This document shows positions 1 to 64,000 of a stretch of 64,000 bases of DNA, piece after piece. A program made the translations under genes and the position numbers. The notes below the pieces were generated by a model that was not told the DNA's origin, did not search any database, and was given only the letters and a program-made list of their open reading frames with translations. The DNA is from Chryseobacterium gleum (GTDB taxonomy: Bacteria > Bacteroidota > Bacteroidia > Flavobacteriales > Weeksellaceae): the NCBI RefSeq assembly GCF_900636535.1, contig NZ_LR134289.1, positions 620,001 to 684,000 of the forward strand. The letters are read 5' to 3'. How positions within the stretch are numbered: the stretch's first letter is position 1; the number at the start of each line of letters is the position of its first letter.

Positions 1-2
1 TT

Positions 3-329
3 GCAAAGGAAGTCATCAGAAGAAAAGGGCTGATCGGGCTGAATTTTATCAAGGATTATGTAGATACGGAAAACCCGGATAGAATCTACGAGCATATCCA
101 ATACGGGTTATATCTTGGCGGAGAAAACAGTATTGCTTACGGTGCAGACTATTTTTATTGGAAGGATCATCCGGATACATCCCGCCATCCTTTTTTCTTT
201 CCTGAGCATTCCAATGCTTCGGGATATCCTGCAATTAATAAAGAAATTGAAGAACGATTTTCATCTGAACTGGCAGAAAAAATCAGCCATAGAAATGCCC
301 TTAATTTTATTGAGAATATGTATAAGTAG
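3..329 (+). CDS. Membrane dipeptidase (peptidase M19), C-terminal part
   Basis: This is the last 108 codons of a gene that begins before the window. The reading frame starting at base 3 is open to a TAG at 327-329. The translation has the C-terminal pattern of M19 (renal dipeptidase-like) metallopeptidases: an LNFIKDY segment, an HIQYGLYLGGENSIAYGAD block and the tail EKISHRNALNFIE. Family members are zinc enzymes of TIM-barrel fold that hydrolyse dipeptides. The catalytic N-terminal metal ligands lie outside the window, so activity cannot be judged. No clear terminator follows in the 163 bases before the next, convergent gene. Confidence 0.8.
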   Translation, partial: AKEVIRRKGLIGLNFIKDYVDTENPDRIYEHIQYGLYLGGENSIAYGADYFYWKDHPDTSRHPFFFPEHSNASGYPAINKEIEERFSSELAEKISHRNALNFIENMYK

Positions 330-492
330 TATACAGTTAATATGATTTTATTATCCCGCAGATTTGGAAATTGAGACAGATTTTATATTTATCTGTGATA
401 ATAAGCTGAATCTACGGGTTTTTTTACTGTTTTATTTTACATTAAATAACATATTTTAATATGTTTAAAAACAGATTGTTAATTGATGTTGT

Positions 493-2037
493 TTAATGTT
501 TTCTTTTATACCTTACTTTCTGCTTGATAATTTCAATCACATCTACATTCTGGACTTTAGACTTGATCCATCCATGGATGTCGATATAAAATAATGAACG
601 TCTGTAATATTCATTTTTTGAAAATTCTTCCAGTTTTTTATCAAAATTTTCAAAGGCTTTCTGTCTCTGATCAGGTATTTGATTATTAAGGTTCTTAAAA
701 AACTGAATGCTTTCAAAATGGAACTCTTCCGGCTTCTTCATTTTCTTAGCAAACTTCAAAGTAGAAGCAATAAATTCATCATAATCTTCATCATTCCCGG
801 ATTCATATTTTGCCATTAAGATCAAAATTCTTGTATGGAAAAGCAGATCCTCCTGTACGTTGCCTTTGGATTCTATGACTCTCATAGAATACTCAATTGA
901 TTTTTCAAACATTTTACTGCCAAAAAACATAGCTGCCATTTTAAGGTAAAGAATCATAAAATGGTGCTCATCAATTCTTTCCCTGAGTTTTTCCATTTTC
1001 AATTCCACTTCAGGAATAAGTTTGGTACCGGTAAAAAATTCTCCTTTTACAAAGTGAATATTCATCAGGGTATTGTACTGGGTAAGGAAAATAAGGGACT
1101 GAAGATTTTCATTCTGAACAAAATTCTCCGCATGTACCATTTTATTGAAATTCTCAAAATGCTCCTCTAGAATGTCAATATTTCCATACAGAAAAAGGAT
1201 CTTGAGCAGATAGGTGTTTCCCTTGATATACCAAACCGGATGGCTGTAAATCATTTCGGGTTTCTTATGAAACAGGTCTACCCATTGGTAAGCATATTTC
1301 AGAGTGTATTTATAATCCTGTAATAGCTGGTTCTTCCACACATGAGCTTTATAATACCATAATTTTTCAGTAAAATTCAGTTTTTCAGGATTGATATTTT
1401 TAATTTCAGCATTGAAAATATCCATAACTTCCTGTCGGTCTGTATCATTTTTTACATAACCATGGGTAAGCATTTCACTGTATAATTTCAACGAAAGGTT
1501 GGAAAGTTTTGTCGTGTAGCGGTTTTGCTTACTGATCTCCTGGGACTGTTTGATAAGTTCTTCGGCGCGGCCTTCGATACTTCGTGTAATGAATTGTGAT
1601 TCAATTACTTTCTCGAGATCAATGATTTCGGAAGCAATACTTTTTTCATCCAGTTCCAGCGCAGTCTGCTTAGTCTTATCTAATATTTTTAAAGCCTGCT
1701 TATAAAGGCCTTTCTGATACAGAATATTGGCAAAATCCAGCTGTTCCCGAAGCTGAATTCTATAATTCTGATGACTCGGGTTCATACGGAGGCTTACCAG
1801 GATCTGTTTGTAAAGATGGGCTTTAAGGTTGGAAAGCTGTTGTTTGGTAGAAATTTTTTTCTCAATAATTACTGTTTCATCATATTCCTTCATTTTATCC
1901 ATCTCAGAAAAGAGCAGAAGAAATTTAGCATCAACATTAATTCCGAGACGGTTTACATACAGCTTAAACTGACGCTTTTCAGAAGTAGTCAATGACTTTA
2001 CCAATACAAACAAAAAATCTTTCTGCAATTCTGCCAT
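493..2037 (-). CDS. Hypothetical TPR-like helical-repeat protein
   Basis: A 514-residue protein of unassigned function. There is no signal peptide or membrane segment, so it is probably cytoplasmic. The sequence is almost entirely helical, rich in Lys, Glu and Leu, with repeated aromatic-aliphatic spacing (for example the QLDFANILYQKGLYKQALKI stretch near residue 115) that resembles degenerate tetratricopeptide repeats. It starts at an ATG at 2035-2037 and is transcribed away from leuA; the 148-base spacer between them is the shared upstream region. Similar long helical proteins are common and uncharacterised in Flavobacteriia. A scaffold role is only a guess from the repeat character. Confidence 0.75.
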   Translation of the reverse strand: MAELQKDFLFVLVKSLTTSEKRQFKLYVNRLGINVDAKFLLLFSEMDKMKEYDETVIIEKKISTKQQLSNLKAHLYKQILVSLRMNPSHQNYRIQLREQLDFANILYQKGLYKQALKILDKTKQTALELDEKSIASEIIDLEKVIESQFITRSIEGRAEELIKQSQEISKQNRYTTKLSNLSLKLYSEMLTHGYVKNDTDRQEVMDIFNAEIKNINPEKLNFTEKLWYYKAHVWKNQLLQDYKYTLKYAYQWVDLFHKKPEMIYSHPVWYIKGNTYLLKILFLYGNIDILEEHFENFNKMVHAENFVQNENLQSLIFLTQYNTLMNIHFVKGEFFTGTKLIPEVELKMEKLRERIDEHHFMILYLKMAAMFFGSKMFEKSIEYSMRVIESKGNVQEDLLFHTRILILMAKYESGNDEDYDEFIASTLKFAKKMKKPEEFHFESIQFFKNLNNQIPDQRQKAFENFDKKLEEFSKNEYYRRSLFYIDIHGWIKSKVQNVDVIEIIKQKVRYKRKH

Positions 2038-2149
2038 TGTAAATTTTTATAAATTAAATTACTGATTAATAGATGAATAAGATTGTTTTTTCAACTGTTG
2101 AATATTGTAATTTTCAAAAAATGTGAAAATGAAAAAATATTGCAAGCTG

Positions 2150-2157
2150 TAGTTTTG
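2150..2157 (+). promoter_or_regulatory. Bacteroidota -7 box upstream of leuA
   Basis: TAGTTTTG fits the TAnnTTTG -7 consensus of Bacteroidota housekeeping promoters and lies 28 bases before the leuA ATG. No good -33 TTG at 17-23 bases upstream is visible, so the call is tentative. I see no leader peptide or T-box-like attenuator in the 148-base spacer. Confidence 0.4.
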
Positions 2158-2185
2158 AATCAAAATTAAGTAAAAAACTTCATTT

Positions 2186-3348
2186 ATGAATTCCGAAAAA
2201 ATTGAAATTTTTGATACGACACTGAGAGACGGGGAACAGGTTCCGGGATGTAAACTGAATACGGAACAGAAACTGGTTATTGCTGAAAAGCTTGATGAGC
2301 TGGGGATTGATATCATTGAAGCAGGGTTTCCGATTTCCAGTCCGGGAGATTTTGAATCGGTTTCAGAAATTTCAAAACTGGTAAGAAATGCTAAGGTATG
2401 TGGATTGACAAGAGCCAATAAAAAAGATATTGATACGGCAGCAGAAGCATTGAAGTTTGCGAAAAGACCAAGAATTCATACCGGTATCGGAACTTCGGAT
2501 TCTCATATTAAATACAAATTCAACTCAACAAGGGAAGACATTATTGAAAGAGCGGCAGAAGCTGTGAAATATGCCAAAACCTATGTGGAAGATGTAGAAT
2601 TCTATGCTGAAGATGCAGGAAGAACGGATAATGAATATCTTGCAAGGGTTTGTGAGGCTGTTATCAAAGCCGGAGCTACAGTGCTGAATATTCCTGATAC
2701 AACAGGATATTGTCTGCCGGAAGAATACGGCCAGAAATAAAATACCTGAAAGAAAATGTAAAGGGAATTGAAAAAGCGGTATTGTCTTGCCATTGTCATA
2801 ATGATCTGGGACTGGCTACTGCCAATTCTATAGCAGGGGCAATTAACGGAGCACGCCAGATTGAATGTACCATCAACGGATTGGGAGAAAGAGCCGGCAA
2901 TACAGCATTGGAAGAAGTTGTAATGATTTTAAAACAGCATAAAGACCTGAATCTGCATACCAATGTCAATTCAAGAATGCTGAATGAAATGAGTGCCATG
3001 GTATCCGATCTGATGGGAATGGCAGTACAGCCTAACAAAGCTATTGTAGGAGCCAATGCTTTTGCCCACAGCTCAGGGATTCATCAGGATGGTGTGATCA
3101 AAAACAGGGAAACCTATGAAATCATTGATCCCGCAGAAGTAGGAGTGAATGCCTCTTCCATTATCCTTACAGCCAGAAGCGGCCGCTCGGCACTGGCATA
3201 TCGTTTTAAACATATCGGGTATGAAGTTACCAAGAATGAACTTGATTACCTGTACCAGGAATTTCTGAAGATCGCCGACCTTAAAAAAGAAATAGACAAT
3301 GAGGACCTGAACATGATGATGCATTCTTTTGCCAGAAAAATAGGATAG
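2186..3348 (+). pseudogene. leuA: 2-isopropylmalate synthase leuA, broken by a one-base frameshift
   Basis: LeuA condenses acetyl-CoA with 2-ketoisovalerate, the first committed step of leucine synthesis. The N-terminal part (184 codons, 2186-2740) carries the [10 protein letters not shown] metal/substrate motif and ends at a TAA at 2738-2740. The rest continues in the -1 frame to 3348 with [15 protein letters not shown] and the [14 protein letters not shown] motif. Adding one A to the AAA run at about 2735-2737 restores a continuous 387-residue protein through the [16 protein letters not shown] junction. The repaired length is that of the short LeuA form, lacking the leucine-binding C-terminal regulatory domain of 510-residue enzymes. 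The next three operon genes are intact. A sequencing error in a homopolymer and a true frameshift are both possible; a leucine auxotroph would be expected if real and if no paralogue exists. Confidence 0.9.
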
Positions 3349-3378
3349 GTTTGATTTAAAATCAAGATAAAGTAAACA

Positions 3379-4767
3379 ATGAACAACAGTAAAAAGACAC
3401 TTTTTGATAAAGTTTGGGACGCTCACGTGGTAGAAACCATTCCTGACGGACCTCAGATCATTTATATAGACAAACATCTCATTCATGAGGTAACCAGTCC
3501 TCAGGCTTTTGCAGAACTGGAATCCAGAAATCTGGAAATATTCAGACCGGAACAGATTGTTGCCACCGCGGATCATAATGTACCCACTTTGCATCAGGAG
3601 CAGCCTATCAGAGATGAACTTTCAAGAAATCAGGTAGAACAGCTTACGGAAAACTGTAAGAAAAATAATATCGAACTTTTCGGATTAGGGCATCAGTATC
3701 AGGGAATCGTACATATTATCGCTCCGGAACTGGGAATTACCCAGCCGGGAATGAGTATTGTTTGCGGAGACAGTCATACCTCTACCCACGGAGCATTTGG
3801 AACAATCGCTTTTGGGATTGGAACAAGCCAGGTGGCACAGGTATTTGCAAGTCAGTGCCTGTTGCTTAATAAGCCAAAATCAATGAGAATTACAGTCAAC
3901 GGCAAATTAAACGAAAATGTTCAGCCTAAAGATGTGATTCTGTATATCATTTCAAAAATAGGAACAGACGGAGGAACCGGATATTTCTGTGAATATGCAG
4001 GAAATGTATTTGAAGAGATGTCGATGGAAGGAAGAATGACCGTGTGCAATATGAGTATTGAAATGGGGGCCAGAGGAGGAATGATTGCTCCCGATGAAAC
4101 CACCTTTGAATACGTAAAAGGAAGAAAATTCTCGCCGGTAGGAGAAGAATGGGAAGAAAAAGTAGAATACTGGAAGACTTTGAAAACAGATGAAGGGGCA
4201 GTATTTGATAAAGAACTGAGCTTTGATGCATCAGATATTTATCCGATGATTACTTATGGAACCAACCCGGGCATGGGTATTTCAATCCGTGAAGTTATTC
4301 CTGCGCCGCAGAATGAATCTGAAGAGAAGGCATTACAATATATGGGGCTGGAAGCCGGACAAGCGGTTAACAGTATCAAGGTTAATTATGTTTTTATAGG
4401 TAGCTGTACCAATGCAAGGATAGAAGATTTCCGTTCTGCAGCTCAATATATCAAAGGCAAAAGCAAAGCGGAAGCGGTAAAAGCATTGATCGTTCCGGGA
4501 TCCCAGCAGGTGGTGAAACAGATTTATGAGGAAGGACTGGATAAAATCTTTAATGATGCAGGTTTTCAGATCCGTCAGCCGGGATGCTCCGCATGTCTGG
4601 CAATGAATGATGACAAGATTCCGGAAGGAGAATACTGTGTTTCCACTTCCAACAGAAACTTTGAAGGCAGACAGGGACAAGGCGCAAGAACAATTCTTGC
4701 CAGTCCGCTCACCGCAGCAAAAGCAGCTATAGAAGGTAAAATTTCAGCTTTTGAAAGTGTAAACTAA
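3379..4767 (+). CDS. leuC: 3-isopropylmalate dehydratase large subunit
   Basis: Large subunit of isopropylmalate isomerase, which interconverts 2- and 3-isopropylmalate with LeuD. The 462-residue length is normal. The [4Fe-4S] ligands are visible: Cys343 in GSCTNAR and Cys403/Cys406 in PGCSAC. The [20 protein letters not shown] motif, typical of the aconitase fold, lies near residue 132. The gene follows leuA by 30 bases and precedes leuD by 15 bases, so the genes form one transcript. Bacteroidota LeuC shows small differences from enterobacterial LeuC ([10 protein letters not shown] where SEVEHVLATQ is usual), but nothing essential is missing. Confidence 0.96.
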
Positions 4768-4782
4768 ATCCATTAAAAGTAC

Positions 4783-5391
4783 ATGCAAAAATTAATTATT
4801 ATAAAATCCACTGCGGTTCCGTTACCGGCAGAAAATATAGATACAGATCAGATTATTCCTGCAAGATTTCTTAAAAGTATAGACCGAAAGGGTTTCGGAG
4901 AGAATCTTTTCAGAGACTGGAGGTTCAATATTCATACAGGAGAACCGAATCCTGATTTTGTTTTAAACAATCCTAAGTTCAGTGGTGAAATTCTTGTCGC
5001 CGGAAATAATTTTGGTTGCGGAAGCAGCAGGGAGCATGCCGCGTGGGCATTAACAGATTATGGATTTAAAGTTATCATTTCAAGTTATTTTGCTGATATT
5101 TTCAAAGGAAACGCCCTGAATAACGGACTTCTTCCTGTAAAGGTTTCCGAAGGATTTTTAAAAGAAATCTTAGAAGGAATCAATGAAAATCCTGATCAGG
5201 AAATTGCTATCGATGTGGAATTACAATCTGTCAGTTTCAAGGATGTCACAGAAACCTTTGAACTGGACTCTTATAAAAAAATATGCCTGCTGAACGGTTA
5301 TGATGATATTGATTTCTTAATCAGCAGAAAAAAAGCCATTACAGAATTCGAACTAAAAACACAAAAAACAAATGAACGACAATTATTTTAA
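4783..5391 (+). CDS. leuD: 3-isopropylmalate dehydratase small subunit
   Basis: Small subunit of isopropylmalate isomerase, the swivelling domain that completes the active site of LeuC. The 202 residues are a normal length. Hallmarks are [15 protein letters not shown] near the N-terminus and [17 protein letters not shown] in the middle, with the usual substrate-recognition arginine region. The 3' end overlaps the start of leuB by 20 bases in another frame, which suggests translational coupling and tight stoichiometry within the leucine operon. Confidence 0.96.
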
Positions 5392-6496
5392 AATCGCGGT
5401 TCTTCCCGGAGATGGGATCGGCCCGGAAATTATCGGTGAGAGCATTAAAATATTAGATACTATTGCTGAAGTTTTTCAATGTAAATTTCATTTTGACTAC
5501 GGATTAATCGGCGCAGAAGCTATTTTTAAGACAGGTAATCCTCTGCCTGAAGAGACCTTAAAGATATGTAAAGAATCAGATGCTGTACTTTTCGGAGCTA
5601 TCGGCGATCCGGTGTTTGATAATAATCCGGAAGCAAAAGTAAGACCTGAACAGGGATTATTAAAACTTCGTAAAGAGCTGGGATTGTTTGCCAATATCCG
5701 TCCGTTGAAGACCTATCCGTCATTGATTGATAAGAGTCCGCTGAAGAGAGAAATTATTGAAGGAGCTGATATCCAGATTTTCAGGGAACTGGTAAGCGGA
5801 ATTTATTTTGGTGAAAAATTTACAGACCCGGAAGGTAATTACGCTTATGATGTCTGCAAATACAGCCGTGAAGATATTATTCCGATTGCACATATGGCAT
5901 TTCAGGAAGCCCAGAAAAGAAAGAAGAAACTTACGCTTATTGATAAAGCGAATGTTCTGGATACTTCGAGATTGTGGAGAAAAACCTGCCAGGAAATTGC
6001 TCCTGAATACCCTGATGTACAGCTTGATTATATGTTTGTAGACAATGCCGCCATGCAGCTGATTCTTAATCCTAAGCATTTTGATGTTATTTTAACGGAA
6101 AATATGTTTGGAGATATTATTTCAGATGAAGCAAGTGTGATCGGTGGTTCTATCGGGTTGTTACCATCTGCTTCAGTAGGAGAGAATAATGCTCTGTTTG
6201 AGCCTATTCATGGGTCTTATCCTCAGGCTAAAGGGAAAGGCATTGCCAATCCTGTGGCTTCTATTTTAAGTGTGGCTATGATGCTGGATCATCTTAATTT
6301 ACAGGCCGCAGCCGACAAATTGAGACAATCAGTAGAACATGCTATTGAAAATAAATACGTCACTATTGATCTTAATACGAAACAATATTACTCAACAAGT
6401 GAAGTGGGAAGCTTTATTTCAGACCATATCAGATATTCCGAAACATCATATTATAATTTTGAAAATGTAAAGATCGGGAAATCCACCATTGTATAG
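5372..6496 (+). CDS. leuB: 3-isopropylmalate dehydrogenase
   Basis: NAD-dependent oxidative decarboxylation of 3-isopropylmalate to 2-ketoisocaproate, the third leucine step. The 374-residue translation has [10 protein letters not shown] at the N-terminus, the [11 protein letters not shown] block, and the NAD-site signature [20 protein letters not shown]. The start ATG lies inside the last codons of leuD. The C-terminus runs about 15 residues past the usual end, a minor variation. A strong hairpin terminator lies 32 bases after the stop and closes the leuACDB operon. Confidence 0.96.
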
Positions 6497-6527
6497 AAAA
6501 CAAAAGTTCAGTTAGATAGTTAGAACG

Positions 6528-6559
6528 AAAAGTTCCGCCTCGTATGAGACGGAACTTTT
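6528..6559 (+). terminator. Rho-independent terminator of the leuACDB operon
   Basis: Perfect 10-base arms AAAAGTTCCG (6528-6537) and CGGAACTTTT (6550-6559) enclose a further CTC/GAG pairing and a GTAT loop. A-rich before and T-rich after, so it can work in both directions and probably also ends the short minus-strand gene at 6578-6769. Confidence 0.85.
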
Positions 6560-6577
6560 CAATTATAAAAAGTCTTA

Positions 6578-6769
6578 TTACTTTTTGTCTTTTGTATTAT
6601 CCGTTTTTCCTGATTTGTTCTTTGATGATTTCCGGATATCTTCTTTATCAATATCAGGTGGATTGGTCTTTTTCGATGCTGCAGGAATATTCTGAAAATC
6701 CTGATTTTGCTTTTTGGTCTCTGCTGTATTGGCAGATTCTTTCTTTTTGGTGTTTCCTTTTGTATCCAT
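6578..6769 (-). CDS. Small lysine-rich hypothetical protein
   Basis: A 63-residue, very hydrophilic protein rich in Lys, Asn, Thr, Asp and Gln, with no Cys, no signal peptide and no membrane segment; probably cytoplasmic and disordered. It starts at ATG 6767-6769 and ends shortly before the bidirectional terminator at 6528-6559. A sigma-54-like TTGGCA...TTTGA element lies about 40 bases upstream (6810-6825). The alternative plus-strand frame over the same bases reads like a hydrophobic non-gene, typical of a shadow. Function unknown. Confidence 0.55.
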   Translation of the reverse strand: MDTKGNTKKKESANTAETKKQNQDFQNIPAASKKTNPPDIDKEDIRKSSKNKSGKTDNTKDKK

Positions 6770-6841
6770 AACTTTACATTTTAAGTTCCAAGAACATGTA
6801 AATTATTATTCAAAGGGTTTGCCAAACGGAAAAATTTTATC

Positions 6842-7447
6842 CTAAAGGCCCAAAATACCAATTTTACCGGTTTTATCCTCTATGGTATAATTCAGGGCTT
6901 TTGCCAAAACAAAAATATTATTCAGGTTTTCCATCAATTGTTTTCGGCCTTCGTTTCTCAGCTGATTCTGGTCAATTGATTTTTCTGCTGTTTCCTTAGC
7001 TTTTGCTGTAACATTTTTAATATCCTTTTCCGAAATCCTGTTAATGAAAGAATCATCCAGAGATTGGATCTCAACGCTTGGCGTAATTCTTATCTCAGCA
7101 TCAGGAAGCTCGGTAATCACCAGTTTTTTATTGATGGAATCTACCTCAATCTTCATTTTATTGAGATCATAGGAAACCTGTGCATTCGTTTTGGTATAGG
7201 TAATAATACTGTTGCTGGAGATTTCTTTTCCAAAAACTTCATAACCCATTTTGGTTTTCTGCATGCTGGAAGTATTCTGTTCCAATACGACCATTTTATT
7301 CATCTTGGAAATCTGATTGGTCAGGATGTAATAATCCGACTGTTCTGTTTTATTTCCGAGGTTCAGACAGGACTTCAGTCCAAAAAACAGAAGCACCATA
7401 GCGCCGGCACCGGCCACAAAGGATAATATGGTTCTATAATTTCTCAA
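6842..7447 (-). CDS. DUF4230 family membrane-anchored protein
   Basis: A 201-residue protein with an N-terminal membrane segment (about residues 7-25, rich in Val, Ala, Gly, Leu, Phe) followed by a predicted periplasmic beta/alpha domain of DUF4230 type. That domain includes LVITELPDAEIRITPSVEI and a C-terminal helical stretch with AKALNYTIE. Function of the family is not known. The start is TTG at 7445-7447: the upstream in-frame codons are ATT and the TAG stop of the thioredoxin-like gene, so no earlier ATG is possible and the first internal ATG would remove most of the membrane segment. The one-codon spacing means translational coupling with the preceding gene. Confidence 0.75.
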   Translation of the reverse strand: MRNYRTILSFVAGAGAMVLLFFGLKSCLNLGNKTEQSDYYILTNQISKMNKMVVLEQNTSSMQKTKMGYEVFGKEISSNSIITYTKTNAQVSYDLNKMKIEVDSINKKLVITELPDAEIRITPSVEIQSLDDSFINRISEKDIKNVTAKAKETAEKSIDQNQLRNEGRKQLMENLNNIFVLAKALNYTIEDKTGKIGILGL

Positions 7448-7450
7448 AAT

Positions 7451-8014
7451 CTATTTAAAAATTTCTTTGATAACAGACGAATCGTTCTTTTTCAAAATTT
7501 GAACTAAATCTCTTTCAATATACCCGGTGGTAGGCATTTCTATAATTCTTCCAACCTCTTTACCATATCTTTTCAGAATAATGGTAGGAACTTTCTGAAG
7601 ATTGTAAAGGCTTTCATCCCCGGTTGGAGATTCTTTTTTGCGGTTTACGGCAATGATAGTCAGTTTATTTTCCGGATAATTTACGGCTTCCAATATCTTC
7701 ATCAGCCTAGGAAAATCTCTGTGGCTGTCTTCACACCATGTTCCCATGAAAACAATGATATCATAAGACCCGATTTTCTCTTTTTTTAATTCACTGACTG
7801 CTTTTTGGTCAAGGGCATATTCATCATGTTCCTTTACATACCAATCTGCATAAGGCGCTTTTAAAAACTGCTCCTTCAGTTGGTTTCCCAAAAGCATTTT
7901 GCCGTCATTCTGAGTTTCAACCTCGCGGTTTACCACTACTTTTTGAGCGCTGAGCTGTTGTGCAGCCAGAAACAAGCTTGAAACGGCAACAATATTGGTA
8001 ATAAATTTTTTCAT
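7451..8014 (-). CDS. Exported thioredoxin-fold protein with a single-cysteine active-site motif
   Basis: A 187-residue protein with a signal peptide (about residues 1-23, ending LSAQ). A thioredoxin-like fold follows: IIVFMGTWCEDSHRDFP near residue 90 and the cis-proline region KVPTIIL near residue 140. The usual CxxC is WCEDS here, so the second cysteine is replaced by Ser. This suggests a monothiol or redox-inactive role rather than a standard disulfide reductase. It lies in a minus-strand run with the MazG-like gene upstream (3-base gap) and the DUF4230 gene downstream. Confidence 0.8.
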   Translation of the reverse strand: MKKFITNIVAVSSLFLAAQQLSAQKVVVNREVETQNDGKMLLGNQLKEQFLKAPYADWYVKEHDEYALDQKAVSELKKEKIGSYDIIVFMGTWCEDSHRDFPRLMKILEAVNYPENKLTIIAVNRKKESPTGDESLYNLQKVPTIILKRYGKEVGRIIEMPTTGYIERDLVQILKKNDSSVIKEIFK

Positions 8015-8017
8015 ATT

Positions 8018-8485
8018 TTATTTTTCGATAATAGATTTTAAATCAGCAGGAGAGTAGTATTTGTTTTTTAATACTTTATGATCTGCCTGTCTGTAAACAT
8101 TAAATTTTTCTCCGGATTTTTCATAGAAAGATTCTACTTCCTTTTCCTTGTAAAATTCAACTGTTTCTTTTGCCTGCTCTTCATTATCACATGCTTTCGA
8201 CATATTGGAACGCTGAACTTCGTTGAATAGCTCTACAAATTTGTTGCCAAGTCCGAATTCCAGCACAGCACCACTTAAAACATACTGTAAATCACAAAGT
8301 GCATCTGCAATTTCTACAATATTGTTATCAGCAATTGCCTGTTTTAACTCATTAAGTTCTTCCTGTAAAAGTTCTACTCTGAGATTGCATCTTTCCGGAG
8401 AAGGAATTTGTGGGGTATCTAAAATAGGGGCTTTGAAAGTAGTATGGAATTCTGCTACTTGGTTCAGACTATCAATTTTATCCAT
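8018..8485 (-). CDS. MazG/PRA-PH-like nucleoside triphosphate pyrophosphohydrolase
   Basis: A 155-residue all-alpha NTP pyrophosphohydrolase-type protein. The metal-binding pattern is visible as EELNELKQAI followed by EIADALCDLQYV, the EExxE...ExxD arrangement of the MazG/phosphoribosyl-ATP pyrophosphohydrolase superfamily. Such enzymes remove pyrophosphate from (often abnormal) nucleotides; the substrate here is unknown. The frame is open up to 8554, but the start is placed at ATG 8483-8485 because the upstream 23 residues are aromatic-rich and unlike the family. The next gene downstream begins 4 bases after the stop, suggesting co-transcription. Confidence 0.8.
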   Translation of the reverse strand: MDKIDSLNQVAEFHTTFKAPILDTPQIPSPERCNLRVELLQEELNELKQAIADNNIVEIADALCDLQYVLSGAVLEFGLGNKFVELFNEVQRSNMSKACDNEEQAKETVEFYKEKEVESFYEKSGEKFNVYRQADHKVLKNKYYSPADLKSIIEK

Positions 8486-8582
8486 GAATTTTTTATTTCC
8501 CACAAAGATAGAAAAGGATTTGTAAAATGTGAAATATACAGGGATAAAATGCAAAGTACAAAAGAACTGCTTTTCGAGAATC

Positions 8583-9320
8583 TTAATCTAAATCTCTTGA
8601 TTTAAAATTGAATGGCATTCTGAATTTTGATTTTATAGGTTGTCCTTTAATTTTTCCGGGATTCCATTTTACTTTAATTTTTTTCAAAATAAATTTAATA
8701 TCCTCAAAAAACTGTTCACTATTATCTATTTTAGGTTCGATATCTACAGTAGAAATACTGCCGTCCGTATCTATGATGAAAGAAATAATAAATTTTCCGT
8801 TCGCACTATAGGATGTAGGATCTAAATATCCTTCCAGTTTTTTATGGATTTCTTTTCTCAACTCATGCGATCCGCCAGGCAGGTCAGGATATTGGTATAG
8901 TTTTGAAAGGTCGTAATCGGATTTATAATTTTCAAAAAAGTCTTGTGGAAAAAAAGGGAAATCAAAATAAGCAATGGCTTTTTCTCCGTTTTCTTCCGCA
9001 GGATGCCAGTTTTTCAGGCTTCCTATAGACTTGATAGCGAGATCGAATGCACATTTATTTTTTTCTATAATAGCATCATCACTCTTTTTCTTTACCAAAG
9101 AAGGTTTACCGGTGTTATCAATTTTTAAGGTTACAAAATACATCTCGTTTTTATCACAAGGTTTTGCGCCGCTTTTCAGAAAATAGTTCTGCATGTCTGC
9201 AGACATTTGGACAGGACCTTCTTTATAAGGGAACTGACCTTCAGGATATTTAGACAGTGTTTTTTGTGAAAATACTGATCCAAAGCATAGGGCAAAAAGA
9301 AATAGGGCTGTTTTTCTCAT
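8583..9320 (-). CDS. Exported protein with TonB C-terminal-like domain
   Basis: A 245-residue protein with a signal peptide (about residues 1-18, ending VFSQ). The C-terminal third (about residues 140-240) resembles the TonB C-terminal fold found in many Bacteroidota periplasmic proteins: YPDLPGGSHELRKEI, then ISFIIDTDGSI and a final WNPGKIKGQPIKSKFRMPFNF. A proline-rich spanning region and an N-terminal anchor as in true TonB are absent, so it is more likely a periplasmic TonB-domain protein of unknown partner than the energy transducer itself. A single copy stands alone, with a 97-base gap to the MazG-like gene. Confidence 0.65.
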   Translation of the reverse strand: MRKTALFLFALCFGSVFSQKTLSKYPEGQFPYKEGPVQMSADMQNYFLKSGAKPCDKNEMYFVTLKIDNTGKPSLVKKKSDDAIIEKNKCAFDLAIKSIGSLKNWHPAEENGEKAIAYFDFPFFPQDFFENYKSDYDLSKLYQYPDLPGGSHELRKEIHKKLEGYLDPTSYSANGKFIISFIIDTDGSISTVDIEPKIDNSEQFFEDIKFILKKIKVKWNPGKIKGQPIKSKFRMPFNFKSRDLD

Positions 9321-9367
9321 TTGTAGAAGTGCTTCATGGTTGAAATTAGTTTGTCTGCTAAATTAAG

Positions 9368-9399
9368 AAAAAGTCTACAACTTAAAGCTGTAGACTTTT
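9368..9399 (-). terminator. Terminator after the TNT/partner gene pair
   Basis: Hairpin with arms AAAAGTCTACA and TGTAGACTTTT, 25 bases past the end of the minus-strand gene at 9425-9835. The arms end in A/T runs, giving a U tract on the minus-strand RNA. Confidence 0.75.
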
Positions 9400-9424
9400 A
9401 TAATAGTAATAGAAATGATTTCAG

Positions 9425-9835
9425 TTATTCGTATTTCCAGATACCGGAAATCGTTAATATTTCCAGGCCCGGCTGCTTTTCTCCATAGCTGAATATACAG
9501 ATATACTTTGAGTGGCATGAAGTACAATCGGCACCAAAGTATAAAGTCGGAAGATCATTAACGGTGAATTCTCCGAAATGAAGCACTCTTTGAGAGGTTC
9601 TGTTGACCATTCCATTTTTCAACAGTTCGTCTTTGGATACTACTTTATCTTCATGGTAAAGCTGAAGGATGGGAAACCCGGATTCATAGGGAGCTATTAC
9701 AACTGAATTTTTGTTCCCGCAATCACAGCAGCTGAAAGTGGTTATTGCTGAAGGCAGAGCTTCATCATTGATGAAAGAGCTTTTTTCAACAGAAGCTTTT
9801 CCGGTAATGCTTATTGTTTCTGATATTGAATACAT
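9425..9835 (-). CDS. Hypothetical cysteine-pair protein, candidate immunity partner of the TNT lipoprotein
   Basis: A 136-residue protein without a signal peptide or membrane segment, so it should stay in the cytoplasm. Two CxxC pairs are visible, Cys36/Cys39 and Cys104/Cys107, plus extra cysteines at 37 and 113, which looks like a zinc-ribbon arrangement. I do not recognise the family. It begins 10 bases after the stop of the TNT-domain lipoprotein gene and the pair shares a terminator, so they are one transcript. A small cytosolic protein directly downstream of a predicted NAD-degrading enzyme is the arrangement of toxin-immunity pairs, but that role is inferred from position only. Confidence 0.65.
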   Translation of the reverse strand: MYSISETISITGKASVEKSSFINDEALPSAITTFSCCDCGNKNSVVIAPYESGFPILQLYHEDKVVSKDELLKNGMVNRTSQRVLHFGEFTVNDLPTLYFGADCTSCHSKYICIFSYGEKQPGLEILTISGIWKYE

Positions 9836-9845
9836 TTGGGCTGAT

Positions 9846-10559
9846 TTATGGCTGAATAACTGTGCCTGCTAAGTTATTATATTTTCCGCTGGGACTTCTC
9901 TTAATGGTAACTTTTATATAGCCTTCTTCTGCAAGCTTATTCCATGTTTTCTGATAACCGGTATTGATATCAATCGGAATTTTCCACATGGTTTGTTTTC
10001 CTTTTCCAGCCTGGCCAAACCATGGAATAATATCTGCGGTCTGGGTTTTAAACTGCATTGAATTATTCAGGACATCAATTTCATAATAAAAATCATATTT
10101 GTCTTCAGGCTGATTTAAGGCTCTTTGCGTAAAAGTATAGGTATATCCGTTGATGATCGGGCTGGTAAAACTTCCGCCTAACGTAGGAACGCCATTGCCG
10201 GTATAATTGCCCACAGCTCCGCTGTATCTGTCAAATTTCTGTCCAACCTGTAACGGAACATCATCAACGATATTGTAACCGCCGTTGGCAGGCGGCCATC
10301 CACCATTTAAATTGTTTGCTTTGAAAAGTGCTTCCAGTTCGCTCCATTTCCCCTGTTTGTAAAGATCGTAAGCCTGATTTCTTACAGGCTGGCTTACACT
10401 GTTATTCGGATCATAAGTTGCTGCCAGTTCATCAGCATTTTTATAGAATACAACGGTGACATCAGAATTGGCTTCCGGTTCATCATCCCTGTCAGAGCTA
10501 CAGGCGACGGAGAAAGTGGTGATCGTTAAGATAAAAAAGTACTTAAATAAATGTTTCAT
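9846..10559 (-). CDS. TNT-domain (NAD+ glycohydrolase-like) lipoprotein
   Basis: A 237-residue lipoprotein. The signal peptide ends in a lipobox with Cys20 (TTFSVAC-SS). The C-terminal domain matches the pattern I know for TNT (tuberculosis necrotizing toxin) NAD+/NADP+ glycohydrolases: GGWPP at 86-90, VPLQVGQKFDRY ending at 112, a Gly/Pro-rich segment near 113-135, and the PWFGQ-A-GKGKQ block at 179-189 with its conserved glutamine. Family members degrade NAD and kill target or host cells. Here the domain would sit on the outer membrane or cell surface. The 10-base gap to the next gene suggests a toxin plus partner operon. The imperfect palindrome AAAGGG-gact-CCCTTT lies 39 bases upstream of the start. 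Activity is inferred, not shown. Confidence 0.75.
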   Translation of the reverse strand: MKHLFKYFFILTITTFSVACSSDRDDEPEANSDVTVVFYKNADELAATYDPNNSVSQPVRNQAYDLYKQGKWSELEALFKANNLNGGWPPANGGYNIVDDVPLQVGQKFDRYSGAVGNYTGNGVPTLGGSFTSPIINGYTYTFTQRALNQPEDKYDFYYEIDVLNNSMQFKTQTADIIPWFGQAGKGKQTMWKIPIDINTGYQKTWNKLAEEGYIKVTIKRSPSGKYNNLAGTVIQP

Positions 10560-10998
10560 ATAAAAAAATTAAATTATTTTAAAATTATTAAGGTATTAAA
10601 GGGGACTCCCTTTTTGAAACATTATTTCTTTACATATGCCTTAAGTGGAAATGCTAAGGTGAAAGTGGTAATACTTTGCAGTCAATATAACTGGATTTAA
10701 GAACCGGAATTGTTCAAGTACTAAATGATCCCAAAACAGAGTCAAAAGAAGCAACAGTGTTAAATGTTAAAAACAGTTTCGGAGCTCCCTTAAATACAAA
10801 CTGGGTAAACAGTACAATAGAATATTATTTGATAAATTTAAATCAAAAAACTCAAATATTGGTGATTTTTTATTTTAAATAAAATGATTATGTAAAGTTA
10901 ATAACAGTTATAAATGTTTTTCATGTAATATTTTACATAAAAAAATAAAACTGCCCCGTAAAGGGCAGTTTTTTTCACATCGTTTAATTTTAAAGTTA
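10560..10998. other. 439-base spacer with a palindrome and a startless open frame
   Basis: No standard gene is visible. Contents: an inverted repeat AAAGGG/CCCTTT at 10598-10613, close to the TNT gene start, which may be an operator; a 64-codon plus-strand frame at 10691-10882 with no ATG, bounded by TAA on both sides, whose translation (mixed charged and hydrophobic) looks more protein-like than chance but matches nothing I recognise; and the protease terminator at 10941-10976. The open frame could be a gene remnant. Confidence 0.4.
10941..10976 (-). terminator. Terminator of the secreted metalloprotease gene
   Basis: Arms AACTGCCC (10949-10956) and GGGCAGTT (10963-10970) with A and T runs outside, 23 bases beyond the stop of the minus-strand protease gene. 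GC-rich stem in an AT-rich spacer. Confidence 0.85.
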
Positions 10999-13929
10999 TT
11001 AATTTTTAATAAATCTCTTAGAGGATTCTCCGATTTGAATCATATAAGCACCTTTGATAAGATTGCTTACGTTTACAGAACCTCTCTGAAGTTTTCCTGA
11101 GTCAATTAGTTTTCCACCCATATCGAAGATTTTATAATCTTCTGAAGCTGTATTGGAAATGTAAAGGATATCTCTTACAGGGTTTGGATAAAGCTTCACA
11201 TCTGTGATCAGATCTTTGGTATTCTGAATATCTCCTTTTCCTGAAGATACAATGTTAAGCGTGTAATCCTCAACCTGCCCATAAGTAAATGCTTCACAAG
11301 ATGATGTAGGGATAGAGCTGTATTTCATCATTACTCTCATTCTTGTAGAACCAACAGTTGCTGTAGATGGAATTGTGATAGATCCTGTTACCGGGCTGGT
11401 TGTAGAACCTGCTTTTGTCCATGCCAGTTCTCCACTGTCTGTAAAGTCTCCGTCACCGTTGTAATCAATATAAACAGCGTATGCTTCGCTATATTTTGTA
11501 GAGGTCCAAACCGGAGTGATGGAAATTGTATAGGCATTTCCTCTTGTAACATTCGTAGAAATTGAAGTAAAGTTTTCATAACCTGCAGTTCCTGTAGAAG
11601 TATTATTAATAGATCCGAATGTTACATTTCCGATTCTTTCATCAGCTGTATTGGATGCTGAAGAAGAACAGTAAGTAACCGTTCCGCCTGAAAGAGTGGT
11701 AATGCTTACTGTATTACTGGAAACAGAAGCATTTCCTGCTGCATCTTTTGCTTTCACTGAGAAAGAGTAGGTTGTTGAAGGAGTAAGTCCTGTTACGGTA
11801 TACGTTGTAGAAGCAGTTGAACCGATTAATGAAGCCCCCTGATATACATCATATCCTGTAACCCCTACATTATCTGTAGCACCAGACCATGAAAGGTTGG
11901 TTGTTGTAGAAGTTGTTCCTGAAGCAGCAAGGGTAGGAGCTGTAGGAGCAACGGTATCAGGAGTTCCGGAACCTGCATTTACAGAAATATTGGCATTGTT
12001 GACATCAAAGAAAATGTGGTTTGATCCTTTTACCATAATTCTTCCTGTAGTTGTATTCGCATTAGGAATCGTTACAGCCTGTGAGCCGTCATTCGGAGTT
12101 CCTGCCAACAGTGTAGTCCATGTATTTCCACTATCTGTTGACCATAAGATATCTACATTGGCTGTATTTACTCCGTTTGCAGTAGTTCCTGCCACATCCC
12201 AGGTTACAGTTTGGGAACTTCCTCCGGCATATGTTGTAGCAGAGTTTTGTGAAGTTACCAGGAATGGTCCTGCAGTGGAATTAACTGTGATAACAGCATC
12301 ATCAGAATTATTTCCTGAACCTCCTGCTTTGTTGTCACGAACGGTAAATCTGAAGTTTAATGTTCTTGCAACAGAAGAAAGCGCCTCTACAGTGATTTCA
12401 GAGCCCGCTGTTGTGGTTGCACCTGTCAGGATAGAAGCCATTCGTGGGAAATATCTTACAGGTACTGTTGTTGGAGTCCATGATCTGAAGTTAGGTCCTG
12501 AAGCTTTTGTTGCACTAGCTGCCGAACTTGCTCCTGTCTGAGAAGAAGAGGCGTTGTCCATCTGTTCCCAGATATATGTTAAAGAATCTCCGTCGGCATC
12601 CGTTCCGGTACCTGTCAGTACAAACGGAGTTCCTTTTGGAATAGTATAGTCTAAACCTGCGTTGGCAGTAGGAATTGAGTTTCCTGTATTGGTATTGACA
12701 GAACAGGTTTTAGCTTTAATATTATTGGTAATCTGCTGAATGCTTATCGCATGGAAGAATGCATCGGAATGAGGCTGGATATCCTGGCTTGTAATTCCTG
12801 CATATCCCATGATGGTTGATCCTGATCCCGGTTCCATATTAGCACCTGTACCTTCGTTGCTCATGGAGAACGTGTGATTACCACCAAACTGATGTCCCAT
12901 CTCGTGAGCTACATAGTCGATGTCAAAATTATCTCCTGAAGGAATAGCATCTGCCGGAGAAGTGTATCCGCTTCCTTTTGATCCGTTTGTACAGATACAG
13001 CCGATACATCCCGCATTTCCACCGCCACCTGAAGCACCGAACAGGTGTCCGATATCGTAATTTGCTTCACCAATGACAGAGGTTAGAGTACTTTGTAACT
13101 GAGAATTCCAGTTGCTCATTCCTGAAGCTGCAGAATAAGGATCGGTAGAAGCGTTGGTGTAAATTACAGAGTCATTGTTGGCGATAAGAACCATTCTTGC
13201 TGCAAAATCTTTTTCAAAAACACCGTTTACACGGGTCATCGTATTGTTCATTGCAGCCAGGGCCTGTGCTTTGGTACCTCCAAAGTACGTAGTGTATTCA
13301 CCTGTACAGGAAAGTGCAAGTCTGAATGTTCTCAGCTTGGCATCGTCCGCATTAGGTCTTGCTGCGAGTGAGGAATTTGAAACTCCTTTCTGTGCGGCTT
13401 CTACTACTGTACATTCAAATTTGTTAAGATCATCCTTTTTATCAGATTTTCTGTACACAACGTAGGAGGAAAGGTCTTTTGTGTATGGCTCAATGAATAC
13501 AGCTGATTTATCGCCGTAAATTTCCATTGATGACAGTCCGAGTGGAGAAACACTGAAATAGACTGTGGAATTAGGATCATCCAGACCTTGTCCTACATAA
13601 GACTTGATATCCGGATATTTTGCTGCCAACTCAGGGGCAAAATTGGAATTCTCCCTCACTTTGAAATTTTCCATTCTACCTTCAGAATTCGGAAAAGAAA
13701 TAATGAGTTCTGATTTTTCGCCTGCAGCCAGTCTTTTGGGAGCTTTTGCCAGAGCATTTTTCAATCCGTTAATGTCCAGGTTGTAAACCTTTGGATTGTT
13801 GATGCTGTTTTTGTTTTCAAAGATCTCTGATGAAGCTTTTCTGGAACCTTCAGTCCAAAGACGGTCAGTCTGTGCGAAAGAAATACCCGAAACAAGGAGC
13901 ATTCCAATCAGCGTTAATTGTTTTTTCAT
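10999..13929 (-). CDS. T9SS-secreted reprolysin-type (M12B-like) zinc metalloprotease
   Basis: A 976-residue secreted protein. Domains in order: signal peptide (1-19, ending SFAQ), prodomain (about 20-190), a metzincin catalytic domain with HEMGHQFGGNH at 342-352 (zinc histidines 342, 346, 352 and catalytic Glu343) and the Met-turn TIMGYAG, Ser/Thr/Gly-rich beta domains (about 410-650), a fibronectin type III domain (about 655-745), a GEVED-type domain with YIDYNGDGDFTDSGE (about 750-890), and a type IX sorting domain starting VKLYPNPV and ending RFIKN. It should be exported by Sec, then across the outer membrane by T9SS, and act on extracellular protein. It is transcribed alone, from its own promoter to its own terminator. 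The long plus-strand frames on the opposite strand are shadows of its Thr/Ser-rich codons. Confidence 0.92.
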   Translation of the reverse strand: MKKQLTLIGMLLVSGISFAQTDRLWTEGSRKASSEIFENKNSINNPKVYNLDINGLKNALAKAPKRLAAGEKSELIISFPNSEGRMENFKVRENSNFAPELAAKYPDIKSYVGQGLDDPNSTVYFSVSPLGLSSMEIYGDKSAVFIEPYTKDLSSYVVYRKSDKKDDLNKFECTVVEAAQKGVSNSSLAARPNADDAKLRTFRLALSCTGEYTTYFGGTKAQALAAMNNTMTRVNGVFEKDFAARMVLIANNDSVIYTNASTDPYSAASGMSNWNSQLQSTLTSVIGEANYDIGHLFGASGGGGNAGCIGCICTNGSKGSGYTSPADAIPSGDNFDIDYVAHEMGHQFGGNHTFSMSNEGTGANMEPGSGSTIMGYAGITSQDIQPHSDAFFHAISIQQITNNIKAKTCSVNTNTGNSIPTANAGLDYTIPKGTPFVLTGTGTDADGDSLTYIWEQMDNASSSQTGASSAASATKASGPNFRSWTPTTVPVRYFPRMASILTGATTTAGSEITVEALSSVARTLNFRFTVRDNKAGGSGNNSDDAVITVNSTAGPFLVTSQNSATTYAGGSSQTVTWDVAGTTANGVNTANVDILWSTDSGNTWTTLLAGTPNDGSQAVTIPNANTTTGRIMVKGSNHIFFDVNNANISVNAGSGTPDTVAPTAPTLAASGTTSTTTNLSWSGATDNVGVTGYDVYQGASLIGSTASTTYTVTGLTPSTTYSFSVKAKDAAGNASVSSNTVSITTLSGGTVTYCSSSASNTADERIGNVTFGSINNTSTGTAGYENFTSISTNVTRGNAYTISITPVWTSTKYSEAYAVYIDYNGDGDFTDSGELAWTKAGSTTSPVTGSITIPSTATVGSTRMRVMMKYSSIPTSSCEAFTYGQVEDYTLNIVSSGKGDIQNTKDLITDVKLYPNPVRDILYISNTASEDYKIFDMGGKLIDSGKLQRGSVNVSNLIKGAYMIQIGESSKRFIKN

Positions 13930-13958
13930 ATTAAATATTAAATTTGATTGTGGAATAT

Positions 13959-13991
13959 CAAAGCTAATAAAAAATATATTATGGAAAACAA
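13959..13991 (-). promoter_or_regulatory. Promoter of the metalloprotease gene
   Basis: On the minus strand, TAGCTTTG (13959-13966) fits the TAnnTTTG -7 box and a TTG (13989-13991) lies 22 bases upstream, within the 17-23 range of Bacteroidota promoters. The predicted start point is about 23 bases before the ATG. Confidence 0.6.
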
Positions 13992-14237
13992 AATTTTTTA
14001 AGGAAAATTTAGACTTTTAATATAATATATTATGCGATACATTATATATAATTGAAAAAGCTCATTAATAAAAGAAAAGCGAAAACGATAAATTGAATTT
14101 TAATTCATATAAATGTGTTTTATTTATTAATTTATTAAAATGAGACAATATATATTGATGATTATTCAATTTTTATAGCAATATCAGTTTAATTGAATTT
14201 GTTGAAAATTGATTTACTACATTATATTTTATTGAAA

Positions 14238-14268
14238 AAAAAGCTGTTTCATTTTGAAACAGCTTTTT
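14238..14268 (-). terminator. Terminator of the DinB-acyl-CoA dehydrogenase transcript
   Basis: Arms AAAAAGCTGTTTC (14238-14250) and GAAACAGCTTTTT (14256-14268), loop ATTTT, 20 bases beyond the DinB-family stop. Confidence 0.85.
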
Positions 14269-14287
14269 CTATTTATTCAATTTTTAA

Positions 14288-14785
14288 TTACATTTTATCA
14301 TCAGCGGTGGGTCCATAAAGTCCGGGAACTTTATTTCCGGTTGATCTTAAATAAACAACCAGTTCACCTCTGTGATGGTACAAATGGTTATAAAGAAAAG
14401 CTCTTATCACCTGAACTTTGGGCATAGGAGGGAAAAGTACATTTCCGTCCATTTCCATTTTCCACTCGTTGAAATAGGTATTTTCGTCAGAGTTTTCAAG
14501 AGCTTTCTGTGCATTGGCAACATTTTCTTCAAATTTTGCAAGGATATTTTCCACTCTGGAAATATCTCCTTTATCATACCTGTAAGCGCCCATATCAAAA
14601 ATATCCTGATTGAAAGTGGGCTCATACCAGTTGTATACTTCTGCAATGTGGGAAGCCAGCTGACCGGTGGTCCAGTTTTTTTCAGACGGTTTCCAGTCTA
14701 GTGCGCTGTCAGGGATTGCCTGTAAAATTTTTCTGGTGTTTTCGGCTTCATGCAGAAACTCACCTAAAAGTGCCTGTTTAATCAT
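14288..14785 (-). CDS. DinB-family four-helix protein
   Basis: A 165-residue cytoplasmic protein with the DinB/YfiT four-helix fold: WTTGQLASHIAEVYNW (first metal His in the second helix region, about residue 46) and a C-terminal FLYNHLYHHRGELVVYL segment with the remaining histidines. Members bind a divalent metal through three His and several act as thiol transferases, for example with bacillithiol; the substrate here is not evident. It lies 18 bases downstream of the acyl-CoA dehydrogenase gene and ends at a strong terminator, so the two are probably one operon. Confidence 0.85.
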   Translation of the reverse strand: MIKQALLGEFLHEAENTRKILQAIPDSALDWKPSEKNWTTGQLASHIAEVYNWYEPTFNQDIFDMGAYRYDKGDISRVENILAKFEENVANAQKALENSDENTYFNEWKMEMDGNVLFPPMPKVQVIRAFLYNHLYHHRGELVVYLRSTGNKVPGLYGPTADDKM

Positions 14786-14803
14786 TTGTATCGGGATTTG
14801 AAA

Positions 14804-15943
14804 TTATTTCGTGATATCTCTTCCAATTACCAGTCTCTGGATCTCAGAAGTACCTTCACCAATGGTGCAAAGCTTAGAGTCTCTGTAGAACTTCTCAGCA
14901 GGGAAGTCTTTTGTGTATCCGTAGCCTCCGAAGATCTGGACAGCATTATTAGAGATTCTTACGCAAGCTTCAGAAGCATATAATTTTGCCATAGCTCCTT
15001 CTTTTGTCATTTTTTGTTTTGCATTCTTAAGAGTAGAAGCTCTTTGGATAAGAAGTTCAGCAGCATCAATTTCTGTAGCCATATCAGCCAGCATAAAGTT
15101 GATAGCCTGGAAGTCTGCAATTGGTTTTCCAAACTGATGTCTCTCTTTTGCGTATTTCAAAGCCGCTTTGTAAGCTCCTCTTGCGGTACCTAAGCTTAAT
15201 GCGGCAATAGAAATTCTACCTCCGTCCAAAACTTTCATAGCCTGTTTGAAACCTTCACCTACTTCACCTAAGCGGTGAGAATCCGGTACACGTACATTAT
15301 CAAAGATCAGTTCTGCTGTTTCGGAAGCACGCATTCCCAGTTTATTTTCTTTTTTTCCTGAAGTAAATCCGGGCATACCTTTTTCTAAAACAAAGGCTGT
15401 AGAATTATTTTTAGCTCCTTTTTCTCCTGTTCTCGTCATTACTACGGCAATATCTCCCGAAATAGCGTGTGTAATGAAATTTTTAGCTCCGTTGATGATC
15501 CACTCGTCACCGTCTCTTACAGCGGTAGTAGACATCCCTCCTGAATCTGAACCCGTATTGTGTTCTGTAAGTCCCCAGGCTCCGATTACTTTTCCGGAAG
15601 CCAGCTGAGGAAGCCATTTATGTCTCTGTTCTTCATTTCCAAATTCATAGATATGATTGGTGCAAAGTGAATTGTGTGCTGCTACAGAAAGACCAATAGA
15701 GGGATCAACCTGAGAAATTTCGTCCAGAATAGCAACATATTCGTGATAACCTAATCCGGAACCTCCATATTGTTCAGGAACTACGATTCCCATAAAGCCC
15801 ATCTCACCTAGTTGGTGGAATAAGTCTTTTGGAAAAGTCTGGCTTTCATCCCATTCCATAATATTCGGTCTGATGTTCTTTTCTGCAAATTCTCTAGCCG
15901 TCTCCGCTATCATTTTAATGTTGTCAATAGTCTCAGTATTCAT
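14804..15943 (-). CDS. Acyl-CoA dehydrogenase
   Basis: FAD-dependent dehydrogenase of acyl-CoA thioesters (short/medium-chain type), 379 residues, the usual family size. Visible signatures are GAWGLTEHNTGSDSGGM (FAD/substrate loop), GGRISIAALSLGTARGAY, QIFGGYGYTKDFPAEKFYRD and the IGEGTSEIQ block whose Glu363 matches the catalytic base of butyryl-CoA dehydrogenase. The frame is open up to 16096, but the extra 51 residues are unlike the family, so the start is set at ATG 15941-15943. It probably serves fatty-acid or branched-chain acid breakdown. Downstream DinB gene is co-directional and close. Confidence 0.93.
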   Translation of the reverse strand: MNTETIDNIKMIAETAREFAEKNIRPNIMEWDESQTFPKDLFHQLGEMGFMGIVVPEQYGGSGLGYHEYVAILDEISQVDPSIGLSVAAHNSLCTNHIYEFGNEEQRHKWLPQLASGKVIGAWGLTEHNTGSDSGGMSTTAVRDGDEWIINGAKNFITHAISGDIAVVMTRTGEKGAKNNSTAFVLEKGMPGFTSGKKENKLGMRASETAELIFDNVRVPDSHRLGEVGEGFKQAMKVLDGGRISIAALSLGTARGAYKAALKYAKERHQFGKPIADFQAINFMLADMATEIDAAELLIQRASTLKNAKQKMTKEGAMAKLYASEACVRISNNAVQIFGGYGYTKDFPAEKFYRDSKLCTIGEGTSEIQRLVIGRDITK

Positions 15944-16121
15944 ATAATAATAGTTAGTTCCCAAAGATAACCAAATTGATGGAATGCCAAAACAAATTAT
16001 TTTATCAGGGGCAATGCTCTTAGTTTTCAGTTTTTTATGTGTGAGAATTAATATTTTCTTAATCAAATATTGAGTTTCCTGAATTTTTAATTTCACTATT
16101 TTAGTTGCCCAATTTTACGGT

Positions 16122-18032
16122 ATGAAAAAAATTCTACTTCCTGTTATTTTAATTTCCTCTTATATTTCTGCACAGGCTCCTGCCGGATATTATGACGGTA
16201 CTGCCGGATTAACGGGGTATGTCCTGAAATCAAAACTTCATGATATCATTTCGGAAAAAATGATTAACTGGCATTATGATGATCTTAAAGTATTGTATGG
16301 GCAGACTGATCTTGACAAATATTATGATCATGACGCTTCCAATACTCAATACCTGTTGGATATCTATTCTGAGATTCCTTCAGGGCCTGATTCTTATGAA
16401 TATACAGTGGACCAGATCATTGCGGGTGCCAGTGTGGAAGGAATGGGCTACAACAGAGAGCATATGATGCCTCAAAGCACCTTCAGTACAAGCTCATCAA
16501 TCAGTGATTACCCGATGTATTCCGATCTGAACTTTATTATTCCTGTTGATGCCTATATCAATCAGAGGAGGAGTAATTATCCTTATGGAGTTGGCAATAC
16601 TACCAACCATTATATTTTCAGCAATACTTCGAGGATATCAAATGCAGCAATCCCCAATTATCCCTATACAGGAAGAGTTTATGAGCCTATTAATGAATTC
16701 AAGGGAGATATTGCAAGGAGTTTGTTGTATTTTGCTGTAAGATATGAAGGGAAATTGGGCTCATTCAATACAGCTTATACTACATCAGCTAATCTTACTC
16801 CTGCAACTGATCAGTGCCCGCTTGACGGAACGGAAGAAAGGGCTATCGACCTTCCATATGTGGCCATGCTTAAGCAGTGGAGTGCAATGGATCCTGTCTC
16901 CCAAAGAGAAATTGACAGGAATAACACCATATATACGCTACAAAAGAACAGAAATCCATTTATTGACCATCCTGAATGGATTGATATGATCTGGTCCGAA
17001 ACTCCCGACAATATTCCTCCTGCAGCACCGGGATCACTGGCTTCTACACAGCAGAATGCTCATTTTATCAATCTGAGCTGGACTGCTTCTCCTGATACGG
17101 ATGTTTTAGGATATCGGGTGTATATGAATGGATCAACGACGCCTGTTGCGGTTACAAAAGGAACATCTGTCAGCATAGATCATCTGAGCCCGTCAACAAC
17201 TTACACTTTTACGGTGAAAGCTTTTGATAAAGGATATCTGGAATCGCCTTTCAGTAATACTGTTACAGCTTCAACCATTGCTTCGGATACCTATGCACCG
17301 GATCTTATGATCACCAAATATATTTCCGGAACGAATACAGAATTCATTAAGAATAATGCACTTGAAATTGTTAATAAAACAGGACATGAGGTTAATCTGA
17401 ATAATTACAGGATCAACATCCAGTTCAAAAATACAAACACCGGAGCGATCTATAATGGTGATACCTATGAGTTGGAAGGGAAAGTAGGAAACAATGAAAC
17501 TTTTGTTATTCTGAATCCAAAAGGAACCCTGTCATGCTACACTCCTGATCAGGCAAAATTTGTAACAGCATCTGATCCCATGATGTTTGCAGGGGAAAAT
17601 TATGTAGAGCTTGCTTATAATAAAACAGTTACGGTAGATGCTATCGGGGTAAAATACACCATTAATAATAACGGTAATGTATCTTTATACAGAAAGAATA
17701 CCATCAACCAGCCTACCAGCACATTTACTATCAGCGAATGGGATTCTTATCCATCCAATTACTGTCAGAATCTCGGCACACTGTCAACCTCAGAATTGTT
17801 TGCTGATCATAATGAATTTACCGTCTATCCCAATCCGGTTGATGATCATCTTTATGTAACCGGAGAAACTGACAAAATAAAAACGGCCTGGATCATAGAT
17901 CTTTCAGGAAAAGTGATTTATACCGAAAAAGATCCTTTCAGATATAAGAAAGATATTGCTGTACAAGATATTCCAACTGGAATTTACTTCTTAAAGCTTG
18001 ATGAAAAGGCACATCAGTTTATTAAAAAGTAA
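16122..18032 (+). CDS. T9SS-secreted endonuclease I family nuclease
   Basis: A 636-residue secreted nuclease. Domains: signal peptide (1-18, ending ISAQ); endonuclease I domain (about 25-290) with GYNREHMMPQST at 109-120 (His114 in the catalytic region) and YSDLNFIIPVDAYINQRRSN; a fibronectin type III domain (about 298-385); a lamin-tail-like domain (about 390-545) with FIKNNALEIVNKTG; and a type IX sorting domain starting FTVYPNPVDDHLYV and ending HQFIKK. Homologous enzymes cut DNA and RNA outside the cell for nutrient or phosphate gain. Transcribed alone, divergent from the acyl-CoA dehydrogenase gene, and followed by a perfect hairpin terminator. Confidence 0.92.
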   Translation: MKKILLPVILISSYISAQAPAGYYDGTAGLTGYVLKSKLHDIISEKMINWHYDDLKVLYGQTDLDKYYDHDASNTQYLLDIYSEIPSGPDSYEYTVDQIIAGASVEGMGYNREHMMPQSTFSTSSSISDYPMYSDLNFIIPVDAYINQRRSNYPYGVGNTTNHYIFSNTSRISNAAIPNYPYTGRVYEPINEFKGDIARSLLYFAVRYEGKLGSFNTAYTTSANLTPATDQCPLDGTEERAIDLPYVAMLKQWSAMDPVSQREIDRNNTIYTLQKNRNPFIDHPEWIDMIWSETPDNIPPAAPGSLASTQQNAHFINLSWTASPDTDVLGYRVYMNGSTTPVAVTKGTSVSIDHLSPSTTYTFTVKAFDKGYLESPFSNTVTASTIASDTYAPDLMITKYISGTNTEFIKNNALEIVNKTGHEVNLNNYRINIQFKNTNTGAIYNGDTYELEGKVGNNETFVILNPKGTLSCYTPDQAKFVTASDPMMFAGENYVELAYNKTVTVDAIGVKYTINNNGNVSLYRKNTINQPTSTFTISEWDSYPSNYCQNLGTLSTSELFADHNEFTVYPNPVDDHLYVTGETDKIKTAWIIDLSGKVIYTEKDPFRYKKDIAVQDIPTGIYFLKLDEKAHQFIKK

Positions 18033-18056
18033 ATGAAATCAGATTTAAATGCTATT

Positions 18057-18089
18057 AAACCTAACAGGTTTTTAAAACCTGTTAGGTTT
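18057..18089 (+). terminator. Terminator of the secreted nuclease gene
   Basis: Perfect 15-base arms AAACCTAACAGGTTT (18057-18071) and AAACCTGTTAGGTTT (18075-18089) with a three-base loop, 24 bases after the stop, followed by a T run. Confidence 0.9.
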
Positions 18090-18148
18090 ATTTTTAGTAA
18101 TACATAAAGGAAATTGATAAGATCGTTTCACTTTGCTCACACTGATTC

Positions 18149-18266
18149 TTTTAGCCCTGATAGCAGCGGTTACCCCGGAGCGTAAGTGGGAGAGCTGGAG
18201 GGGTAAAGAGCGTGGGATAGGCAGGAGCGAGGAGTATGAGCGGATAGCAGGAATAAGCTTCTCGTT
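18149..18266 (+). other. GC-rich structured intergenic element (candidate ncRNA or repeat)
   Basis: A locally G-rich stretch in AT-rich DNA. It is bracketed by TTAGCCCTGATAGCAGCGG (5') and GAGCGGATAGCAGGAATAAG (3'), which share GATAGCAG and can pair as CCTGATA/TAGCAGG. Inside, TTACCCC (18170-18176) pairs with GGGGTAA (18200-18206). From memory, intergenic elements with a similar bracket recur in Flavobacteriia genomes; I cannot confirm this here. A 71-codon frame across it has no coding character and is not called. The strand is uncertain. Confidence 0.45.
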
Positions 18267-18435
18267 AAAAAAACTTGAAAAAAGTAGAGTTAAAGTAAAT
18301 GTAACTGTAAAGATTTCACTTATTTTTTTGCTTTTTCCCAATTTTTAGATTTGATGTAACGCCTTAAAAACCTTATGTTTACTGCATCATCGATATAAGC
18401 AGATTCGCTAATAATCAATATCTATAAGGGTTTCT

Positions 18436-18475
18436 GCTTATATTTTTTATATATAAGTAATTATGCTTATATTTG
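18436..18475 (+). promoter_or_regulatory. Promoter and repeat operator of the SatD-like gene
   Basis: CTTATAT (18437-18443) and ATATAAG (18451-18457) form an inverted repeat, and CTTATAT recurs at 18466-18472, overlapping the -7 box TATATTTG (18468-18475). The ATG follows only 4 bases after the -7 box, so the message should be leaderless or nearly so. The encoded protein has a DNA-binding HTH, so autoregulation through the CTTATAT repeats is plausible. Confidence 0.55.
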
Positions 18476-18479
18476 CAGT

Positions 18480-19085
18480 ATGATAGCGGTCATTACCGGT
18501 GATATTATAAATTCACAGCATGCGGACACTGAAGTTTGGATTACCAGGCTTAAACATCTTCTCGAAAAATGGGGAAGCGCTCCTCACACATGGGAAATCT
18601 ACAGAGGTGATGAGTTTCAGTTCAAATGCAGGATTGATGACGTTTTCTGGCGATTTCTAGCCATAAAATCTCTTATTAAAAGTGTTGAAAATTTAGATGT
18701 AAGAATGGCCATCGGTATTGGTGAAGAAAGTTTCTCTTCTGAGAAAATTACTGAATCTAATGGTACTGCTTACGTGAATTCCGGAAGACTGCTGAATGAT
18801 CTTAAAAGTGACGGACATACCGTTGCTATTAAAACATCCAGTGATTCTGTAGACAGAGATCTTAATATTCTGTTGAAATGGTCGTCCAAGGATTTTGACA
18901 ACTGGACCATGGCTACAGCAGAGATTATTCATGAAATGATCATGAACCAGGATATCACCCAGGAAGATCTTGCCAAGAGATTTGCCATTTCACAGTCTTC
19001 GGTAAGCCAGAGACTGAAGCGAGCCAACTATGAGCTCATCGTGGAAACCAATCAGTATTTCAGAAAGAAAATCTCAGAACTATAA
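18480..19085 (+). CDS. SatD family protein with C-terminal HTH
   Basis: A 201-residue cytoplasmic protein of the SatD family. The N-terminal domain (1-135) has AVITGDIINSQ and a YRGDEFQF motif, recalling nucleotidyl-cyclase-like folds. The C-terminus (about 155-190) is a helix-turn-helix: QEDLAKRFAISQSSVSQRLKRA. Molecular function is not established. It is separated by two bases from the DUF3307 membrane-protein gene downstream; the two commonly occur together in bacteria and probably work as a pair, one sensing or regulating and the other in the membrane. The promoter holds CTTATAT repeats that may be its own operator. Confidence 0.85.
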   Translation: MIAVITGDIINSQHADTEVWITRLKHLLEKWGSAPHTWEIYRGDEFQFKCRIDDVFWRFLAIKSLIKSVENLDVRMAIGIGEESFSSEKITESNGTAYVNSGRLLNDLKSDGHTVAIKTSSDSVDRDLNILLKWSSKDFDNWTMATAEIIHEMIMNQDITQEDLAKRFAISQSSVSQRLKRANYELIVETNQYFRKKISEL

Positions 19086-19087
19086 GC

Positions 19088-19783
19088 ATGATCTTCATCA
19101 AACTCATATTGGCACATCTACTCGGAGATTTTACACTTCAGCCAAATTCATGGGTTGCAGATAAGGAGAACTATAAACTGAAAAGTAAGTATTTATACCT
19201 TCACGTTCTGATACACACTGCTTTAAGCTTTATTTTCCTTTGGGATCTTCAGCTTTGGTGGGTAGCCGTTCTGGTAGGATTTACTCACTTTATTATTGAT
19301 GCAGCCAAGCTTACATTTCAAAATGTAAAAACTAAGAAAAGATGGTTTTTTATTGACCAGCTGCTGCATATTTTAGTGATTGGCGGAATTTCTTTTTATT
19401 TCCAGGAATTCAGTTTCGGATTTTTACAGAATCAGGAATTTTTAAAGATAATCATGGCGGCATTGTTTCTTACAACCCCTGCTTCTGTTTTTATCAAAAT
19501 TTTATTGTCATCATGGACACCCGCTCCGGATGGCCCAAACACTATTCAAACCGAATCTTTATCAAGTGCCGGAAAATATATCGGAATTTTAGAACGTCTT
19601 ATGGTCTTCACTTTTATCATGGTGAACCACTGGGAAGGCGTAGGTTTCATGGTGGCTGCCAAATCTGTTTTCAGGTTCAGCGACCTTGCACAGGCAAAAC
19701 AGAGAAAGCTCACAGAGTATGTACTGATTGGTACACTGCTGAGTTTTGGACTGGCTGTCTTAACAGGAATAATAATAAAATAA
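19088..19783 (+). CDS. DUF3307 integral membrane protein
   Basis: A 231-residue membrane protein with about six hydrophobic segments. The N-terminal signature LAHLLGDFTLQPNSWVADKE and the segment WVAVLVGFTHFIIDAAKL are those of DUF3307. No enzymatic role is known. It is translationally close to the SatD-like gene (2-base gap), so the pair is one operon. The spacer to purC is only 36 bases, and I see no terminator there, so read-through into purC is possible. Confidence 0.82.
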   Translation: MIFIKLILAHLLGDFTLQPNSWVADKENYKLKSKYLYLHVLIHTALSFIFLWDLQLWWVAVLVGFTHFIIDAAKLTFQNVKTKKRWFFIDQLLHILVIGGISFYFQEFSFGFLQNQEFLKIIMAALFLTTPASVFIKILLSSWTPAPDGPNTIQTESLSSAGKYIGILERLMVFTFIMVNHWEGVGFMVAAKSVFRFSDLAQAKQRKLTEYVLIGTLLSFGLAVLTGIIIK

Positions 19784-19819
19784 ATCAATAAATCTAACTA
19801 CAATTTAGAAAGTAAAATT

Positions 19820-20542
19820 ATGAGTCAAAAGAAAGAAATGTTGTACGAGGGGAAAGCAAAACAAGTATTTGCAACCGATAATCCTGATGAAGTAGTAGTA
19901 CGTTTCAAAGACGATGCTACAGCATTTAACGCTCAAAAAAGAGGTCAGGTAGACCTTAAAGGGGAAATGAACAATGCCATCACTACCCTTATTTTTGAGT
20001 ACTTGAATGAAAAAGGGATTAAAACTCATTTCATCAAAAAACTAGACGAAAGAGAGCAGCTGGTAAGAAAAGTTTCTATCATTCCTTTGGAAATGGTTGT
20101 AAGAAACTATTCTGCAGGAAGCATGGCACAAAGATTAGGAGTGGAAGAAGGAATTAAATCTCCGGTAACCATCTTCGATATCTGCTATAAAAAAGATGAG
20201 CTGGGAGATCCGCTTATCAACGATCACCATGCCGTTTTCTTAGGAGCAGCTACTTATGAAGAGCTTGACGAAATGTATGAGCTGTCTTCAGATATCAATG
20301 ACATTCTTATCGAACTGTTTGACAAAATCAATATCATTCTGGTAGATTTCAAAATCGAATTAGGAAAAACTTCAGACGGTGAAATCATCTTAGCTGATGA
20401 GATCTCTCCTGATACCTGCAGACTTTGGGATAAAGATACCATGAAGAAATTAGACAAAGACAGATTCAGAAGAGACCTGGGAGAAGTTACTGAGGCTTAT
20501 GTTGAAATCTACAACCGTCTTAAAAATCTTTTACAGAAATAA
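19820..20542 (+). CDS. purC: Phosphoribosylaminoimidazole-succinocarboxamide synthase
   Basis: SAICAR synthetase: ATP-dependent joining of CAIR with aspartate in purine synthesis. The 240-residue length is normal. Signatures: [10 protein letters not shown] at the N-terminus, [17 protein letters not shown] in the middle (SAICAR synthetase signature) and [17 protein letters not shown] towards the end. purF follows 99 bases later on the same strand, consistent with a small purine cluster, although other pur genes are absent from the window. Confidence 0.96.
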
Positions 20543-20641
20543 GATTTAATTTATTTAAAGATTAAACCATTTAAAAATTAAACAGGCTGTAATCTTTTTA
20601 ATCATTAAATTTTTTAATCTTTTAATTTAGAAAAAATAGAA

Positions 20642-22141
20642 ATGAAAAGTTTAGACATTCATAAAAGTGAATATTTAAAACAGTTTGAAACCCAGACTTA
20701 CGGAAGAAATCTTTTCAGAACTCAGGAAGAGGAAAGACTGGATGCTCCTAATGAAGAGTGTGGGATCTTCGGATTGTATTCGGATAGTGATCTGGATACA
20801 TTCTCTCTTTCGCAGTTCGGGCTTTTTGCTTTGCAGCACAGAGGCCAGGAAGCCTGTGGTATTTCCGTCCTGAAAGAAGGGAAAATCACAAATATGAAAG
20901 ACGAAGGACTTGTTTTGGATGTTTATAAAGACATTCACGAACCTGAAACTTTTATGGGAAATTCTGCAATTGGTCATACCCGTTATACCACTGCAGGAGA
21001 TAAAAAGAAATATAATTTTCAGCCATTTTTCGCAAAAAACGAATATGACCAGATTATACTTTCTATAGCACACAATGGTAACCTTACCAATGCAAAAGAA
21101 TTAAAAGCAGAACTGGAAGCTGAAGGCGTTGTTTTCAGAGCGACTTCCGATTCTGAAGTTATCCTGAGACTCATCCAGAAAAACCTTGATTTAGGTCTTC
21201 GCGGAGCTATCAAAGCAACCATGGAAAAGATTGAAGGTGCTTATTCTGTAGTTGGAATGACGAGAAACAAATTCTTTGCATTCAGAGACTTCAATGGTAT
21301 CCGCCCGCTGGTGTTGGGAGCTATTGATGAGAAATCGTATGTTGTAGCTTCGGAATCTGTTGCCTTAGATGCTGTGGGAGCACAGTATGTACGTGATATC
21401 CTTCCCGGTGAAATCATTTATACCAATGAAAACGAGCCTGGAAAACTTCATTCTTATATGATGGATGAGACGAAAGGAAAGCAGAGAATCTGCTCTTTTG
21501 AATATATCTATTTTGCAAGACCTGACTCTACGCTTGAAAACATCAATGTATATGAGATCAGAGAAAAATCCGGTGAAAAAATCTGGGAACAGGCTCCTGT
21601 AGAAGCGGATTTGGTAATTGGAGTTCCGGATTCTGGAGTTCCTGCTGCCATTGGTTTTTCAAAGGCTTCCGGAATCCCTTTCCGCCCGGTTCTGATCAAA
21701 AACAGATATATCGGAAGAAGTTTCATCGTTCCTACACAGGAAATGAGAGAAAGGGTAGTGAACCTTAAACTGAACCCGATTATCTCTGAGATGAAAGATA
21801 AAAGAGTCGTGATCATTGATGATTCTATTGTGCGTGGAACAACATCAAAAAGACTGGTTAAGATCCTAAAAGACGCAGGAGTAAAAGAGATTCATTTCAG
21901 AAGTGTTTCTCCGCCAATTATTGCTCCTTGTTACCTTGGAATTGATACACCGTCCAAAGATGATCTGATCTCTGCAAATATGTCTACAGAAGAGCTTAAA
22001 AACTACCTTGGGGTAGATTCTTTAGAGTTTTTGAGCATAGATAACCTAAAAGAAATTTTAGGATCTGCTAATCACTGCTTTGGATGCTTTACAGAAGAAT
22101 ATCCTGTAGGAAAAGGAGAAGAAACAGATTTATTCAATTAA
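20642..22141 (+). CDS. purF: Amidophosphoribosyltransferase
   Basis: First committed step of purine synthesis: glutamine amide transfer to PRPP. 499 residues. The glutaminase N-terminal nucleophile is Cys40 in EECGIFGLYS, after a 39-residue leader that is expected to be removed as a propeptide. The N-terminal nucleophile domain also shows GHTRYTTAG and AHNGNLTN. The phosphoribosyltransferase domain has the PRPP loop VVIIDDSIVRGTTSKRLV near residue 390. Cysteines HCFGCF near the C-terminus may belong to an Fe-S site as in the Bacillus enzyme. Closed by a hairpin at 22161-22190. Confidence 0.95.
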   Translation: MKSLDIHKSEYLKQFETQTYGRNLFRTQEEERLDAPNEECGIFGLYSDSDLDTFSLSQFGLFALQHRGQEACGISVLKEGKITNMKDEGLVLDVYKDIHEPETFMGNSAIGHTRYTTAGDKKKYNFQPFFAKNEYDQIILSIAHNGNLTNAKELKAELEAEGVVFRATSDSEVILRLIQKNLDLGLRGAIKATMEKIEGAYSVVGMTRNKFFAFRDFNGIRPLVLGAIDEKSYVVASESVALDAVGAQYVRDILPGEIIYTNENEPGKLHSYMMDETKGKQRICSFEYIYFARPDSTLENINVYEIREKSGEKIWEQAPVEADLVIGVPDSGVPAAIGFSKASGIPFRPVLIKNRYIGRSFIVPTQEMRERVVNLKLNPIISEMKDKRVVIIDDSIVRGTTSKRLVKILKDAGVKEIHFRSVSPPIIAPCYLGIDTPSKDDLISANMSTEELKNYLGVDSLEFLSIDNLKEILGSANHCFGCFTEEYPVGKGEETDLFN

Positions 22142-22160
22142 TCTCTTTAATGAAATAATA

Positions 22161-22190
22161 AAAAGAACCGGGTATCAACCTGGTTCTTTT
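22161..22190 (+). terminator. Terminator of purF
   Basis: Arms AAAAGAACC (22161-22169) and GGTTCTTTT (22182-22190), 20 bases after the purF stop. Confidence 0.8.
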
Positions 22191-22278
22191 GCTTTATAAA
22201 ATGTAGTAAAAGCTTAATATTCCCTTATTATACAGTATACAGCGGAGTTTTAATTTTATCAGATTAAAACTTCAGGAT

Positions 22279-23226
22279 ATGAAAAATATATTTTTAACCG
22301 GTGTTTTTCTGCTGGTGGCTCAATTTTACTTTTCACAATCTTTCGATAAGCAGGCTCACCGCGGAGGAAAATCTCTTTTTCCGGAAAATACAATCCCGGC
22401 CATGAAAAATGCTTTACAAATGAATGTGACTACATTGGAAATGGATCTGGCCATCACAAAAGACAAGAAGGTAATACTTTCCCATGATGCGTTTCTTTCA
22501 CCGGAACTGGTTACAAAACCGGATGGAACTTATATTCCCAAAGATTCAGGTTTTTATTACAAAATTTATGAAATGCCTTATGCGAAGATTAAAACCTTTG
22601 ATGTAGGCTTAAAAAAGCTTGACAGATATCCTGATCAAAAGAAAATGAAGGCTCAGAAACCTCTTTTTTCAGACGTAATAGATGCCTGTGAAGCATACGC
22701 CCGTGAATTGAAAAGACCGTTACCTTATTATAATATAGAAACAAAAACGCGTCCTTTCTCAGACAATATATTTCATCCGGAGCCTAGAGAATTTGTTGAT
22801 CTGATGATGAAGATTATTGTTGAAAAGAAAATACAGGATAGAGTAATTATCCAGTCTTTTGATCCCCGAACGCTGGAAATAATTCATAAAGAATATCCTG
22901 AAATCAAGACTGCTTTGCTTGTAGAAATGGTAGATGATAAAAAACGGACTCAGCAGCAGGCTTATTTTAAAAATATTCCTCTGGAAAAATTTAAGATGTA
23001 TCCCGATCATCTGAATGGAGTAGCAGGAGATATGAAATTCCTGAGTTTTACTCCTACGATTTACAGCCCTGAACATACTCTTGTAACAGCACAATTGATA
23101 AAGGAATGTCATGCATTGGGTATGAAAGTAATCCCATGGACCGTAAATACCAGAGAAAGATTAAAAGAACTAAAAGATATGGGGATAGATGGCGTTATCA
23201 GTGACGATCCCAGAATATTTGAATAA
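22279..23226 (+). CDS. Exported glycerophosphodiester phosphodiesterase family protein
   Basis: A 315-residue protein with a signal peptide (1-20, ending YFSQ), so probably periplasmic. GDPD hallmarks: QAHRGGKSLFPENTIPA (catalytic His27), the metal-binding LEMDLAITKD with SHD after it, and the end motif VIPWTVNTRERLKELKDMGIDGVISDDP. Family members hydrolyse deacylated phospholipids to glycerol 3-phosphate and an alcohol. It is transcribed alone; the GC-rich hairpin after it is shared with the convergent beta-barrel gene array. Confidence 0.9.
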   Translation: MKNIFLTGVFLLVAQFYFSQSFDKQAHRGGKSLFPENTIPAMKNALQMNVTTLEMDLAITKDKKVILSHDAFLSPELVTKPDGTYIPKDSGFYYKIYEMPYAKIKTFDVGLKKLDRYPDQKKMKAQKPLFSDVIDACEAYARELKRPLPYYNIETKTRPFSDNIFHPEPREFVDLMMKIIVEKKIQDRVIIQSFDPRTLEIIHKEYPEIKTALLVEMVDDKKRTQQQAYFKNIPLEKFKMYPDHLNGVAGDMKFLSFTPTIYSPEHTLVTAQLIKECHALGMKVIPWTVNTRERLKELKDMGIDGVISDDPRIFE

Positions 23227-23248
23227 ATATCAGATTTTGCTACAATAT

Positions 23249-23279
23249 AAATCGCCGGAAGAATTTCTTCCGGCGATTT
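23249..23279. terminator. Shared bidirectional terminator
   Basis: Perfect 15-base arms AAATCGCCGGAAGAA (23249-23263) and TTCTTCCGGCGATTT (23265-23279) between the convergent GDPD gene (+) and the first beta-barrel gene (-). Confidence 0.85.
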
Positions 23280-23326
23280 TATAGGTGCTGGTTAATGCAC
23301 TTAGGGTTAAAAAATTGGTTCTTTAC

Positions 23327-24046
23327 TTAGAATTTATAGTTCAGACCTAACTGGAATACTCTGTTGTTATTTTCAGCTGCCGGTCTGCTCTTATCGATTT
23401 TTGTAAGGCTGTTCACATATCTTGCATTGATACCAATGTTCGGCGTGATATCATATCCTAAACCAAGACCTAATCCGAAATTGAATCTGTTGATCTGATC
23501 TTTGTCAATATCTGTAGAGTGAGAACTTGTAGTAGTGGTTGTAACACCTCCTGTAGTGCTTGCTACAGTTGATTCTCCTTTATTTTTCCCGTTGATGAAA
23601 TAACTGAATTCAGGTCCTGCTTCAATATAAAAATTATCTACAGGTCTCATTTGAACCATTAACGGAACTGAGATATAGTTCATTTTTACTCTGTCCTCAA
23701 CTCTAGTCTTCACATTCGTAACTCCATTATCAGTTTCTGTAGATGAAATCACATCTTTTGCTCCCATTTGATTGTATAATACCTCTGGCTGGAAGCTGAA
23801 TTGTCTTGAAATTGGAATATTAACGAATGCACCAGCGTGGAAACCTAATTGCTGAGAGTTGATCCCGAATTTCTGCTTGCTGAAGTAAGATGAGTTTCCT
23901 CCTGCTTTAATACCGAATCTAACCGGTTGAACATCTTTTTTTAGTGGCGATGCTGTTACTGTATTGGTCTCTGTTTTTGTTTCTGTTTCCTGAGCAAAAG
24001 CTAATACACCAGCAGTTAATGCTAATCCTAAAAATAACTTCTTCAT
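23327..24046 (-). CDS. Outer-membrane beta-barrel protein (PorT-like family), array member 1
   Basis: A 239-residue protein with signal peptide MKKLFLGLALTAGVLAFAQ. The mature part follows the family pattern: RFGIKAGGNSSYF, a GFHAGAFVNIPISRQFSFQPEV segment, ISVPLMVQMRP, IEAGPEFSYF, FGLGLGLGYDITPNIGINARY and a C-terminal LGLNYKF with the terminal Phe typical of barrels. Start set at ATG 24044-24046, where the signal peptide begins, although the frame is open to 24187. Last of four tandem paralogues on the minus strand. A perfect sigma-54-like site lies about 50 bases upstream. Ligand or partner unknown. Confidence 0.88.
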   Translation of the reverse strand: MKKLFLGLALTAGVLAFAQETETKTETNTVTASPLKKDVQPVRFGIKAGGNSSYFSKQKFGINSQQLGFHAGAFVNIPISRQFSFQPEVLYNQMGAKDVISSTETDNGVTNVKTRVEDRVKMNYISVPLMVQMRPVDNFYIEAGPEFSYFINGKNKGESTVASTTGGVTTTTTSSHSTDIDKDQINRFNFGLGLGLGYDITPNIGINARYVNSLTKIDKSRPAAENNNRVFQLGLNYKF

Positions 24047-24108
24047 AATTTTATTTTTTAATTTTACTATTTGTGTGTCGATCATTTCAATCAGACCCGA
24101 ATTATTTT

Positions 24109-24124
24109 GCAAATTGCTTGCCAA
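24109..24124 (-). promoter_or_regulatory. Sigma-54-like promoter of array member 1
   Basis: On the minus strand TTGGCAAGCAATTTGC has GG and GC separated by exactly 10 bases, as in the -24/-12 consensus TGGCAC-N5-TTGC. Predicted start near 24097, giving a 5' leader of about 50 bases. Confidence 0.65.
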
Positions 24125-24354
24125 AGTTGAAAAAGGTCTGTTTATAAGGGTTTGGGAGCGGTTTTTTAAAAGATTTTTTTTAACCATTTATCCCTTTTTA
24201 TTGAATAAATGTACTGCTATACCCGTTATGTATGAAAAGAGTTTAATGTAAAAAATACTTTATTGCTGATCAACGAAATAATGAAAAATTAAAAAAATGA
24301 GAGTGTTTTTACACAAATAAAGAGGTATTTTGGATTGTTTTTTAAGCCGGACAT

Positions 24355-24381
24355 AAAAAATACCGGACTTTGTGCCCGGCA
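24355..24381 (-). terminator. Terminator of array member 2
   Basis: On the minus strand TGCCGG and CCGGTA pair across a short loop and are followed by a T run; it lies 24 bases beyond the stop. Confidence 0.65.
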
Positions 24382-24404
24382 TGCGTTTTTGAAAATTAAT
24401 ATCT

Positions 24405-25112
24405 CTATTTAAATTGATAAGCAACTCCAACCTGGAGTACATTATTTCTTACCTTATTATTATAATAATCATGCTTAAAAATGTCTGTGATACCTGCTGT
24501 AAATCTGGCTGTTACACCAAAGTTCCGGGTAAAATAATATCCTGCACCCATTCCTATCCCAAAATTGAATCTATTGTAAAGGTCCATTGAGATTTTATTG
24601 GAAAAGCTTTCATTATAAATGCTTACCGTACCATTGTAAGTATTTTGAGCTCTTTGGTCTCCTTCAACTTTTCCGCCCAGAAGAAGCCCGAATTCCGGTC
24701 CTGCTTCTACATAAAGCTGAGGAAGGATATGATATTGAACCATTACAGGCAGAACAAGGTAGTTCAGATTGGTCTTATAATTAAATTCCTGTATTATCAA
24801 CTGATTGCCCAAGGCAGATCCATAGGTATATTTCCCTTCTGTTTTTGAGCCCATTTGGCTAAAAAGAAGTTCCGGCTGTACACTGAATTTTTCTGCAACA
24901 GGAATATTGACAAATACGCCGATATAGGAGCCAAGCTTTAACTTTTGGTTATTGTCAGCATTATCAGCTTTACCAGTGCTAAGTGTAGAGGCATTGAATC
25001 CTGCTTTAACACCAAATGTGACGGGAGATTTTGAAGAAACTGACTGTTGTTTTTCCTGAGCGTTCAATAAAAGTGATCCGGCCAATGCCAGTCCTGAAAA
25101 TACCTTTTTCAT
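24405..25112 (-). CDS. Outer-membrane beta-barrel protein (PorT-like family), array member 2
   Basis: A 235-residue paralogue of member 1: signal peptide MKKVFSGLALAGSLLLNAQ, then VTFGVKAGFNASTL, GVFVNIPVAEKFSVQPEL, YLVLPVMVQYHI, YVEAGPEFGLLLGG, a variable loop near residue 155, FGIGMGAGYYFTRNFGVTARF and the ending VGVAYQFK. Start set at ATG 25110-25112; the frame is open to 25184 but the longer start would precede the signal peptide. It has its own sigma-54-like site and terminator, so it is a separate unit rather than part of a polycistron. Confidence 0.88.
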   Translation of the reverse strand: MKKVFSGLALAGSLLLNAQEKQQSVSSKSPVTFGVKAGFNASTLSTGKADNADNNQKLKLGSYIGVFVNIPVAEKFSVQPELLFSQMGSKTEGKYTYGSALGNQLIIQEFNYKTNLNYLVLPVMVQYHILPQLYVEAGPEFGLLLGGKVEGDQRAQNTYNGTVSIYNESFSNKISMDLYNRFNFGIGMGAGYYFTRNFGVTARFTAGITDIFKHDYYNNKVRNNVLQVGVAYQFK

Positions 25113-25139
25113 GATTAAAGTTTTAAACCGATTAATGCA

Positions 25140-25155
25140 GCAAAATATCTGCCAT
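25140..25155 (-). promoter_or_regulatory. Sigma-54-like promoter of array member 2
   Basis: On the minus strand the element TATGGCAGATATTTTGC has GG and GC spaced by 10 bases (-24/-12). It sits 28 bases upstream of the ATG. Confidence 0.6.
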
Positions 25156-25190
25156 AAAAGAGAAAAGTAATATAAATCGCACAATAAGCG

Positions 25191-25226
25191 AAAAAGTCAG
25201 GCTTAAACTAATAAACCTGACTTTTT
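25191..25226 (-). terminator. Terminator ending the candidate small RNA
   Basis: Arms AAAAAGTCAGG (25191-25201) and CCTGACTTTTT (25216-25226), 14-base loop. Located 35 bases upstream of the member 2 promoter, with no gene stop nearby. Confidence 0.75.
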
Positions 25227-25433
25227 CTATTGAAATCAAAATGTATTTTCATTGTTGAGCAAAATACTTTTCAGTATTCTGTTGTTTCGGACAAACCGAT
25301 GCAGTTCTCGTTAAAAGTTTATGGTAATAGTTAGGTTTCAGTTTTATATCCAGTTGAATTAAAATAAATGAATTACGCTTACTTATTGTATAACAGGAAC
25401 TGTAAGTTGGAATTCCGGATTAGGGTACAATCA
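25191..25433 (-). ncRNA. Candidate sigma-54-dependent small RNA in the beta-barrel array
   Basis: Between members 2 and 3 a perfect sigma-54-like promoter (25445-25460) is followed not by a gene but by about 240 bases with no frame longer than 14 codons from an ATG, ending in a strong terminator hairpin (25191-25226: AAAAAGTCAGG/CCTGACTTTTT). The predicted transcript contains two more hairpins: AATACT-GAAA-AGTATT at 25263-25278 and TCGG-TTTGT-CCGA at 25287-25299. Member 3 has its own terminator just upstream, so this is an independent unit. It could be a regulatory RNA acting on the neighbouring barrel mRNAs, or the promoter and terminator left by a lost paralogue. The start point is estimated from the -12 box. 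Confidence 0.5.
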
Positions 25434-25444
25434 GTACTCAATAC

Positions 25445-25460
25445 GCAAATTTCTTGCCAA
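25445..25460 (-). promoter_or_regulatory. Orphan sigma-54-like promoter
   Basis: On the minus strand TTGGCAAGAAATTTGC has the GG-N10-GC arrangement and is nearly identical to the member 1 site. No coding gene follows for more than 300 bases. Confidence 0.6.
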
Positions 25461-25477
25461 AATCATTTCTAAACAAA

Positions 25478-25504
25478 AAAGCCGGATTTATTAAATCCGG
25501 CTTT
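25478..25504 (-). terminator. Terminator of array member 3
   Basis: Arms AAAGCCGGATTTA (25478-25490) and TAAATCCGGCTTT (25492-25504), with a T run on the minus-strand side, 21 bases past the stop. Confidence 0.85.
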
Positions 25505-25524
25505 GTATTGACATAAGTTTTTTA

Positions 25525-26118
25525 TTAGAATTTATAAGCTAAACCAAACTGGAATACTCCGTTTTTAGCTTTATCTTCAGATAGATCAGGTCTGTTTTTA
25601 GCAACATCTGTTAAACCAGCAACATATCTTGCTGTAACGCCGATATTCTGTGTGAAATAATAGCCTGCGCCAAGACCAATTCCGAAGTCAAAACCTTTAA
25701 ATAAGTCTTTAGCATCTGCAGAATTAGAACCAGATTTAAGTTTTGAATTAATCAAAAAGCTGAACTGAGGTCCTGCTTCTAAATATAAGTTAGGCAGAGC
25801 ATTATATTGAAGCATTAATGGTACGGAAATATAATCTAAATTTACTTTAAGATCATTAGCACCTTTAATTTTTGCTCCCATTCCGCTGTACAATACTTCC
25901 GGTTGGAAAGAGAAGTCCTGCGCTACTGGAATATTAGCAAATACTCCTCCGTAAAATCCTGCTTTAGAATTGAAATCGTTTTCAGTAAGAGTTGAAATAT
26001 TAAGACCTGCTTTTAATCCAAATCTAACGGGAGAAGTTGAAGCAGCAGAAGCTGAAGTTTTCTGAGAGAATGCGAAAGTTCCTGCTACTAATGCAAGACC
26101 TAAAAAAATCTTTTTCAT
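25525..26118 (-). CDS. Outer-membrane beta-barrel protein (PorT-like family), array member 3
   Basis: The shortest paralogue, 197 residues. Signal peptide MKKIFLGLALVAGTFAFSQ, then VRFGLKAGLNISTL, GFYGGVFANIPVAQDFSFQPEV, ISVPLMLQYNALPNLYLEAGP, FDFGIGLGAGYYFTQNIGVTARY and the terminal LAYKF. Loops between strands are shorter than in members 1, 2 and 4. Flanked by its own promoter-like element (with an imperfect -12 box) and its own terminator. Confidence 0.88.
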   Translation of the reverse strand: MKKIFLGLALVAGTFAFSQKTSASAASTSPVRFGLKAGLNISTLTENDFNSKAGFYGGVFANIPVAQDFSFQPEVLYSGMGAKIKGANDLKVNLDYISVPLMLQYNALPNLYLEAGPQFSFLINSKLKSGSNSADAKDLFKGFDFGIGLGAGYYFTQNIGVTARYVAGLTDVAKNRPDLSEDKAKNGVFQFGLAYKF

Positions 26119-26167
26119 AAGTTTTTATTTAATAGTTTTTAAGTTTTATTTAACATTTCTTTAACTA

Positions 26168-26184
26168 ACAAATCTTATGCCAAA
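26168..26184 (-). promoter_or_regulatory. Sigma-54-like element upstream of array member 3
   Basis: On the minus strand TTTGGCATAAGATTTGT has GG at -24 but GT in place of GC at -12, at the right spacing. Weaker than the sites of members 1 and 2 but in the same position, about 50 bases before the ATG. Confidence 0.45.
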
Positions 26185-26212
26185 GTGAACAAGCTGTTAA
26201 TCATACATAAAA

Positions 26213-26241
26213 AAAGACCAGATTAAAATAATCTGATCTTT
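26213..26241 (-). terminator. Terminator of array member 4
   Basis: Arms AAAGACCAGATT (26213-26224) and AATCTGATCTTT (26230-26241), paired with one G-U on the minus-strand RNA, 37 bases past the stop. Confidence 0.7.
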
Positions 26242-26277
26242 CTATTGAATATAAAATTTGTTATTGAATATATAAGC

Positions 26278-26925
26278 TTATTTGAATTTATAAGCTAATC
26301 CTACCTGGAATACATTGTTTCTTACTGCATCACCAGAGTTGTTTTTATAAATATCAGTAAGACCTGCAGTATATCTTGCTGTAATTCCTAAATTAGGAAT
26401 GAAGTAATATCCTGCACCAATACCGATACCGAAGTTGAAAGTTTGGAAGTCATCTTTGTTAAGAGTTGCAACCTGAGTATTGTTGCTATTGTTTGTTGAG
26501 CTCTTTAACTTATCTTTAGCGCTTACAAGGAAACCGAATTCAGGTCCTGCTTCAAGGAAGAATTCAGGTGTAGCATTATACTGAAACATTACTGGTACAG
26601 CAACATACCCTAAATTTCTTGAATATTCACTTTTATAATTATTTCCAAGTACAGTATATTCTCTTGTTACTTTTGAGCCCAAATCGTTGTAAATTACTTC
26701 CGGTTGTACACTAAAAGAACTCGCTAATGGAATATTAGCAAAAACTCCTGCATTAAAACCAATTTTTGATTTAGAGTCACTTAGATCTGCACCATTAGAT
26801 AATGAAGATACGTTCATTCCTCCTTTTACACCAAATGTTACTGGATTAGAAGATGTATTTCCTGTCTGTTGAGCGAATGCGAATGTTCCTGCAGTTAACG
26901 CTAATCCTAAAATTAACTTTTTCAT
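26278..26925 (-). CDS. Outer-membrane beta-barrel protein (PorT-like family), array member 4
   Basis: A 215-residue paralogue: signal peptide MKKLILGLALTAGTFAFAQ, then VTFGVKGGMNVSSL, GFNAGVFANIPLASSFSVQPEV, VAVPVMFQYNATPEFFLEAGPE, a Lys/Ser/Asn-rich surface loop near 150-165, FGIGIGAGYYFIPNLGITARY and the ending VGLAYKFK. First gene of the array in the direction of transcription. The four proteins share core strands and differ mainly in the predicted surface loops, as expected for duplicated surface proteins under diversification. Confidence 0.88.
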   Translation of the reverse strand: MKKLILGLALTAGTFAFAQQTGNTSSNPVTFGVKGGMNVSSLSNGADLSDSKSKIGFNAGVFANIPLASSFSVQPEVIYNDLGSKVTREYTVLGNNYKSEYSRNLGYVAVPVMFQYNATPEFFLEAGPEFGFLVSAKDKLKSSTNNSNNTQVATLNKDDFQTFNFGIGIGAGYYFIPNLGITARYTAGLTDIYKNNSGDAVRNNVFQVGLAYKFK

Positions 26926-27008
26926 AACTTTAATTTTTTAATTTTACTCTTTCTTAATTTTAAATTTTACTACTTATTCAACATTTTCAGTTGAACGCAG
27001 AGTATCTT

Positions 27009-27024
27009 CCAAATTGCTTGCCAA
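27009..27024 (-). promoter_or_regulatory. Sigma-54-like element upstream of array member 4
   Basis: On the minus strand TTGGCAAGCAATTTGG is identical to the member 1 site except for the last base (GG instead of GC at -12). Located 84 bases before the ATG. Confidence 0.45.
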
Positions 27025-27053
27025 AAAAGTTTTTTATGATTAAAATCAATAAA

Positions 27054-27080
27054 AAAATCACTTAGTGTTTAAGTGATTTT
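27054..27080 (-). terminator. Terminator of aroB
   Basis: Arms AAAATCACTTA (27054-27064) and TAAGTGATTTT (27070-27080) with a T run on the minus strand. Lies about 120 bases after the aroB stop, after the palindrome TTGACAA-TT-TTGTCAA (27148-27163). Confidence 0.7.
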
Positions 27081-27202
27081 ATAATTATTTGATTGATTTA
27101 CAGTGTTCTAAAAACATAAATAAACATTTGTTTAGAAAGTGTCTAAATTGACAATTTTGTCAAAATAACTTTATAAAACCAATTTATTTTTCAGAAAAAC
27201 AG

Positions 27203-28249
27203 TTAAGCATCGTTCAGTTTTCTATAAAAAGCTATTGATTCAATTATGTTTTTCTGGCTGCACTGATGGTCATAGGTACAAGAACCGATTCCTGAAAGCA
27301 GGGAAAAATTGATTTTACTGTCCGTATTCTTTTTATCATTCAGTAATAATGCTGTGATATCTTCATCTTTAAAATCACTGATATCAAGATATGGGTAGTA
27401 TCTCTGGATGTTTTCAATGATCATTTTTGAATCTTCTTCAGAAATAAGGTTTTCAAGAAATGCCAGATGAGCTTCAGCGATCATTCCCATAGCTACAGCT
27501 TCACCATGAAGAATAGGATTTTCCTGCTGTAAACATAGGCTTTCCACAGCATGGCCAATCGTATGTCCGAAATTAAGTGTTTTTCTGATATTCTGCTCAT
27601 GGAAATCCTGATCTACAACATTTTGCTTAATATGCATTGAAGTCTGAATAAGCGGAATTACGGTTTCCACTTCCAGTTTACGGATCTGAATCAGCTGGTC
27701 CCAATGGTTTTTATCGGCAATTAATCCATGCTTCAGCATTTCAGCAAAACCGCTTCTTAATTCTTTAAATGGTAATGTTTCCAGGAATTTAGGCAAAATG
27801 AAAATCTGCTCAGGAAAAGCAAAAGTTCCTACCATATTTTTATAATGCATCAGATCGATCCCCGTTTTTCCTCCTATGGAAGCATCACACATGGATAAAA
27901 GGGTAGTGGGGATATTGATGAACTGAATTCCTCTTTTATAAGTAGATGCAACAAATCCGCCCATATCCGTAATGACACCGCCACCAAGGTTGATAACCAA
28001 TGCCTTCCTGTCTGCTTTCATCTCCGTAAGAATTTCCCAAAGCTGATTGGCTGTCTGGATATTTTTCATTTCCTCTCCGGCCTCAATCTCTAAAATTTCA
28101 AAGCCAAGATCAGTTTCCATATTTCCTAAAAGAACAGGAAGGCAGTATTCATGGGTGTTTTCATCTACAAGAATAAAAATTTTACTGAAAGATCTCTCGT
28201 GAAGAAACTCGTTGAGCTGTGAAAAATTATCGTTTAATATTGTTATCAT
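27203..28249 (-). CDS. aroB: 3-dehydroquinate synthase
   Basis: Second step of the shikimate pathway: DAHP to 3-dehydroquinate, NAD- and metal-dependent. The 348 residues include LGGGVITDMGGFVASTYKRG, IPTTLLSMCDASIGGKTGID and the metal-site histidines in TLNFGHTIGHAVE and HGEAVAMGM. The length is normal. Start ATG 28247-28249. No other aro gene is adjacent. It is transcribed divergently from the pseudouridine synthase gene, with a 101-base shared spacer. Confidence 0.96.
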   Translation of the reverse strand: MITILNDNFSQLNEFLHERSFSKIFILVDENTHEYCLPVLLGNMETDLGFEILEIEAGEEMKNIQTANQLWEILTEMKADRKALVINLGGGVITDMGGFVASTYKRGIQFINIPTTLLSMCDASIGGKTGIDLMHYKNMVGTFAFPEQIFILPKFLETLPFKELRSGFAEMLKHGLIADKNHWDQLIQIRKLEVETVIPLIQTSMHIKQNVVDQDFHEQNIRKTLNFGHTIGHAVESLCLQQENPILHGEAVAMGMIAEAHLAFLENLISEEDSKMIIENIQRYYPYLDISDFKDEDITALLLNDKKNTDSKINFSLLSGIGSCTYDHQCSQKNIIESIAFYRKLNDA

Positions 28250-28328
28250 CTTCTATTGTATGTAAAGTTAAAATGTAAACTATGGTGCAAAGTTATGATT
28301 CTTAATTTTTAACTCGTAACTAAATTAC

Positions 28329-28336
28329 TATCTTTG
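28329..28336 (+). promoter_or_regulatory. -7 box of the pseudouridine synthase gene
   Basis: TATCTTTG fits TAnnTTTG and lies 14 bases before the ATG, predicting a leader of only about 10 bases. No clear -33 TTG at the best distance. Confidence 0.5.
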
Positions 28337-28350
28337 CAGAAATTTTTAGA

Positions 28351-29532
28351 ATGAGCAGAGATAATAATAATTCAGACAGACCAAAGAGACCAAGAATTTC
28401 AACCAAGAAAAGTTCTGATGATTCTCGTGCTTCCAGATCTGGAAATTCTTCAGGATCAAAACCTTTTAAAAAGCCTTTTTCTAAAGACGGAGGAAAAAAA
28501 GGGCCGGAACATAAAGGATCCAACTCAAGATTTGAAAAGAAACCTTTCAAAAGAAATACCGACAGTTTCGAAAATTCCAATGATGATTTTGGTTCAAAAT
28601 CTGAAAGAAAACCTTATATCACGAACAAAAGTGAGAGCTATGAGAAGAAATCTTTTGGAAAACCTAAAAGAGGCGGGAAAAATTTTGATACAAGAGATAA
28701 GTACGAAAGAGGCAGCCTGAAATATGGAAGAAGACCATCTAACGGTGATGAAAGAAATGAAGACAGAGCGAAATCTTTTGTACAGAAAAGAAGACTGAAC
28801 AAAATTGAAAAAGATGTTCATAAAGACAGCATCCGTCTTAACAAGTATATCGCTAATTCCGGGATCTGCAGCAGAAGAGAAGCTGATGAACTGATTACCC
28901 AGGGGCTGGTAGAAGTGAACGGAAAGGTGGTAACTGAAATGGGTTATCAGGTACAGAAAACAGACAGGGTAGTTTTTGACGGACAAAGCATTACGCCTGA
29001 AAAACCTGTATATGTACTTTTGAATAAGCCAAAAGGTTATATTTCCACTACAAAAGACGACAAAGCAAGAAAAACAGTTATGGATCTTGTAGCCAATGCT
29101 TCTCCTTACAGACTTTTCCCGGTTGGAAGACTGGACCGTTCTACAACAGGAGTTATCTTATTGACTAACGACGGGCACATGACGAAAAAACTGACACACC
29201 CATCTTTTGACGCCAAAAAGATTTATCATGTAACATTGGATAAAAAGCTTACCGGTGAAGATTTACGTCTTATAGCAGAAGGTATTCGTCTTGATGAAGG
29301 TGTAGCTGTTGTTGATCAGATTTCTTATATTGAAGGAAAACCAAAGAATGAAGTAGGAATTGAAATACACATCGGATGGAACCGTGTTATCAGAAGAATT
29401 TTCCAAAGATTAGGTTACGAAGTGGAAGCTTTGGACAGAGTGATGTTTGCAGGCTTAACGAAGAAAAACATCAAGAGAGGACATTGGAGAATCCTTACAG
29501 AACTGGAAGTGAACAATCTTAAAATGCTTTAA
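28351..29532 (+). CDS. rRNA pseudouridine synthase (RsuA/RluB/E/F family) with long basic N-terminal tail
   Basis: A 393-residue protein. The first 150 or so residues are low-complexity and rich in Lys, Arg, Ser, Asn and Gly, as seen in many Bacteroidota members, and probably bind RNA. An S4 domain follows (IRLNKYIANSGICSRREADELI), then the catalytic domain with VGRLDRSTTGVILLTND, whose Asp is the catalytic residue, and a C-terminal GWNRVIRRIFQRLGYEVEALDRV. It should convert a uridine of 23S (RluB-like) or 16S rRNA to pseudouridine; which site cannot be told from the sequence. Confidence 0.92.
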   Translation: MSRDNNNSDRPKRPRISTKKSSDDSRASRSGNSSGSKPFKKPFSKDGGKKGPEHKGSNSRFEKKPFKRNTDSFENSNDDFGSKSERKPYITNKSESYEKKSFGKPKRGGKNFDTRDKYERGSLKYGRRPSNGDERNEDRAKSFVQKRRLNKIEKDVHKDSIRLNKYIANSGICSRREADELITQGLVEVNGKVVTEMGYQVQKTDRVVFDGQSITPEKPVYVLLNKPKGYISTTKDDKARKTVMDLVANASPYRLFPVGRLDRSTTGVILLTNDGHMTKKLTHPSFDAKKIYHVTLDKKLTGEDLRLIAEGIRLDEGVAVVDQISYIEGKPKNEVGIEIHIGWNRVIRRIFQRLGYEVEALDRVMFAGLTKKNIKRGHWRILTELEVNNLKML

Positions 29533-29626
29533 AATAATGATGAATTATAAGTTATGAATTATGAATAACAGATTCAGGATTCCAGCTTACATCATATTTT
29601 CAAAAGGATTTTAGGATAATAAATAT

Positions 29627-29655
29627 AAAAGCGCAGAATTATTTCCTGCGCTTTT
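29627..29655 (+). terminator. Terminator between convergent genes
   Basis: Arms AAAAGCGCAG (29627-29636) and CTGCGCTTTT (29646-29655). Placed between the pseudouridine synthase gene (+) and pncA (-), so it may serve both. AT-rich near-palindromic flanks (29535-29570 and 29675-29700) surround it. Confidence 0.8.
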
Positions 29656-29703
29656 TGTTATATTAAGGGATGAATATAAAAATTCATAACTCATCATTTA
29701 TAA

Positions 29704-30309
29704 TTACCCTAAAACGGTTACGCCTTTTTCAATCATTTCATAGATGGCATCCCTGGCATTGTCCGGTTTTACGTTAACAGCACGTGTACCGTTGAAATGC
29801 AGACAAGTTACATAACCGTTGGCAACAGCATCCAACGCAGTAAATTTCACACAATAATCTAATGCCAACCCTACGATTTCTACCAATTGAATGTCATGAT
29901 ATTTTAAAAAGTCATCCAAACCGGTTTTCATAAAATGGTTATTATCCTGGAAACCGCTGTAGCTGTCTATTTCAATATTTTTCCCTTTCTGTACGATGTG
30001 GGTTACTTTGTCCCTGTTCAGATCTTTATGGAACTCTGCACCGAAAGTTCCCTGGATGCAGTGATCCGGCCACATAAACTGTGGAACTCCATTTAAAATA
30101 ATACTTTCTCCTACCTTTCTTCCATTACTGCTTGCAAAGCTTTTATGACCCGCGGGATGCCAGTCCTGAGTCAGAACAATCTGGTCATATTCATTTTCCT
30201 CCATCAGGAGATTGATGTATGGAATAATTTCGCTGGCTCCAGGGACCGCAAGTGCTCCGCCTTCACAAAAATCATTCTGTACATCGACTATTATTAACGC
30301 TTTTTTCAT
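29704..30309 (-). CDS. pncA: Nicotinamidase
   Basis: Hydrolyses nicotinamide to nicotinate and ammonia for NAD salvage (also acts on pyrazinamide). 201 residues. The catalytic Asp9 lies in IIVDVQNDFCEGGALAVPGA, metal-binding residues in TQDWHPAGHKSF, and the nucleophilic cysteine in LALDYCVKFTALDA near residue 160. Length normal. Transcribed alone, divergent from the DEAD-box helicase gene. Confidence 0.95.
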   Translation of the reverse strand: MKKALIIVDVQNDFCEGGALAVPGASEIIPYINLLMEENEYDQIVLTQDWHPAGHKSFASSNGRKVGESIILNGVPQFMWPDHCIQGTFGAEFHKDLNRDKVTHIVQKGKNIEIDSYSGFQDNNHFMKTGLDDFLKYHDIQLVEIVGLALDYCVKFTALDAVANGYVTCLHFNGTRAVNVKPDNARDAIYEMIEKGVTVLG

Positions 30310-30498
30310 ATTTTGAATTCTCGAATTTTTGATAAATTTACAAAACTAATCCGCAAAAATTTGTCCAAAACTGAATTATCGGACAAATCGGCAACATAAA
30401 CTTTTAACCCTTATAAAATGAAGTGATCATCAATCAGAATAATTTCTTTTTGTAAGAAGCGTACAGGATTTTAAGAGATAAACCAAATAACAATAGCG

Positions 30499-30506
30499 TA
30501 TCTTTG
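30499..30506 (+). promoter_or_regulatory. -7 box of the DEAD-box helicase gene
   Basis: TATCTTTG (TAnnTTTG) with the predicted start about 12 bases before the ATG at 30524. Confidence 0.45.
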
Positions 30507-30523
30507 CAGGAAATAAGTATTTT

Positions 30524-31666
30524 ATGTCATTTGAATCGTTAGGATTATCACACAATATTATTCGTTCTGTCAACAAACTGGGGTATTTAAAGCCATTCCC
30601 GATCCAAGAGCAGGCTGTGCCTGTGATTTTACAAGGGAAAGATCTTATGGGAATTGCACAGACAGGTTCCGGGAAAACGGCTTGTTTTGTGATGCCGATT
30701 TTAGAAAAGCTTCAGAATGCAGACGTTAAAAAAGGACGTAATATTCAGGTATTAATATTAGTTCCTACCAGGGAATTAGCGATTCAGATTGACGAAGTGT
30801 TCAAAGCTTTTACAGGAAATCTGAAAAGAGAAATCCGTACAATGGCAGTTTACGGTGGGGTTTCTATAAATCCACAGATGAAGGGGATGTTTGGAGTGGA
30901 AGTTCTGATAGCAACACCCGGACGTTTATTGGACCTGATTGACCATAATGCTTTGAGTATTTCCGGAATCCGGCATCTGGTAATTGATGAAGCGGATAAA
31001 ATGTTTCAGTTAGGTTTTGGGGAAGAAATGAATAAACTTTTTGCTCTGATGCCTGTCGTAAAACAAACGACTTTGTTTTCGGCTACACTAAATGATAAGG
31101 TGGCTGAAATGAAAGAGAAGTTGTCTATTAATCCTGTCATCATTGAAATTAAAAAAGAAGAAGTCGAAATTGAGAATATTGAGCAGCTGGCCTACCATGT
31201 TGCTCCTGAAAATAAAGGCCCTTTTTTACGGTATCTGATCAAAGAAAAGAAAGTTGAAAAAGCTTTGATCTTCGTTTCATCTACGAGATCTGCGGATAAC
31301 CTGGTGGAAAAGCTTAAAAAGAATAAAATTAAGGCTGTGGCTATTCACAGCCAGAAGTCTCAGGGAGCAAGAAGAAATAATCTGGAAGAATTTAAAGTAA
31401 ACGGAGCGCAGATTCTGGTTGCTACAGATTTGATCGGTCGTGGAATTCATATCGAATCCCTGCCATGTGTTATCAATTATGAATTGCCACGTTCTCCTTT
31501 GGATTATATTCACCGTATCGGAAGAACCGGCCGTGCCAATGAAAAGGGAACGGCAATCAGCATTCTTACTGATGATGAGTTACAGCATTTCAGAGTAATT
31601 CAAAAGAAAATGGGTAAGAAAGTAACTTTACAAAGAACAGAAGGAATTGATCTGCATGGTTATTAA
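30524..31666 (+). CDS. DEAD-box ATP-dependent RNA helicase
   Basis: A 380-residue RNA helicase made of the two RecA-like domains with almost no C-terminal extension. Motifs: Q motif FPIQEQAVP, Walker A AQTGSGKT (45-52), PTRELA, DEAD at 155-158, SAT at 186-188, and in domain 2 IFVSSTRSAD, ATDLIGRGIH and HRIGRTGR. Related RhlE-like enzymes assist ribosome assembly and mRNA turnover, especially in the cold. Which RNA it acts on is unknown. A hairpin terminator follows. Confidence 0.93.
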   Translation: MSFESLGLSHNIIRSVNKLGYLKPFPIQEQAVPVILQGKDLMGIAQTGSGKTACFVMPILEKLQNADVKKGRNIQVLILVPTRELAIQIDEVFKAFTGNLKREIRTMAVYGGVSINPQMKGMFGVEVLIATPGRLLDLIDHNALSISGIRHLVIDEADKMFQLGFGEEMNKLFALMPVVKQTTLFSATLNDKVAEMKEKLSINPVIIEIKKEEVEIENIEQLAYHVAPENKGPFLRYLIKEKKVEKALIFVSSTRSADNLVEKLKKNKIKAVAIHSQKSQGARRNNLEEFKVNGAQILVATDLIGRGIHIESLPCVINYELPRSPLDYIHRIGRTGRANEKGTAISILTDDELQHFRVIQKKMGKKVTLQRTEGIDLHGY

Positions 31667-31684
31667 TTTCTAAAAATAATTTCT

Positions 31685-31719
31685 AAAAACGGCCCAGTAT
31701 CATCACTGAGGCCGTTTTT
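31685..31719 (+). terminator. Terminator of the DEAD-box helicase gene
   Basis: Arms AAAAACGGCC (31685-31694) and GGCCGTTTTT (31710-31719), 18 bases after the stop. Confidence 0.85.
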
Positions 31720-31881
31720 AATGAAGATATATTGTCCAATAAATTGTTATCTCTACAATTAATGCTTTATTCATTTTATATTCTTGAAATTTTGATAAAT
31801 TTACACAAGTGATATCTGAAAAGTTGTCCTGAAAGATATAATCGGATAAACCTGAACCGTTTAAAAATTAAAACCGTAGCA

Positions 31882-32418
31882 ATGAGCGATTTAGAGAAGA
31901 AAAAGTTTCCAATAGGGCAGTTTGAAGCCCCTGAAAATATTTGTGATACTACATTGGACACTTACATTAAAGTTATCAAAGACTTTCCCGGCAGGCTGAA
32001 AAATCTCATTGAACATTTTACCGACGAGCAGCTGGATACTCCTTACAGGGAAGGCGGCTGGACTGTCAGACAGCTTGTCAACCATCTTTCAGACAGTCAT
32101 ATGAACAGCTTTATCCGTTTTAAACTGGCCCTTACTGAAGATAATCCTACCATAAAACCTTATGATGAAGCAAAATGGGCAGAGCTTCAGGATAGTTTTC
32201 ATATGCCGGTAAAACCTGCTATGAGAATGCTGAAAGGAACACACCAGAGATGGGTTGTTCTTCTTAAAAGCCTTACGAACAAACAGTTTGAAAGAACATT
32301 TCATCATCCCGAACATAACAAAAACTATAATTTAAGAGAAAGTCTTGCTTTATACGTCTGGCACTGTAATCATCATTTTGCCCATATTGAAAATCTGAAG
32401 ATAGAAAAAGGTTGGTAA
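31882..32418 (+). CDS. YfiT-type bacillithiol transferase (DinB superfamily)
   Basis: A 178-residue cytoplasmic protein of the YfiT/DinB group. The N-terminal KFPIGQFEAP and YREGGWTVRQLVNHLSDSHMN are typical of YfiT, and the metal-binding His set is completed by VWHCNHHFAHIE near the C-terminus. In Bacillus the related BstA adds bacillithiol to electrophiles for detoxification. The bacilliredoxin-like ytxJ gene two positions downstream supports a thiol-detoxification role. First gene of a four-gene operon with overlapping ends. Confidence 0.85.
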   Translation: MSDLEKKKFPIGQFEAPENICDTTLDTYIKVIKDFPGRLKNLIEHFTDEQLDTPYREGGWTVRQLVNHLSDSHMNSFIRFKLALTEDNPTIKPYDEAKWAELQDSFHMPVKPAMRMLKGTHQRWVVLLKSLTNKQFERTFHHPEHNKNYNLRESLALYVWHCNHHFAHIENLKIEKGW

Positions 32419-32873
32419 GAAAGAGTCTTAATAATCCCACATACTATAAGGAAATTGTGGACAGAATTTCCATGTTATCTGAAAATTCCCAAAGAAAATG
32501 GGGAAAAATGAACGTGTGTCAGATGCTGAAACATTGTGATCTGGTTCTTCAGGTAGCTTTGGAAAAACTGGACCTTCCCCGTATCAATATCCTGTTTGAG
32601 ACCATAGGAATCTGTACTAAAATAGAAATGTATGTTTTCAATAATGGAATTCCCAGAAACATGCCTACTTTTCAAAAACTAATCGTTAATTTTGAGTGTG
32701 ATTTTGATGAATCAAAAGCCAATCTGCTGAAAACGCTGGAAGAATTCCGGGAAGTTTGTTGTAATAACAAGCTGCCGGGCCGTCACAGGTTGTTCGGAAG
32801 CATGACTGAAAAAGACTGGACATTTTTAGAATACAAGCATCTGGATCACCATCTAAAACAATTTAATGTATGA
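32412..32873 (+). CDS. DUF1569 / DinB-like protein
   Basis: A 153-residue protein resembling DUF1569, itself a DinB-like four-helix family: RKWGKMNVCQMLKHCDLVLQ with a potential metal His, and a C-terminal WTFLEYKHLDHHLKQF. The start is TTG at 32412-32414, overlapping the stop region of the YfiT-type gene; the first ATG (codon 20) would cut into the first helix. It overlaps ytxJ by 4 bases. Probably acts with its neighbours in thiol chemistry, but the reaction is unknown. Confidence 0.72.
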   Translation: MVRKSLNNPTYYKEIVDRISMLSENSQRKWGKMNVCQMLKHCDLVLQVALEKLDLPRINILFETIGICTKIEMYVFNNGIPRNMPTFQKLIVNFECDFDESKANLLKTLEEFREVCCNNKLPGRHRLFGSMTEKDWTFLEYKHLDHHLKQFNV

Positions 32874-33250
32874 GTTTTTTTGATAAAATATTCGGTGGAA
32901 AAAGTGAAAACCCTGAACAAAAAACATTCTGGAAAAAGATAGAATCTGAAGAGGATCTTGCCAGAGCGATAGAAGATTCTTTTCAGAAGAAGATAGCCAT
33001 ATTCAAACATTCTACAAGTTGCTTTATCAGCAAGACTGTATTGAAAAACTTTGAAAAAGAGGTTGAGAATTCAGAACAGCCGGTTAATGTATATTACCTG
33101 GATCTTTTGGCTCACAGACCTGTTTCCAACAAAATAGCAACAGACTTTGAGATCAGACATGAAAGTCCGCAGCTGATTGTAATTGAGAACGGAAAAGCTG
33201 TAAACAATGCTTCACACCAGGATATTTCCTTAAGCCAGATTGTGTCATGA
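32870..33250 (+). CDS. ytxJ: YtxJ-type monothiol bacilliredoxin
   Basis: A 126-residue thioredoxin-fold protein of the YtxJ family, linked to bacillithiol redox control. The active-site segment is KHSTSCFISK with a single Cys51, where the typical family motif has TCPIS; the monothiol form fits de-bacillithiolation of proteins. The cis-Pro region is HESPQLIVIENGKAV. Start ATG overlaps the previous stop (ATGA type overlap) and its own stop overlaps the Crp/Fnr start, so translation is coupled along the operon. Confidence 0.82.
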   Translation: MSFFDKIFGGKSENPEQKTFWKKIESEEDLARAIEDSFQKKIAIFKHSTSCFISKTVLKNFEKEVENSEQPVNVYYLDLLAHRPVSNKIATDFEIRHESPQLIVIENGKAVNNASHQDISLSQIVS

Positions 33251-33840
33251 AGAATATAAATAATTATTTAGCCAAAGTTTTAAATGTTCCGCTTCAGAAC
33301 GTAAATACCTGCAGTCTGCATTACGAAGTAAAGAAAATCCCTAAAAACCAGTTTCTTCTTCAGTATGGCGAAATATGCCGTCATATATTCTTTGTGGAAA
33401 AAGGCCTGCTGAAAATGTATTCTATTGATAAGAACGGAAAAGAACATATTATACAGTTTGCTCCGGAAAGCTGGCTGATATCGGACCGAAGCAGCCTTTA
33501 TTTCAATGAAAAATCCATTTACTATATAGAAGCTGTTGAAGATTCAGAAGTTCTGTTTTTACATCCTGATTTTTTCAATAAGCTTGTAGAGCAATTTCCG
33601 AACAGTATTGAGAGGAGTGACTTCCTTCTCCAGAAACACATCAGAAGTCTTCAGAACAGGATCAATTCCCTGCTGGGAGAAACTGCAGAAGAACGGTACA
33701 TGAAATTCATTAAAATGTATCCGGATTTACTGCTGAGAGTTCCGCAATGGATGATTGCTTCTTATCTGGGGATCACTCCTGAGAGCCTGAGCCGTGTAAG
33801 AAAAGAACTGGCGAGAAAAAATTTCGTTCCGGATAAATAA
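33247..33840 (+). CDS. Crp/Fnr family transcriptional regulator of the bacillithiol-type operon
   Basis: A 197-residue regulator with an N-terminal cyclic-nucleotide-binding-like beta barrel (FLLQYGEICRHIFFVEKGLLKMY, about 30-130) and a C-terminal winged helix (WMIASYLGITPESLSRVRKELARKN). No cluster of cysteines for an Fe-S sensor is seen. The 4-base overlap with ytxJ makes it the last gene of the operon and suggests it controls the operon or related thiol-stress genes. I did not find a clear palindrome upstream of the operon. Confidence 0.88.
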   Translation: MKNINNYLAKVLNVPLQNVNTCSLHYEVKKIPKNQFLLQYGEICRHIFFVEKGLLKMYSIDKNGKEHIIQFAPESWLISDRSSLYFNEKSIYYIEAVEDSEVLFLHPDFFNKLVEQFPNSIERSDFLLQKHIRSLQNRINSLLGETAEERYMKFIKMYPDLLLRVPQWMIASYLGITPESLSRVRKELARKNFVPDK

Positions 33841-33843
33841 AAA

Positions 33844-33958
33844 GCTGGAAGATGAGAGAGGGAAGCTTGAAGTTCTAGTAAACATTGAAGAACTTGTAGT
33901 TATTATTTACACCTTCTAAGCTGTCCTTAAAACTAAAATCACTTCTCCATCTTCCAGC
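33844..33958. repeat. Inverted repeat in a convergent spacer
   Basis: GCTGGAAGATG (33844-33854) and CATCTTCCAGC (33948-33958) are exact reverse complements about 93 bases apart, between the Crp/Fnr gene (+) and the MocR gene (-). It may act as a long-loop terminator or be an intergenic repeat. Low information. Confidence 0.4.
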
Positions 33959-33969
33959 CCTCATCTTCC

Positions 33970-35391
33970 TTACTTCAAATAGATCTTTCGGGCAAGCTGT
34001 CCAATCTGTTTCAGCTTTGTCTGTGTATTTTCCGACCATGGAAGCCCTATGCAGAGTCTCATACAGTTTTCAAACTGCTCCTGCAAGGTGAACATTCTTC
34101 CGGGAGCGATGCTTATGTTCTGCTTGATGGCCAGATCGTATAATTCTGTTGTTTTTATCTTTTTATCAAATTCTATCCATATTGATAATCCTCCCTGCGG
34201 ACGGCTCGTTTTGGTACCTTCCGGAAAAGATTCTGCTATGGTCTGAACATAGTTCTGATAATTGATCTGCAATGTCCTTCGGAGCTGCTGAAGATGCTTT
34301 TCATATTTTCCGGATTTCAGGAAATTAGCTACTGCTTCATTCACGATAGAAATAGATGAAGTGGAATGAAGGAGTTTAAGCTTCATAATCTTGTCTTTAT
34401 ATTTTCCCGGAGCAATCCAGCCCACACGATAACCCGGAGCTAAAGTTTTTGAAATAGAACTACAGTACAATACATTTCCGTCTTTATCAAAAGATTTACA
34501 GCATTTCGGACGGCTGGACCCGAAATAAAGATCTCCATACACATCATCTTCTATCAGTGGAATATTGTTTTCAGAAAGTATTTTTACAATTTCTTTTTTA
34601 TTTTCATCAGGCATACAGCTTCCCAAAGGTGAGTTGAAATTGGGAATAAGGAGACAGATATTGATTTGAGGAATTACTTTTTTTAAAGCTTCAATTTCGA
34701 TTCCGGTAGTGGGATGGGTAGGAAGTTCCAGTACCTTAAGACCCAGTCCGTTGGCTAGCTGCAGAATTCCTGGATAACAGGGGCTTTCAATAGCAATGGT
34801 ATCTCCGGGTTTTCCTAAGGCCATTAAACAGAAAGAAAGCGCATTCATTCCGCCGTTGGTAGTGATCAGGTCATTTTCATTCAGGTTTCCTCCCCACTGT
34901 AAAGAACGTATGGCAATCATTCTTCTTAGTTTCAGATTTCCCTGAAGTTCTTCATATTCTGTGCCGCCATCTTTTAATTCTCTGGTAGCGTTTACAATTT
35001 CTTTTTTCAGTTTTGCCTGGGGCAAAAGATCGCCTGACGGAATTCCGATAGAGAAAAAAGTTATGCCGTTTTTCCCCATATTTTCATATACTTTGCTGAT
35101 CAGCTCATCCGGTTCATCATTATTGGCAATGAGCGACGGACGGCTTACTTCAGGCAAAGGAAGCTTTGCAGAGAGAAGCTGACTTACAAAATAACCGGAT
35201 TGCGGCTTGGGTTCTACTAAAGATTGTGATTCCAGTTCCAGAAAAACACGCTTGGCTGTATTCATACTTACCTGATGTTCCTGGCACAGCATTCTTACCG
35301 AAGGAAGCTTATCTCCGGCTTTTAAGACCCCATTTCTGATCTGCCTTGCAATGCCGTCTGCAATTTCTGTATATAAAAATTCTTTACTCAT
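33970..35391 (-). CDS. MocR-type regulator (GntR HTH fused to aminotransferase fold)
   Basis: A 473-residue regulator. N-terminal GntR winged helix (about 1-70): LKAGDKLPSVRMLCQEHQVSMNTAKRVFLELE. The rest is a fold-type I aminotransferase domain with the PLP-lysine region SSISKTLAPGYRVGWI and NGGMNALSFCL. Such proteins sense PLP or PLP adducts and control a divergent neighbour. Here the divergent gene is an EamA transporter, 96 bases away, so the transporter may export an amino acid or vitamin-like compound under its control. No enzyme activity is expected. Confidence 0.9.
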   Translation of the reverse strand: MSKEFLYTEIADGIARQIRNGVLKAGDKLPSVRMLCQEHQVSMNTAKRVFLELESQSLVEPKPQSGYFVSQLLSAKLPLPEVSRPSLIANNDEPDELISKVYENMGKNGITFFSIGIPSGDLLPQAKLKKEIVNATRELKDGGTEYEELQGNLKLRRMIAIRSLQWGGNLNENDLITTNGGMNALSFCLMALGKPGDTIAIESPCYPGILQLANGLGLKVLELPTHPTTGIEIEALKKVIPQINICLLIPNFNSPLGSCMPDENKKEIVKILSENNIPLIEDDVYGDLYFGSSRPKCCKSFDKDGNVLYCSSISKTLAPGYRVGWIAPGKYKDKIMKLKLLHSTSSISIVNEAVANFLKSGKYEKHLQQLRRTLQINYQNYVQTIAESFPEGTKTSRPQGGLSIWIEFDKKIKTTELYDLAIKQNISIAPGRMFTLQEQFENCMRLCIGLPWSENTQTKLKQIGQLARKIYLK

Positions 35392-35411
35392 AATGTTGAA
35401 CTGTGCTCATG

Positions 35412-35462
35412 CAAATATACAAAACTGATACTGTGTTTATCTGCTTATCCTTTCTAATTTTG
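35412..35462. promoter_or_regulatory. Divergent promoters of the MocR and EamA genes
   Basis: Minus strand: TATATTTG (35412-35419) for the MocR gene. Plus strand: TAATTTTG (35455-35462) for the EamA gene. The 35 bases between include GATA...TATC (about 35427-35441), a possible MocR binding region. Confidence 0.5.
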
Positions 35463-35487
35463 GAAAATCAATTAAAAGCTTAGTAAA

Positions 35488-36372
35488 ATGATGACCAATC
35501 AATTATCAAAAGATGAAAATATAAGTGGATGGATTAATGGCTTTATAGGAGTGCTGCTGTTCAGTGGCGGATTGCCCGCTACCAAGTTGGCAGTGATGGA
35601 AATGAGCCCGATCTTTGTAACCATAGTCCGTGCAGCGGTGGCAGGAGTATTAGCTTTTATAGTGTTAGGCATAGGGAAGGAAAAACGTCCTGTTAAAAAA
35701 GATTTAGTCCCTCTGCTTCTGGTTTCCCTGGGCTGTGTGATAGGTTTTCCGCTTCTTTCAGCATTAGCTCTTCAATATCTTACCTCGGCGCATTCTATTG
35801 TATTTCTGGGAATGCTTCCATTGGCAACTGCTGTATTCGGGGTGATGCGTGGAGGGGAAAGGCCTCATCCTGTATTCTGGCTTTTTTCAATTGTAGGAAG
35901 TCTTTTAGTGATCGGATATGCCGTTTCGCAAGGAATATCTGCTTCGCCTATTGGTGATGTCCTGATGCTGCTTGCTGTTATTTTATGCGGTATGGGCTAC
36001 GCAGAAGGTGCAAAACTTTCAAAAACATTAGGTGGCTGGCAGGTAATTTCATGGGCTTTGGTGTTGGCGTTACCTGTTATGATTCCTTTATTTTTTATTT
36101 ATTTTCCTGATGATATCGGCAATGTCAGTTTCCAGGGATGGTTCGGGATGGCTTATATCTCCCTTTTCAGCATGTTTATTGGATTTATATTCTGGTACAA
36201 AGGCCTGGCGCAGGGCGGTATTGCTACTGTAGGACAGTTACAGCTGCTTCAGCCTTTCTTTGGTCTTGCATTGGCTGCCTGGCTTCTTCACGAACAGGTA
36301 AGTCTGGGAATGCTGGGTGTGACAGTGGGAGTAATTTTATGCGTTGCAGGAACTAAAAAATTTGCGAAATAA
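35488..36372 (+). CDS. EamA-family (DMT) transporter
   Basis: A 294-residue inner-membrane protein with about ten hydrophobic segments in two EamA repeats (for example AVMEMSPIFVTIVRAAVAGV and the second-half LLQPFFGLALAAWLLHEQV). DMT permeases export amino acids, metabolites or drugs. The substrate is unknown; the divergent MocR regulator suggests one related to amino acids or vitamin B6. Confidence 0.88.
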   Translation: MMTNQLSKDENISGWINGFIGVLLFSGGLPATKLAVMEMSPIFVTIVRAAVAGVLAFIVLGIGKEKRPVKKDLVPLLLVSLGCVIGFPLLSALALQYLTSAHSIVFLGMLPLATAVFGVMRGGERPHPVFWLFSIVGSLLVIGYAVSQGISASPIGDVLMLLAVILCGMGYAEGAKLSKTLGGWQVISWALVLALPVMIPLFFIYFPDDIGNVSFQGWFGMAYISLFSMFIGFIFWYKGLAQGGIATVGQLQLLQPFFGLALAAWLLHEQVSLGMLGVTVGVILCVAGTKKFAK

Positions 36373-36388
36373 CGAAAAATAAAGCATT

Positions 36389-36433
36389 ATGATTTAAGTC
36401 ATAAGAAAACGGATTCATAATGGTCTACTTTTG
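36389..36433 (+). promoter_or_regulatory. Crp/Fnr-like palindrome plus -7 box (first copy)
   Basis: ATGATTTAAGTCAT (36389-36402) is a palindrome with ATGA/TCAT arms; the -7 box TACTTTTG is at 36426-36433, with 23 bases between them. The palindrome centre lies about 44 bases upstream of the predicted start, close to an activator position. A near copy stands at 37815-37858, on the other side of a Crp/Fnr gene. Confidence 0.6.
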
Positions 36434-36458
36434 AACCATCACCACAAAATATACTATT

Positions 36459-36701
36459 ATGAAATTTATTATGTCAATCCTGCTCATGGGAGTCATTGTC
36501 CTGAGCTGTAAAAAAGAAAACAGAACAGAAACGTCCGTTACAACTGATAGTGTTATCTCTGATACGATGAGGACAGATACCGTCTCCAATGTTACCCCTA
36601 TGGCTCCGGTTCCTGCAGATACAATGCGTACGGATACAGTTTCTACAAAAAAACACGCAGATACTGCAAGAACCTCTAACAATAAATCTCCAAGAAAATA
36701 A
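36459..36701 (+). CDS. Small Thr/Asp-rich lipoprotein
   Basis: An 80-residue lipoprotein: signal peptide with lipobox LLMGVIVLSC (Cys17), then a polar Thr/Ser/Asp/Lys chain with an internal repeat, DTMRTDTVS occurring twice. No fold is predicted. It has a palindrome-bearing promoter shared with the KGG-protein gene and its own terminator, so it probably belongs to the stress regulon that follows. Function unknown. Confidence 0.75.
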   Translation: MKFIMSILLMGVIVLSCKKENRTETSVTTDSVISDTMRTDTVSNVTPMAPVPADTMRTDTVSTKKHADTARTSNNKSPRK

Positions 36702-37023
36702 CGGTTTTTTCTGTTATTCTTTTGAAAAAACCCGTTTTAATCAAACTAAACGGGTTTTTATTTTCTAATATTTTTTTCGGGTAGTTGAAATTACAACTTC
36801 AAAATGTGGTATCAAAAGTTTAATTTAAATTAATTTTTAATAAAAATAATTAACCAATAGTTCGAAATAGGTTTACATTTATTAATATTTTTAACTTTTT
36901 TTAACTTCATAAATAATCATAAAGGTGCAATTTTTGCATACATACTACCATCAGTTCCCAATGATATTTTTACTAAGACTAAAGAAGAGGAGAAGAAGAA
37001 AACAACACCAAAAAACAACTATT
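36702..37023. other. Spacer before the Crp/Fnr gene
   Basis: Holds the lipoprotein terminator (36726-36759) and then AT-rich DNA with no palindrome of the kind seen in the flanking promoters. A purine-rich GAAGAGGAGAAGAAGAA run lies about 25 bases before the Crp/Fnr start at 37024. Confidence 0.45.
36726..36759 (+). terminator. Terminator of the small lipoprotein gene
   Basis: Arms AAAAACCCGTTT (36726-36737) and AAACGGGTTTTT (36748-36759), 24 bases after the stop. Confidence 0.85.
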
Positions 37024-37620
37024 ATGGTTATCGACGAAAATATTTTGATTTCAGCGGGAGCAGAAACGAGACACTATAGCCCTTCAGAAACTATATTCTT
37101 TGAAGGGGACATCCCCAACTATTATTACCAGATTATTAAGGGGGAAATAAAACTTAATAATTATAATGAAGAAGGGAAAGAATTTATTCAAAACATTTTA
37201 TCCGATGGAGAAAGCTGTGGTGAATCGATACTTTTCATAGATAAGCCTTATCCGATGAATGCAGAGGCTATTACAGAATGTACTGTTTTAAGGCTTCATA
37301 AATCCGTTTTTTTAAATCTGCTGAACCAGAATCCGGAGTTATGCATGGAAGTAAGCAGTTTTCTTTCTGAGCGCCTTTATTATAAATTTATCATGATGCA
37401 GAATCTCTCATCTCAAAATCCGTCTATTCGGCTTAGAGGCCTGATGGATTATCTGAAGAGCTTTCAGAAAGATGCACGTCCATATTCATTCCTGATTCCA
37501 TTAACGAGGCAGCAGATGGCTAGTCTTACTGGTCTTTGTGTAGAAACCGCAATAAGGACCATCAAACATATGGAGAAGGATAAAATCCTGAGAATTGAAA
37601 ATCGCAAAATTCTATATTAG
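37024..37620 (+). CDS. Crp/Fnr family transcriptional regulator of the stress island
   Basis: A 198-residue regulator: N-terminal cNMP-binding-like barrel (SPSETIFFEGDIPNYYYQIIKGEIKL, with GESCGESILF) and a C-terminal winged helix (LTRQQMASLTGLCVETAIRTIKHMEK). The frame is open from 36925, but the extra 33 residues are basic and unlike the family, so the start is set at ATG 37024. It stands alone between two genes with matching Crp/Fnr-like palindromes, so it is the natural candidate for binding them. No Fnr-type N-terminal cysteine cluster, so it is not a classical oxygen sensor. Confidence 0.88.
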   Translation: MVIDENILISAGAETRHYSPSETIFFEGDIPNYYYQIIKGEIKLNNYNEEGKEFIQNILSDGESCGESILFIDKPYPMNAEAITECTVLRLHKSVFLNLLNQNPELCMEVSSFLSERLYYKFIMMQNLSSQNPSIRLRGLMDYLKSFQKDARPYSFLIPLTRQQMASLTGLCVETAIRTIKHMEKDKILRIENRKILY

Positions 37621-38023
37621 AAACAGTTTCGTATATTATTTTGTGATTTTTTTTATTACATCAATCCATTAGATTATGGAAACAATATTGATGAAAGTCT
37701 TCTGTAATATATTTTTTTTACAGAAGACTCATACATCAGATCAGTTTAAAAGAACAAAAAAGTAGCTGATATTATCATAAAAAAACAGAAAGTTTTGTAT
37801 TAATCTACATTAACATGATTCAGGTCATAAAAAAGTGAATTATTATGATGTACATTTGAAATATAAATTTTCAATCCAATTCTTAAGACCTTAGTAAAAG
37901 GAACATAAAAAGCGTTTGCTTTTATTATCATTTTAAAATTACCGACACCCAATTTGTTGCCGTCTAATACTAGTCACGGACTGCAATACACATCACTAAA
38001 TATTAATAATAAAAAATTCAGTT
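37621..38023. other. 403-base spacer with a hairpin and the KGG-gene leader
   Basis: Contains a hairpin AGTCTTCTGTAA/TTACAGAAGACT (37696-37729), probably the Crp/Fnr terminator, then the palindrome promoter at 37815-37858, then an untranslated leader of about 160 bases for the KGG-protein gene. The leader includes a small AAAAGC/GCTTTT hairpin near 37907-37924 and may fold further. No gene seen. Confidence 0.5.
37815..37858 (+). promoter_or_regulatory. Crp/Fnr-like palindrome plus -7 box (second copy)
   Basis: ATGATTCAGGTCAT (37815-37828) and TACATTTG (37851-37858), 22 bases apart, align almost base for base with the 36389-36433 promoter, including the AT-rich stretch between them. Drives the KGG-protein gene and perhaps the stress genes after it. 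Confidence 0.6.
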
Positions 38024-38812
38024 ATGAACACTAGAAATTCAAGAAACCGCAGTTCAAGAGGACAGTCACATTCACCGGAAAACTTAGAAGAAGTTTATCA
38101 GTTAGGCTATGATCATGGTTATAATGATGCCTCAAGAGATGAAGATTACGATGATGACTTTTCAGAATACGAAGATTATTTTGATGAAGATGAGGATTAT
38201 GACGATGATTACGATGAAGATGATTATGATGAATACGACAATGATTATGATGAGGATGATGAAGACTACGATGACGAAGAAGATGATGACGATGATGATC
38301 AGAGAGGACGCAGCGGCGGAAGAAGAGGAGGTTCCAGAGGAGGAAACGGAAACCAGCAAAGAGACAGCCAGGGAAGATTTACTTCAGGTAGAGGCGGATC
38401 TCGTGGAAGAAACTCCGGTGGTGGTTCCCGTGGACGTTCAAATTCTGGTTCCGGCTCCAGATCAGGAGGCAGGGGCAGGTCATCATCAGGAAGTGGTACT
38501 TCAAGAAGAGGTTTCGCATCTATGAGTAAAGCTGAGCGTACCAGAATCGCCAGAATGGGTGGTCAGGCTTCACATGGTGGAGGCAGATCTTCTAACTCTG
38601 GTTCAGGAAGAGGAGGCTCATCAAGATCAGGAAATAATGGCAGCAGCTCAGGAAGAGGCGGATCAAATTCAGGTTCGGGAACATCAAGAAGAGGTTTCGC
38701 ATCTATGAGCAAAGCTGAACGTACAAGAATAGCCAGAATGGGAGGCCAGGCTTCCCACGGAGGCGGAAGATCTTCAGGTCGTTCCGGATTCGGAGGCAGA
38801 CGTAATTCATAA
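38024..38812 (+). CDS. KGG-repeat stress protein with long acidic segment (YciG/GsiB-like)
   Basis: A 262-residue hydrophilic protein. Residues 39-92 are almost all Asp, Glu and Tyr; 93-160 are Gly/Ser/Arg-rich; two near-identical 30-residue repeats at 161-190 and 222-251 carry RRGFASMSKAERTRIARMGG, the motif of KGG stress proteins such as YciG and GsiB. No membrane or signal segment. It is expected to be disordered. YciG-like proteins are found with YciE/F and catalase in stress operons, as here. The alternating acidic and basic blocks suggest a phase-separating or nucleic-acid-binding role, which is speculative. Confidence 0.82.
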   Translation: MNTRNSRNRSSRGQSHSPENLEEVYQLGYDHGYNDASRDEDYDDDFSEYEDYFDEDEDYDDDYDEDDYDEYDNDYDEDDEDYDDEEDDDDDDQRGRSGGRRGGSRGGNGNQQRDSQGRFTSGRGGSRGRNSGGGSRGRSNSGSGSRSGGRGRSSSGSGTSRRGFASMSKAERTRIARMGGQASHGGGRSSNSGSGRGGSSRSGNNGSSSGRGGSNSGSGTSRRGFASMSKAERTRIARMGGQASHGGGRSSGRSGFGGRRNS

Positions 38813-38824
38813 TTCTTTTTCCAG

Positions 38825-38856
38825 GATTGCCTCTTTAAATATATAAAGAGGTAATC
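38825..38856 (+). terminator. Hairpin between the KGG gene and the YciE-like gene
   Basis: Arms GATTGCCTCTTTA (38825-38837) and TAAAGAGGTAATC (38844-38856) with one G-U pair, followed by CTTTTAA. May be a partial terminator inside the operon that raises KGG-gene output over the later genes. Confidence 0.65.
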
Positions 38857-38884
38857 CTTTTAATATCAAAACACCATTCATACC

Positions 38885-39472
38885 ATGCCAAATAAAATAT
38901 TAGAAAACAATAGTGCTGTTTCTGCTACTAAAAAAGGAACTGCAGATAAGCCAACTGTGAAAGAAGATGAAATGAAAAGTTCACCGCTTCACCAATTCTT
39001 TGTGAGTGCACTTAAAGATATTTATTTTGCTGAAAATGCGATCCTGGATGCCCTGGAGAAAATGCAGGAAGCAGCTACTACTGAAGAGCTGAAAGATGCC
39101 TTTGAGGATCATCATCTTCAGACCCAAAAACACGTGAAACGTCTGGAAAAAGTATTCCAGCTTATTGACGAGAAGCCTGAAAAAAAAGAATGTAAGGCCA
39201 TCAAAGGAATTATAGAAGAAGGTGAAGAAGTCATCAAAGCCACAGAAGATGGCTCTGCAACAAGAGATGTCGCCCTTATTATTGCTGCACAGAAAGTAGA
39301 ACATTATGAAATTGCCACCTACGGCGGACTTGCACAGCTTGCCATTACCATGGGGCACGATAAGGCAGCAGACCTTCTGGAAAGAACACTTCAGGAAGAA
39401 GAAGATACTGATTCCCTGCTTACCGATATTGCAGAAACATCCATCAATTTTGATGCAGAACAGGAAGATTAA
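38885..39472 (+). CDS. YciE/YciF-type DUF892 ferritin-like protein
   Basis: A 195-residue protein with a 35-residue polar N-terminal extension and then a DUF892 four-helix ferritin-like domain: FVSALKDIYFAENAILDALEKM, AFEDHHLQTQKHVKRLEKVF and AAQKVEHYEIATYGGLAQLA, which hold Glu/His residues placed like di-iron ligands. Enterobacterial YciE/YciF are RpoS-dependent stress proteins. A hairpin follows at about 39483-39510. Confidence 0.9.
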   Translation: MPNKILENNSAVSATKKGTADKPTVKEDEMKSSPLHQFFVSALKDIYFAENAILDALEKMQEAATTEELKDAFEDHHLQTQKHVKRLEKVFQLIDEKPEKKECKAIKGIIEEGEEVIKATEDGSATRDVALIIAAQKVEHYEIATYGGLAQLAITMGHDKAADLLERTLQEEEDTDSLLTDIAETSINFDAEQED

Positions 39473-39482
39473 AGCATGCAAT

Positions 39483-39515
39483 AAGCCATGTAGCTTGTTC
39501 TATGTGGCTTATTTT
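39483..39515 (+). terminator. Hairpin after the YciE-like gene
   Basis: AAGCCATGTAG and CTATGTGGCTT pair with G-U wobbles around a six-base loop and are followed by ATTTTTAA. Possible terminator or processing site. Confidence 0.55.
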
Positions 39516-39520
39516 TAACT

Positions 39521-39838
39521 ATGAAATCAAAATATATGGACTGTCAGAACATAATAAAAAAACTGAGACACAAAGATTTTATAAAAATACCTCATACAGG
39601 GAAGTGTTTTGAAGACGGAGCAGCAGTGTATGCCAAAGAGATCAGAGAAAATATTTTTCTTCTGTTCATTATTCTGAAAGATATTGATATTGAAAATATT
39701 CAGGCACTAATTGCCCATTTCGACAGCTTCAGCAGTATTGGATTAAAAGAACCGGAACAGATCATGTTTTATCTGTCCATTAAAGATAAAAACGACCTCC
39801 ATTATTTTGAGCAATATTTAAAAGCTCCTCACAACTAA
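39521..39838 (+). CDS. Hypothetical protein in the stress island
   Basis: A 105-residue protein that I do not recognise. No signal peptide. An N-terminal basic segment (IIKKLRHKDFIKIPHTGKCF), a central hydrophobic strand (NIFLLFIILKDI) and alternating helix pattern suggest a small alpha/beta fold. Lies 48 bases after the YciE-like gene and 15 bases before another small hypothetical, so all are likely co-transcribed. Confidence 0.6.
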   Translation: MKSKYMDCQNIIKKLRHKDFIKIPHTGKCFEDGAAVYAKEIRENIFLLFIILKDIDIENIQALIAHFDSFSSIGLKEPEQIMFYLSIKDKNDLHYFEQYLKAPHN

Positions 39839-39853
39839 TACCATTTTTAGAAT

Positions 39854-40231
39854 ATGATATTTGAAAACGACACTTTACAACATTCCGGGCTGAATGATAA
39901 AAATAATGCAATAGAGAATGCGTCTTTATTTCCGCCGATTATCAATTCTTACGGAGTGACTGCTTTTCTGATCAAGTCTTTGGAAAAGATTAAAAATAAT
40001 GCGAAATGTGATATCCTGAAACATACAATTGACACCTACATAAATGAATATCTCCTTCATATCCGGGAATTCCATACTAAAAATACGATGGGAACCGCTG
40101 AAATGGAAACTGAAATAAAATTTGAATCTCCATCTTTTACTTTATATGCCAAAACGGCTTACTATAAGGTTCTGAAAGAGGAAGAATATATCAACAGGTT
40201 CCTTGAAATCCTGGAAAATAAAACAGATTAA
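39854..40231 (+). CDS. Hypothetical helical protein in the stress island
   Basis: A 125-residue soluble protein with predicted long helices (SLEKIKNNAKCDILKHTIDTYI and TAYYKVLKEEEYINRFLEIL). No known motif is seen. Four-helix character could place it with the ferritin-like proteins nearby, but there is no clear metal-ligand pattern. Start ATG 39854 follows the preceding stop by 15 bases. Confidence 0.55.
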   Translation: MIFENDTLQHSGLNDKNNAIENASLFPPIINSYGVTAFLIKSLEKIKNNAKCDILKHTIDTYINEYLLHIREFHTKNTMGTAEMETEIKFESPSFTLYAKTAYYKVLKEEEYINRFLEILENKTD

Positions 40232-40288
40232 TTCTGTAGCCCCCTTATTAACTGCTTTTGAAAAACAGATCAACCACAAAAAAAGATT

Positions 40289-42427
40289 ATGAATATGAAA
40301 ACCAACGAACACAACAAAAAAGCAGAACAGCTTGACCTGCACAGCACTTCCAATGAAAATGAAAAACTGACCACCAACCAGGGTTTAAAGATCAATAACA
40401 ATCAGGATTCTCTCAAAGCAGGAGAACGTGGTCCTTCATTACTGGAAGATTTTATCCTCAGGGAAAAAATTACCCATTTCGATCATGAAAGAATTCCCGA
40501 AAGAGTAGTTCATGCGAGGGGTTCCGGAGCCCACGGTATTTTTAAGCTTACCAAAAGCCTTGCAGAATATACCAAAGCAAAATTTTTAACAGAATTAGGA
40601 AAAGAAACACCTGTTTTTGTGAGATTTTCAACAGTTGCGGGAAGCAAAGGAAGTACGGATCTTGCAAGAGATGTACGTGGTTTCGCTGTAAAATTTTATA
40701 CTGAAGAAGGGAATTATGACCTTGTGGCCAACAATATGCCAGTGTTTTTTATCCAGGATGCTATCAAATTTCCTGATCTCGTGCACGCTGTAAAGCCTGA
40801 ACCGGATAATGAAATTCCACAGGCAGCATCGGCCCACGATACATTTTGGGATTTTATATCACTGATGCCCGAAAGCATGCATATGATTATGTGGCTGATG
40901 AGTGACAGAGCCATCCCGAGAAGCCTGAGAATGATGGAAGGTTTCGGGGTACATTCCTTTAAATTCATCAATGAAGCAGGAAAAGTACATTTTGTAAAAT
41001 TCCATTTTAAACCCAGATTAGGGGTACACTCTGTAGCCTGGAACGAAGCCCAGATGATTTCCGGGGTAGATCCGGACTTTCATAAGAGAGACCTTTGGGA
41101 AGCCATAGAAAACGGCGATTATCCTGAATGGGACTTCGGCGTACAGCTGATTCCTGAAGAAGATGAACACAAATTTGATTTTGATCTTCTCGATCCTACC
41201 AAAATAGTTCCCGAAGAAGAAGTTCCCGTAGAAATTGTAGGAACTTTAACATTAAACAAAAATCCTGATAATTTCTTTGCTGAAACGGAGCAGGTAGCCT
41301 TTCACCCCGGACATATTATCCCGGGAATTGATTTTACCAATGATCCGTTGCTGCAGGGAAGATTATTTTCATATACCGATACTCAGCTGTCAAGGCTGGG
41401 CTCTCCCAATTTCCATGAAATACCGATTAACAGATCCCTTAATACCGTTCATAATAACCAGAGGGATGGCCATATGAGACAACAGATTGTCAAAGGAAAA
41501 AGCAGTTATGAACCGAATTCCATCGGTGGAGGATGCCCTTTTCAGGCAATGATGTCTGAAGGTGGATTTACCTCTCAGCAGGAAAGAGTTTCCGGAGTGA
41601 AAATCAGAGAAAGAAGCAAGAGTTTCGTAGATCATTATTCTCAGGCTAAATTATTCTACAACAGCCAGTCAACGCCGGAAAAAATGCACCTTCAGAATGC
41701 ATTGATCTTTGAACTGTCAAAAGTAACCCGTCCGGAAATCAGAGAAAGACTGGTAGGTCAGCTGGCATATATTGATATGTCTCTTGCATGGAGCGTTGCA
41801 GAAAAATTAGGTGTAGAAGTCAAAAAGCTGGAATGGTCTAACCAAAGCTTGCCTGCAGACAGTAATATTATAGAACTTCAGAGCGAAGAGAGAGAACCTG
41901 ACACAAAAGTTTCCGGTGCACTGAGCATGGCACATACCGTAAAAAATACAATCAAAAGCCGTAAAATAGGTTTTATCCTGGCTAACGGTGCCGATGGCGG
42001 AGCGGTGAATGATCTTAAAACAAAGCTTGAAGCAGAGGGTGCCAGAGTAGAACTGATAGCCCCAAGTGTTGCTCCGGTAAGATTAAATGACGGTTCTGAA
42101 CTCATACCAAAGCACTCTCTTACGAGTATTGCAAGCGTATGCTTTGATGCTCTTGCCATCTGTCCGGGAGAAGAGGCTGTAAAGGAGCTTATGACTTCAG
42201 AAAATAAACATCAGGTACTGCATTTCATCAACGAAGCCTATAAACATTGTAAAGCCATTTATTTCGGAAAAGATACAGAAGTCCTGTATCAGAATTCCAA
42301 CGTAGCAACAAAACAGCATGAGGACCCCGGAATCATTACATGGGAAGACGGGAATCCTGCAGATAAATTCATCCAGGCTATTGCTCAGCACAGAGTCTGG
42401 GATCTTGAAACGGAGAGAAACGCGTAA
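40289..42427 (+). CDS. katE: Large-subunit (HPII-type) catalase
   Basis: A 712-residue monofunctional heme catalase of the large clade. The catalytic His75 lies in [16 protein letters not shown]. The distal Asn is in [14 protein letters not shown], and the heme-ligating Tyr in [20 protein letters not shown]-terminal flavodoxin/DJ-1-like domain (about 560-705: [20 protein letters not shown]) distinguishes it from small catalases. Function: conversion of H2O2 to water and oxygen in the cytoplasm. Its place among YciG, YciE, SDR and alcohol dehydrogenase genes mirrors stationary-phase stress operons. A start at codon 3 (ATG 40295) is equally possible. Confidence 0.96.
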
Positions 42428-42476
42428 TCATAAAACACCCTTCACACCAACACCAATCACTTTAAATATTTACATT

Positions 42477-43643
42477 ATGAAAGCAGCCGTTTTTCACTCA
42501 CCAGGTAACATTACCTGTGACACCGTAGAAGATCCCAGAATTCTGGATGAAAATGATATTATCCTCAGAGTAACCTCCACTGCTATTTGTGGCAGTGATC
42601 TGCACATGTATTCAGGAGGAATTCCCCAGGCAAGACCCATGGTAATGGGACATGAATTTATGGGTATTGTAGAAGAAAAGGGAAAAAATATTACCCATCT
42701 CAAGGTAGGGGACAGGGTAGTAGTTCCTTTCCCGGTTGCCTGCGGAAGCTGTTTCTTCTGCCAGCATGATCTTCCTACTGCCTGTGAGCATAGTAACCCC
42801 GATTATTATGGACCGGAAGGAGGTATTTTTAAAGATAAAGGCGGAGCTTTATTCGGGTATACAGATCTGTATGGGGGATATGATGGCGGACAGGCACAAT
42901 ATGTAAGAGTTCCCTACGCTCATTTTGGTCCCAGAAAGGTTCCTGACAATTTAACAGATGAACAGGTTTTATTTCTCACAGATATTTTCCCCACCGGTTA
43001 TACAGGCGTGATGTGGGGAGAACTTAAAGGAGGAGAAACTGTTGTCATTTTCGGAGCAGGGCCCGTAGGCACAATGGCTGCCAAAAGTGCTGTCTTGTAT
43101 AATGCAAAGAAAATCATTGTTGTTGATACTCTTCAATACAGGCTCGACCGTATCAAAATACTTACAGGATGCGAAACCATTTTGTGGGAAGATGCGGAAA
43201 GCACGATAGAACAGATCAGGGATATGACGGACGGACGTGGAGCAGATCTTTGTATTGAAGCCGTAGGTTTTGAACCGGAAAGGAGCTTTATAGACCGTGC
43301 AAAAGCTGTTTTGAACTTTGAAAAAGGTTCAATCAAGGTGCTGGAAGCATGCATGAGCGCTGTCCGAAGAGGTGGTATTGTTTCCGTTCTGGGAGTGTAT
43401 CCTGTCAATTATGACAATTTCAGACTCGGACAGATCTTTGACAAAGGGATTACCATTAAAGCAGGACAATGTAATGTTCATCCCATCATAGATCAACTCA
43501 TGGATTATGTTGTGACCGGAAAAATCACGCTTGATGATGTTATTACCCACCGCCTTTCTCTTAATGAAGTAAGCAGAGGATATGAGATTTTTGATAAAAA
43601 AGAAGACGGTTGTGTAAAGGTCGTTCTTGACCCGTGGAAATAA
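42477..43643 (+). CDS. Zinc-dependent alcohol dehydrogenase (MDR family)
   Basis: A 388-residue medium-chain dehydrogenase. Catalytic zinc ligands are in STAICGSDLHMYSGG and MGHEFMG; structural zinc cysteines in ACGSCFFCQHDLPTACEH; the NAD site is VVIFGAGPVGTMAAKSAVL. The closest pattern is the glutathione-independent formaldehyde/alcohol dehydrogenase group, with the insertion after the structural zinc site. The frame is open from 42318, but the start is set at ATG 42477, where MKAAVFHSPG begins, after the catalase stop. Probably removes aldehydes under stress. Confidence 0.92.
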   Translation: MKAAVFHSPGNITCDTVEDPRILDENDIILRVTSTAICGSDLHMYSGGIPQARPMVMGHEFMGIVEEKGKNITHLKVGDRVVVPFPVACGSCFFCQHDLPTACEHSNPDYYGPEGGIFKDKGGALFGYTDLYGGYDGGQAQYVRVPYAHFGPRKVPDNLTDEQVLFLTDIFPTGYTGVMWGELKGGETVVIFGAGPVGTMAAKSAVLYNAKKIIVVDTLQYRLDRIKILTGCETILWEDAESTIEQIRDMTDGRGADLCIEAVGFEPERSFIDRAKAVLNFEKGSIKVLEACMSAVRRGGIVSVLGVYPVNYDNFRLGQIFDKGITIKAGQCNVHPIIDQLMDYVVTGKITLDDVITHRLSLNEVSRGYEIFDKKEDGCVKVVLDPWK

Positions 43644-43690
43644 ACAGGATTTTGATACAATGATCAATCAATTACTTAAAATTTAACAGT

Positions 43691-44191
43691 ATGGATTTTC
43701 AAAAAAATCTTCTCGAATATATAAGCCAGTCACTGATGACCACAGATGAAACCATTTCGGTGGCAGAAAGTGTCACTTCAGGATGTTTACAATTGGCTTT
43801 TTCACAGATGCCGAATGCCTCCATGTTTTATAAAGGAGGCATGACAGCTTATTCTTTGCAGGAAAAAGTAAAGCTGCTGAAGGTCAACAGGCAGGAAGCC
43901 GAAGAATGCGATTGTGTTTCAGAAAATATTGCAGAAACCATGGCATTGAATGTAGCCAGACTTTATGAATCCGACTGGTCTATTGCCACCACTGGCTACT
44001 GCACACCTATCCGCAATTCCGGATATAAAATTTTCGCCTATTTTTCATTCTCTTACAAAGGTGAAATTATCCTGACTAAAAAACTGGAGCTTCATCCTAA
44101 AACACAAGCCCTGAATGCCCAGCTTTATTATACGGAATTCATTTTGGGCTGCTTTAAAAGTGAGCTGAACAGGCTTTTAATCTTAAAATAA
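43691..44191 (+). CDS. CinA C-terminal family amidohydrolase
   Basis: A 166-residue protein consisting only of the CinA C-terminal (PncC-like) domain: ISVAESVTSGCLQLAFSQ with the catalytic-type Ser, FYKGGMTAYSLQEKVKLL and SIATTGYCTPI. PncC enzymes deamidate nicotinamide mononucleotide to nicotinate mononucleotide; divergence in the usual GPGG/TGxAGP region leaves the substrate uncertain. It lies 6 bases before an SDR gene and is commonly found in such stress clusters. Confidence 0.82.
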   Translation: MDFQKNLLEYISQSLMTTDETISVAESVTSGCLQLAFSQMPNASMFYKGGMTAYSLQEKVKLLKVNRQEAEECDCVSENIAETMALNVARLYESDWSIATTGYCTPIRNSGYKIFAYFSFSYKGEIILTKKLELHPKTQALNAQLYYTEFILGCFKSELNRLLILK

Positions 44192-44196
44192 AATGT

Positions 44197-44994
44197 ATGG
44201 ATCGCAAGAATCAATTTGCACTCATTACAGGTGCTACCAGCGGTATAGGTTACGAACTGGCCAAACTGTTTGCCAAGAACGGCTATGACCTTGTTATTGT
44301 GGCCAGAGATCATGAAGAGCTGAAAAAAAAGTCTGATGAATTTAAAAATTTTGGAGTGAATGTGATCAGCATCTCCAAAAACCTTTTTCTGGAAGAAGAA
44401 GCTTATTCCCTGTATTCAGAGTTGAAAATGAATGGGATAAGTCCTGAAATTCTGGTTAATGACGCCGGACAGGGTGTCTATGGAAAATTTCAGGATACCG
44501 ATATTCACAGGGAAGTAGACATTATACAGCTAAATATCATTTCTGTCATCATATTGACCAAACTGTTTTTGAAGGACCGGCTGCCCAAAGGATCAGGAAA
44601 AATTTTAAATCTGGCTTCTGTAGCCAGTAAAGCGCCTGGTCCATGGCAATCGGTATATCATGGCACCAAAGCATTTGTATTATCATGGTCTGAAGCTATC
44701 CGTGAGGAATTAAAAGACTCAGGAATTACAGTGACGGCACTTTTACCGGGACCTACAGACACAGATTTCTTCAATAAAGCGGATATGAACACAAGTAAAA
44801 TACTTGAAGACAGAGATAATCTCGCTTCTCCTGAAGAAGTGGCTATTGACGGTTACAATGCTCTGATGAACGGAGATGATAAAATAGTATCAGGCTTAAA
44901 AAATAAACTTTCCGTCGCCATGGCTAACATTTCCAGCGACAGTATGGCTGCCCACAGAATGTATGAAATGCAAAAACCCACAACAGAAGAATAA
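44197..44994 (+). CDS. Short-chain dehydrogenase/reductase (classical SDR), first
   Basis: A 265-residue NAD(P)-dependent oxidoreductase. Nucleotide motif ITGATSGIGYELAKLF, then NDAG, the Ser of LNLASVASKAPG, and the catalytic YHGTKAFV. Substrate unknown. The group resembles YqjQ-like SDRs in general stress operons. 11 bases before the next SDR gene. Confidence 0.9.
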   Translation: MDRKNQFALITGATSGIGYELAKLFAKNGYDLVIVARDHEELKKKSDEFKNFGVNVISISKNLFLEEEAYSLYSELKMNGISPEILVNDAGQGVYGKFQDTDIHREVDIIQLNIISVIILTKLFLKDRLPKGSGKILNLASVASKAPGPWQSVYHGTKAFVLSWSEAIREELKDSGITVTALLPGPTDTDFFNKADMNTSKILEDRDNLASPEEVAIDGYNALMNGDDKIVSGLKNKLSVAMANISSDSMAAHRMYEMQKPTTEE

Positions 44995-45005
44995 TAAATA
45001 ACGGT

Positions 45006-45755
45006 ATGATCGGAAAATTAAAAAATAAATCTGTTTTAATTACCGGTGCCGACAGTGGAATCGGTAAGGCTGTAGCGCTCCTTTTTGCCATGGAAGGAGC
45101 AGATATTGCCATTATTTATCACTCCAGCGATAATGATGCAGGAAAAACAAAAGCAGAAATTGAAACACTGAATAGAAAATGCATCATTTTCAAAGGAGAC
45201 ATCAACGACTATGAATTCTGTGAAGCAACAGTAAAGGAAGTGATATCGGTATTCGGAAAAATTGATATTCTCATCAATAATGCCGGTATTCAGTTTCCTG
45301 CGGAAAGGATCGAGGATCTTGAAGAGAAAAATATAAGACAAACCTTTGATTCCAATATTGTGGGAATGATCTTACTGACGAAGGTCGTATTCCCTTATCT
45401 GAAAGAAGGAAGCTGTGTCATCAATACAACCTCGGTTTCTGCTTACCAGGGCCATCCGGAGCTTCTTGATTATTCTGCTACAAAAGGGGCTATTGTTTCT
45501 TTTACCCGCTCACTGGCATTGCAGGCAAAGCCAAAAGGAATCCGCATCAATGCCGTTGCGCCCGGCCCTGTAGCAACACCGCTTACTGAAGAAACATTTG
45601 ACGAAAAAGAAGAAAACCCCAACAAACCTCCGTTCGAGAGAAATGCTACTCCGGAAGAAATTGCCTCCAGCTTTCTGTTTCTGGCCAGTAAAGATGCCTC
45701 GCAGATTACCGGACAGGTGCTCCATCCCAATGGAGGGCTAATTGTGAACGGATAA
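45006..45755 (+). CDS. Short-chain dehydrogenase/reductase (classical SDR), second
   Basis: A 249-residue SDR of the glucose dehydrogenase/YhdF-like type: LITGADSGIGKAVALLF, INNAG, INTTSVSAYQGHPELLDYSATKGAIVSF (catalytic Ser and YxxxK), and the C-terminal ITGQVLHPNGG. Only about a third of its residues appear shared with the preceding SDR, so this is not a recent duplication. Stress-operon SDRs of this kind are common beside catalases. Confidence 0.92.
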   Translation: MIGKLKNKSVLITGADSGIGKAVALLFAMEGADIAIIYHSSDNDAGKTKAEIETLNRKCIIFKGDINDYEFCEATVKEVISVFGKIDILINNAGIQFPAERIEDLEEKNIRQTFDSNIVGMILLTKVVFPYLKEGSCVINTTSVSAYQGHPELLDYSATKGAIVSFTRSLALQAKPKGIRINAVAPGPVATPLTEETFDEKEENPNKPPFERNATPEEIASSFLFLASKDASQITGQVLHPNGGLIVNG

Positions 45756-45782
45756 GATATTCAACACTAAAAAAATTATATT

Positions 45783-45938
45783 ATGAAAACAACAGCCCTT
45801 ATTTTAGGCGTTTTAAGCCTGTTTACTTTTACATCCTGCAGATGCAATATTGATGAAGACGAAAACAGAAAAAGAGATCAGAAGAACAATACTGCCAAAG
45901 TGGGAATCCCCGAAAGCGATACCCTGAATATCAGGTAA
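45783..45938 (+). CDS. Very small lipoprotein
   Basis: A 51-residue protein: signal peptide with lipobox FTFTSC (Cys18), then a charged tail rich in Asp, Glu, Lys, Arg and Asn. It lies 27 bases after the second SDR gene and 5 bases before the FAD/Rieske gene, in the same direction, which supports expression. Function unknown. Confidence 0.65.
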   Translation: MKTTALILGVLSLFTFTSCRCNIDEDENRKRDQKNNTAKVGIPESDTLNIR

Positions 45939-45943
45939 GTTTA

Positions 45944-47491
45944 ATGTCAAAAAGGATAATTATGTACAGAGACGGTGCAAGAAAAAGCATATGGCAGGAG
46001 GAGATCAGGAAATTTTCTGCAGAAACTGATTTCAGCCAGCTATTTGATGTTGCCATAGTGGGCGGCGGAATTACAGGGGTTTCAACAGCAATGAAACTGC
46101 AGGAATCCGGAAAGAAATGCATCATTCTGGAGGCTGCGAATATCGGATTTGGAACAACAGGGGGAACAACGGCTCACTTAAATGATTTTTTTGATACTAC
46201 CTTCAACGAGGCTATCAGGGATTTTGGTCTTGAAAAAGCCAGACTTTATGCAGAATCCGGAGGTGACGCTATTGAAATTATTGAAGACCGCATTCGACAA
46301 TACAATATCAGTTGCGATTTTGCCAGAAAATCAGCCTATCTTTTTGCACTGGATGAAAAGCAACAGGAACAATTGAAAAATATTGTAGAAGGAGCTGATA
46401 AAGTTGGTCATGAAATGAGTTATGTGAATGAAACGCCTTTTCCTATACCGTTCAAAGAAGCAGTAGTTATTCCCGGACAGGGACATTTTCATCCGATAAA
46501 ATACATCAAAGGACTTTGTGAGGCTTTTACAAAGCTGGGAGGTTCCATCCAGGAAAACTGTCTCTGTGAAGATCATGAAGAGAAGGAAGAATATGTTACT
46601 TTAAAAACTTCAAAAGGAGAAATAAAAGCCGCAAATGTCGTTTATGCAACCCACATACCACCGGGAGTGAATGTTCTTCATTTTACGAATGCACCTTACA
46701 GAAGCTATGCAATGGCATTTACTCTGAAAAACGACCGCTATCCGTTGGCGCTTGGTTAAGATCTCTGTGAACCTTATCATTATTACCGGATTCAGAATAT
46801 TGAAGGTGAAAACCTTTTGATTGCAGGTGGGGAAGATCATAAAACAGGACATGCAGAAGATACCGGAGAATGCTTTTCAAGGCTCGAAAATTATGTCAGA
46901 GAATACTTTGATGTGGAAACAGTGTATTATAGCTGGTCCAGCCAATATTATGAGCCGGTGGACGGACTTCCGTATATTGGAAAACTTCCCGGCAGCAAGG
47001 GAAGAATTTTTGTTGCCACAGGGTTCAGAGGAAACGGGATGATATTCGGAACACTTTCATCACAGATCCTGCATGATCTGATTGTTACAGGAGAAAGCAA
47101 ATACGGTGATTTGTTCAACCCTTCAAGAATCAAGCCTGTTGCAGGGTTCTCAGATTTTGTGAAAGAAAATACAACAGTAGCCTTTGACTTCGTAAAAGAT
47201 AAAATTTTTAAAGATAAAATAGAATCCTTTTCAGAAATTGGTGAGGGTGAAGCTAAAGTTATCCGGTACGAATCAGAATCTTATGCTTTATATAAAGAGA
47301 TTGACGGCACATTACATCTCCTGAGAAGTACCTGTCCGCATGCAGGATGTGAAGTGCGGTGGAACAGTGCGGAGCTAAGCTGGGACTGCCCGTGCCATGG
47401 CTCCAGATTCAATGTAAATGGGAAAATACTTACCGGTCCGACAACCAAAAATCTGCAGAAAGTCTTCCCTTATCAGAAACATGATTCATAA
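45944..47491 (+). pseudogene. FAD-dependent oxidoreductase with Rieske domain, interrupted by an in-frame TAA
   Basis: The intact frame would give about 515 residues: an N-terminal DAO-type FAD domain (VAIVGGGITGVSTAMKL, then GTTGGTTAHL), a continued FAD domain (GGEDHKTGH, GLPYIGKLPGSKGRIFVATG) and a C-terminal Rieske [2Fe-2S] domain with CPHAGC and CPCHGS ligands. An in-frame TAA at 46757-46759 stops it at codon 272, after NDRYPLALG; reading continues in the same frame with DLCEPYHYYR, where homologues have Tyr or similar at the stop. No frameshift is needed. As written, the first part lacks the Rieske domain. A single-base error or a true nonsense mutation are both possible. The next downstream ATG (46997) would not give a useful protein. 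Confidence 0.88.
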
Positions 47492-47556
47492 ATGCTACCT
47501 CTCAAATCTCAAATCTTAAACCTTGAACTTTAAACATTAAACTTTAAACTAAGAAT

Positions 47557-48213
47557 ATGTCACGCACCAGTTTCTTGTATCGCAACAGCTTAAGTATTGT
47601 TCTGATTACTTTGATGGTCATTTTTCTTGCAGGACAGTTCTTTATGGGCTGGAAAACAGAAAACAAAGAACTCATTGAAAACGGACAGCCTGCATTAAAG
47701 ATCGGTGAATATATTCATAGCGGCCATTTCATACAGGCAACTTTTGAAAACTGGGAAAGCGAATTTCTCCAGATGATGCTTTATGTTTTACTAACGGTTT
47801 CTCTGAGACAGAAAGGCTCCAGTGAGTCGAAATCCATGACAGAAGAGGAAGATGTAGACAAGGAACCTGTACCGCATCCCAAAGCGCCATGGCCCGTCAA
47901 AAAAGGAGGAATATGGCTGAAACTCTATAAACATTCCTTATCCATTGCTTTTGCCATTCTATTCCTGGCCAGCTTTATTTTACATTTCTATGGAAGCCTT
48001 AAGGATTTTAATGATGAACAGCTGATGAACAGTAAGCCTGCCGTAACGGCAATGCAGTATATTTCAGAATCAAGATTCTGGTTTGAGTCTTTTCAGAACT
48101 GGCAGAGTGAATTTCTCGCTGTAGCTTCACTGGTTATTTTATCCATATGGCTTCGCGAAAAAGGTTCTCCCGAATCAAAACCGGTTGATATGCCTCATGA
48201 TGAGACACCATAA
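47557..48213 (+). CDS. Duplicated membrane protein (DUF6766-like)
   Basis: A 218-residue membrane protein made of two similar halves. Each half has a hydrophobic helix (LSIVLITLMVIFLAGQFF; LSIAFAILFLASFILHFYGS), a polar linker, and a second helix within NWESEFLQMMLYVLLTVSLRQKG / NWQSEFLAVASLVILSIWLREKG. The central linker is acidic. The family name DUF6766 is from memory. Function unknown; last gene of the stress island, its 3' end overlaps the convergent AraC gene by 19 bases. Confidence 0.72.
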   Translation: MSRTSFLYRNSLSIVLITLMVIFLAGQFFMGWKTENKELIENGQPALKIGEYIHSGHFIQATFENWESEFLQMMLYVLLTVSLRQKGSSESKSMTEEEDVDKEPVPHPKAPWPVKKGGIWLKLYKHSLSIAFAILFLASFILHFYGSLKDFNDEQLMNSKPAVTAMQYISESRFWFESFQNWQSEFLAVASLVILSIWLREKGSPESKPVDMPHDETP

Positions 48214-48998
48214 TCTTTTTTAATTTTTGGCTTTTCCTGCATGATGGTAAAATAGGATGAAGTAAATGCAGACAGGCTTTGATATCCAACCTTATAAGCA
48301 ACTTCACTTAAAGTATATTGTCTGGTGTCAATCAGTTCAATACTTTTTAAAATTCTTGTTAACTGCAGGTATTTTTGCAGGGTAATTCCCGTTTCATTTT
48401 TGAAAATTCTCTGTAAGCTTCGTACAGACATTTGTGCTTTTTCAGCCAGAGAATCGATATCAAGATTATATTTAAAATGGGTATTGATTTCATTGCATAC
48501 AGGAATCAGCCTTGTATCTGCAGGTACAGGAATTTCCAGACTGCTGCTTTCCTTACAGAAGTTGGGAAGACTTTTTAAAATAGCTTTAAAAAACACGTCC
48601 TGTTCTTCATTTTCATCTAATAATTGATTCCATTTTGAAGCATATAAAAGCATTTCCTTTAATACAGGAGGAGCGGCAAACACCTGAACATTCTTATAAA
48701 ATTCGTCTTCAAAAACGGATTTGAACAAAAATACCATCAGATTCACCGTTTGTGCTTCAGAAGTTATTTTATGATCTTTTTCTGAGGGAATCCAGATAAC
48801 ATGATGTTGTGGGACAAGATAAATTTTCCTGTCGATATGGAAATACTGGTATCCTTCTTCCACAAAAGTCAGCTGAGCACGGCTATGCCTGTGTTCATAA
48901 TCATCATGTTTCCAGTTTTTTTCACACCAGACATAAGCCTCTTTTTCAATAGAATCGATAAAATGGCTTCCCGTCTCTTCAATCAGTCCACATTTCAT
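48195..48998 (-). CDS. AraC family transcriptional regulator
   Basis: A 267-residue regulator: an N-terminal cupin-like sensor domain (HRHSRAQLTFVEEGYQYFHID, near 35-60) and a C-terminal AraC HTH (SLAEKAQMSVRSLQRIFKNE and LSEVAYKVGYQSLSAFTSSYF). It is transcribed divergently from the flavodoxin-RidA fusion gene, 104 bases away, which makes that gene its most likely target. The inducer is unknown. Confidence 0.9.
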   Translation of the reverse strand: MKCGLIEETGSHFIDSIEKEAYVWCEKNWKHDDYEHRHSRAQLTFVEEGYQYFHIDRKIYLVPQHHVIWIPSEKDHKITSEAQTVNLMVFLFKSVFEDEFYKNVQVFAAPPVLKEMLLYASKWNQLLDENEEQDVFFKAILKSLPNFCKESSSLEIPVPADTRLIPVCNEINTHFKYNLDIDSLAEKAQMSVRSLQRIFKNETGITLQKYLQLTRILKSIELIDTRQYTLSEVAYKVGYQSLSAFTSSYFTIMQEKPKIKKDYGVSS

Positions 48999-49048
48999 AA
49001 TGTCGTTTTGTATGTATATTTTGGCAAATTTAATAAAAACGCCAATAC

Positions 49049-49056
49049 TAATTTTG
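49049..49056 (+). promoter_or_regulatory. -7 box of the flavodoxin-RidA gene
   Basis: TAATTTTG (TAnnTTTG), 46 bases before the ATG, in the spacer divergent from the AraC gene. Confidence 0.5.
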
Positions 49057-49102
49057 TACTGTCAATAAAGTAATAGTATTAAAAATAACCTATCCGTTCA
49101 GA

Positions 49103-50239
49103 ATGAAAAAACGATGTCTTTTTCTTATTTTAATTGTATTCACTAATATCAACATTATTATGGCACAAAATAAAGCAAAAATATTGGTTCTTATCCATTC
49201 AGATAATGGCGGGACGTATGAACTGGCCAAAGAAATCGCTAAAGGAATTGAAAGTGAAAACAATGCAGTTCCTTATATCAAAATGGTTAAATCTTCACAA
49301 AATCCCAACCTTAAAAATCTTACTGTGGCAACTGTAGACGAACTGACAGGTTATGACGGGATTGTTTTTGGTTCGCCCGTTTATTTCGGAAATATCAGTA
49401 CGGGAATGAGTGAATTTTTAGCTAAAACCGTCCAGCTTTGGACCAGTCATGCTTTAGAAGGTGTTCCGGCTTCAGTTTTCATGTCAGCAGGAAGTGGTGC
49501 CGGAAAAGAGCTAGCCATGCAGGCATTCTGGAACAGTCTTGCCGTTCACGGAATGATATTGGTACCTAATGGCATCCGTGGGACAGAAGAGCTGAACAAA
49601 GCTATTCCACAGGGAAATACCGTGTTGGGAGTAACAAGTATGGCTTCTTTAAAAGATGTTGAAAGACCGACCAAAGGTGAGCGGAATATTGCTGAATTAC
49701 AAGGAAAAAACTTTGCAAAGGTCGCGCTGGCATTAAAAGATACCCGTCCGAAAAGAGCTGCACTTGTTGCAGAACATCATCAGAACTTCGCTGAAATACT
49801 CAAACAGAAAAATATCACCCTTCCGCAGGTTCCAAAACCGGCAGGAAATTATCAGCCTTTTGTGCGCTCCGGAAATCTGGTATTCATAAATCAGGTTGCT
49901 TTGAAAGACGGCAAAATCTTCAATCCCGGAAAATTAGGTGTTGAAGTAAATGAACAGCAGGTAAAAGAAGCTACAAAAGTTACCATGCTGAACGTTATTT
50001 CTGTATTGAATGAAGCTGTAGGAGGAGATTTGAGCAGAGTAAAACAATGTGTTCAGCTTACAGGAATTTTCAATACAAAAGAGGATTATACAAAACACGC
50101 AGAGCTTATGAATGTGGCTTCTGACCTAACGGTTGAAATCTTTGGAGAAAAAGGAAAACATGCCAGGGCAACTTTGGGAGCATCATCAATTCCTGTGGGG
50201 TCTTCTGTGGAAATTCAGGCTATTTTTGAAGTGGAGTAG
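49103..50239 (+). CDS. Exported flavodoxin-like (WrbA type) / RidA fusion protein
   Basis: A 378-residue two-domain protein. N-terminal signal-like hydrophobic segment (about 5-20, ending MAQ), then a flavodoxin-like domain (about 25-195) with ILVLIHSDNGGTYELAKEI (FMN phosphate loop) and GIVFGSPVYFGNISTGMSEF, typical of WrbA/NAD(P)H:quinone reductase proteins. Residues 250-378 form a RidA (YjgF/L-PSP) domain with VKEATKVTMLNVISVLNEA and KHARATLGASSIPVGSSVEI, including the arginine that binds the substrate carboxylate in RidA deaminases. The combination and its export are unusual: RidA normally works on enamine intermediates in the cytoplasm. No second half gene is present nearby, so it appears to be a true fusion. 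Confidence 0.82.
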   Translation: MKKRCLFLILIVFTNINIIMAQNKAKILVLIHSDNGGTYELAKEIAKGIESENNAVPYIKMVKSSQNPNLKNLTVATVDELTGYDGIVFGSPVYFGNISTGMSEFLAKTVQLWTSHALEGVPASVFMSAGSGAGKELAMQAFWNSLAVHGMILVPNGIRGTEELNKAIPQGNTVLGVTSMASLKDVERPTKGERNIAELQGKNFAKVALALKDTRPKRAALVAEHHQNFAEILKQKNITLPQVPKPAGNYQPFVRSGNLVFINQVALKDGKIFNPGKLGVEVNEQQVKEATKVTMLNVISVLNEAVGGDLSRVKQCVQLTGIFNTKEDYTKHAELMNVASDLTVEIFGEKGKHARATLGASSIPVGSSVEIQAIFEVE

Positions 50240-50335
50240 TTCTTATTAAAACTAAACCACAAAAGTCACAAAAGATAAAAACACTTAAGTTGATTTTAAG
50301 TTAAAAATAACCTGCTGAGAAGTTCACTGAAGTTT

Positions 50336-50352
50336 AAAAATCAAAGATTTTT
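50336..50352. repeat. Intergenic hairpin AAAAATC-aaa-GATTTTT
   Basis: Short palindrome in the 154-base spacer between the convergent fusion gene and the MocR gene. The core AAAATCAAAGATTTT recurs at 60969-60983. Confidence 0.4.
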
Positions 50353-50393
50353 ATTGATACCCAAACATTTGTGTAAATCCGTGAAATCTGAAG

Positions 50394-51824
50394 TTAAAAA
50401 AAGTTCGAAAAAACTTCAGCAATCAAAGGAATACTTTGTTCCAGCTGCTCTTCAGAAAGGGCTCCGTAGCTTAATCTGAAGCCGTTGACCCTATTTTGAC
50501 TGTATTGTTTCGGATGGATTATTTTGATATTCTTTTCCAGTAAAAGAACGGTTACCATATCCCAATCCAATTGAGCTTTAGGAACAATCCAAAAGGCAAG
50601 TCCACCTTCAGGCAGTGTGAAATCTGCAATACCTGCCATATGCATTTTTAACAGCTCATAAACAAAATCTCTTTTATGCTTATAATGAACAGTTGCTTTT
50701 CTGATATGCTTTTTCACGGCACCTTCTCTGATCAGCTGTAGAACAGCCTGTTCCATGATAACATCTCCATGCACATCAATAATTTTTCTCAGATCACCGA
50801 TTTTTTTCAGTAATTTCTGATTTTTAGTGGCCAGGTAACCAATCCTCAAAGCAGGAGCTACCACTTTACTCAGTGTTCCGATATAAACATAATTGTGAAG
50901 CTCCGGAAAACTTGAAACAGGAAGGATGGGACGGTAGCCGAAATGAAACTCGTTGTCATAATCGTCCTCAATGATGGTTATATGATACTGATTGGAAAGC
51001 TCAATTAATTTTAATCTTCTGGAAAGGCTTAAAGTGACTGTTGTAGGATATTGCCTGTGAGGCGTAATATAAATGGCTTTAATATTCTGATGTTCTGTCA
51101 GAAGCATTTCAACAGCTTCAATACTGATTCCTTCCTGATCTACAGGTACGGGCAAAAGTCGGGCACCGGCATATTCAAAAGTATGCCATGCAGGCTGATA
51201 TCCCGGATCTTCTACAATAACAATGTCGCCGGGACTTAAAAGAGTCTGAGCTGTGAGAAACATTCCCATCTGGCTGCCTCGGGTAACAGAAATTTCATTT
51301 TCATGAATCTGCATTCCACGCTGATGATTAAGCATCTGGGAAATCATTTTACGGAATTCAACATCGCCATACTCATTTCCATAACCCATCATCTGCCACT
51401 TGGCTTTGATACTGAAAATCTGTCTGTAAGCTCTTGCCAGTTCTGTTACAGGTGCAATCTTACTGTCCGGATGCCCGTCATCAAAATTGATTAGCATTCC
51501 GTTGGAAATCATCTCCTGATTCAAAGAGTCCTGTATTCTGCCTGTTTTTTTCTCATGTAAAGCAGGAAGATTTTCTGATATAAAAATTCCTTTCCTTTCT
51601 TTGGAAATCACCCATTCTTCATTCATCAGAACCTGATACGCTTCTACAACAGTATTCCTGTTAAGCTTCAAAGTTTGGGCAAGATTTCTGCTCCCGGGAA
51701 GAGCATCACCGGGTTTCAGTCTTCCTGAACGGATATCCCTGATAATGGTATCGGCAATCTGCAGATAAACGGGTTGATCAAGCTTTTTATCAATTTCTAA
51801 TTCTAATTTCCAAGGTCGTAACAT
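50394..51824 (-). CDS. MocR-type regulator (GntR HTH fused to aminotransferase fold), second
   Basis: A 476-residue regulator: N-terminal GntR winged helix (SGRLKPGDALPGSRNLAQTL, RNTVVEAYQVLMNE) and an aminotransferase-like domain with IEDDYDNEFHFG and the PLP-lysine region IGTLSKVVAPALRIGYL. The frame is open to 51857; the start is set at ATG 51822-51824 (MLRPWKLELEID), the usual family start. It lies divergent from the cupin and DapA-like genes, about 100 bases away, so it probably controls them. Confidence 0.9.
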   Translation of the reverse strand: MLRPWKLELEIDKKLDQPVYLQIADTIIRDIRSGRLKPGDALPGSRNLAQTLKLNRNTVVEAYQVLMNEEWVISKERKGIFISENLPALHEKKTGRIQDSLNQEMISNGMLINFDDGHPDSKIAPVTELARAYRQIFSIKAKWQMMGYGNEYGDVEFRKMISQMLNHQRGMQIHENEISVTRGSQMGMFLTAQTLLSPGDIVIVEDPGYQPAWHTFEYAGARLLPVPVDQEGISIEAVEMLLTEHQNIKAIYITPHRQYPTTVTLSLSRRLKLIELSNQYHITIIEDDYDNEFHFGYRPILPVSSFPELHNYVYIGTLSKVVAPALRIGYLATKNQKLLKKIGDLRKIIDVHGDVIMEQAVLQLIREGAVKKHIRKATVHYKHKRDFVYELLKMHMAGIADFTLPEGGLAFWIVPKAQLDWDMVTVLLLEKNIKIIHPKQYSQNRVNGFRLSYGALSEEQLEQSIPLIAEVFSNFF

Positions 51825-51924
51825 CTGGACTATCTGTTTATGTAAAAACTGAATCATTTAAACAGTCCAAATATAAAATAATTTTGTCATGCAATAAAGC
51901 ACAAAACCTTAATAATTTTAAATT

Positions 51925-52380
51925 ATGGACAAGAAACAATTCAGTTCTAAAGACTTTCATGAAACTTTTGCAAGACCAAAGTATGTAAAGCCCAGCCATT
52001 TGATTCATAAAAATGTAGAAAATGCTGGTGTACACAATCAGTTTTCAACAGAAAGAAAGCATCCCGTTTTCTTTGTAGATCTTCCCAGTAAGAATGTCAG
52101 CATGACGATCGGCGGACTTCTTCCAGGCCAGCAAACCAACAGACATCGCCATACGTATGAAACCGTATTATTCGTCATTGAAGGAAAAGGCTGGACAGAA
52201 GTAGAAGATGAAAGGGTATATTGGGAAGCAGGAGACGCGGTATATATTCCTTCATGGGCCTGGCATAAACACCAGAACCTGAGCGATACAGAACCTGCCA
52301 AATACATTGCCTGCGAAAATGCTCCTCAGCTGCAGAATTTGGGAGTCGCATTAAGAGAAGAGGAAGGCAGAGACCTTTAA
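51925..52380 (+). CDS. Cupin-domain protein
   Basis: A 151-residue single-cupin protein. Motif 1 is QQTNRHRHTYETVLFVIEGKG and motif 2 AVYIPSWAWHKHQN, giving the usual His/Glu metal site. The N-terminal 45 residues are polar and unlike other cupins. It precedes the DapA-like gene by 42 bases and lies opposite the MocR gene; the pair may act on a common amino- or keto-acid substrate. Confidence 0.85.
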   Translation: MDKKQFSSKDFHETFARPKYVKPSHLIHKNVENAGVHNQFSTERKHPVFFVDLPSKNVSMTIGGLLPGQQTNRHRHTYETVLFVIEGKGWTEVEDERVYWEAGDAVYIPSWAWHKHQNLSDTEPAKYIACENAPQLQNLGVALREEEGRDL

Positions 52381-52422
52381 AATGAGAGGTTAAAATTATT
52401 TTCAATTTTTAAATCAAAAAAC

Positions 52423-53307
52423 ATGAAAAATGTTCCATTCAAAGGGATTATCGCCTATCCCATAACGCCTTTTGACAATAATGAAAAAGTAGATATTCCT
52501 CTTTTTAAACATCTTGTAGAAAGACTGGTCACTTCCGGAAGCCACGGCATTGCGCCATTAGGAAGTACAGGGGTAATGCCCTATCTGTCTGATGAAGAAA
52601 AAGAAGAAGTTACAGAGGCTACTTTGCAGCAGGTAAAAGGAAGAATTCCAACGCTGGTAGGCGTTTCCAATCTTACAACAGAAAAGACAATTCACCATGC
52701 ACAGTTTGCCGAAAAAGCAGGAGCAGATGCCGTTATGATCATTCCTATGAGCTACTGGAAACTCACAGATGATGAAATTGTTTCCCATTATGATGCTGTA
52801 GCACGTAAAATTTCTATCCCGATTATGGCTTACAATAATCCGGCAACAAGTGGGGTAGATATGTCACCGGCCTTACTGAAAAGGTTGCTTGAAATTCCCA
52901 ATGTAACGATGATTAAAGAAAGTACAGGAGATGTTCAGAGGATGCATTATCTGAGAAGAGAACTGGGAGAAGACGTTGCGTTCTACAACGGTTCTAATCC
53001 TTTGGCGCTGGCTGCATTTTCTGCCGGAGCAAGAGGTTGGTGTACGGCTGCTCCCAATCTTATTCCGGAACTGAATATCAGTCTTTACCATGCAGTGGAA
53101 GAGGGAAATCTTGAAAAAGCAAAAGAAATTTTCTATCAGCAGTTTGACCTTTTAAAATTTATTGTCAGCAAAGGTTTGCCGAGAGCGGTGAAATCCGGAC
53201 TGAATATTCTTGGGGAAAACGGAGGAAATTTAAGAAGTCCCTTAAAGCCGCTTGATGAAAAGGAAACTGAGGAATTAAAAAATATTATTAAAACACTTAT
53301 TAATTAA
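52423..53307 (+). CDS. Dihydrodipicolinate synthase family protein (DapA-like aldolase)
   Basis: A 294-residue (beta/alpha)8 aldolase/lyase of the DHDPS/N-acetylneuraminate lyase superfamily. The Schiff-base Lys165 lies in TMIKESTGD, and Tyr137 in MAYNNPATSG. The usual GTTGE sequence is LGSTGVMPYL here, which points away from true DapA and towards a keto-acid lyase or dehydratase. Substrate unknown. Located between a cupin gene and a small thioredoxin-like gene, with the MocR regulator divergent. Confidence 0.88.
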   Translation: MKNVPFKGIIAYPITPFDNNEKVDIPLFKHLVERLVTSGSHGIAPLGSTGVMPYLSDEEKEEVTEATLQQVKGRIPTLVGVSNLTTEKTIHHAQFAEKAGADAVMIIPMSYWKLTDDEIVSHYDAVARKISIPIMAYNNPATSGVDMSPALLKRLLEIPNVTMIKESTGDVQRMHYLRRELGEDVAFYNGSNPLALAAFSAGARGWCTAAPNLIPELNISLYHAVEEGNLEKAKEIFYQQFDLLKFIVSKGLPRAVKSGLNILGENGGNLRSPLKPLDEKETEELKNIIKTLIN

Positions 53308-53316
53308 TATAATTTT

Positions 53317-53550
53317 ATGAAAAAAGCCATTTTTTATCATGCAGGATGTCCTGTCTGCATCAGTGCAGAGCATGATATCATTAATCTTATAGGGTTGGAA
53401 AATGTTGAAATCATCCATCTTGGAAATGATAAAAACAAAATTGAAGACGCTGAGCACGCAGGGGTAAAGTCTGTACCGGCTTTAGTAACTCCGAACGGCA
53501 ATGTCCTTCATATTAATTTTGGAGCATCTTTGGAAGATGTGAAAAATTAG
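53317..53550 (+). CDS. Small CxxC thioredoxin-like protein
   Basis: A 77-residue protein with the thioredoxin/glutaredoxin-like motif HAGCPVCISAEH (Cys11/Cys14) and the cis-Pro region VKSVPALVTPNG. The beta-alpha-beta pattern fits a truncated glutaredoxin fold. It starts 9 bases after the DapA-like stop, so it is in the same operon, and is followed by a strong terminator. Confidence 0.78.
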   Translation: MKKAIFYHAGCPVCISAEHDIINLIGLENVEIIHLGNDKNKIEDAEHAGVKSVPALVTPNGNVLHINFGASLEDVKN

Positions 53551-53567
53551 AATCATTCATCTTATAG

Positions 53568-53593
53568 AAACGGCTCAATTTCTTGAGCCGTTT
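53568..53593 (+). terminator. Terminator of the cupin-DapA-thioredoxin operon
   Basis: Arms AAACGGCTCAA (53568-53578) and TTGAGCCGTTT (53583-53593), followed by TTTGTG. 17 bases after the stop. Confidence 0.88.
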
Positions 53594-53645
53594 TTGTGTT
53601 CCTGCAACAAAATCTGTGATAAAAGTTTATTGCTATGCAGATTTT

Positions 53646-54152
53646 TTAAATGGTTGCATTTCCTTCTACACCGTCTGAATTATCAGTTTTTTTTCCGGTG
53701 ATTGCAGCTGCTACAAAACTAAAAAGACTTACGAGTTTTCCTGCCTTAGTGTCCCAATAATAAGTTTCTTTAGGTTCTACGCGGATAATGGTTACATTGG
53801 GATCATCCTTTCCATCAAACCAAGCTTTTGCCATAGGAGACCATTTATCTTCAATGGTTGCTTTGTCCCTATAAACTGAAGCTTCTCCATATACCGAAAG
53901 ATATTGAGAGTCACTGTTATTCATAAAAAACAGCTGTACTCTGCGGTCTTCTTTAATTTCAAAATTCTTATTGCTTGTTCCACTGCTGATAAACCAGAGA
54001 TTTCCGCTGTCGTCTGTTTCCTGAAGGGTCATGGGTCTTGAATTGACAGGAATAGTGTCCAGTTCTGTACAGAACATGCATATTCTTGCACTTTCTGATA
54101 ATTCCTTAATCTTTTTGATCGCTTCCAGGTGGGTAAGATTTTCTGTTGACAT
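53646..54152 (-). CDS. Pyridoxamine 5'-phosphate oxidase-like general stress protein
   Basis: A 168-residue flavin-binding split-barrel protein: RICMFCTELDTIPVNSRPMTLQ, LWFISSGTSNKNFEI, RRVQLFFMNNSDSQYLSVYGEA and KAWFDGKDDPNVTIIRV are typical of the general stress protein 26 group. Members bind FMN or FAD; true PNPOx activity is not expected. The C-terminus is short and Asn/Gly-rich. Transcribed alone, divergent from the AraC-like gene. Confidence 0.88.
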   Translation of the reverse strand: MSTENLTHLEAIKKIKELSESARICMFCTELDTIPVNSRPMTLQETDDSGNLWFISSGTSNKNFEIKEDRRVQLFFMNNSDSQYLSVYGEASVYRDKATIEDKWSPMAKAWFDGKDDPNVTIIRVEPKETYYWDTKAGKLVSLFSFVAAAITGKKTDNSDGVEGNATI

Positions 54153-54390
54153 ATTAAATATTTTAAGTGATTAATGTTAATTAAAAGAGGTTTATACATC
54201 AAAATGATGAATAATTTGCTTAAGTCTTTCAAATACCTGACCAAAAAGAAACAAAATGTGGTACCTGTGATTGATTTCTTTCAAAATCATAAGATATTTA
54301 TTGGAAGTTTAAAAACGATAACTTTTATCTTATCAGCCCTTGTAAGAAATTTGAATGGCAAAAACAGTTTTTCTGCCGGCAAGTTTTATG

Positions 54391-54398
54391 TACATTTG
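54391..54398 (+). promoter_or_regulatory. -7 box directly before an AraC-like gene (leaderless)
   Basis: TACATTTG lies 4 bases before the ATG at 54403, the same spacing as for the SatD-like gene, so the message would begin at or near the start codon. It also argues against the upstream alternative start at 54355. Confidence 0.5.
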
Positions 54399-54402
54399 GT
54401 AT

Positions 54403-55200
54403 ATGCAGATTTCACCTCCTAAACATTTGGCTGCTTTTATCAGGCATTATATTTTCTTAGAAAATTCTGAGAAGACAATCAGAAGTCTAAGGCTGTTTAC
54501 TGATGGCAGCTCCGGGCTTATTTTATCAGGCGATATGAATCTGTATTCCGGTATTTCCGGAGATAAGATGCCGCTTTCTTTTTTTTACGGAGTTTTAAAC
54601 GGATATAAAGATTTTTCTTCAAAAGATAAATTTTCCCTTATTGCTGTTGTATTTCAACCTTATTTTTTGAATATTATTTTAAATACATCTGCCAGAGAGA
54701 TTTCTAATCAGACTGTTTCTGTGGAAGATGTGTTGAAGAATAAACTGCAAACTTTTCAGGAACAACTTTTTAACAAAATAAGCCCTTTGCATATTATCAA
54801 TGATCTGAATTTGTTTTTTACTCATTTTCTGTCTGAGAGCATGCATAAAGATCATCAAATTATTGCTGCTTCGCAACAATATATTCTTCAGAACAAAGGT
54901 TTGGTAACATCCGGAGATCTGGAAAAATTCACCGGATATTCTGAACGCCATCTGGAAAGGAAATTTGAATTTCATATGGGAATGTCTCCCAAAAAATACA
55001 GCAATATTATCCGGCTGCATTATTTTTTAAGTCTGATAAACAGAAGTGCTGATCATAAAAATATGGCAACATTTTCATACGAAGCAGGATATTCTGATCA
55101 GTCGCATCTTATCAGAGAGTTTAAAAACAATACCGGGCTTACGCCAAAGCAATATCTGAACACAGAAAATAAAATGGCAGTTAATTTCATTGAGCTGTAA
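54403..55200 (+). CDS. AraC family transcriptional regulator (DUF6597-like N-terminus)
   Basis: A 265-residue regulator. N-terminal sensor domain (QISPPKHLAAFIRHYIFLENSE) of the type often seen in Bacteroidota AraC proteins, C-terminal HTH with SGDLEKFTGYSERHLERKFE and FSYEAGYSDQSHLIREFKN. The frame is open from 54355, but MQISPPKH at 54403 is the conserved start and the -7 box overlaps the longer start region. It precedes the nitrilase gene by 63 bases in the same direction. Confidence 0.87.
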   Translation: MQISPPKHLAAFIRHYIFLENSEKTIRSLRLFTDGSSGLILSGDMNLYSGISGDKMPLSFFYGVLNGYKDFSSKDKFSLIAVVFQPYFLNIILNTSAREISNQTVSVEDVLKNKLQTFQEQLFNKISPLHIINDLNLFFTHFLSESMHKDHQIIAASQQYILQNKGLVTSGDLEKFTGYSERHLERKFEFHMGMSPKKYSNIIRLHYFLSLINRSADHKNMATFSYEAGYSDQSHLIREFKNNTGLTPKQYLNTENKMAVNFIEL

Positions 55201-55243
55201 AAAGCATGTCGGTTTTATACAATTTTTTAAAAGTGACAGCGTC

Positions 55244-55251
55244 TAGCTTTG
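55244..55251 (+). promoter_or_regulatory. -7 box of the nitrilase-family gene
   Basis: TAGCTTTG, ending 12 bases before the ATG at 55264. The TTG inside it could be read as a start at 55249, but it belongs to the promoter. Confidence 0.5.
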
Positions 55252-55263
55252 CTTAAAAAAACA

Positions 55264-56217
55264 ATGAATATTAAAATTTCAACCGCACAATTTGAAAACA
55301 AAAGTGGAGATAAAGCATACAATCTCTCTGTCATCGAAAAACTGGCTCGGCAGGCTTCTGCTCAAGGATCTAATGTTATTGCATTTCATGAATGCTCCGT
55401 CACAGGTTATACCTTTGCCCGAAAGCTTTCCAGAGAAGAGCTTCTGAACATTGCAGAACGTATTCCTGAAGGTGAAAGTATCCGGAAATTACAGCAGATT
55501 GCAGCTCAGAATAACATTACTATATTGGTTGGATTATTTGAGAAGGATGAACATGATCATCTTTTTAAAGCCTATGTATGTGTTGATAAAACCGGGCTGA
55601 AGGCTAAATACAGAAAACTGCATCCTTTTATTAATCCTCATCTTACACCTGGTAATGAATATTGTGTATTTGATATCATGGGTTGGAAATGTGGTATTCT
55701 CATCTGCTATGACAACAATATTATTGAAAACGTAAGGGCTACAAGGTTGCTCGGAGCAGAAATTATCTTTATGCCTCATGTAACAATGTGTACTCCTTCT
55801 ACAAGACCAGGAGCCGGTTTTGTAGATTCTCAGCTCTGGGAAAACAGAGAAGCAGATCCTACTTCTTTACGCCTTGAATTCGATGGGATGAAGGGTAGAG
55901 ACTGGTTGATGAAATGGCTGCCGGCAAGAGCTTATGATAATGGGATATATATAGTTTTTTCAAACCCTGTAGGAATGGATGATGACCAGCTGAAAAATGG
56001 ATGCTCTATGATTATAGACCCATTCGGAGATGTGATTGCAGAATGCCGTTCGTGGGAAGACAGTTTTGAATCCGCAGTGATCACTCCCCAAAAGCTTACC
56101 CAGGCAGGAGGATATCGATACATTAAGGCCCGAAGGCCTGAATTATACAGAGAAATAATAGGGCAGGAGCATTTATCTGATCAGAAAGTAGTATGGCTGG
56201 ATGATAAAACAGTTTAA
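55264..56217 (+). CDS. Carbon-nitrogen hydrolase (nitrilase superfamily)
   Basis: A 317-residue hydrolase with the Glu43-Lys118-Cys148 triad: IAFHECSVTGY, KAKYRKLHPF and GILICYDN. Family members cleave nitriles or amides (carbamoyl compounds, omega-amides). The region after residue 170 has an insertion with READPTSLRLEF typical of the aliphatic-amidase/nitrilase-like branch. The substrate is unknown. The AraC gene upstream may regulate it. Confidence 0.88.
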   Translation: MNIKISTAQFENKSGDKAYNLSVIEKLARQASAQGSNVIAFHECSVTGYTFARKLSREELLNIAERIPEGESIRKLQQIAAQNNITILVGLFEKDEHDHLFKAYVCVDKTGLKAKYRKLHPFINPHLTPGNEYCVFDIMGWKCGILICYDNNIIENVRATRLLGAEIIFMPHVTMCTPSTRPGAGFVDSQLWENREADPTSLRLEFDGMKGRDWLMKWLPARAYDNGIYIVFSNPVGMDDDQLKNGCSMIIDPFGDVIAECRSWEDSFESAVITPQKLTQAGGYRYIKARRPELYREIIGQEHLSDQKVVWLDDKTV

Positions 56218-56258
56218 AAATTCAATCCCTCTGAAAATCACAGAGGGATTAAATGATT

Positions 56259-56615
56259 TTACTTGCTGATGATTTTCTGGAGATCACTCCACGCTCCTCC
56301 ATTATAAACATGTTTAAAGCCTCTTTCTTTCAGTATATTTTCAGCTTTCACACTTCTCAGTCCGTGAGAACAAACCGTGATATATGTCTTTTTCGGATCT
56401 AATTCTACATAACGTTCTCTGATGGTTCCCAGTGAAATATTGACAGAACCTTCGATATGTCCCGTTTCATATTCCTTTTCAGTTCTTACATCCAAGATAA
56501 CAGCTCCTTTCCTGAGCAGTTGAGGAAGACCGTCATCTAAAGTCTGAAACCTGTAAACTCTGTATACGACATACAGCATAAAGCCTATTCCACAGATGAT
56601 GATAAGGCTCTTCAT
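56259..56615 (-). CDS. Membrane-anchored rhodanese-domain protein
   Basis: A 118-residue protein: one N-terminal membrane helix (about 3-18) and a rhodanese domain with ILDVRTEKEYETGHIEGSVNI and the catalytic Cys in TVCSHGLRS. Rhodaneses transfer sulfane sulfur to thiols. Its 3' end is near a short hairpin (ATCCCTCTG...CAGAGGGAT, about 56225-56248). It overlaps the DUF3817 gene by 4 bases, so it is the third gene of a TetR-controlled operon. Confidence 0.88.
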   Translation of the reverse strand: MKSLIIICGIGFMLYVVYRVYRFQTLDDGLPQLLRKGAVILDVRTEKEYETGHIEGSVNISLGTIRERYVELDPKKTYITVCSHGLRSVKAENILKERGFKHVYNGGAWSDLQKIISK

Positions 56616-56914
56616 AGCTTGCTCAGAATTTTTTTGTCAATATAAAATGTTCCAAACGGTATGAAACAGGCAAGAATTACCTTCCATGTTATTTCTCTGA
56701 ATTTCCAGTTCTGTTCTACACCAACACTCAGCGTATTGAAAAGAAAGAGCAGGAATAATGTTCCGTGAACGGGCCCTAATAACCGCACAAGTAAAGGGTT
56801 TCCCATCCAGTATTTGACAGGAACGGCAATGCATACCAGGCTCAGTAATGAAATGCCTTCCAGAATTGCCAGAATTCTTAACCGGCCGATTTTTGTTTTC
56901 AATAAGTTTATCAT
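56612..56914 (-). CDS. DUF3817 membrane protein
   Basis: A 100-residue protein with three hydrophobic segments and the DUF3817 pattern: RILAILEGISLLSLVCIAVPVKYW, then GPVHGTLFLLFLF and the C-terminal IPFGTFYID. Function unknown. Stop overlaps the rhodanese start; 3 bases separate it from the upstream membrane gene. Confidence 0.85.
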   Translation of the reverse strand: MINLLKTKIGRLRILAILEGISLLSLVCIAVPVKYWMGNPLLVRLLGPVHGTLFLLFLFNTLSVGVEQNWKFREITWKVILACFIPFGTFYIDKKILSKL

Positions 56915-56917
56915 AAT

Positions 56918-57376
56918 CTATCTGAAATAAGGTCTGTTTGCAAATGGGGAAAAAGGCCACGGGACTGCAATAAAAATAATGATCAGTGCAATGGAGAACC
57001 AGATTCCCATGGTTTTGAACTTTTCTTGGTCAGTAAGCCTTCTCTTGGTCAGTGCGGAGCCTATTGTGATGATCATAATGGCTGCAATCATCAATGAAAT
57101 ATGAATCATCCCGAAAAACAGATGTTGAAAAGATTCTTTTGCTACGTTGAAATTTTTCCAGAAATATTGTATTACCGGACTTTTAAGATAGAATACCATT
57201 CCTAGAATCAGCTGGACGTGAGCAATGGTAGCGGTCCAATGTCTTACTGAATTGTCAGCTCCTGTAAATTTGCGGTCTGAAAAATAACCTCTAAAAGCAC
57301 GGAAAATTGCATAAATCAGACTAAGTAAAACCAGCCATCGGGTTTGGGAATGTAAAAAGGTAAGGGTCTGATACAT
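56918..57376 (-). CDS. Four-helix membrane protein (cytochrome b-like annotation in relatives)
   Basis: A 152-residue integral membrane protein with about four helices and conserved-looking histidines (FLHSQTRWLVLLSLIYAI; HWTATIAHVQLILGMVFYL; HLFFGMIHISLMIAAI), the pattern often labelled cytochrome B in Bacteroidota. Heme binding is not proven. First gene of a three-gene operon; its promoter is overlapped by a TetR operator (57411-57434). Confidence 0.75.
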   Translation of the reverse strand: MYQTLTFLHSQTRWLVLLSLIYAIFRAFRGYFSDRKFTGADNSVRHWTATIAHVQLILGMVFYLKSPVIQYFWKNFNVAKESFQHLFFGMIHISLMIAAIMIITIGSALTKRRLTDQEKFKTMGIWFSIALIIIFIAVPWPFSPFANRPYFR

Positions 57377-57397
57377 CGTTTATTTTTTTGAACACAG

Positions 57398-57434
57398 CAA
57401 AGGTATAATAAAAACATACTAACTAGTATGTTTT
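57398..57434 (-). promoter_or_regulatory. TetR operator overlapping an operon promoter
   Basis: AAAACATACT-aact-AGTATGTTTT (57411-57434) is a perfect 10+10 palindrome; on the minus strand it lies just upstream of the -7 box TACCTTTG (57398-57405), where a -33 contact would be. It is between the TetR gene's 3' end and the start of the membrane-protein operon, so binding should repress that operon. Confidence 0.75.
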
Positions 57435-57446
57435 TGAGCAAAAAAA

Positions 57447-58037
57447 TTATTGAAGGGTCTTAAAATATGATTTAAGTCCTTTTAAATAAGTGAGATATAC
57501 TTCTTTTGAATTTTCAAGTTTACCAAGATTTCTAACGCCCCAATAGCCTGAAATAACAAAAACACTGACTTCCTTTGCACTGACTTCTTTTTTAATGATA
57601 CCAGATTCTTTCCCTTTTTCAATACTTTCAGCAAGAGCCAATTCCCATTCTTTTGAAAGATCGTGCAAAGCCTGTGTGAAAGCAGTATGCCAGGGCGCCA
57701 TTTGCTGTATGAAATTGGACGTGGGACAGCCATATTCAACTTTCAGAAAATCATTTTCCATAAGGAGATGATACATGATATCATAGATGCTGTCCAAAGG
57801 GTTCTTGCTGTTCTGAAGAGAATCAATAAAAGTTTTTTTGAAATTAGGTTTCATCAGATCGGTAATAATAGCAAGACCCATTTCATCTTTTGTTTTAAAA
57901 TGATAATAAAAAGCCCCTTTGGTCACCTGAGTCGTTGCGATAATTTCATCAATGCTTGTGGTCTGAAAACCCTTTACATAGATCAATTCGAACGCTTTCT
58001 GGAGAATCGTAAGGCGGGTTGCTTCTGATTTTTTCAT
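57447..58037 (-). CDS. TetR/AcrR family transcriptional regulator
   Basis: A 196-residue repressor. N-terminal HTH: RLTILQKAFELIYVKGFQTT, then IDEIIATTQVTKGAFYYHFKTKDEMG. The ligand domain holds FIQQMAPWHTAFTQALHDL and has one Cys in CPTS. It lies upstream of the membrane-protein/DUF3817/rhodanese operon and divergent from an MFS transporter (149 bases). The only clear palindrome near it is in front of the operon (57411-57434). Confidence 0.92.
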   Translation of the reverse strand: MKKSEATRLTILQKAFELIYVKGFQTTSIDEIIATTQVTKGAFYYHFKTKDEMGLAIITDLMKPNFKKTFIDSLQNSKNPLDSIYDIMYHLLMENDFLKVEYGCPTSNFIQQMAPWHTAFTQALHDLSKEWELALAESIEKGKESGIIKKEVSAKEVSVFVISGYWGVRNLGKLENSKEVYLTYLKGLKSYFKTLQ

Positions 58038-58186
58038 TAAAACTTCTGATTATTCTGCAAAGGAACAAATTTTAAGTGTAAAATAAAACTATCATTATTC
58101 TGATAATTAATTACAATTTAAATAATTTTTATAATACAATTATTCACCGGAAATTTGTCTCGTCAATATCAACAAAATACAAGACA

Positions 58187-59401
58187 ATGAATTATCAAAA
58201 AGAAATACAGGTCAAAGCATCACAAACTATTAAAAAAGGTTTGCCTGCAGCACTTTGGGCATTAACGATAAGTGCTTTCGGAATAGGAACCACTGAATTT
58301 GTAATTGTCGGATTGCTTCCTACAGTAGCTTCTGATCTTGGAATCAGCATTCCTTCAGCAGGATTATTGGTAAGCCTTTATGCGATAGGTGTAGCGATAG
58401 GAGCTCCGATATTAACGGCATTAACAGGAAAAATTCCACGCAAGATGCTATTAGTTTCTATCATGCTGCTATTTGTTATCGGAAACGGATTGGCTTCTAT
58501 AGCGCCCGGATTTATAACTTTAGTGCTGGCAAGAATACTTACAGGGTTTGCTCATGGGGTTTATTTTTCCATAGGCTCTACCATCGCAGCTTCTCTGGTA
58601 CCTGAAGAAAAGAGGGCTACTGCTATTTCCATTATGTTTGCCGGGCTCACACTGGCAATTGTTACAGGAGTTCCGCTGGGTACATTCATAGGACAGCATT
58701 TCGGATGGAGAGCAACTTTTATAGGAGTTTCAATTCTTGGAATCATTGGGTTAGCGGCCAGTTTATTGCTGGTTCCCAACACCCTGAAAAACGGGAAATC
58801 AGCTTCTTTAAGAAGTCAGTTTAAAGTATTGGGGAACAGGCGTTTGATTTTTGCCTTTCTAATGACAGCAATGGGATATGGAGGAACATTCGTAGTTTTT
58901 ACTTATCTGTCACCCATTTTACAGAAAATCACAGGGTTTCAGGAATCAACAGTTACGTTCATCCTGCTGATCTACGGAATTGCTATTGCCCTGGGGAATC
59001 TTCTGGGCGGGAAAGTGGCCAATAAAAATCCTCTTAAGGCACTTTTATGGATGTTTGCTGCTCAGGGATTGGTATTATTTGCGTTTTACTTTACGGTAAG
59101 CAGTCCTGTTTTAAGTATCATTACACTTTTCCTTCTGGGAGCATTATCATTTGCTTCTGTTCCCGGATTGCAGCTGTTGGTAGTACAGATTGCAGAAAAG
59201 GAACTTCCCGGAACAGAAGATGTCGCTTCAGGAATCAATATTGCAGCATTTAATATTGGTATTGCCATCGGATCTTATGCAGGAGGAATTATTGTGACGT
59301 CATCTTTAGGATTAGCAAGCACACCATGGATTGGTGCATTATTTCTGGTGATTACCGTACTGATCACACTGTACAGTATCCGTTTGAGCAAGAAAGGTTA
59401 A
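58187..59401 (+). CDS. MFS drug/sugar efflux transporter (AraJ-like)
   Basis: A 404-residue, 12-segment major facilitator of the DHA1 type: ALTISAFGIGTTEFVIVGLLP, the loop LTGKIPRKMLLV (motif A position) and ARILTGFAHGVYFSIGST; typical of arabinose-efflux-like AraJ/YdhP proteins. Substrates are unknown. Divergent from the TetR gene, so it may also be under its control, although the shared spacer has no copy of the TetR palindrome. Confidence 0.92.
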   Translation: MNYQKEIQVKASQTIKKGLPAALWALTISAFGIGTTEFVIVGLLPTVASDLGISIPSAGLLVSLYAIGVAIGAPILTALTGKIPRKMLLVSIMLLFVIGNGLASIAPGFITLVLARILTGFAHGVYFSIGSTIAASLVPEEKRATAISIMFAGLTLAIVTGVPLGTFIGQHFGWRATFIGVSILGIIGLAASLLLVPNTLKNGKSASLRSQFKVLGNRRLIFAFLMTAMGYGGTFVVFTYLSPILQKITGFQESTVTFILLIYGIAIALGNLLGGKVANKNPLKALLWMFAAQGLVLFAFYFTVSSPVLSIITLFLLGALSFASVPGLQLLVVQIAEKELPGTEDVASGINIAAFNIGIAIGSYAGGIIVTSSLGLASTPWIGALFLVITVLITLYSIRLSKKG

Positions 59402-59480
59402 GATTTCAGGAATAGTTTTATCTGATGTATATCCGTGCTAAGACTTAAAATCTTGGCACGGATCTATGGTCAGAGATAGA

Positions 59481-60125
59481 TCAGATTTCATAAATCTCCG
59501 CATCCGTGAAGACAAAAAAGGTACTTTTCTTAGGCAGGTTTTTGGTATCCAATCCGGTGAATTCACTAAAAGCCGGCAGTAATAATTGGTCGCTGCTGAG
59601 CGCAAAGCAGGGAAGCCTGATATTTTTAATAGCAGAATTCAGTACAATTCCGGGATGGATATGTCCTGTAATCTGAAATCCTGTTCTTGTTGTATCAAAA
59701 TCGTGAATAAAAGTAATATCTCCTATCTCGAGCAGCTCAGACTTATGATTGAAACATAGTTTTTCTTCCAGAGCTTTTGATAAGCGATCATGATTTCCTT
59801 CAATAAGATAGAATTGTATTTCAGGATATTGTGATTTCCATATGCAGAACTCATCTACATCAGAATTGTCTCCTGCGTGGAGTAAATCCCCGACCACAAC
59901 AAATTTTTCAGGCTGAAAAAACTCAATCAGTGCAGATAATCTTTCCAGGTCGCTTTTCATAATATGGTTAGCCAGTGCAATACCATTTTTGCGGAAATGA
60001 GCAGTTTTCCCGATGTGAAGATCAGAAAGAACAAGTGCCTTTTCTTTTTCCCAGAATACTGCACGCTGATTGGTTAGGATAAAAATTTCGTTCTGAATAG
60101 AAATGCTTTTGGTAGCTATAAACAC
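59481..60125 (-). CDS. pdeM: Ligase-associated DNA damage response endonuclease PdeM
   Basis: A 214-residue calcineurin-like metallophosphoesterase. Motifs: LVLSDLHIGKTAHFRK, GDLLHAGDNSD, IEGNHDR and GHIHPGIV, which supply the dinuclear metal site. PdeM-type proteins occur with the Lhr-like DEXH helicase and an ATP-dependent ligase in a repair system, as at 61.1-64 kb. Start is GTG at 60123-60125. It ends the cluster; a gpmA gene lies between it and the helicase. Confidence 0.9.
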   Translation of the reverse strand: MFIATKSISIQNEIFILTNQRAVFWEKEKALVLSDLHIGKTAHFRKNGIALANHIMKSDLERLSALIEFFQPEKFVVVGDLLHAGDNSDVDEFCIWKSQYPEIQFYLIEGNHDRLSKALEEKLCFNHKSELLEIGDITFIHDFDTTRTGFQITGHIHPGIVLNSAIKNIRLPCFALSSDQLLLPAFSEFTGLDTKNLPKKSTFFVFTDAEIYEI

Positions 60126-60172
60126 GCTGTATGAATTGATTTAATGTTCAAAGGTAAGCTTTATTAACCGAA

Positions 60173-60775
60173 TCAGCTTACTTTGCGGCTTACGTGAAAC
60201 TTTTCATCAAAAACATACGTCAGAGGAAAGCCCGTAGCAATTTCTCTTTCCAGAATTTCTTCAGGAGAAAGGTGTTCCAGATACATGATGAGAGCACGAA
60301 GACTATTTCCATGTGCAACGATCAGTACATTTTCGCCCTTTTTTAATAACGGCCTTATCTGGCTTTCAAAATAAGGAATTACCCTGTTGTATGTATCTTT
60401 AAGGCTTTCGCCACCCGGAGGTACCACATCATATGATCTGCGCCAGATATGAACCTGTTCATCACCATACTTAAGTGCCGTTTCTGCTTTGTTCAACCCT
60501 TCAAGATTTCCGTAAGAACGTTCGTTCAGAGCTTTATCTTTTATAACCGGGATATTGGGATTTCCTATTTCATTCAGAATGATGGAGAGTGTATGCTGTG
60601 CCCTGATGAGGGCCGAAGTGAAAGCGATATCTATTCTTTCTCCTTTTAAAGCAAGTCCTGCTTTTTTTGCCTCTTCAATACCGGCTTCTGTTATATCGAT
60701 GTCTTTCCAGCCTGTAAACCTGTTTTCAAGGTTCCAGAGTGACTGTCCGTGACGGACCAAGAATAATTTTTCCAT
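60173..60775 (-). CDS. gpmA: 2,3-bisphosphoglycerate-dependent phosphoglycerate mutase (short form)
   Basis: A 200-residue histidine phosphatase-superfamily enzyme: [20 protein letters not shown] (phospho-histidine His9 region), [13 protein letters not shown] and [15 protein letters not shown]. It interconverts 3- and 2-phosphoglycerate in glycolysis. It is about 30 residues shorter than enterobacterial GpmA, missing part of the C-terminal tail, a form common in Bacteroidota. It sits in the same direction within the repair cluster, 47 bases upstream of pdeM. Confidence 0.9.
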
Positions 60776-61119
60776 TATTTACATTTATTTAAACTTCTGT
60801 AAAGCTATACTCTAAGTTACGATGATTATTTTAACTTATCAAGAAAATTAACTTAGAATATTAGGTCATGAATAAGATCAAAAAGACAGGTTTTTATTTG
60901 ATTTTATAAATTTTAGAATCTCGAAAAGGCGCAAATTTTATATTATCCATTTTTATTTAAGATGCAAGAAAATCAAAGATTTTCAGCAAGATTAACGTAA
61001 ATTTTATCGGAGATAAAATCTTTGCGCCTTTAAAACGTTATTATTATCAATTTTTTGCGTCTTTGCGATAAACAAATATTCAACGGAGTATCTGGTCTTA
61101 CAGAAAACACATTAATTGA
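60776..61119. repeat. 344-base spacer with dispersed GCGCAAA/TTTGCG repeats
   Basis: No gene. Contains AAAATC-aaa-GATTTT (60969-60983), ATTTTATC-gga-GATAAAAT (61001-61019) and GGCGCAAA/TTTGCGCC (near 60927 and 61020), a set of nested hairpins. Similar phrases occur at 50250-50390 and 63590-63720, so this is likely a dispersed intergenic repeat family. Confidence 0.5.
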
Positions 61120-63573
61120 TTATAAAAGATCACTTATATCAGAGAGTTTCAGCATCCTTTTAATCCTTGCATCCAGCCCTTCACTGGAAAGGGTCTGCCT
61201 CAGGCTGTCCACTTTAATCGGAAAGCTGAGGGGAGTAAAGGAACGGGAATGTTTTAAAATAATTTCAGACTTTTCAATCCTTTTAAAAGCTTCTACAAGA
61301 CGTTGTTCCTGGAGCTGCATATTAAAGACTTCCGTATAGGCCTGTTTTATTAAAAAATGACTGGCGTCATGGTCTTCGAGCACTTTAAAAATTAATCCTG
61401 CTGAACTTTGTAACGATTTGTTGGAGCGCTGCTGTCCTGCATAATTTTGAATCACCATCCCTGATATTACGGCAATATCCCTGAATTTTCTTCTCGCCAT
61501 TTCGGCAGAATTGATGCTGGCAATCACATCATTCATCAGATTATCACGGGTTAAAATCTGTTGCAGATTTTCTTCGTTAAGCGGAATCTCCTTATCACTG
61601 AACAATTCGAATCCATAATCATTCATTGCCATCGAAAAGGAAATGGGAGCCAGCTTTGAGATCCGGTAAGCAATTAATGCAGCCATTACTTCATGTACCA
61701 GCCGGCCTTCAAAAGGATACATAAATAAATGGTATCCTTCACGGTTTTTAATCAATTCCACCAGGAATTCATCTTCTTTGGGAATGTGGGAATTTTTTTC
61801 CTGGTTAATTAATAAAGAATGCAGAAATTTAAGTTCCTTTTCTGATGCTTTGGGATTTAATGCATGGGAAAGCTTTTCTCTTAAAAAATGTCCCAGATTG
61901 GAACTTAAAGGAAGTCTTCCGCCCAGATAACTTGGCACCAGCGCTTTCCCTTTGGCAGATCTTACATACACCGTCATATCTTTGATCATGGCGACTTCCA
62001 GCGTTCTTCCTGCAAGAATAAATTTTTCCTCTTTTTTTAGTTTGGAAATAAAATATTCTTCAATCATTCCGATGTAACCTCCTGATATAAATTTCACCTT
62101 CAGCATGGCATCGCTTACAATCACTCCCATATTCATCCTGTGAAGCATCGCGATTTTTCTTGAAGTTACTTTATAAAGCCCGTCTTCCATAATGACAACC
62201 TTATGGAATTCTTCATAGCTTTTTAAAACACTTCCGCCGATGGTAAGGAATTCCAGAATACTTTTCCATTCTTCATCCAGCATTTCCTGAAATGCATATA
62301 CTTTCCTGATTCTTTCATACAGTTCATCAGGATAAAAACCGTCTCCTACAGCCAATGTCATCAGAAACTGAACCAATACATCGAAGCACAGAACCTGGGG
62401 CTCCCTGGGCTCAACAACTTTCTGCTTTACTGCTTCTTTTAATGCTGAAACTTCAATCAGTTCCAGAGAGTGGGTGGGAACGCAATATATTTTTGAGGTT
62501 TCAAAAGGGGAGTGCCCGCTACGTCCGGCTCTCTGAAGAAACCGCGCAACTCCTTTGGCAGATCCTACCTGAATAACAGTGTCTACAGGCTTAAAATCAA
62601 TTCCCAGATCGAGGGAGGATGTGGAAACCACAGCTTTTAATTTCCCGGAACTTAAGTTTTCCTCAATCCATATTCTCAGGTGCGCATCAATTGAACTGTG
62701 ATGGATGGCGATCTGGCCGGCAAAATCAGGATGTGCATCCAAAAGAAGCTGATACCACATTTCACTCTGGCTTCTTGTATTGGTAAAGACAATTGTGGAT
62801 TTTGATTCGAGAATAATCGGGACAACTTTATCTGCAAGCTTGTTTCCCAGATGTCCTGCCCACGGCAAAATTTCAATTTCATCCGGGAAAACAGGCAGAA
62901 TATCTATTTTTTTATGTTCTTTAGCCGTAACCTTCGTCTTTTTAATATCATAAGGAATAAGAACGTCCATGGCTTCATCCAGATTCCCGATCGTGGCGGT
63001 AATTCCCCAGATCTTAACCTTCGGGACGTATTTTCTGAGCTGTGAAATCGCAAGTTCTACCATGACACCGCGCTTTGAACCCAGTAATTCATGCCATTCA
63101 TCCACAGCCACACATTTCATATCCCTGAAAAAAGCTTCATTGTTTTTCTGAGCCAGAAGCAAGTGAAGACTTTCAGGAGTTACCACAAGAATTTCAGGCA
63201 TTTTTTTTACCTGCTGCTGTCTCACTTTAGGATCAGTATCTCCGTTTCTTACACCGACAGTCCAATCCAGTCCGATTTCATCAATGGCTTCCTGCATCGC
63301 TTTTGCAATATCTTTGGATAAAGAACGAAGTGGTGTAATCCAGATCATTTTCAATCCTTTTTTGTATTGTTCAGGATGATTCAGGAAATCTGAAACCAAT
63401 GCTAAAAAAACAGAAAAAGTTTTCCCGAATCCGGTAGGGGCCACAACCATTCCGCTGTATCCGTTTCCGAATTTTTTCCAGGTTTCCAGCTGGAATTTAA
63501 AAGGGGCAATGCCTTTATCGGTCATCCATTGCTGAATGATCTTTAATCCGTTGCTATGTTCAAAAGCTGCCAA
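61120..63573 (-). CDS. Ligase-associated DEXH-box helicase (Lhr-like)
   Basis: An 817-residue superfamily 2 helicase. Walker A in VVAPTGFGKTFSVF, motif Ia TPLRSLSKD, DEWH in VAVDEWHELLGS, SATxx as ITATIGN, domain 2 with TNTRSQSE, STSSLDLGIDF and QRAGRSGHS. The C-terminal half is the winged-helix/beta domain of the Lhr group. Start: TTG at 63571-63573 gives the longest form; ATG at codon 17 (63523-63525) is an alternative. Lies 147 bases after the ligase gene and forms the ligase-associated repair set with PdeM. Confidence 0.9.
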   Translation of the reverse strand: MAAFEHSNGLKIIQQWMTDKGIAPFKFQLETWKKFGNGYSGMVVAPTGFGKTFSVFLALVSDFLNHPEQYKKGLKMIWITPLRSLSKDIAKAMQEAIDEIGLDWTVGVRNGDTDPKVRQQQVKKMPEILVVTPESLHLLLAQKNNEAFFRDMKCVAVDEWHELLGSKRGVMVELAISQLRKYVPKVKIWGITATIGNLDEAMDVLIPYDIKKTKVTAKEHKKIDILPVFPDEIEILPWAGHLGNKLADKVVPIILESKSTIVFTNTRSQSEMWYQLLLDAHPDFAGQIAIHHSSIDAHLRIWIEENLSSGKLKAVVSTSSLDLGIDFKPVDTVIQVGSAKGVARFLQRAGRSGHSPFETSKIYCVPTHSLELIEVSALKEAVKQKVVEPREPQVLCFDVLVQFLMTLAVGDGFYPDELYERIRKVYAFQEMLDEEWKSILEFLTIGGSVLKSYEEFHKVVIMEDGLYKVTSRKIAMLHRMNMGVIVSDAMLKVKFISGGYIGMIEEYFISKLKKEEKFILAGRTLEVAMIKDMTVYVRSAKGKALVPSYLGGRLPLSSNLGHFLREKLSHALNPKASEKELKFLHSLLINQEKNSHIPKEDEFLVELIKNREGYHLFMYPFEGRLVHEVMAALIAYRISKLAPISFSMAMNDYGFELFSDKEIPLNEENLQQILTRDNLMNDVIASINSAEMARRKFRDIAVISGMVIQNYAGQQRSNKSLQSSAGLIFKVLEDHDASHFLIKQAYTEVFNMQLQEQRLVEAFKRIEKSEIILKHSRSFTPLSFPIKVDSLRQTLSSEGLDARIKRMLKLSDISDLL

Positions 63574-63720
63574 TTCTATTTTTATTTAAATTTTTAACGC
63601 AAAAGGGCGCTAAGTTTTTATTTGATATTGTTTATTTTCCGATCGCAAGGGCAATATCTTACTATAGCTTAGCAGAGTGCCTGAATATTACGCTATCATA
63701 AAAAGTCCTTGCGTTAAAAT

Positions 63721-63999
63721 CTATTGTATTAATTTTTTAATTTCTTCCAAATCATCAATTTCCTCTACAGTTTTATCTTTCCGCCATCTTACAATTCTCG
63801 GGAAACGGAGCGCCACACCGCTTTTATGGCGGTTGCTGAAACCTATTCCCTCAAAAGCAATTTCGAATACCAGCTCAGCTTTTACCGTTCTTACAGGACC
63901 GAATTTCTCAATAGCATTTTTGGTTACAAAGCGGCTTACTTCCATGATTTCCTTATCCGTAAGACCTGAATAGGCTTTGGCAATCGTTACTAAAGTGTC
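63721..63999 (-). CDS. ATP-dependent DNA ligase, C-terminal part
   Basis: The last 92 codons of a gene that starts beyond the window. The frame runs from the right edge to a stop at 63721-63723. The sequence AKAYSGLTDKEIMEVSRFV followed by VKAELVFEIAFEGIGFSNRH and VALRFPRIVRWRKDK is the OB-fold end of ATP-dependent DNA ligases. Together with the downstream helicase and PdeM it forms the ligase-associated repair cluster. The catalytic Lys is outside the window. Confidence 0.88.
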   Translation of the reverse strand, partial: DTLVTIAKAYSGLTDKEIMEVSRFVTKNAIEKFGPVRTVKAELVFEIAFEGIGFSNRHKSGVALRFPRIVRWRKDKTVEEIDDLEEIKKLIQ

Positions 64000-64000
64000 T

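Follow-up and report, generated by a model that had tools for sequence, protein, structure and literature searches.

The minus strand between positions 25460 and 25190 of the window (the whole 64-kb stretch of Chryseobacterium gleum DNA analysed here) carries a real, conserved unit, which is very likely a small RNA gene derived from the 3' untranslated region (UTR) of an outer-membrane beta-barrel gene. The unit lies between two barrel genes and contains a sigma-54 promoter, hairpins and a terminator, without a usable reading frame. Its product is likely to be a small regulatory RNA, which probably arose when a barrel 3' UTR came to be transcribed alone. As far as it can be read from sequence, the anatomy matches a small RNA gene, with a sigma-54 promoter, 5' hairpins, a conserved box and a terminator, and the form that is attached to a barrel gene in related species is of the 3'-UTR-derived type.

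Promoter and extent of the orphan unit

The sigma-54 promoter of the unit (TTGGCAAGAAATTTGC; 25445..25460, minus strand) was recognised by pattern search and by conserved letters in its spacer. The predicted non-coding transcript occupies 25190..25433 on the same strand; its start is placed about 12 bases past the GC element and its end at the terminator. The exact pattern TGGCA-N6-TTGC has three sites in the window, all on the minus strand of the barrel array (24123-24109, 25154-25140 and 25459-25445); with two mismatches, 182 sites were found against 183 expected, which is the chance level. Over the whole genome, TTGGCA-N5-TTTGC gave 4 sites, 2 of them in the barrel array, and the reversed control gave 3, so there is no enrichment from the genome count alone. 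Motif counts of this kind prove little, and the case for the promoter therefore rests on conservation. Among 66 units, four of the six letters left free by the search pattern are identical in every unit and two are variable, and the final GC is kept in 61, the other five ending in GT or GA. The GG-N10-GC promoter at 25445-25460 that an earlier note had proposed from the letters of this stretch was thus borne out.

The genome has one copy of rpoN and, among 11 domain hits, five strong sigma-54 activators. Two of the features expected of a sigma-54-controlled small RNA gene are present: a GG-N10-GC element at the right distance from a predicted non-coding transcript, in a genome with sigma-54 and its activators. 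The ORF list of the window holds no frame of at least 80 aa overlapping 25190-25445, in agreement with the roughly 240 bases described earlier as having no usable frame.

The barrel gene array

The surrounding array, recognised in the same note as one of four outer-membrane protein genes, consists of four PF13568 beta-barrel genes, all on the minus strand. The first after aroB encodes 215 aa (26278..26925); the gene upstream of the orphan unit encodes 197 aa (25525..26118) and shares its family with the barrel standing before the box in species with the attached state; the gene downstream encodes 235 aa (24405..25112); and the fourth encodes 239 aa, counted from an MKK start (23327..24046). 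The gene order aroB, barrels, purF is constant in the arrays that were mapped. A sigma-54-like site, absent from the earlier note, precedes each of the four barrel genes; two of these sites (26182 and 27023) carry one mismatch, and that of the downstream barrel (25140..25154, minus strand) is an exact TGGCA-N6-TTGC. The downstream barrel has a recognisable sigma-54 promoter in 30 loci, and in 13 of these a TGAT-N4-ATCA dyad, which may be an activator site, lies no more than 60 bases before it (the region corresponding to 25155-25190), a count across loci that does not give the state of the window itself.

Inspection of the sequence also revealed a related box (ATTTTATATTCAATAG) and a terminator in the 3' UTR of the first barrel gene (26211..26262, minus strand), still attached to the gene. 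A second RNA of the same kind, in the attached form, may exist at this position. A box or related box was found behind the first barrel in 32 of the 45 loci where that gene could be placed.

Fold of the predicted RNA

The predicted RNA folds at -53.8 kcal/mol (z -5.07), and none of 200 shuffled sequences folded as well. From its 5' end, the minus-strand unit shows a conserved block (TGATTGTAC; 25425..25433), predicted to pair with a downstream TACAAT block in close relatives; a conserved middle block (AACTATTACCAT ... TTTTAACG; 25309..25332), observed in the 18 aligned sequences of the window's subclade; and a predicted hairpin with a GAAA loop at about 25260..25281. The hairpins described earlier are thus present, but the GAAA tetraloop to which attention had been drawn is not a constant feature, since the loop letters vary among relatives.

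The 3' part contains the box AATACATTTTGATTTCAATAG (25227..25247, minus strand), a candidate seed or protein site with the core TTGATTTCAATA at 25239-25228, followed by an intrinsic terminator (25190..25227, minus strand) with a stem of 15-16 bp and compensatory changes across species. In the window, this terminator forms 16 pairs (25227-25190); 7 terminator-like sites were counted in about 4 kb, against 1.8 expected. The strong terminator of the earlier description is therefore confirmed. A short conserved seed-like stretch beside a terminator is a mark of small RNAs derived from 3' UTRs and is found here, the box being the putative seed. The predicted accessibility of the box core is only moderate. 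In long units it was 0.54 against 0.41 elsewhere and higher in 35 of 45 units; in short units it was 0.50 against 0.51 and exceeded the rest in 8 of 21. For the window's own unit, most of the first half of the core is predicted to be paired.

Two states of the unit in the genus

When 148 genomes of the genus were searched with the stretch, 103 of them had a match. Eighteen relatives match over most of the stretch at 74-79% identity, and many others match at the 3' end only, with higher identity. The 90 loci examined are the window's own locus and 89 from other genomes among those with a match. Stand-alone units were found at 68 of the 90 (46 long and 22 short); in these, 60-262 bases separate a sigma-54 site from the box and terminator that follow it, with no barrel stop codon between. 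In the other 22, the same box and terminator form the 3' UTR of a beta-barrel gene, the box match starting about 0-22 bases past the stop codon. A position at the 3' end of a coding message, with the terminator in common, is therefore a property of these 22 related loci and not of the window. In ten attached loci that were printed, a barrel of 184-198 aa is followed by the box; the promoter pattern precedes seven of these, and a changed form, recognised by eye, precedes three. The state script classified 88 of the 90 loci; the remaining two, L065 and L074, both with box and promoter and no barrel stop between them, were entered manually as long orphans. Counts of conservation, fold, promoter and accessibility refer to 66 units, with L007 and L056 left out; both have box and promoter and failed the terminator pattern.

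As the loci had been found by similarity to the stretch, retention was checked on the PurF marker. Full-length PurF with 97% or more identity to that of the window was present in 43 genomes, the window's own among them; all of these have long orphans, and the unit is kept in dozens of Chryseobacterium-type species.

Conservation of the box, the terminator and the 5' part

Among 45 long units, the mean pairwise identity of the box 21-mer is 95% and that of the linker 55%, compared with 66% at PurF fourfold sites in 42 genomes. Among 21 short units, the values are 84% for the box and 60% for the linker, with 63% at PurF fourfold sites in 20 genomes. The 12-base core is exact in 64 of the 66 units. 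Box identity among the loci is biased upward, because they were found by similarity to the stretch.

In 78 distinct sequences of the terminator stem, 99.2% of the cells are paired, and 47 double-sided changes were counted against 14.2 in shuffles, which keep the relatedness among the sequences uncorrected. None of 500 shuffles scored as high on any of five measures, and the stem stood far above slid versions of itself. The comparison with Chryseobacterium genomes that had been proposed in the earlier note yielded a covarying terminator stem.

Folded alone, without box and terminator, the 5' part reaches a mean z of -2.3 across the 45 long units (below -1 in 36) and of -2.0 across the 21 short ones (below -1 in 18). 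In the printed folds of short units, a common hairpin can be seen by eye, in which the inner stem changes letters and pairing is kept; RNAalifold called no 5' hairpin on the gapped short-unit alignment. On 18 of the 45 long units, which were those taken into the alignment, it found only 3 compensated pairs outside the terminator.

No clear remnant of barrel coding sequence was detected when 184 barrel proteins were compared with 66 linkers by tblastn without a positive control; the best E was 0.004 per query, and the eight best hits were scattered. Decayed barrel-coding sequence lacking structural conservation, the outcome named earlier as contrary to a small RNA, was not what the linkers and the compensating stem presented. 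Conservation, covariation and phylogeny together give good support to the non-coding unit described earlier, driven by sigma-54 and closed by a terminator, with the transcript itself being a prediction.

Origin of the unit

With four other genera as the root of the PurF tree, the attached state comes out as basal, and one clade of 70 rows (100/99) takes in every one of the 64 free rows. Of the 22 attached rows, 19 lie outside this clade and three (G114, G008 and G072) lie inside it. With these three inside, one gain, two gains or a reversal are all possible. Within the clade, the 43 long-free rows make up a clade of their own (100/99) and the 21 short-free rows a group (91/92); these two and a small clade containing the three attached rows branch in unresolved order. 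The long units form one clade (100/99). Two state changes suffice on the rooted tree, and a single origin of the free state was not rejected on the tree without outgroup (p-AU 0.30).

The PurF trees cover 90 of the 148 genomes. G063 and G119, with broken PurF, were left out, as were G056, G068, G053 and G079. In G063 and G119, PurF has in-frame stops or is split in two, which likely reflects sequence errors or decay. States were set by hand to free for G054, G111, G128, G065 and G098, all five with an altered last promoter letter, and for G104 and G030; four rows have no state. Four of eight outgroup genomes were used; no frame was found in L360 and L362, and L363 (internal stop) and L364 (60% identity) were dropped. 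The rooted tree has long outgroup branches, as the tool warned.

In a barrel tree made from 26 of 61 arrays, the barrel upstream of long orphans (25525-26118 in the window) and those lying before the box in attached species form a single family (SH-aLRT 99), and none of seven short-orphan arrays holds a member of this family. A basal attached state, with all free rows in one clade, implies that the unit likely began as the 3' UTR of a barrel gene and later acquired transcription of its own. From the barrel tree, the box of the long clade probably either came from a duplicate of the 25525-26118-family gene, the coding part of which was lost, or acquired an own promoter, the choice between the two being an inference. 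In the short group, the coding part is gone. The array at L196 (G082) contains two barrels of this family (about 195 aa), possibly a trace of the duplication from which the long orphan came. The more specific statement, that within one genus the tail of a barrel message came loose from its mRNA and became a sigma-54-driven small RNA gene standing alone, with the functional box unchanged and the coding part vanished, seems to us evenly balanced between true and false.

The earlier note had offered a small RNA and the leftover promoter and terminator of a lost paralogue as alternatives. The second fits the likely origin, since the box and terminator are a barrel 3' UTR in 22 of the 90 loci; the unit is retained, however, and not decaying. 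The two proposals are compatible, with the lost paralogue as the likely origin and the small RNA as the likely present function.

Occurrence outside the locus and the genus

A model of the box and terminator (R1) had strong matches in the genus only, with a best value of 6.0e-14 there and of 3.0e-6 outside it (296 genomes, family sample), the latter being a weak match in G204; outside the family, the best was 5.1e-5 (296 genomes, order sample). Within the genus, some members match weakly, and G094 and G097 have no match. A 24-base pattern retrieved 43 stretches from a genome contig collection, all of them from Chryseobacterium records. In Rfam 15, window positions 23000-28500 gave nothing at gathering score and three matches below it, the best with 30.9 bits against 49; six loci likewise gave no family match at gathering score. 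Among the paper titles listed by a literature search, mostly of non-subscription journals and thus weak evidence of absence, none was on a Chryseobacterium small RNA gene or on this element.

A wider role of the box as a genome-wide 3'-UTR motif was considered and rejected: an 11-letter piece of the box has 39 sites against 13 in a reversed control, and among 30 sites viewed two were the array copies. One site (L113, G000:C1:3547817-3547827) shows a box-like piece and a hairpin behind a 492-aa frame. In the same genome, L097, L098, L101 and L110 are copies of another hairpin element, a dispersed repeat that opens with the same 11 letters.

Possible function and targets

In the proposed mechanism, a sigma-54 activator would turn on both the RNA and the barrel genes, these too having sigma-54-like sites. 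The active piece may be the 3' part of about 60 nt, made of box and terminator, in which the box would work in trans through short duplexes with messages from other parts of the genome, in the manner of GlnZ-type RNAs derived from 3' UTRs. In species with an attached box, cleavage of the barrel message would release the same RNA. Trans base pairing by the box is taken as the most likely role, in preference to those of a decoy or a DNA enhancer.

Porin-controlling small RNAs of the MicF/MicC type pair with barrel mRNAs near the start, and a parallel to them had been suggested for the unit, together with a check of pairing with the barrel leaders. By raw duplex energy, the downstream barrel in the window ranks 2, 3, 3 and 6 of 60 leaders. 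These promising ranks were not sustained: against shuffled controls, duplexes with the downstream barrel start gave mean z of 0.41, 0.87 and -0.14 in 27 genomes (27 of 43 loci), near or above zero, and showed no signal of pairing with this message. The other three barrels, compared in the window only, ranked 15 to 57 of 60 leaders, the fourth being taken from the start of the longer ORF and not from the MKK start. The analogy with porin control is so far unsupported.

Conserved seed targets were also sought and rejected. The 13-letter box complement with at most one mismatch has 118 genome sites against 40 in the reversed control, and among 30 viewed most lie in coding frames. One site with one mismatch lies 20 bases before a start codon (L267). 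Before ATG, the box complement occurs at 12 sites in five of six genomes; nine are inside frames of at least 60 aa that code for one short peptide motif, and none is a conserved gene start.

This outcome of the duplex searches (27 genomes) and box-complement searches agrees with a decoy or sponge RNA, which would have its box in common with barrel 3' UTRs and bind the same protein or small RNA, its level altering the fate of barrel messages. The boxes behind the first barrel in 32 of 45 loci, including that of the 26278-26925 gene in the window, point in the same direction; in 16 of those 32 loci, however, the box reads TATATTCAATA or TATATTTAATA and not TGATTTCAATA, and the binding partner is only putative in this system, so that a decoy seems possible but doubtful. 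The unit may instead matter as DNA, with the box as a site for the sigma-54 activator serving the next barrel promoter and the transcript as a by-product. The core TTGATTTCAA is a near dyad, and this reading has real support in a constant spacing: of 31 orphans examined, 22 have a next sigma-54 promoter, and in 21 of these it lies 82-85 bases from the box, near eight helical turns, which a pure RNA role does not need; the TGAT-N4-ATCA dyad lies between the box and this promoter in its 13 of 30 loci. Nevertheless, the spacing is 135 to 364 in 14 of the attached loci, and for the other 8 of the 22 attached boxes the pattern detects no sigma-54 barrel promoter downstream; six of these boxes adjoin a convergent purF. 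A DNA element would also leave the conserved orphan promoter, the compensating terminator stem and the folded 5' part unexplained, and it is regarded as unlikely.

That the unit is a dead remnant, in which a barrel gene has been deleted and its promoter and terminator still linger, would suit its likely origin from a barrel unit. Such a remnant would hardly keep its box above the level of PurF fourfold sites, compensate its terminator stem and persist in 43 of 43 near genomes, and the linkers show no clear barrel coding; this reading is very improbable. The idea that the unit encodes a short peptide comes from a 14-codon ATG frame at 25252-25208, seen by eye in the window, which spans the box. 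It is scarcely credible and was rejected: the ATG is missing from 16 of 17 aligned relatives, an in-frame ATG occurring only in L020, one codon further up, and the linker length varies freely. Base pairing in trans by the box of a conserved small RNA stays the preferred reading.

Comparison with known small RNAs

GlmY and GlmZ are sigma-54-controlled small RNAs of proteobacteria; like the orphan unit, they and NrsZ are stand-alone small RNA genes with a sigma-54 promoter, and we know of no barrel-gene origin for any of them. Their sequences were compared through Rfam only, with no match at gathering score. NrsZ is described as an RpoN-dependent small RNA of proteobacteria (PMC9731577). In the same source, GlnZ appears as an RpoN-dependent small RNA of enterobacteria that derives from the 3' UTR of glnA and is cut from an intact coding message (PMC9731577). 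As described there (PMC9731577), GlnZ resembles the orphan unit in its link to sigma-54, its conserved seed (for which the box is the candidate here) and its Rho-independent terminator at the end of the message. In contrast to GlnZ, nothing between promoter and box is coding in 68 of the 90 Chryseobacterium loci.

MalH and MicX are reported to occupy one genomic location and to be a 3'-UTR-derived RNA in one bacterium and an RNA with its own promoter in the other (PMC9438474). Attached and own-promoter forms at one location are likewise found here. The MalH and MicX pair, however, spans E. coli and V. cholerae and, in the account given of it (PMC9438474), has no known target in common, whereas both states of the present unit occur in one genus with the same box.

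Rfp18 of Flavobacterium psychrophilum is described as a conserved small RNA with a strong fold, required for protease messages to be normal (PMC9723704). The orphan unit is similar as a conserved RNA of flavobacteria with a strong fold, predicted in the present case. This comparison was made by description: the account of Rfp18 drawn on here (PMC9723704) states no sigma-54 or 3'-UTR origin, and R1 matches outside the family reach a strength of 5.1e-5 at most in 296 order-sample genomes.

Implications for small RNA evolution

With attached and free forms in one genus and in the same neighbourhood of aroB, barrels and purF, the step between them becomes testable in pairs of culturable environmental species. 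The origin of small RNA genes has mostly been argued from distant comparisons. If the present reading is true, Bacteroidota would have a sigma-54-controlled small RNA tied to outer-membrane genes, and the emergence of such a gene out of a 3' UTR would be open to direct observation, as a regulatory 3' UTR that outlived its protein.
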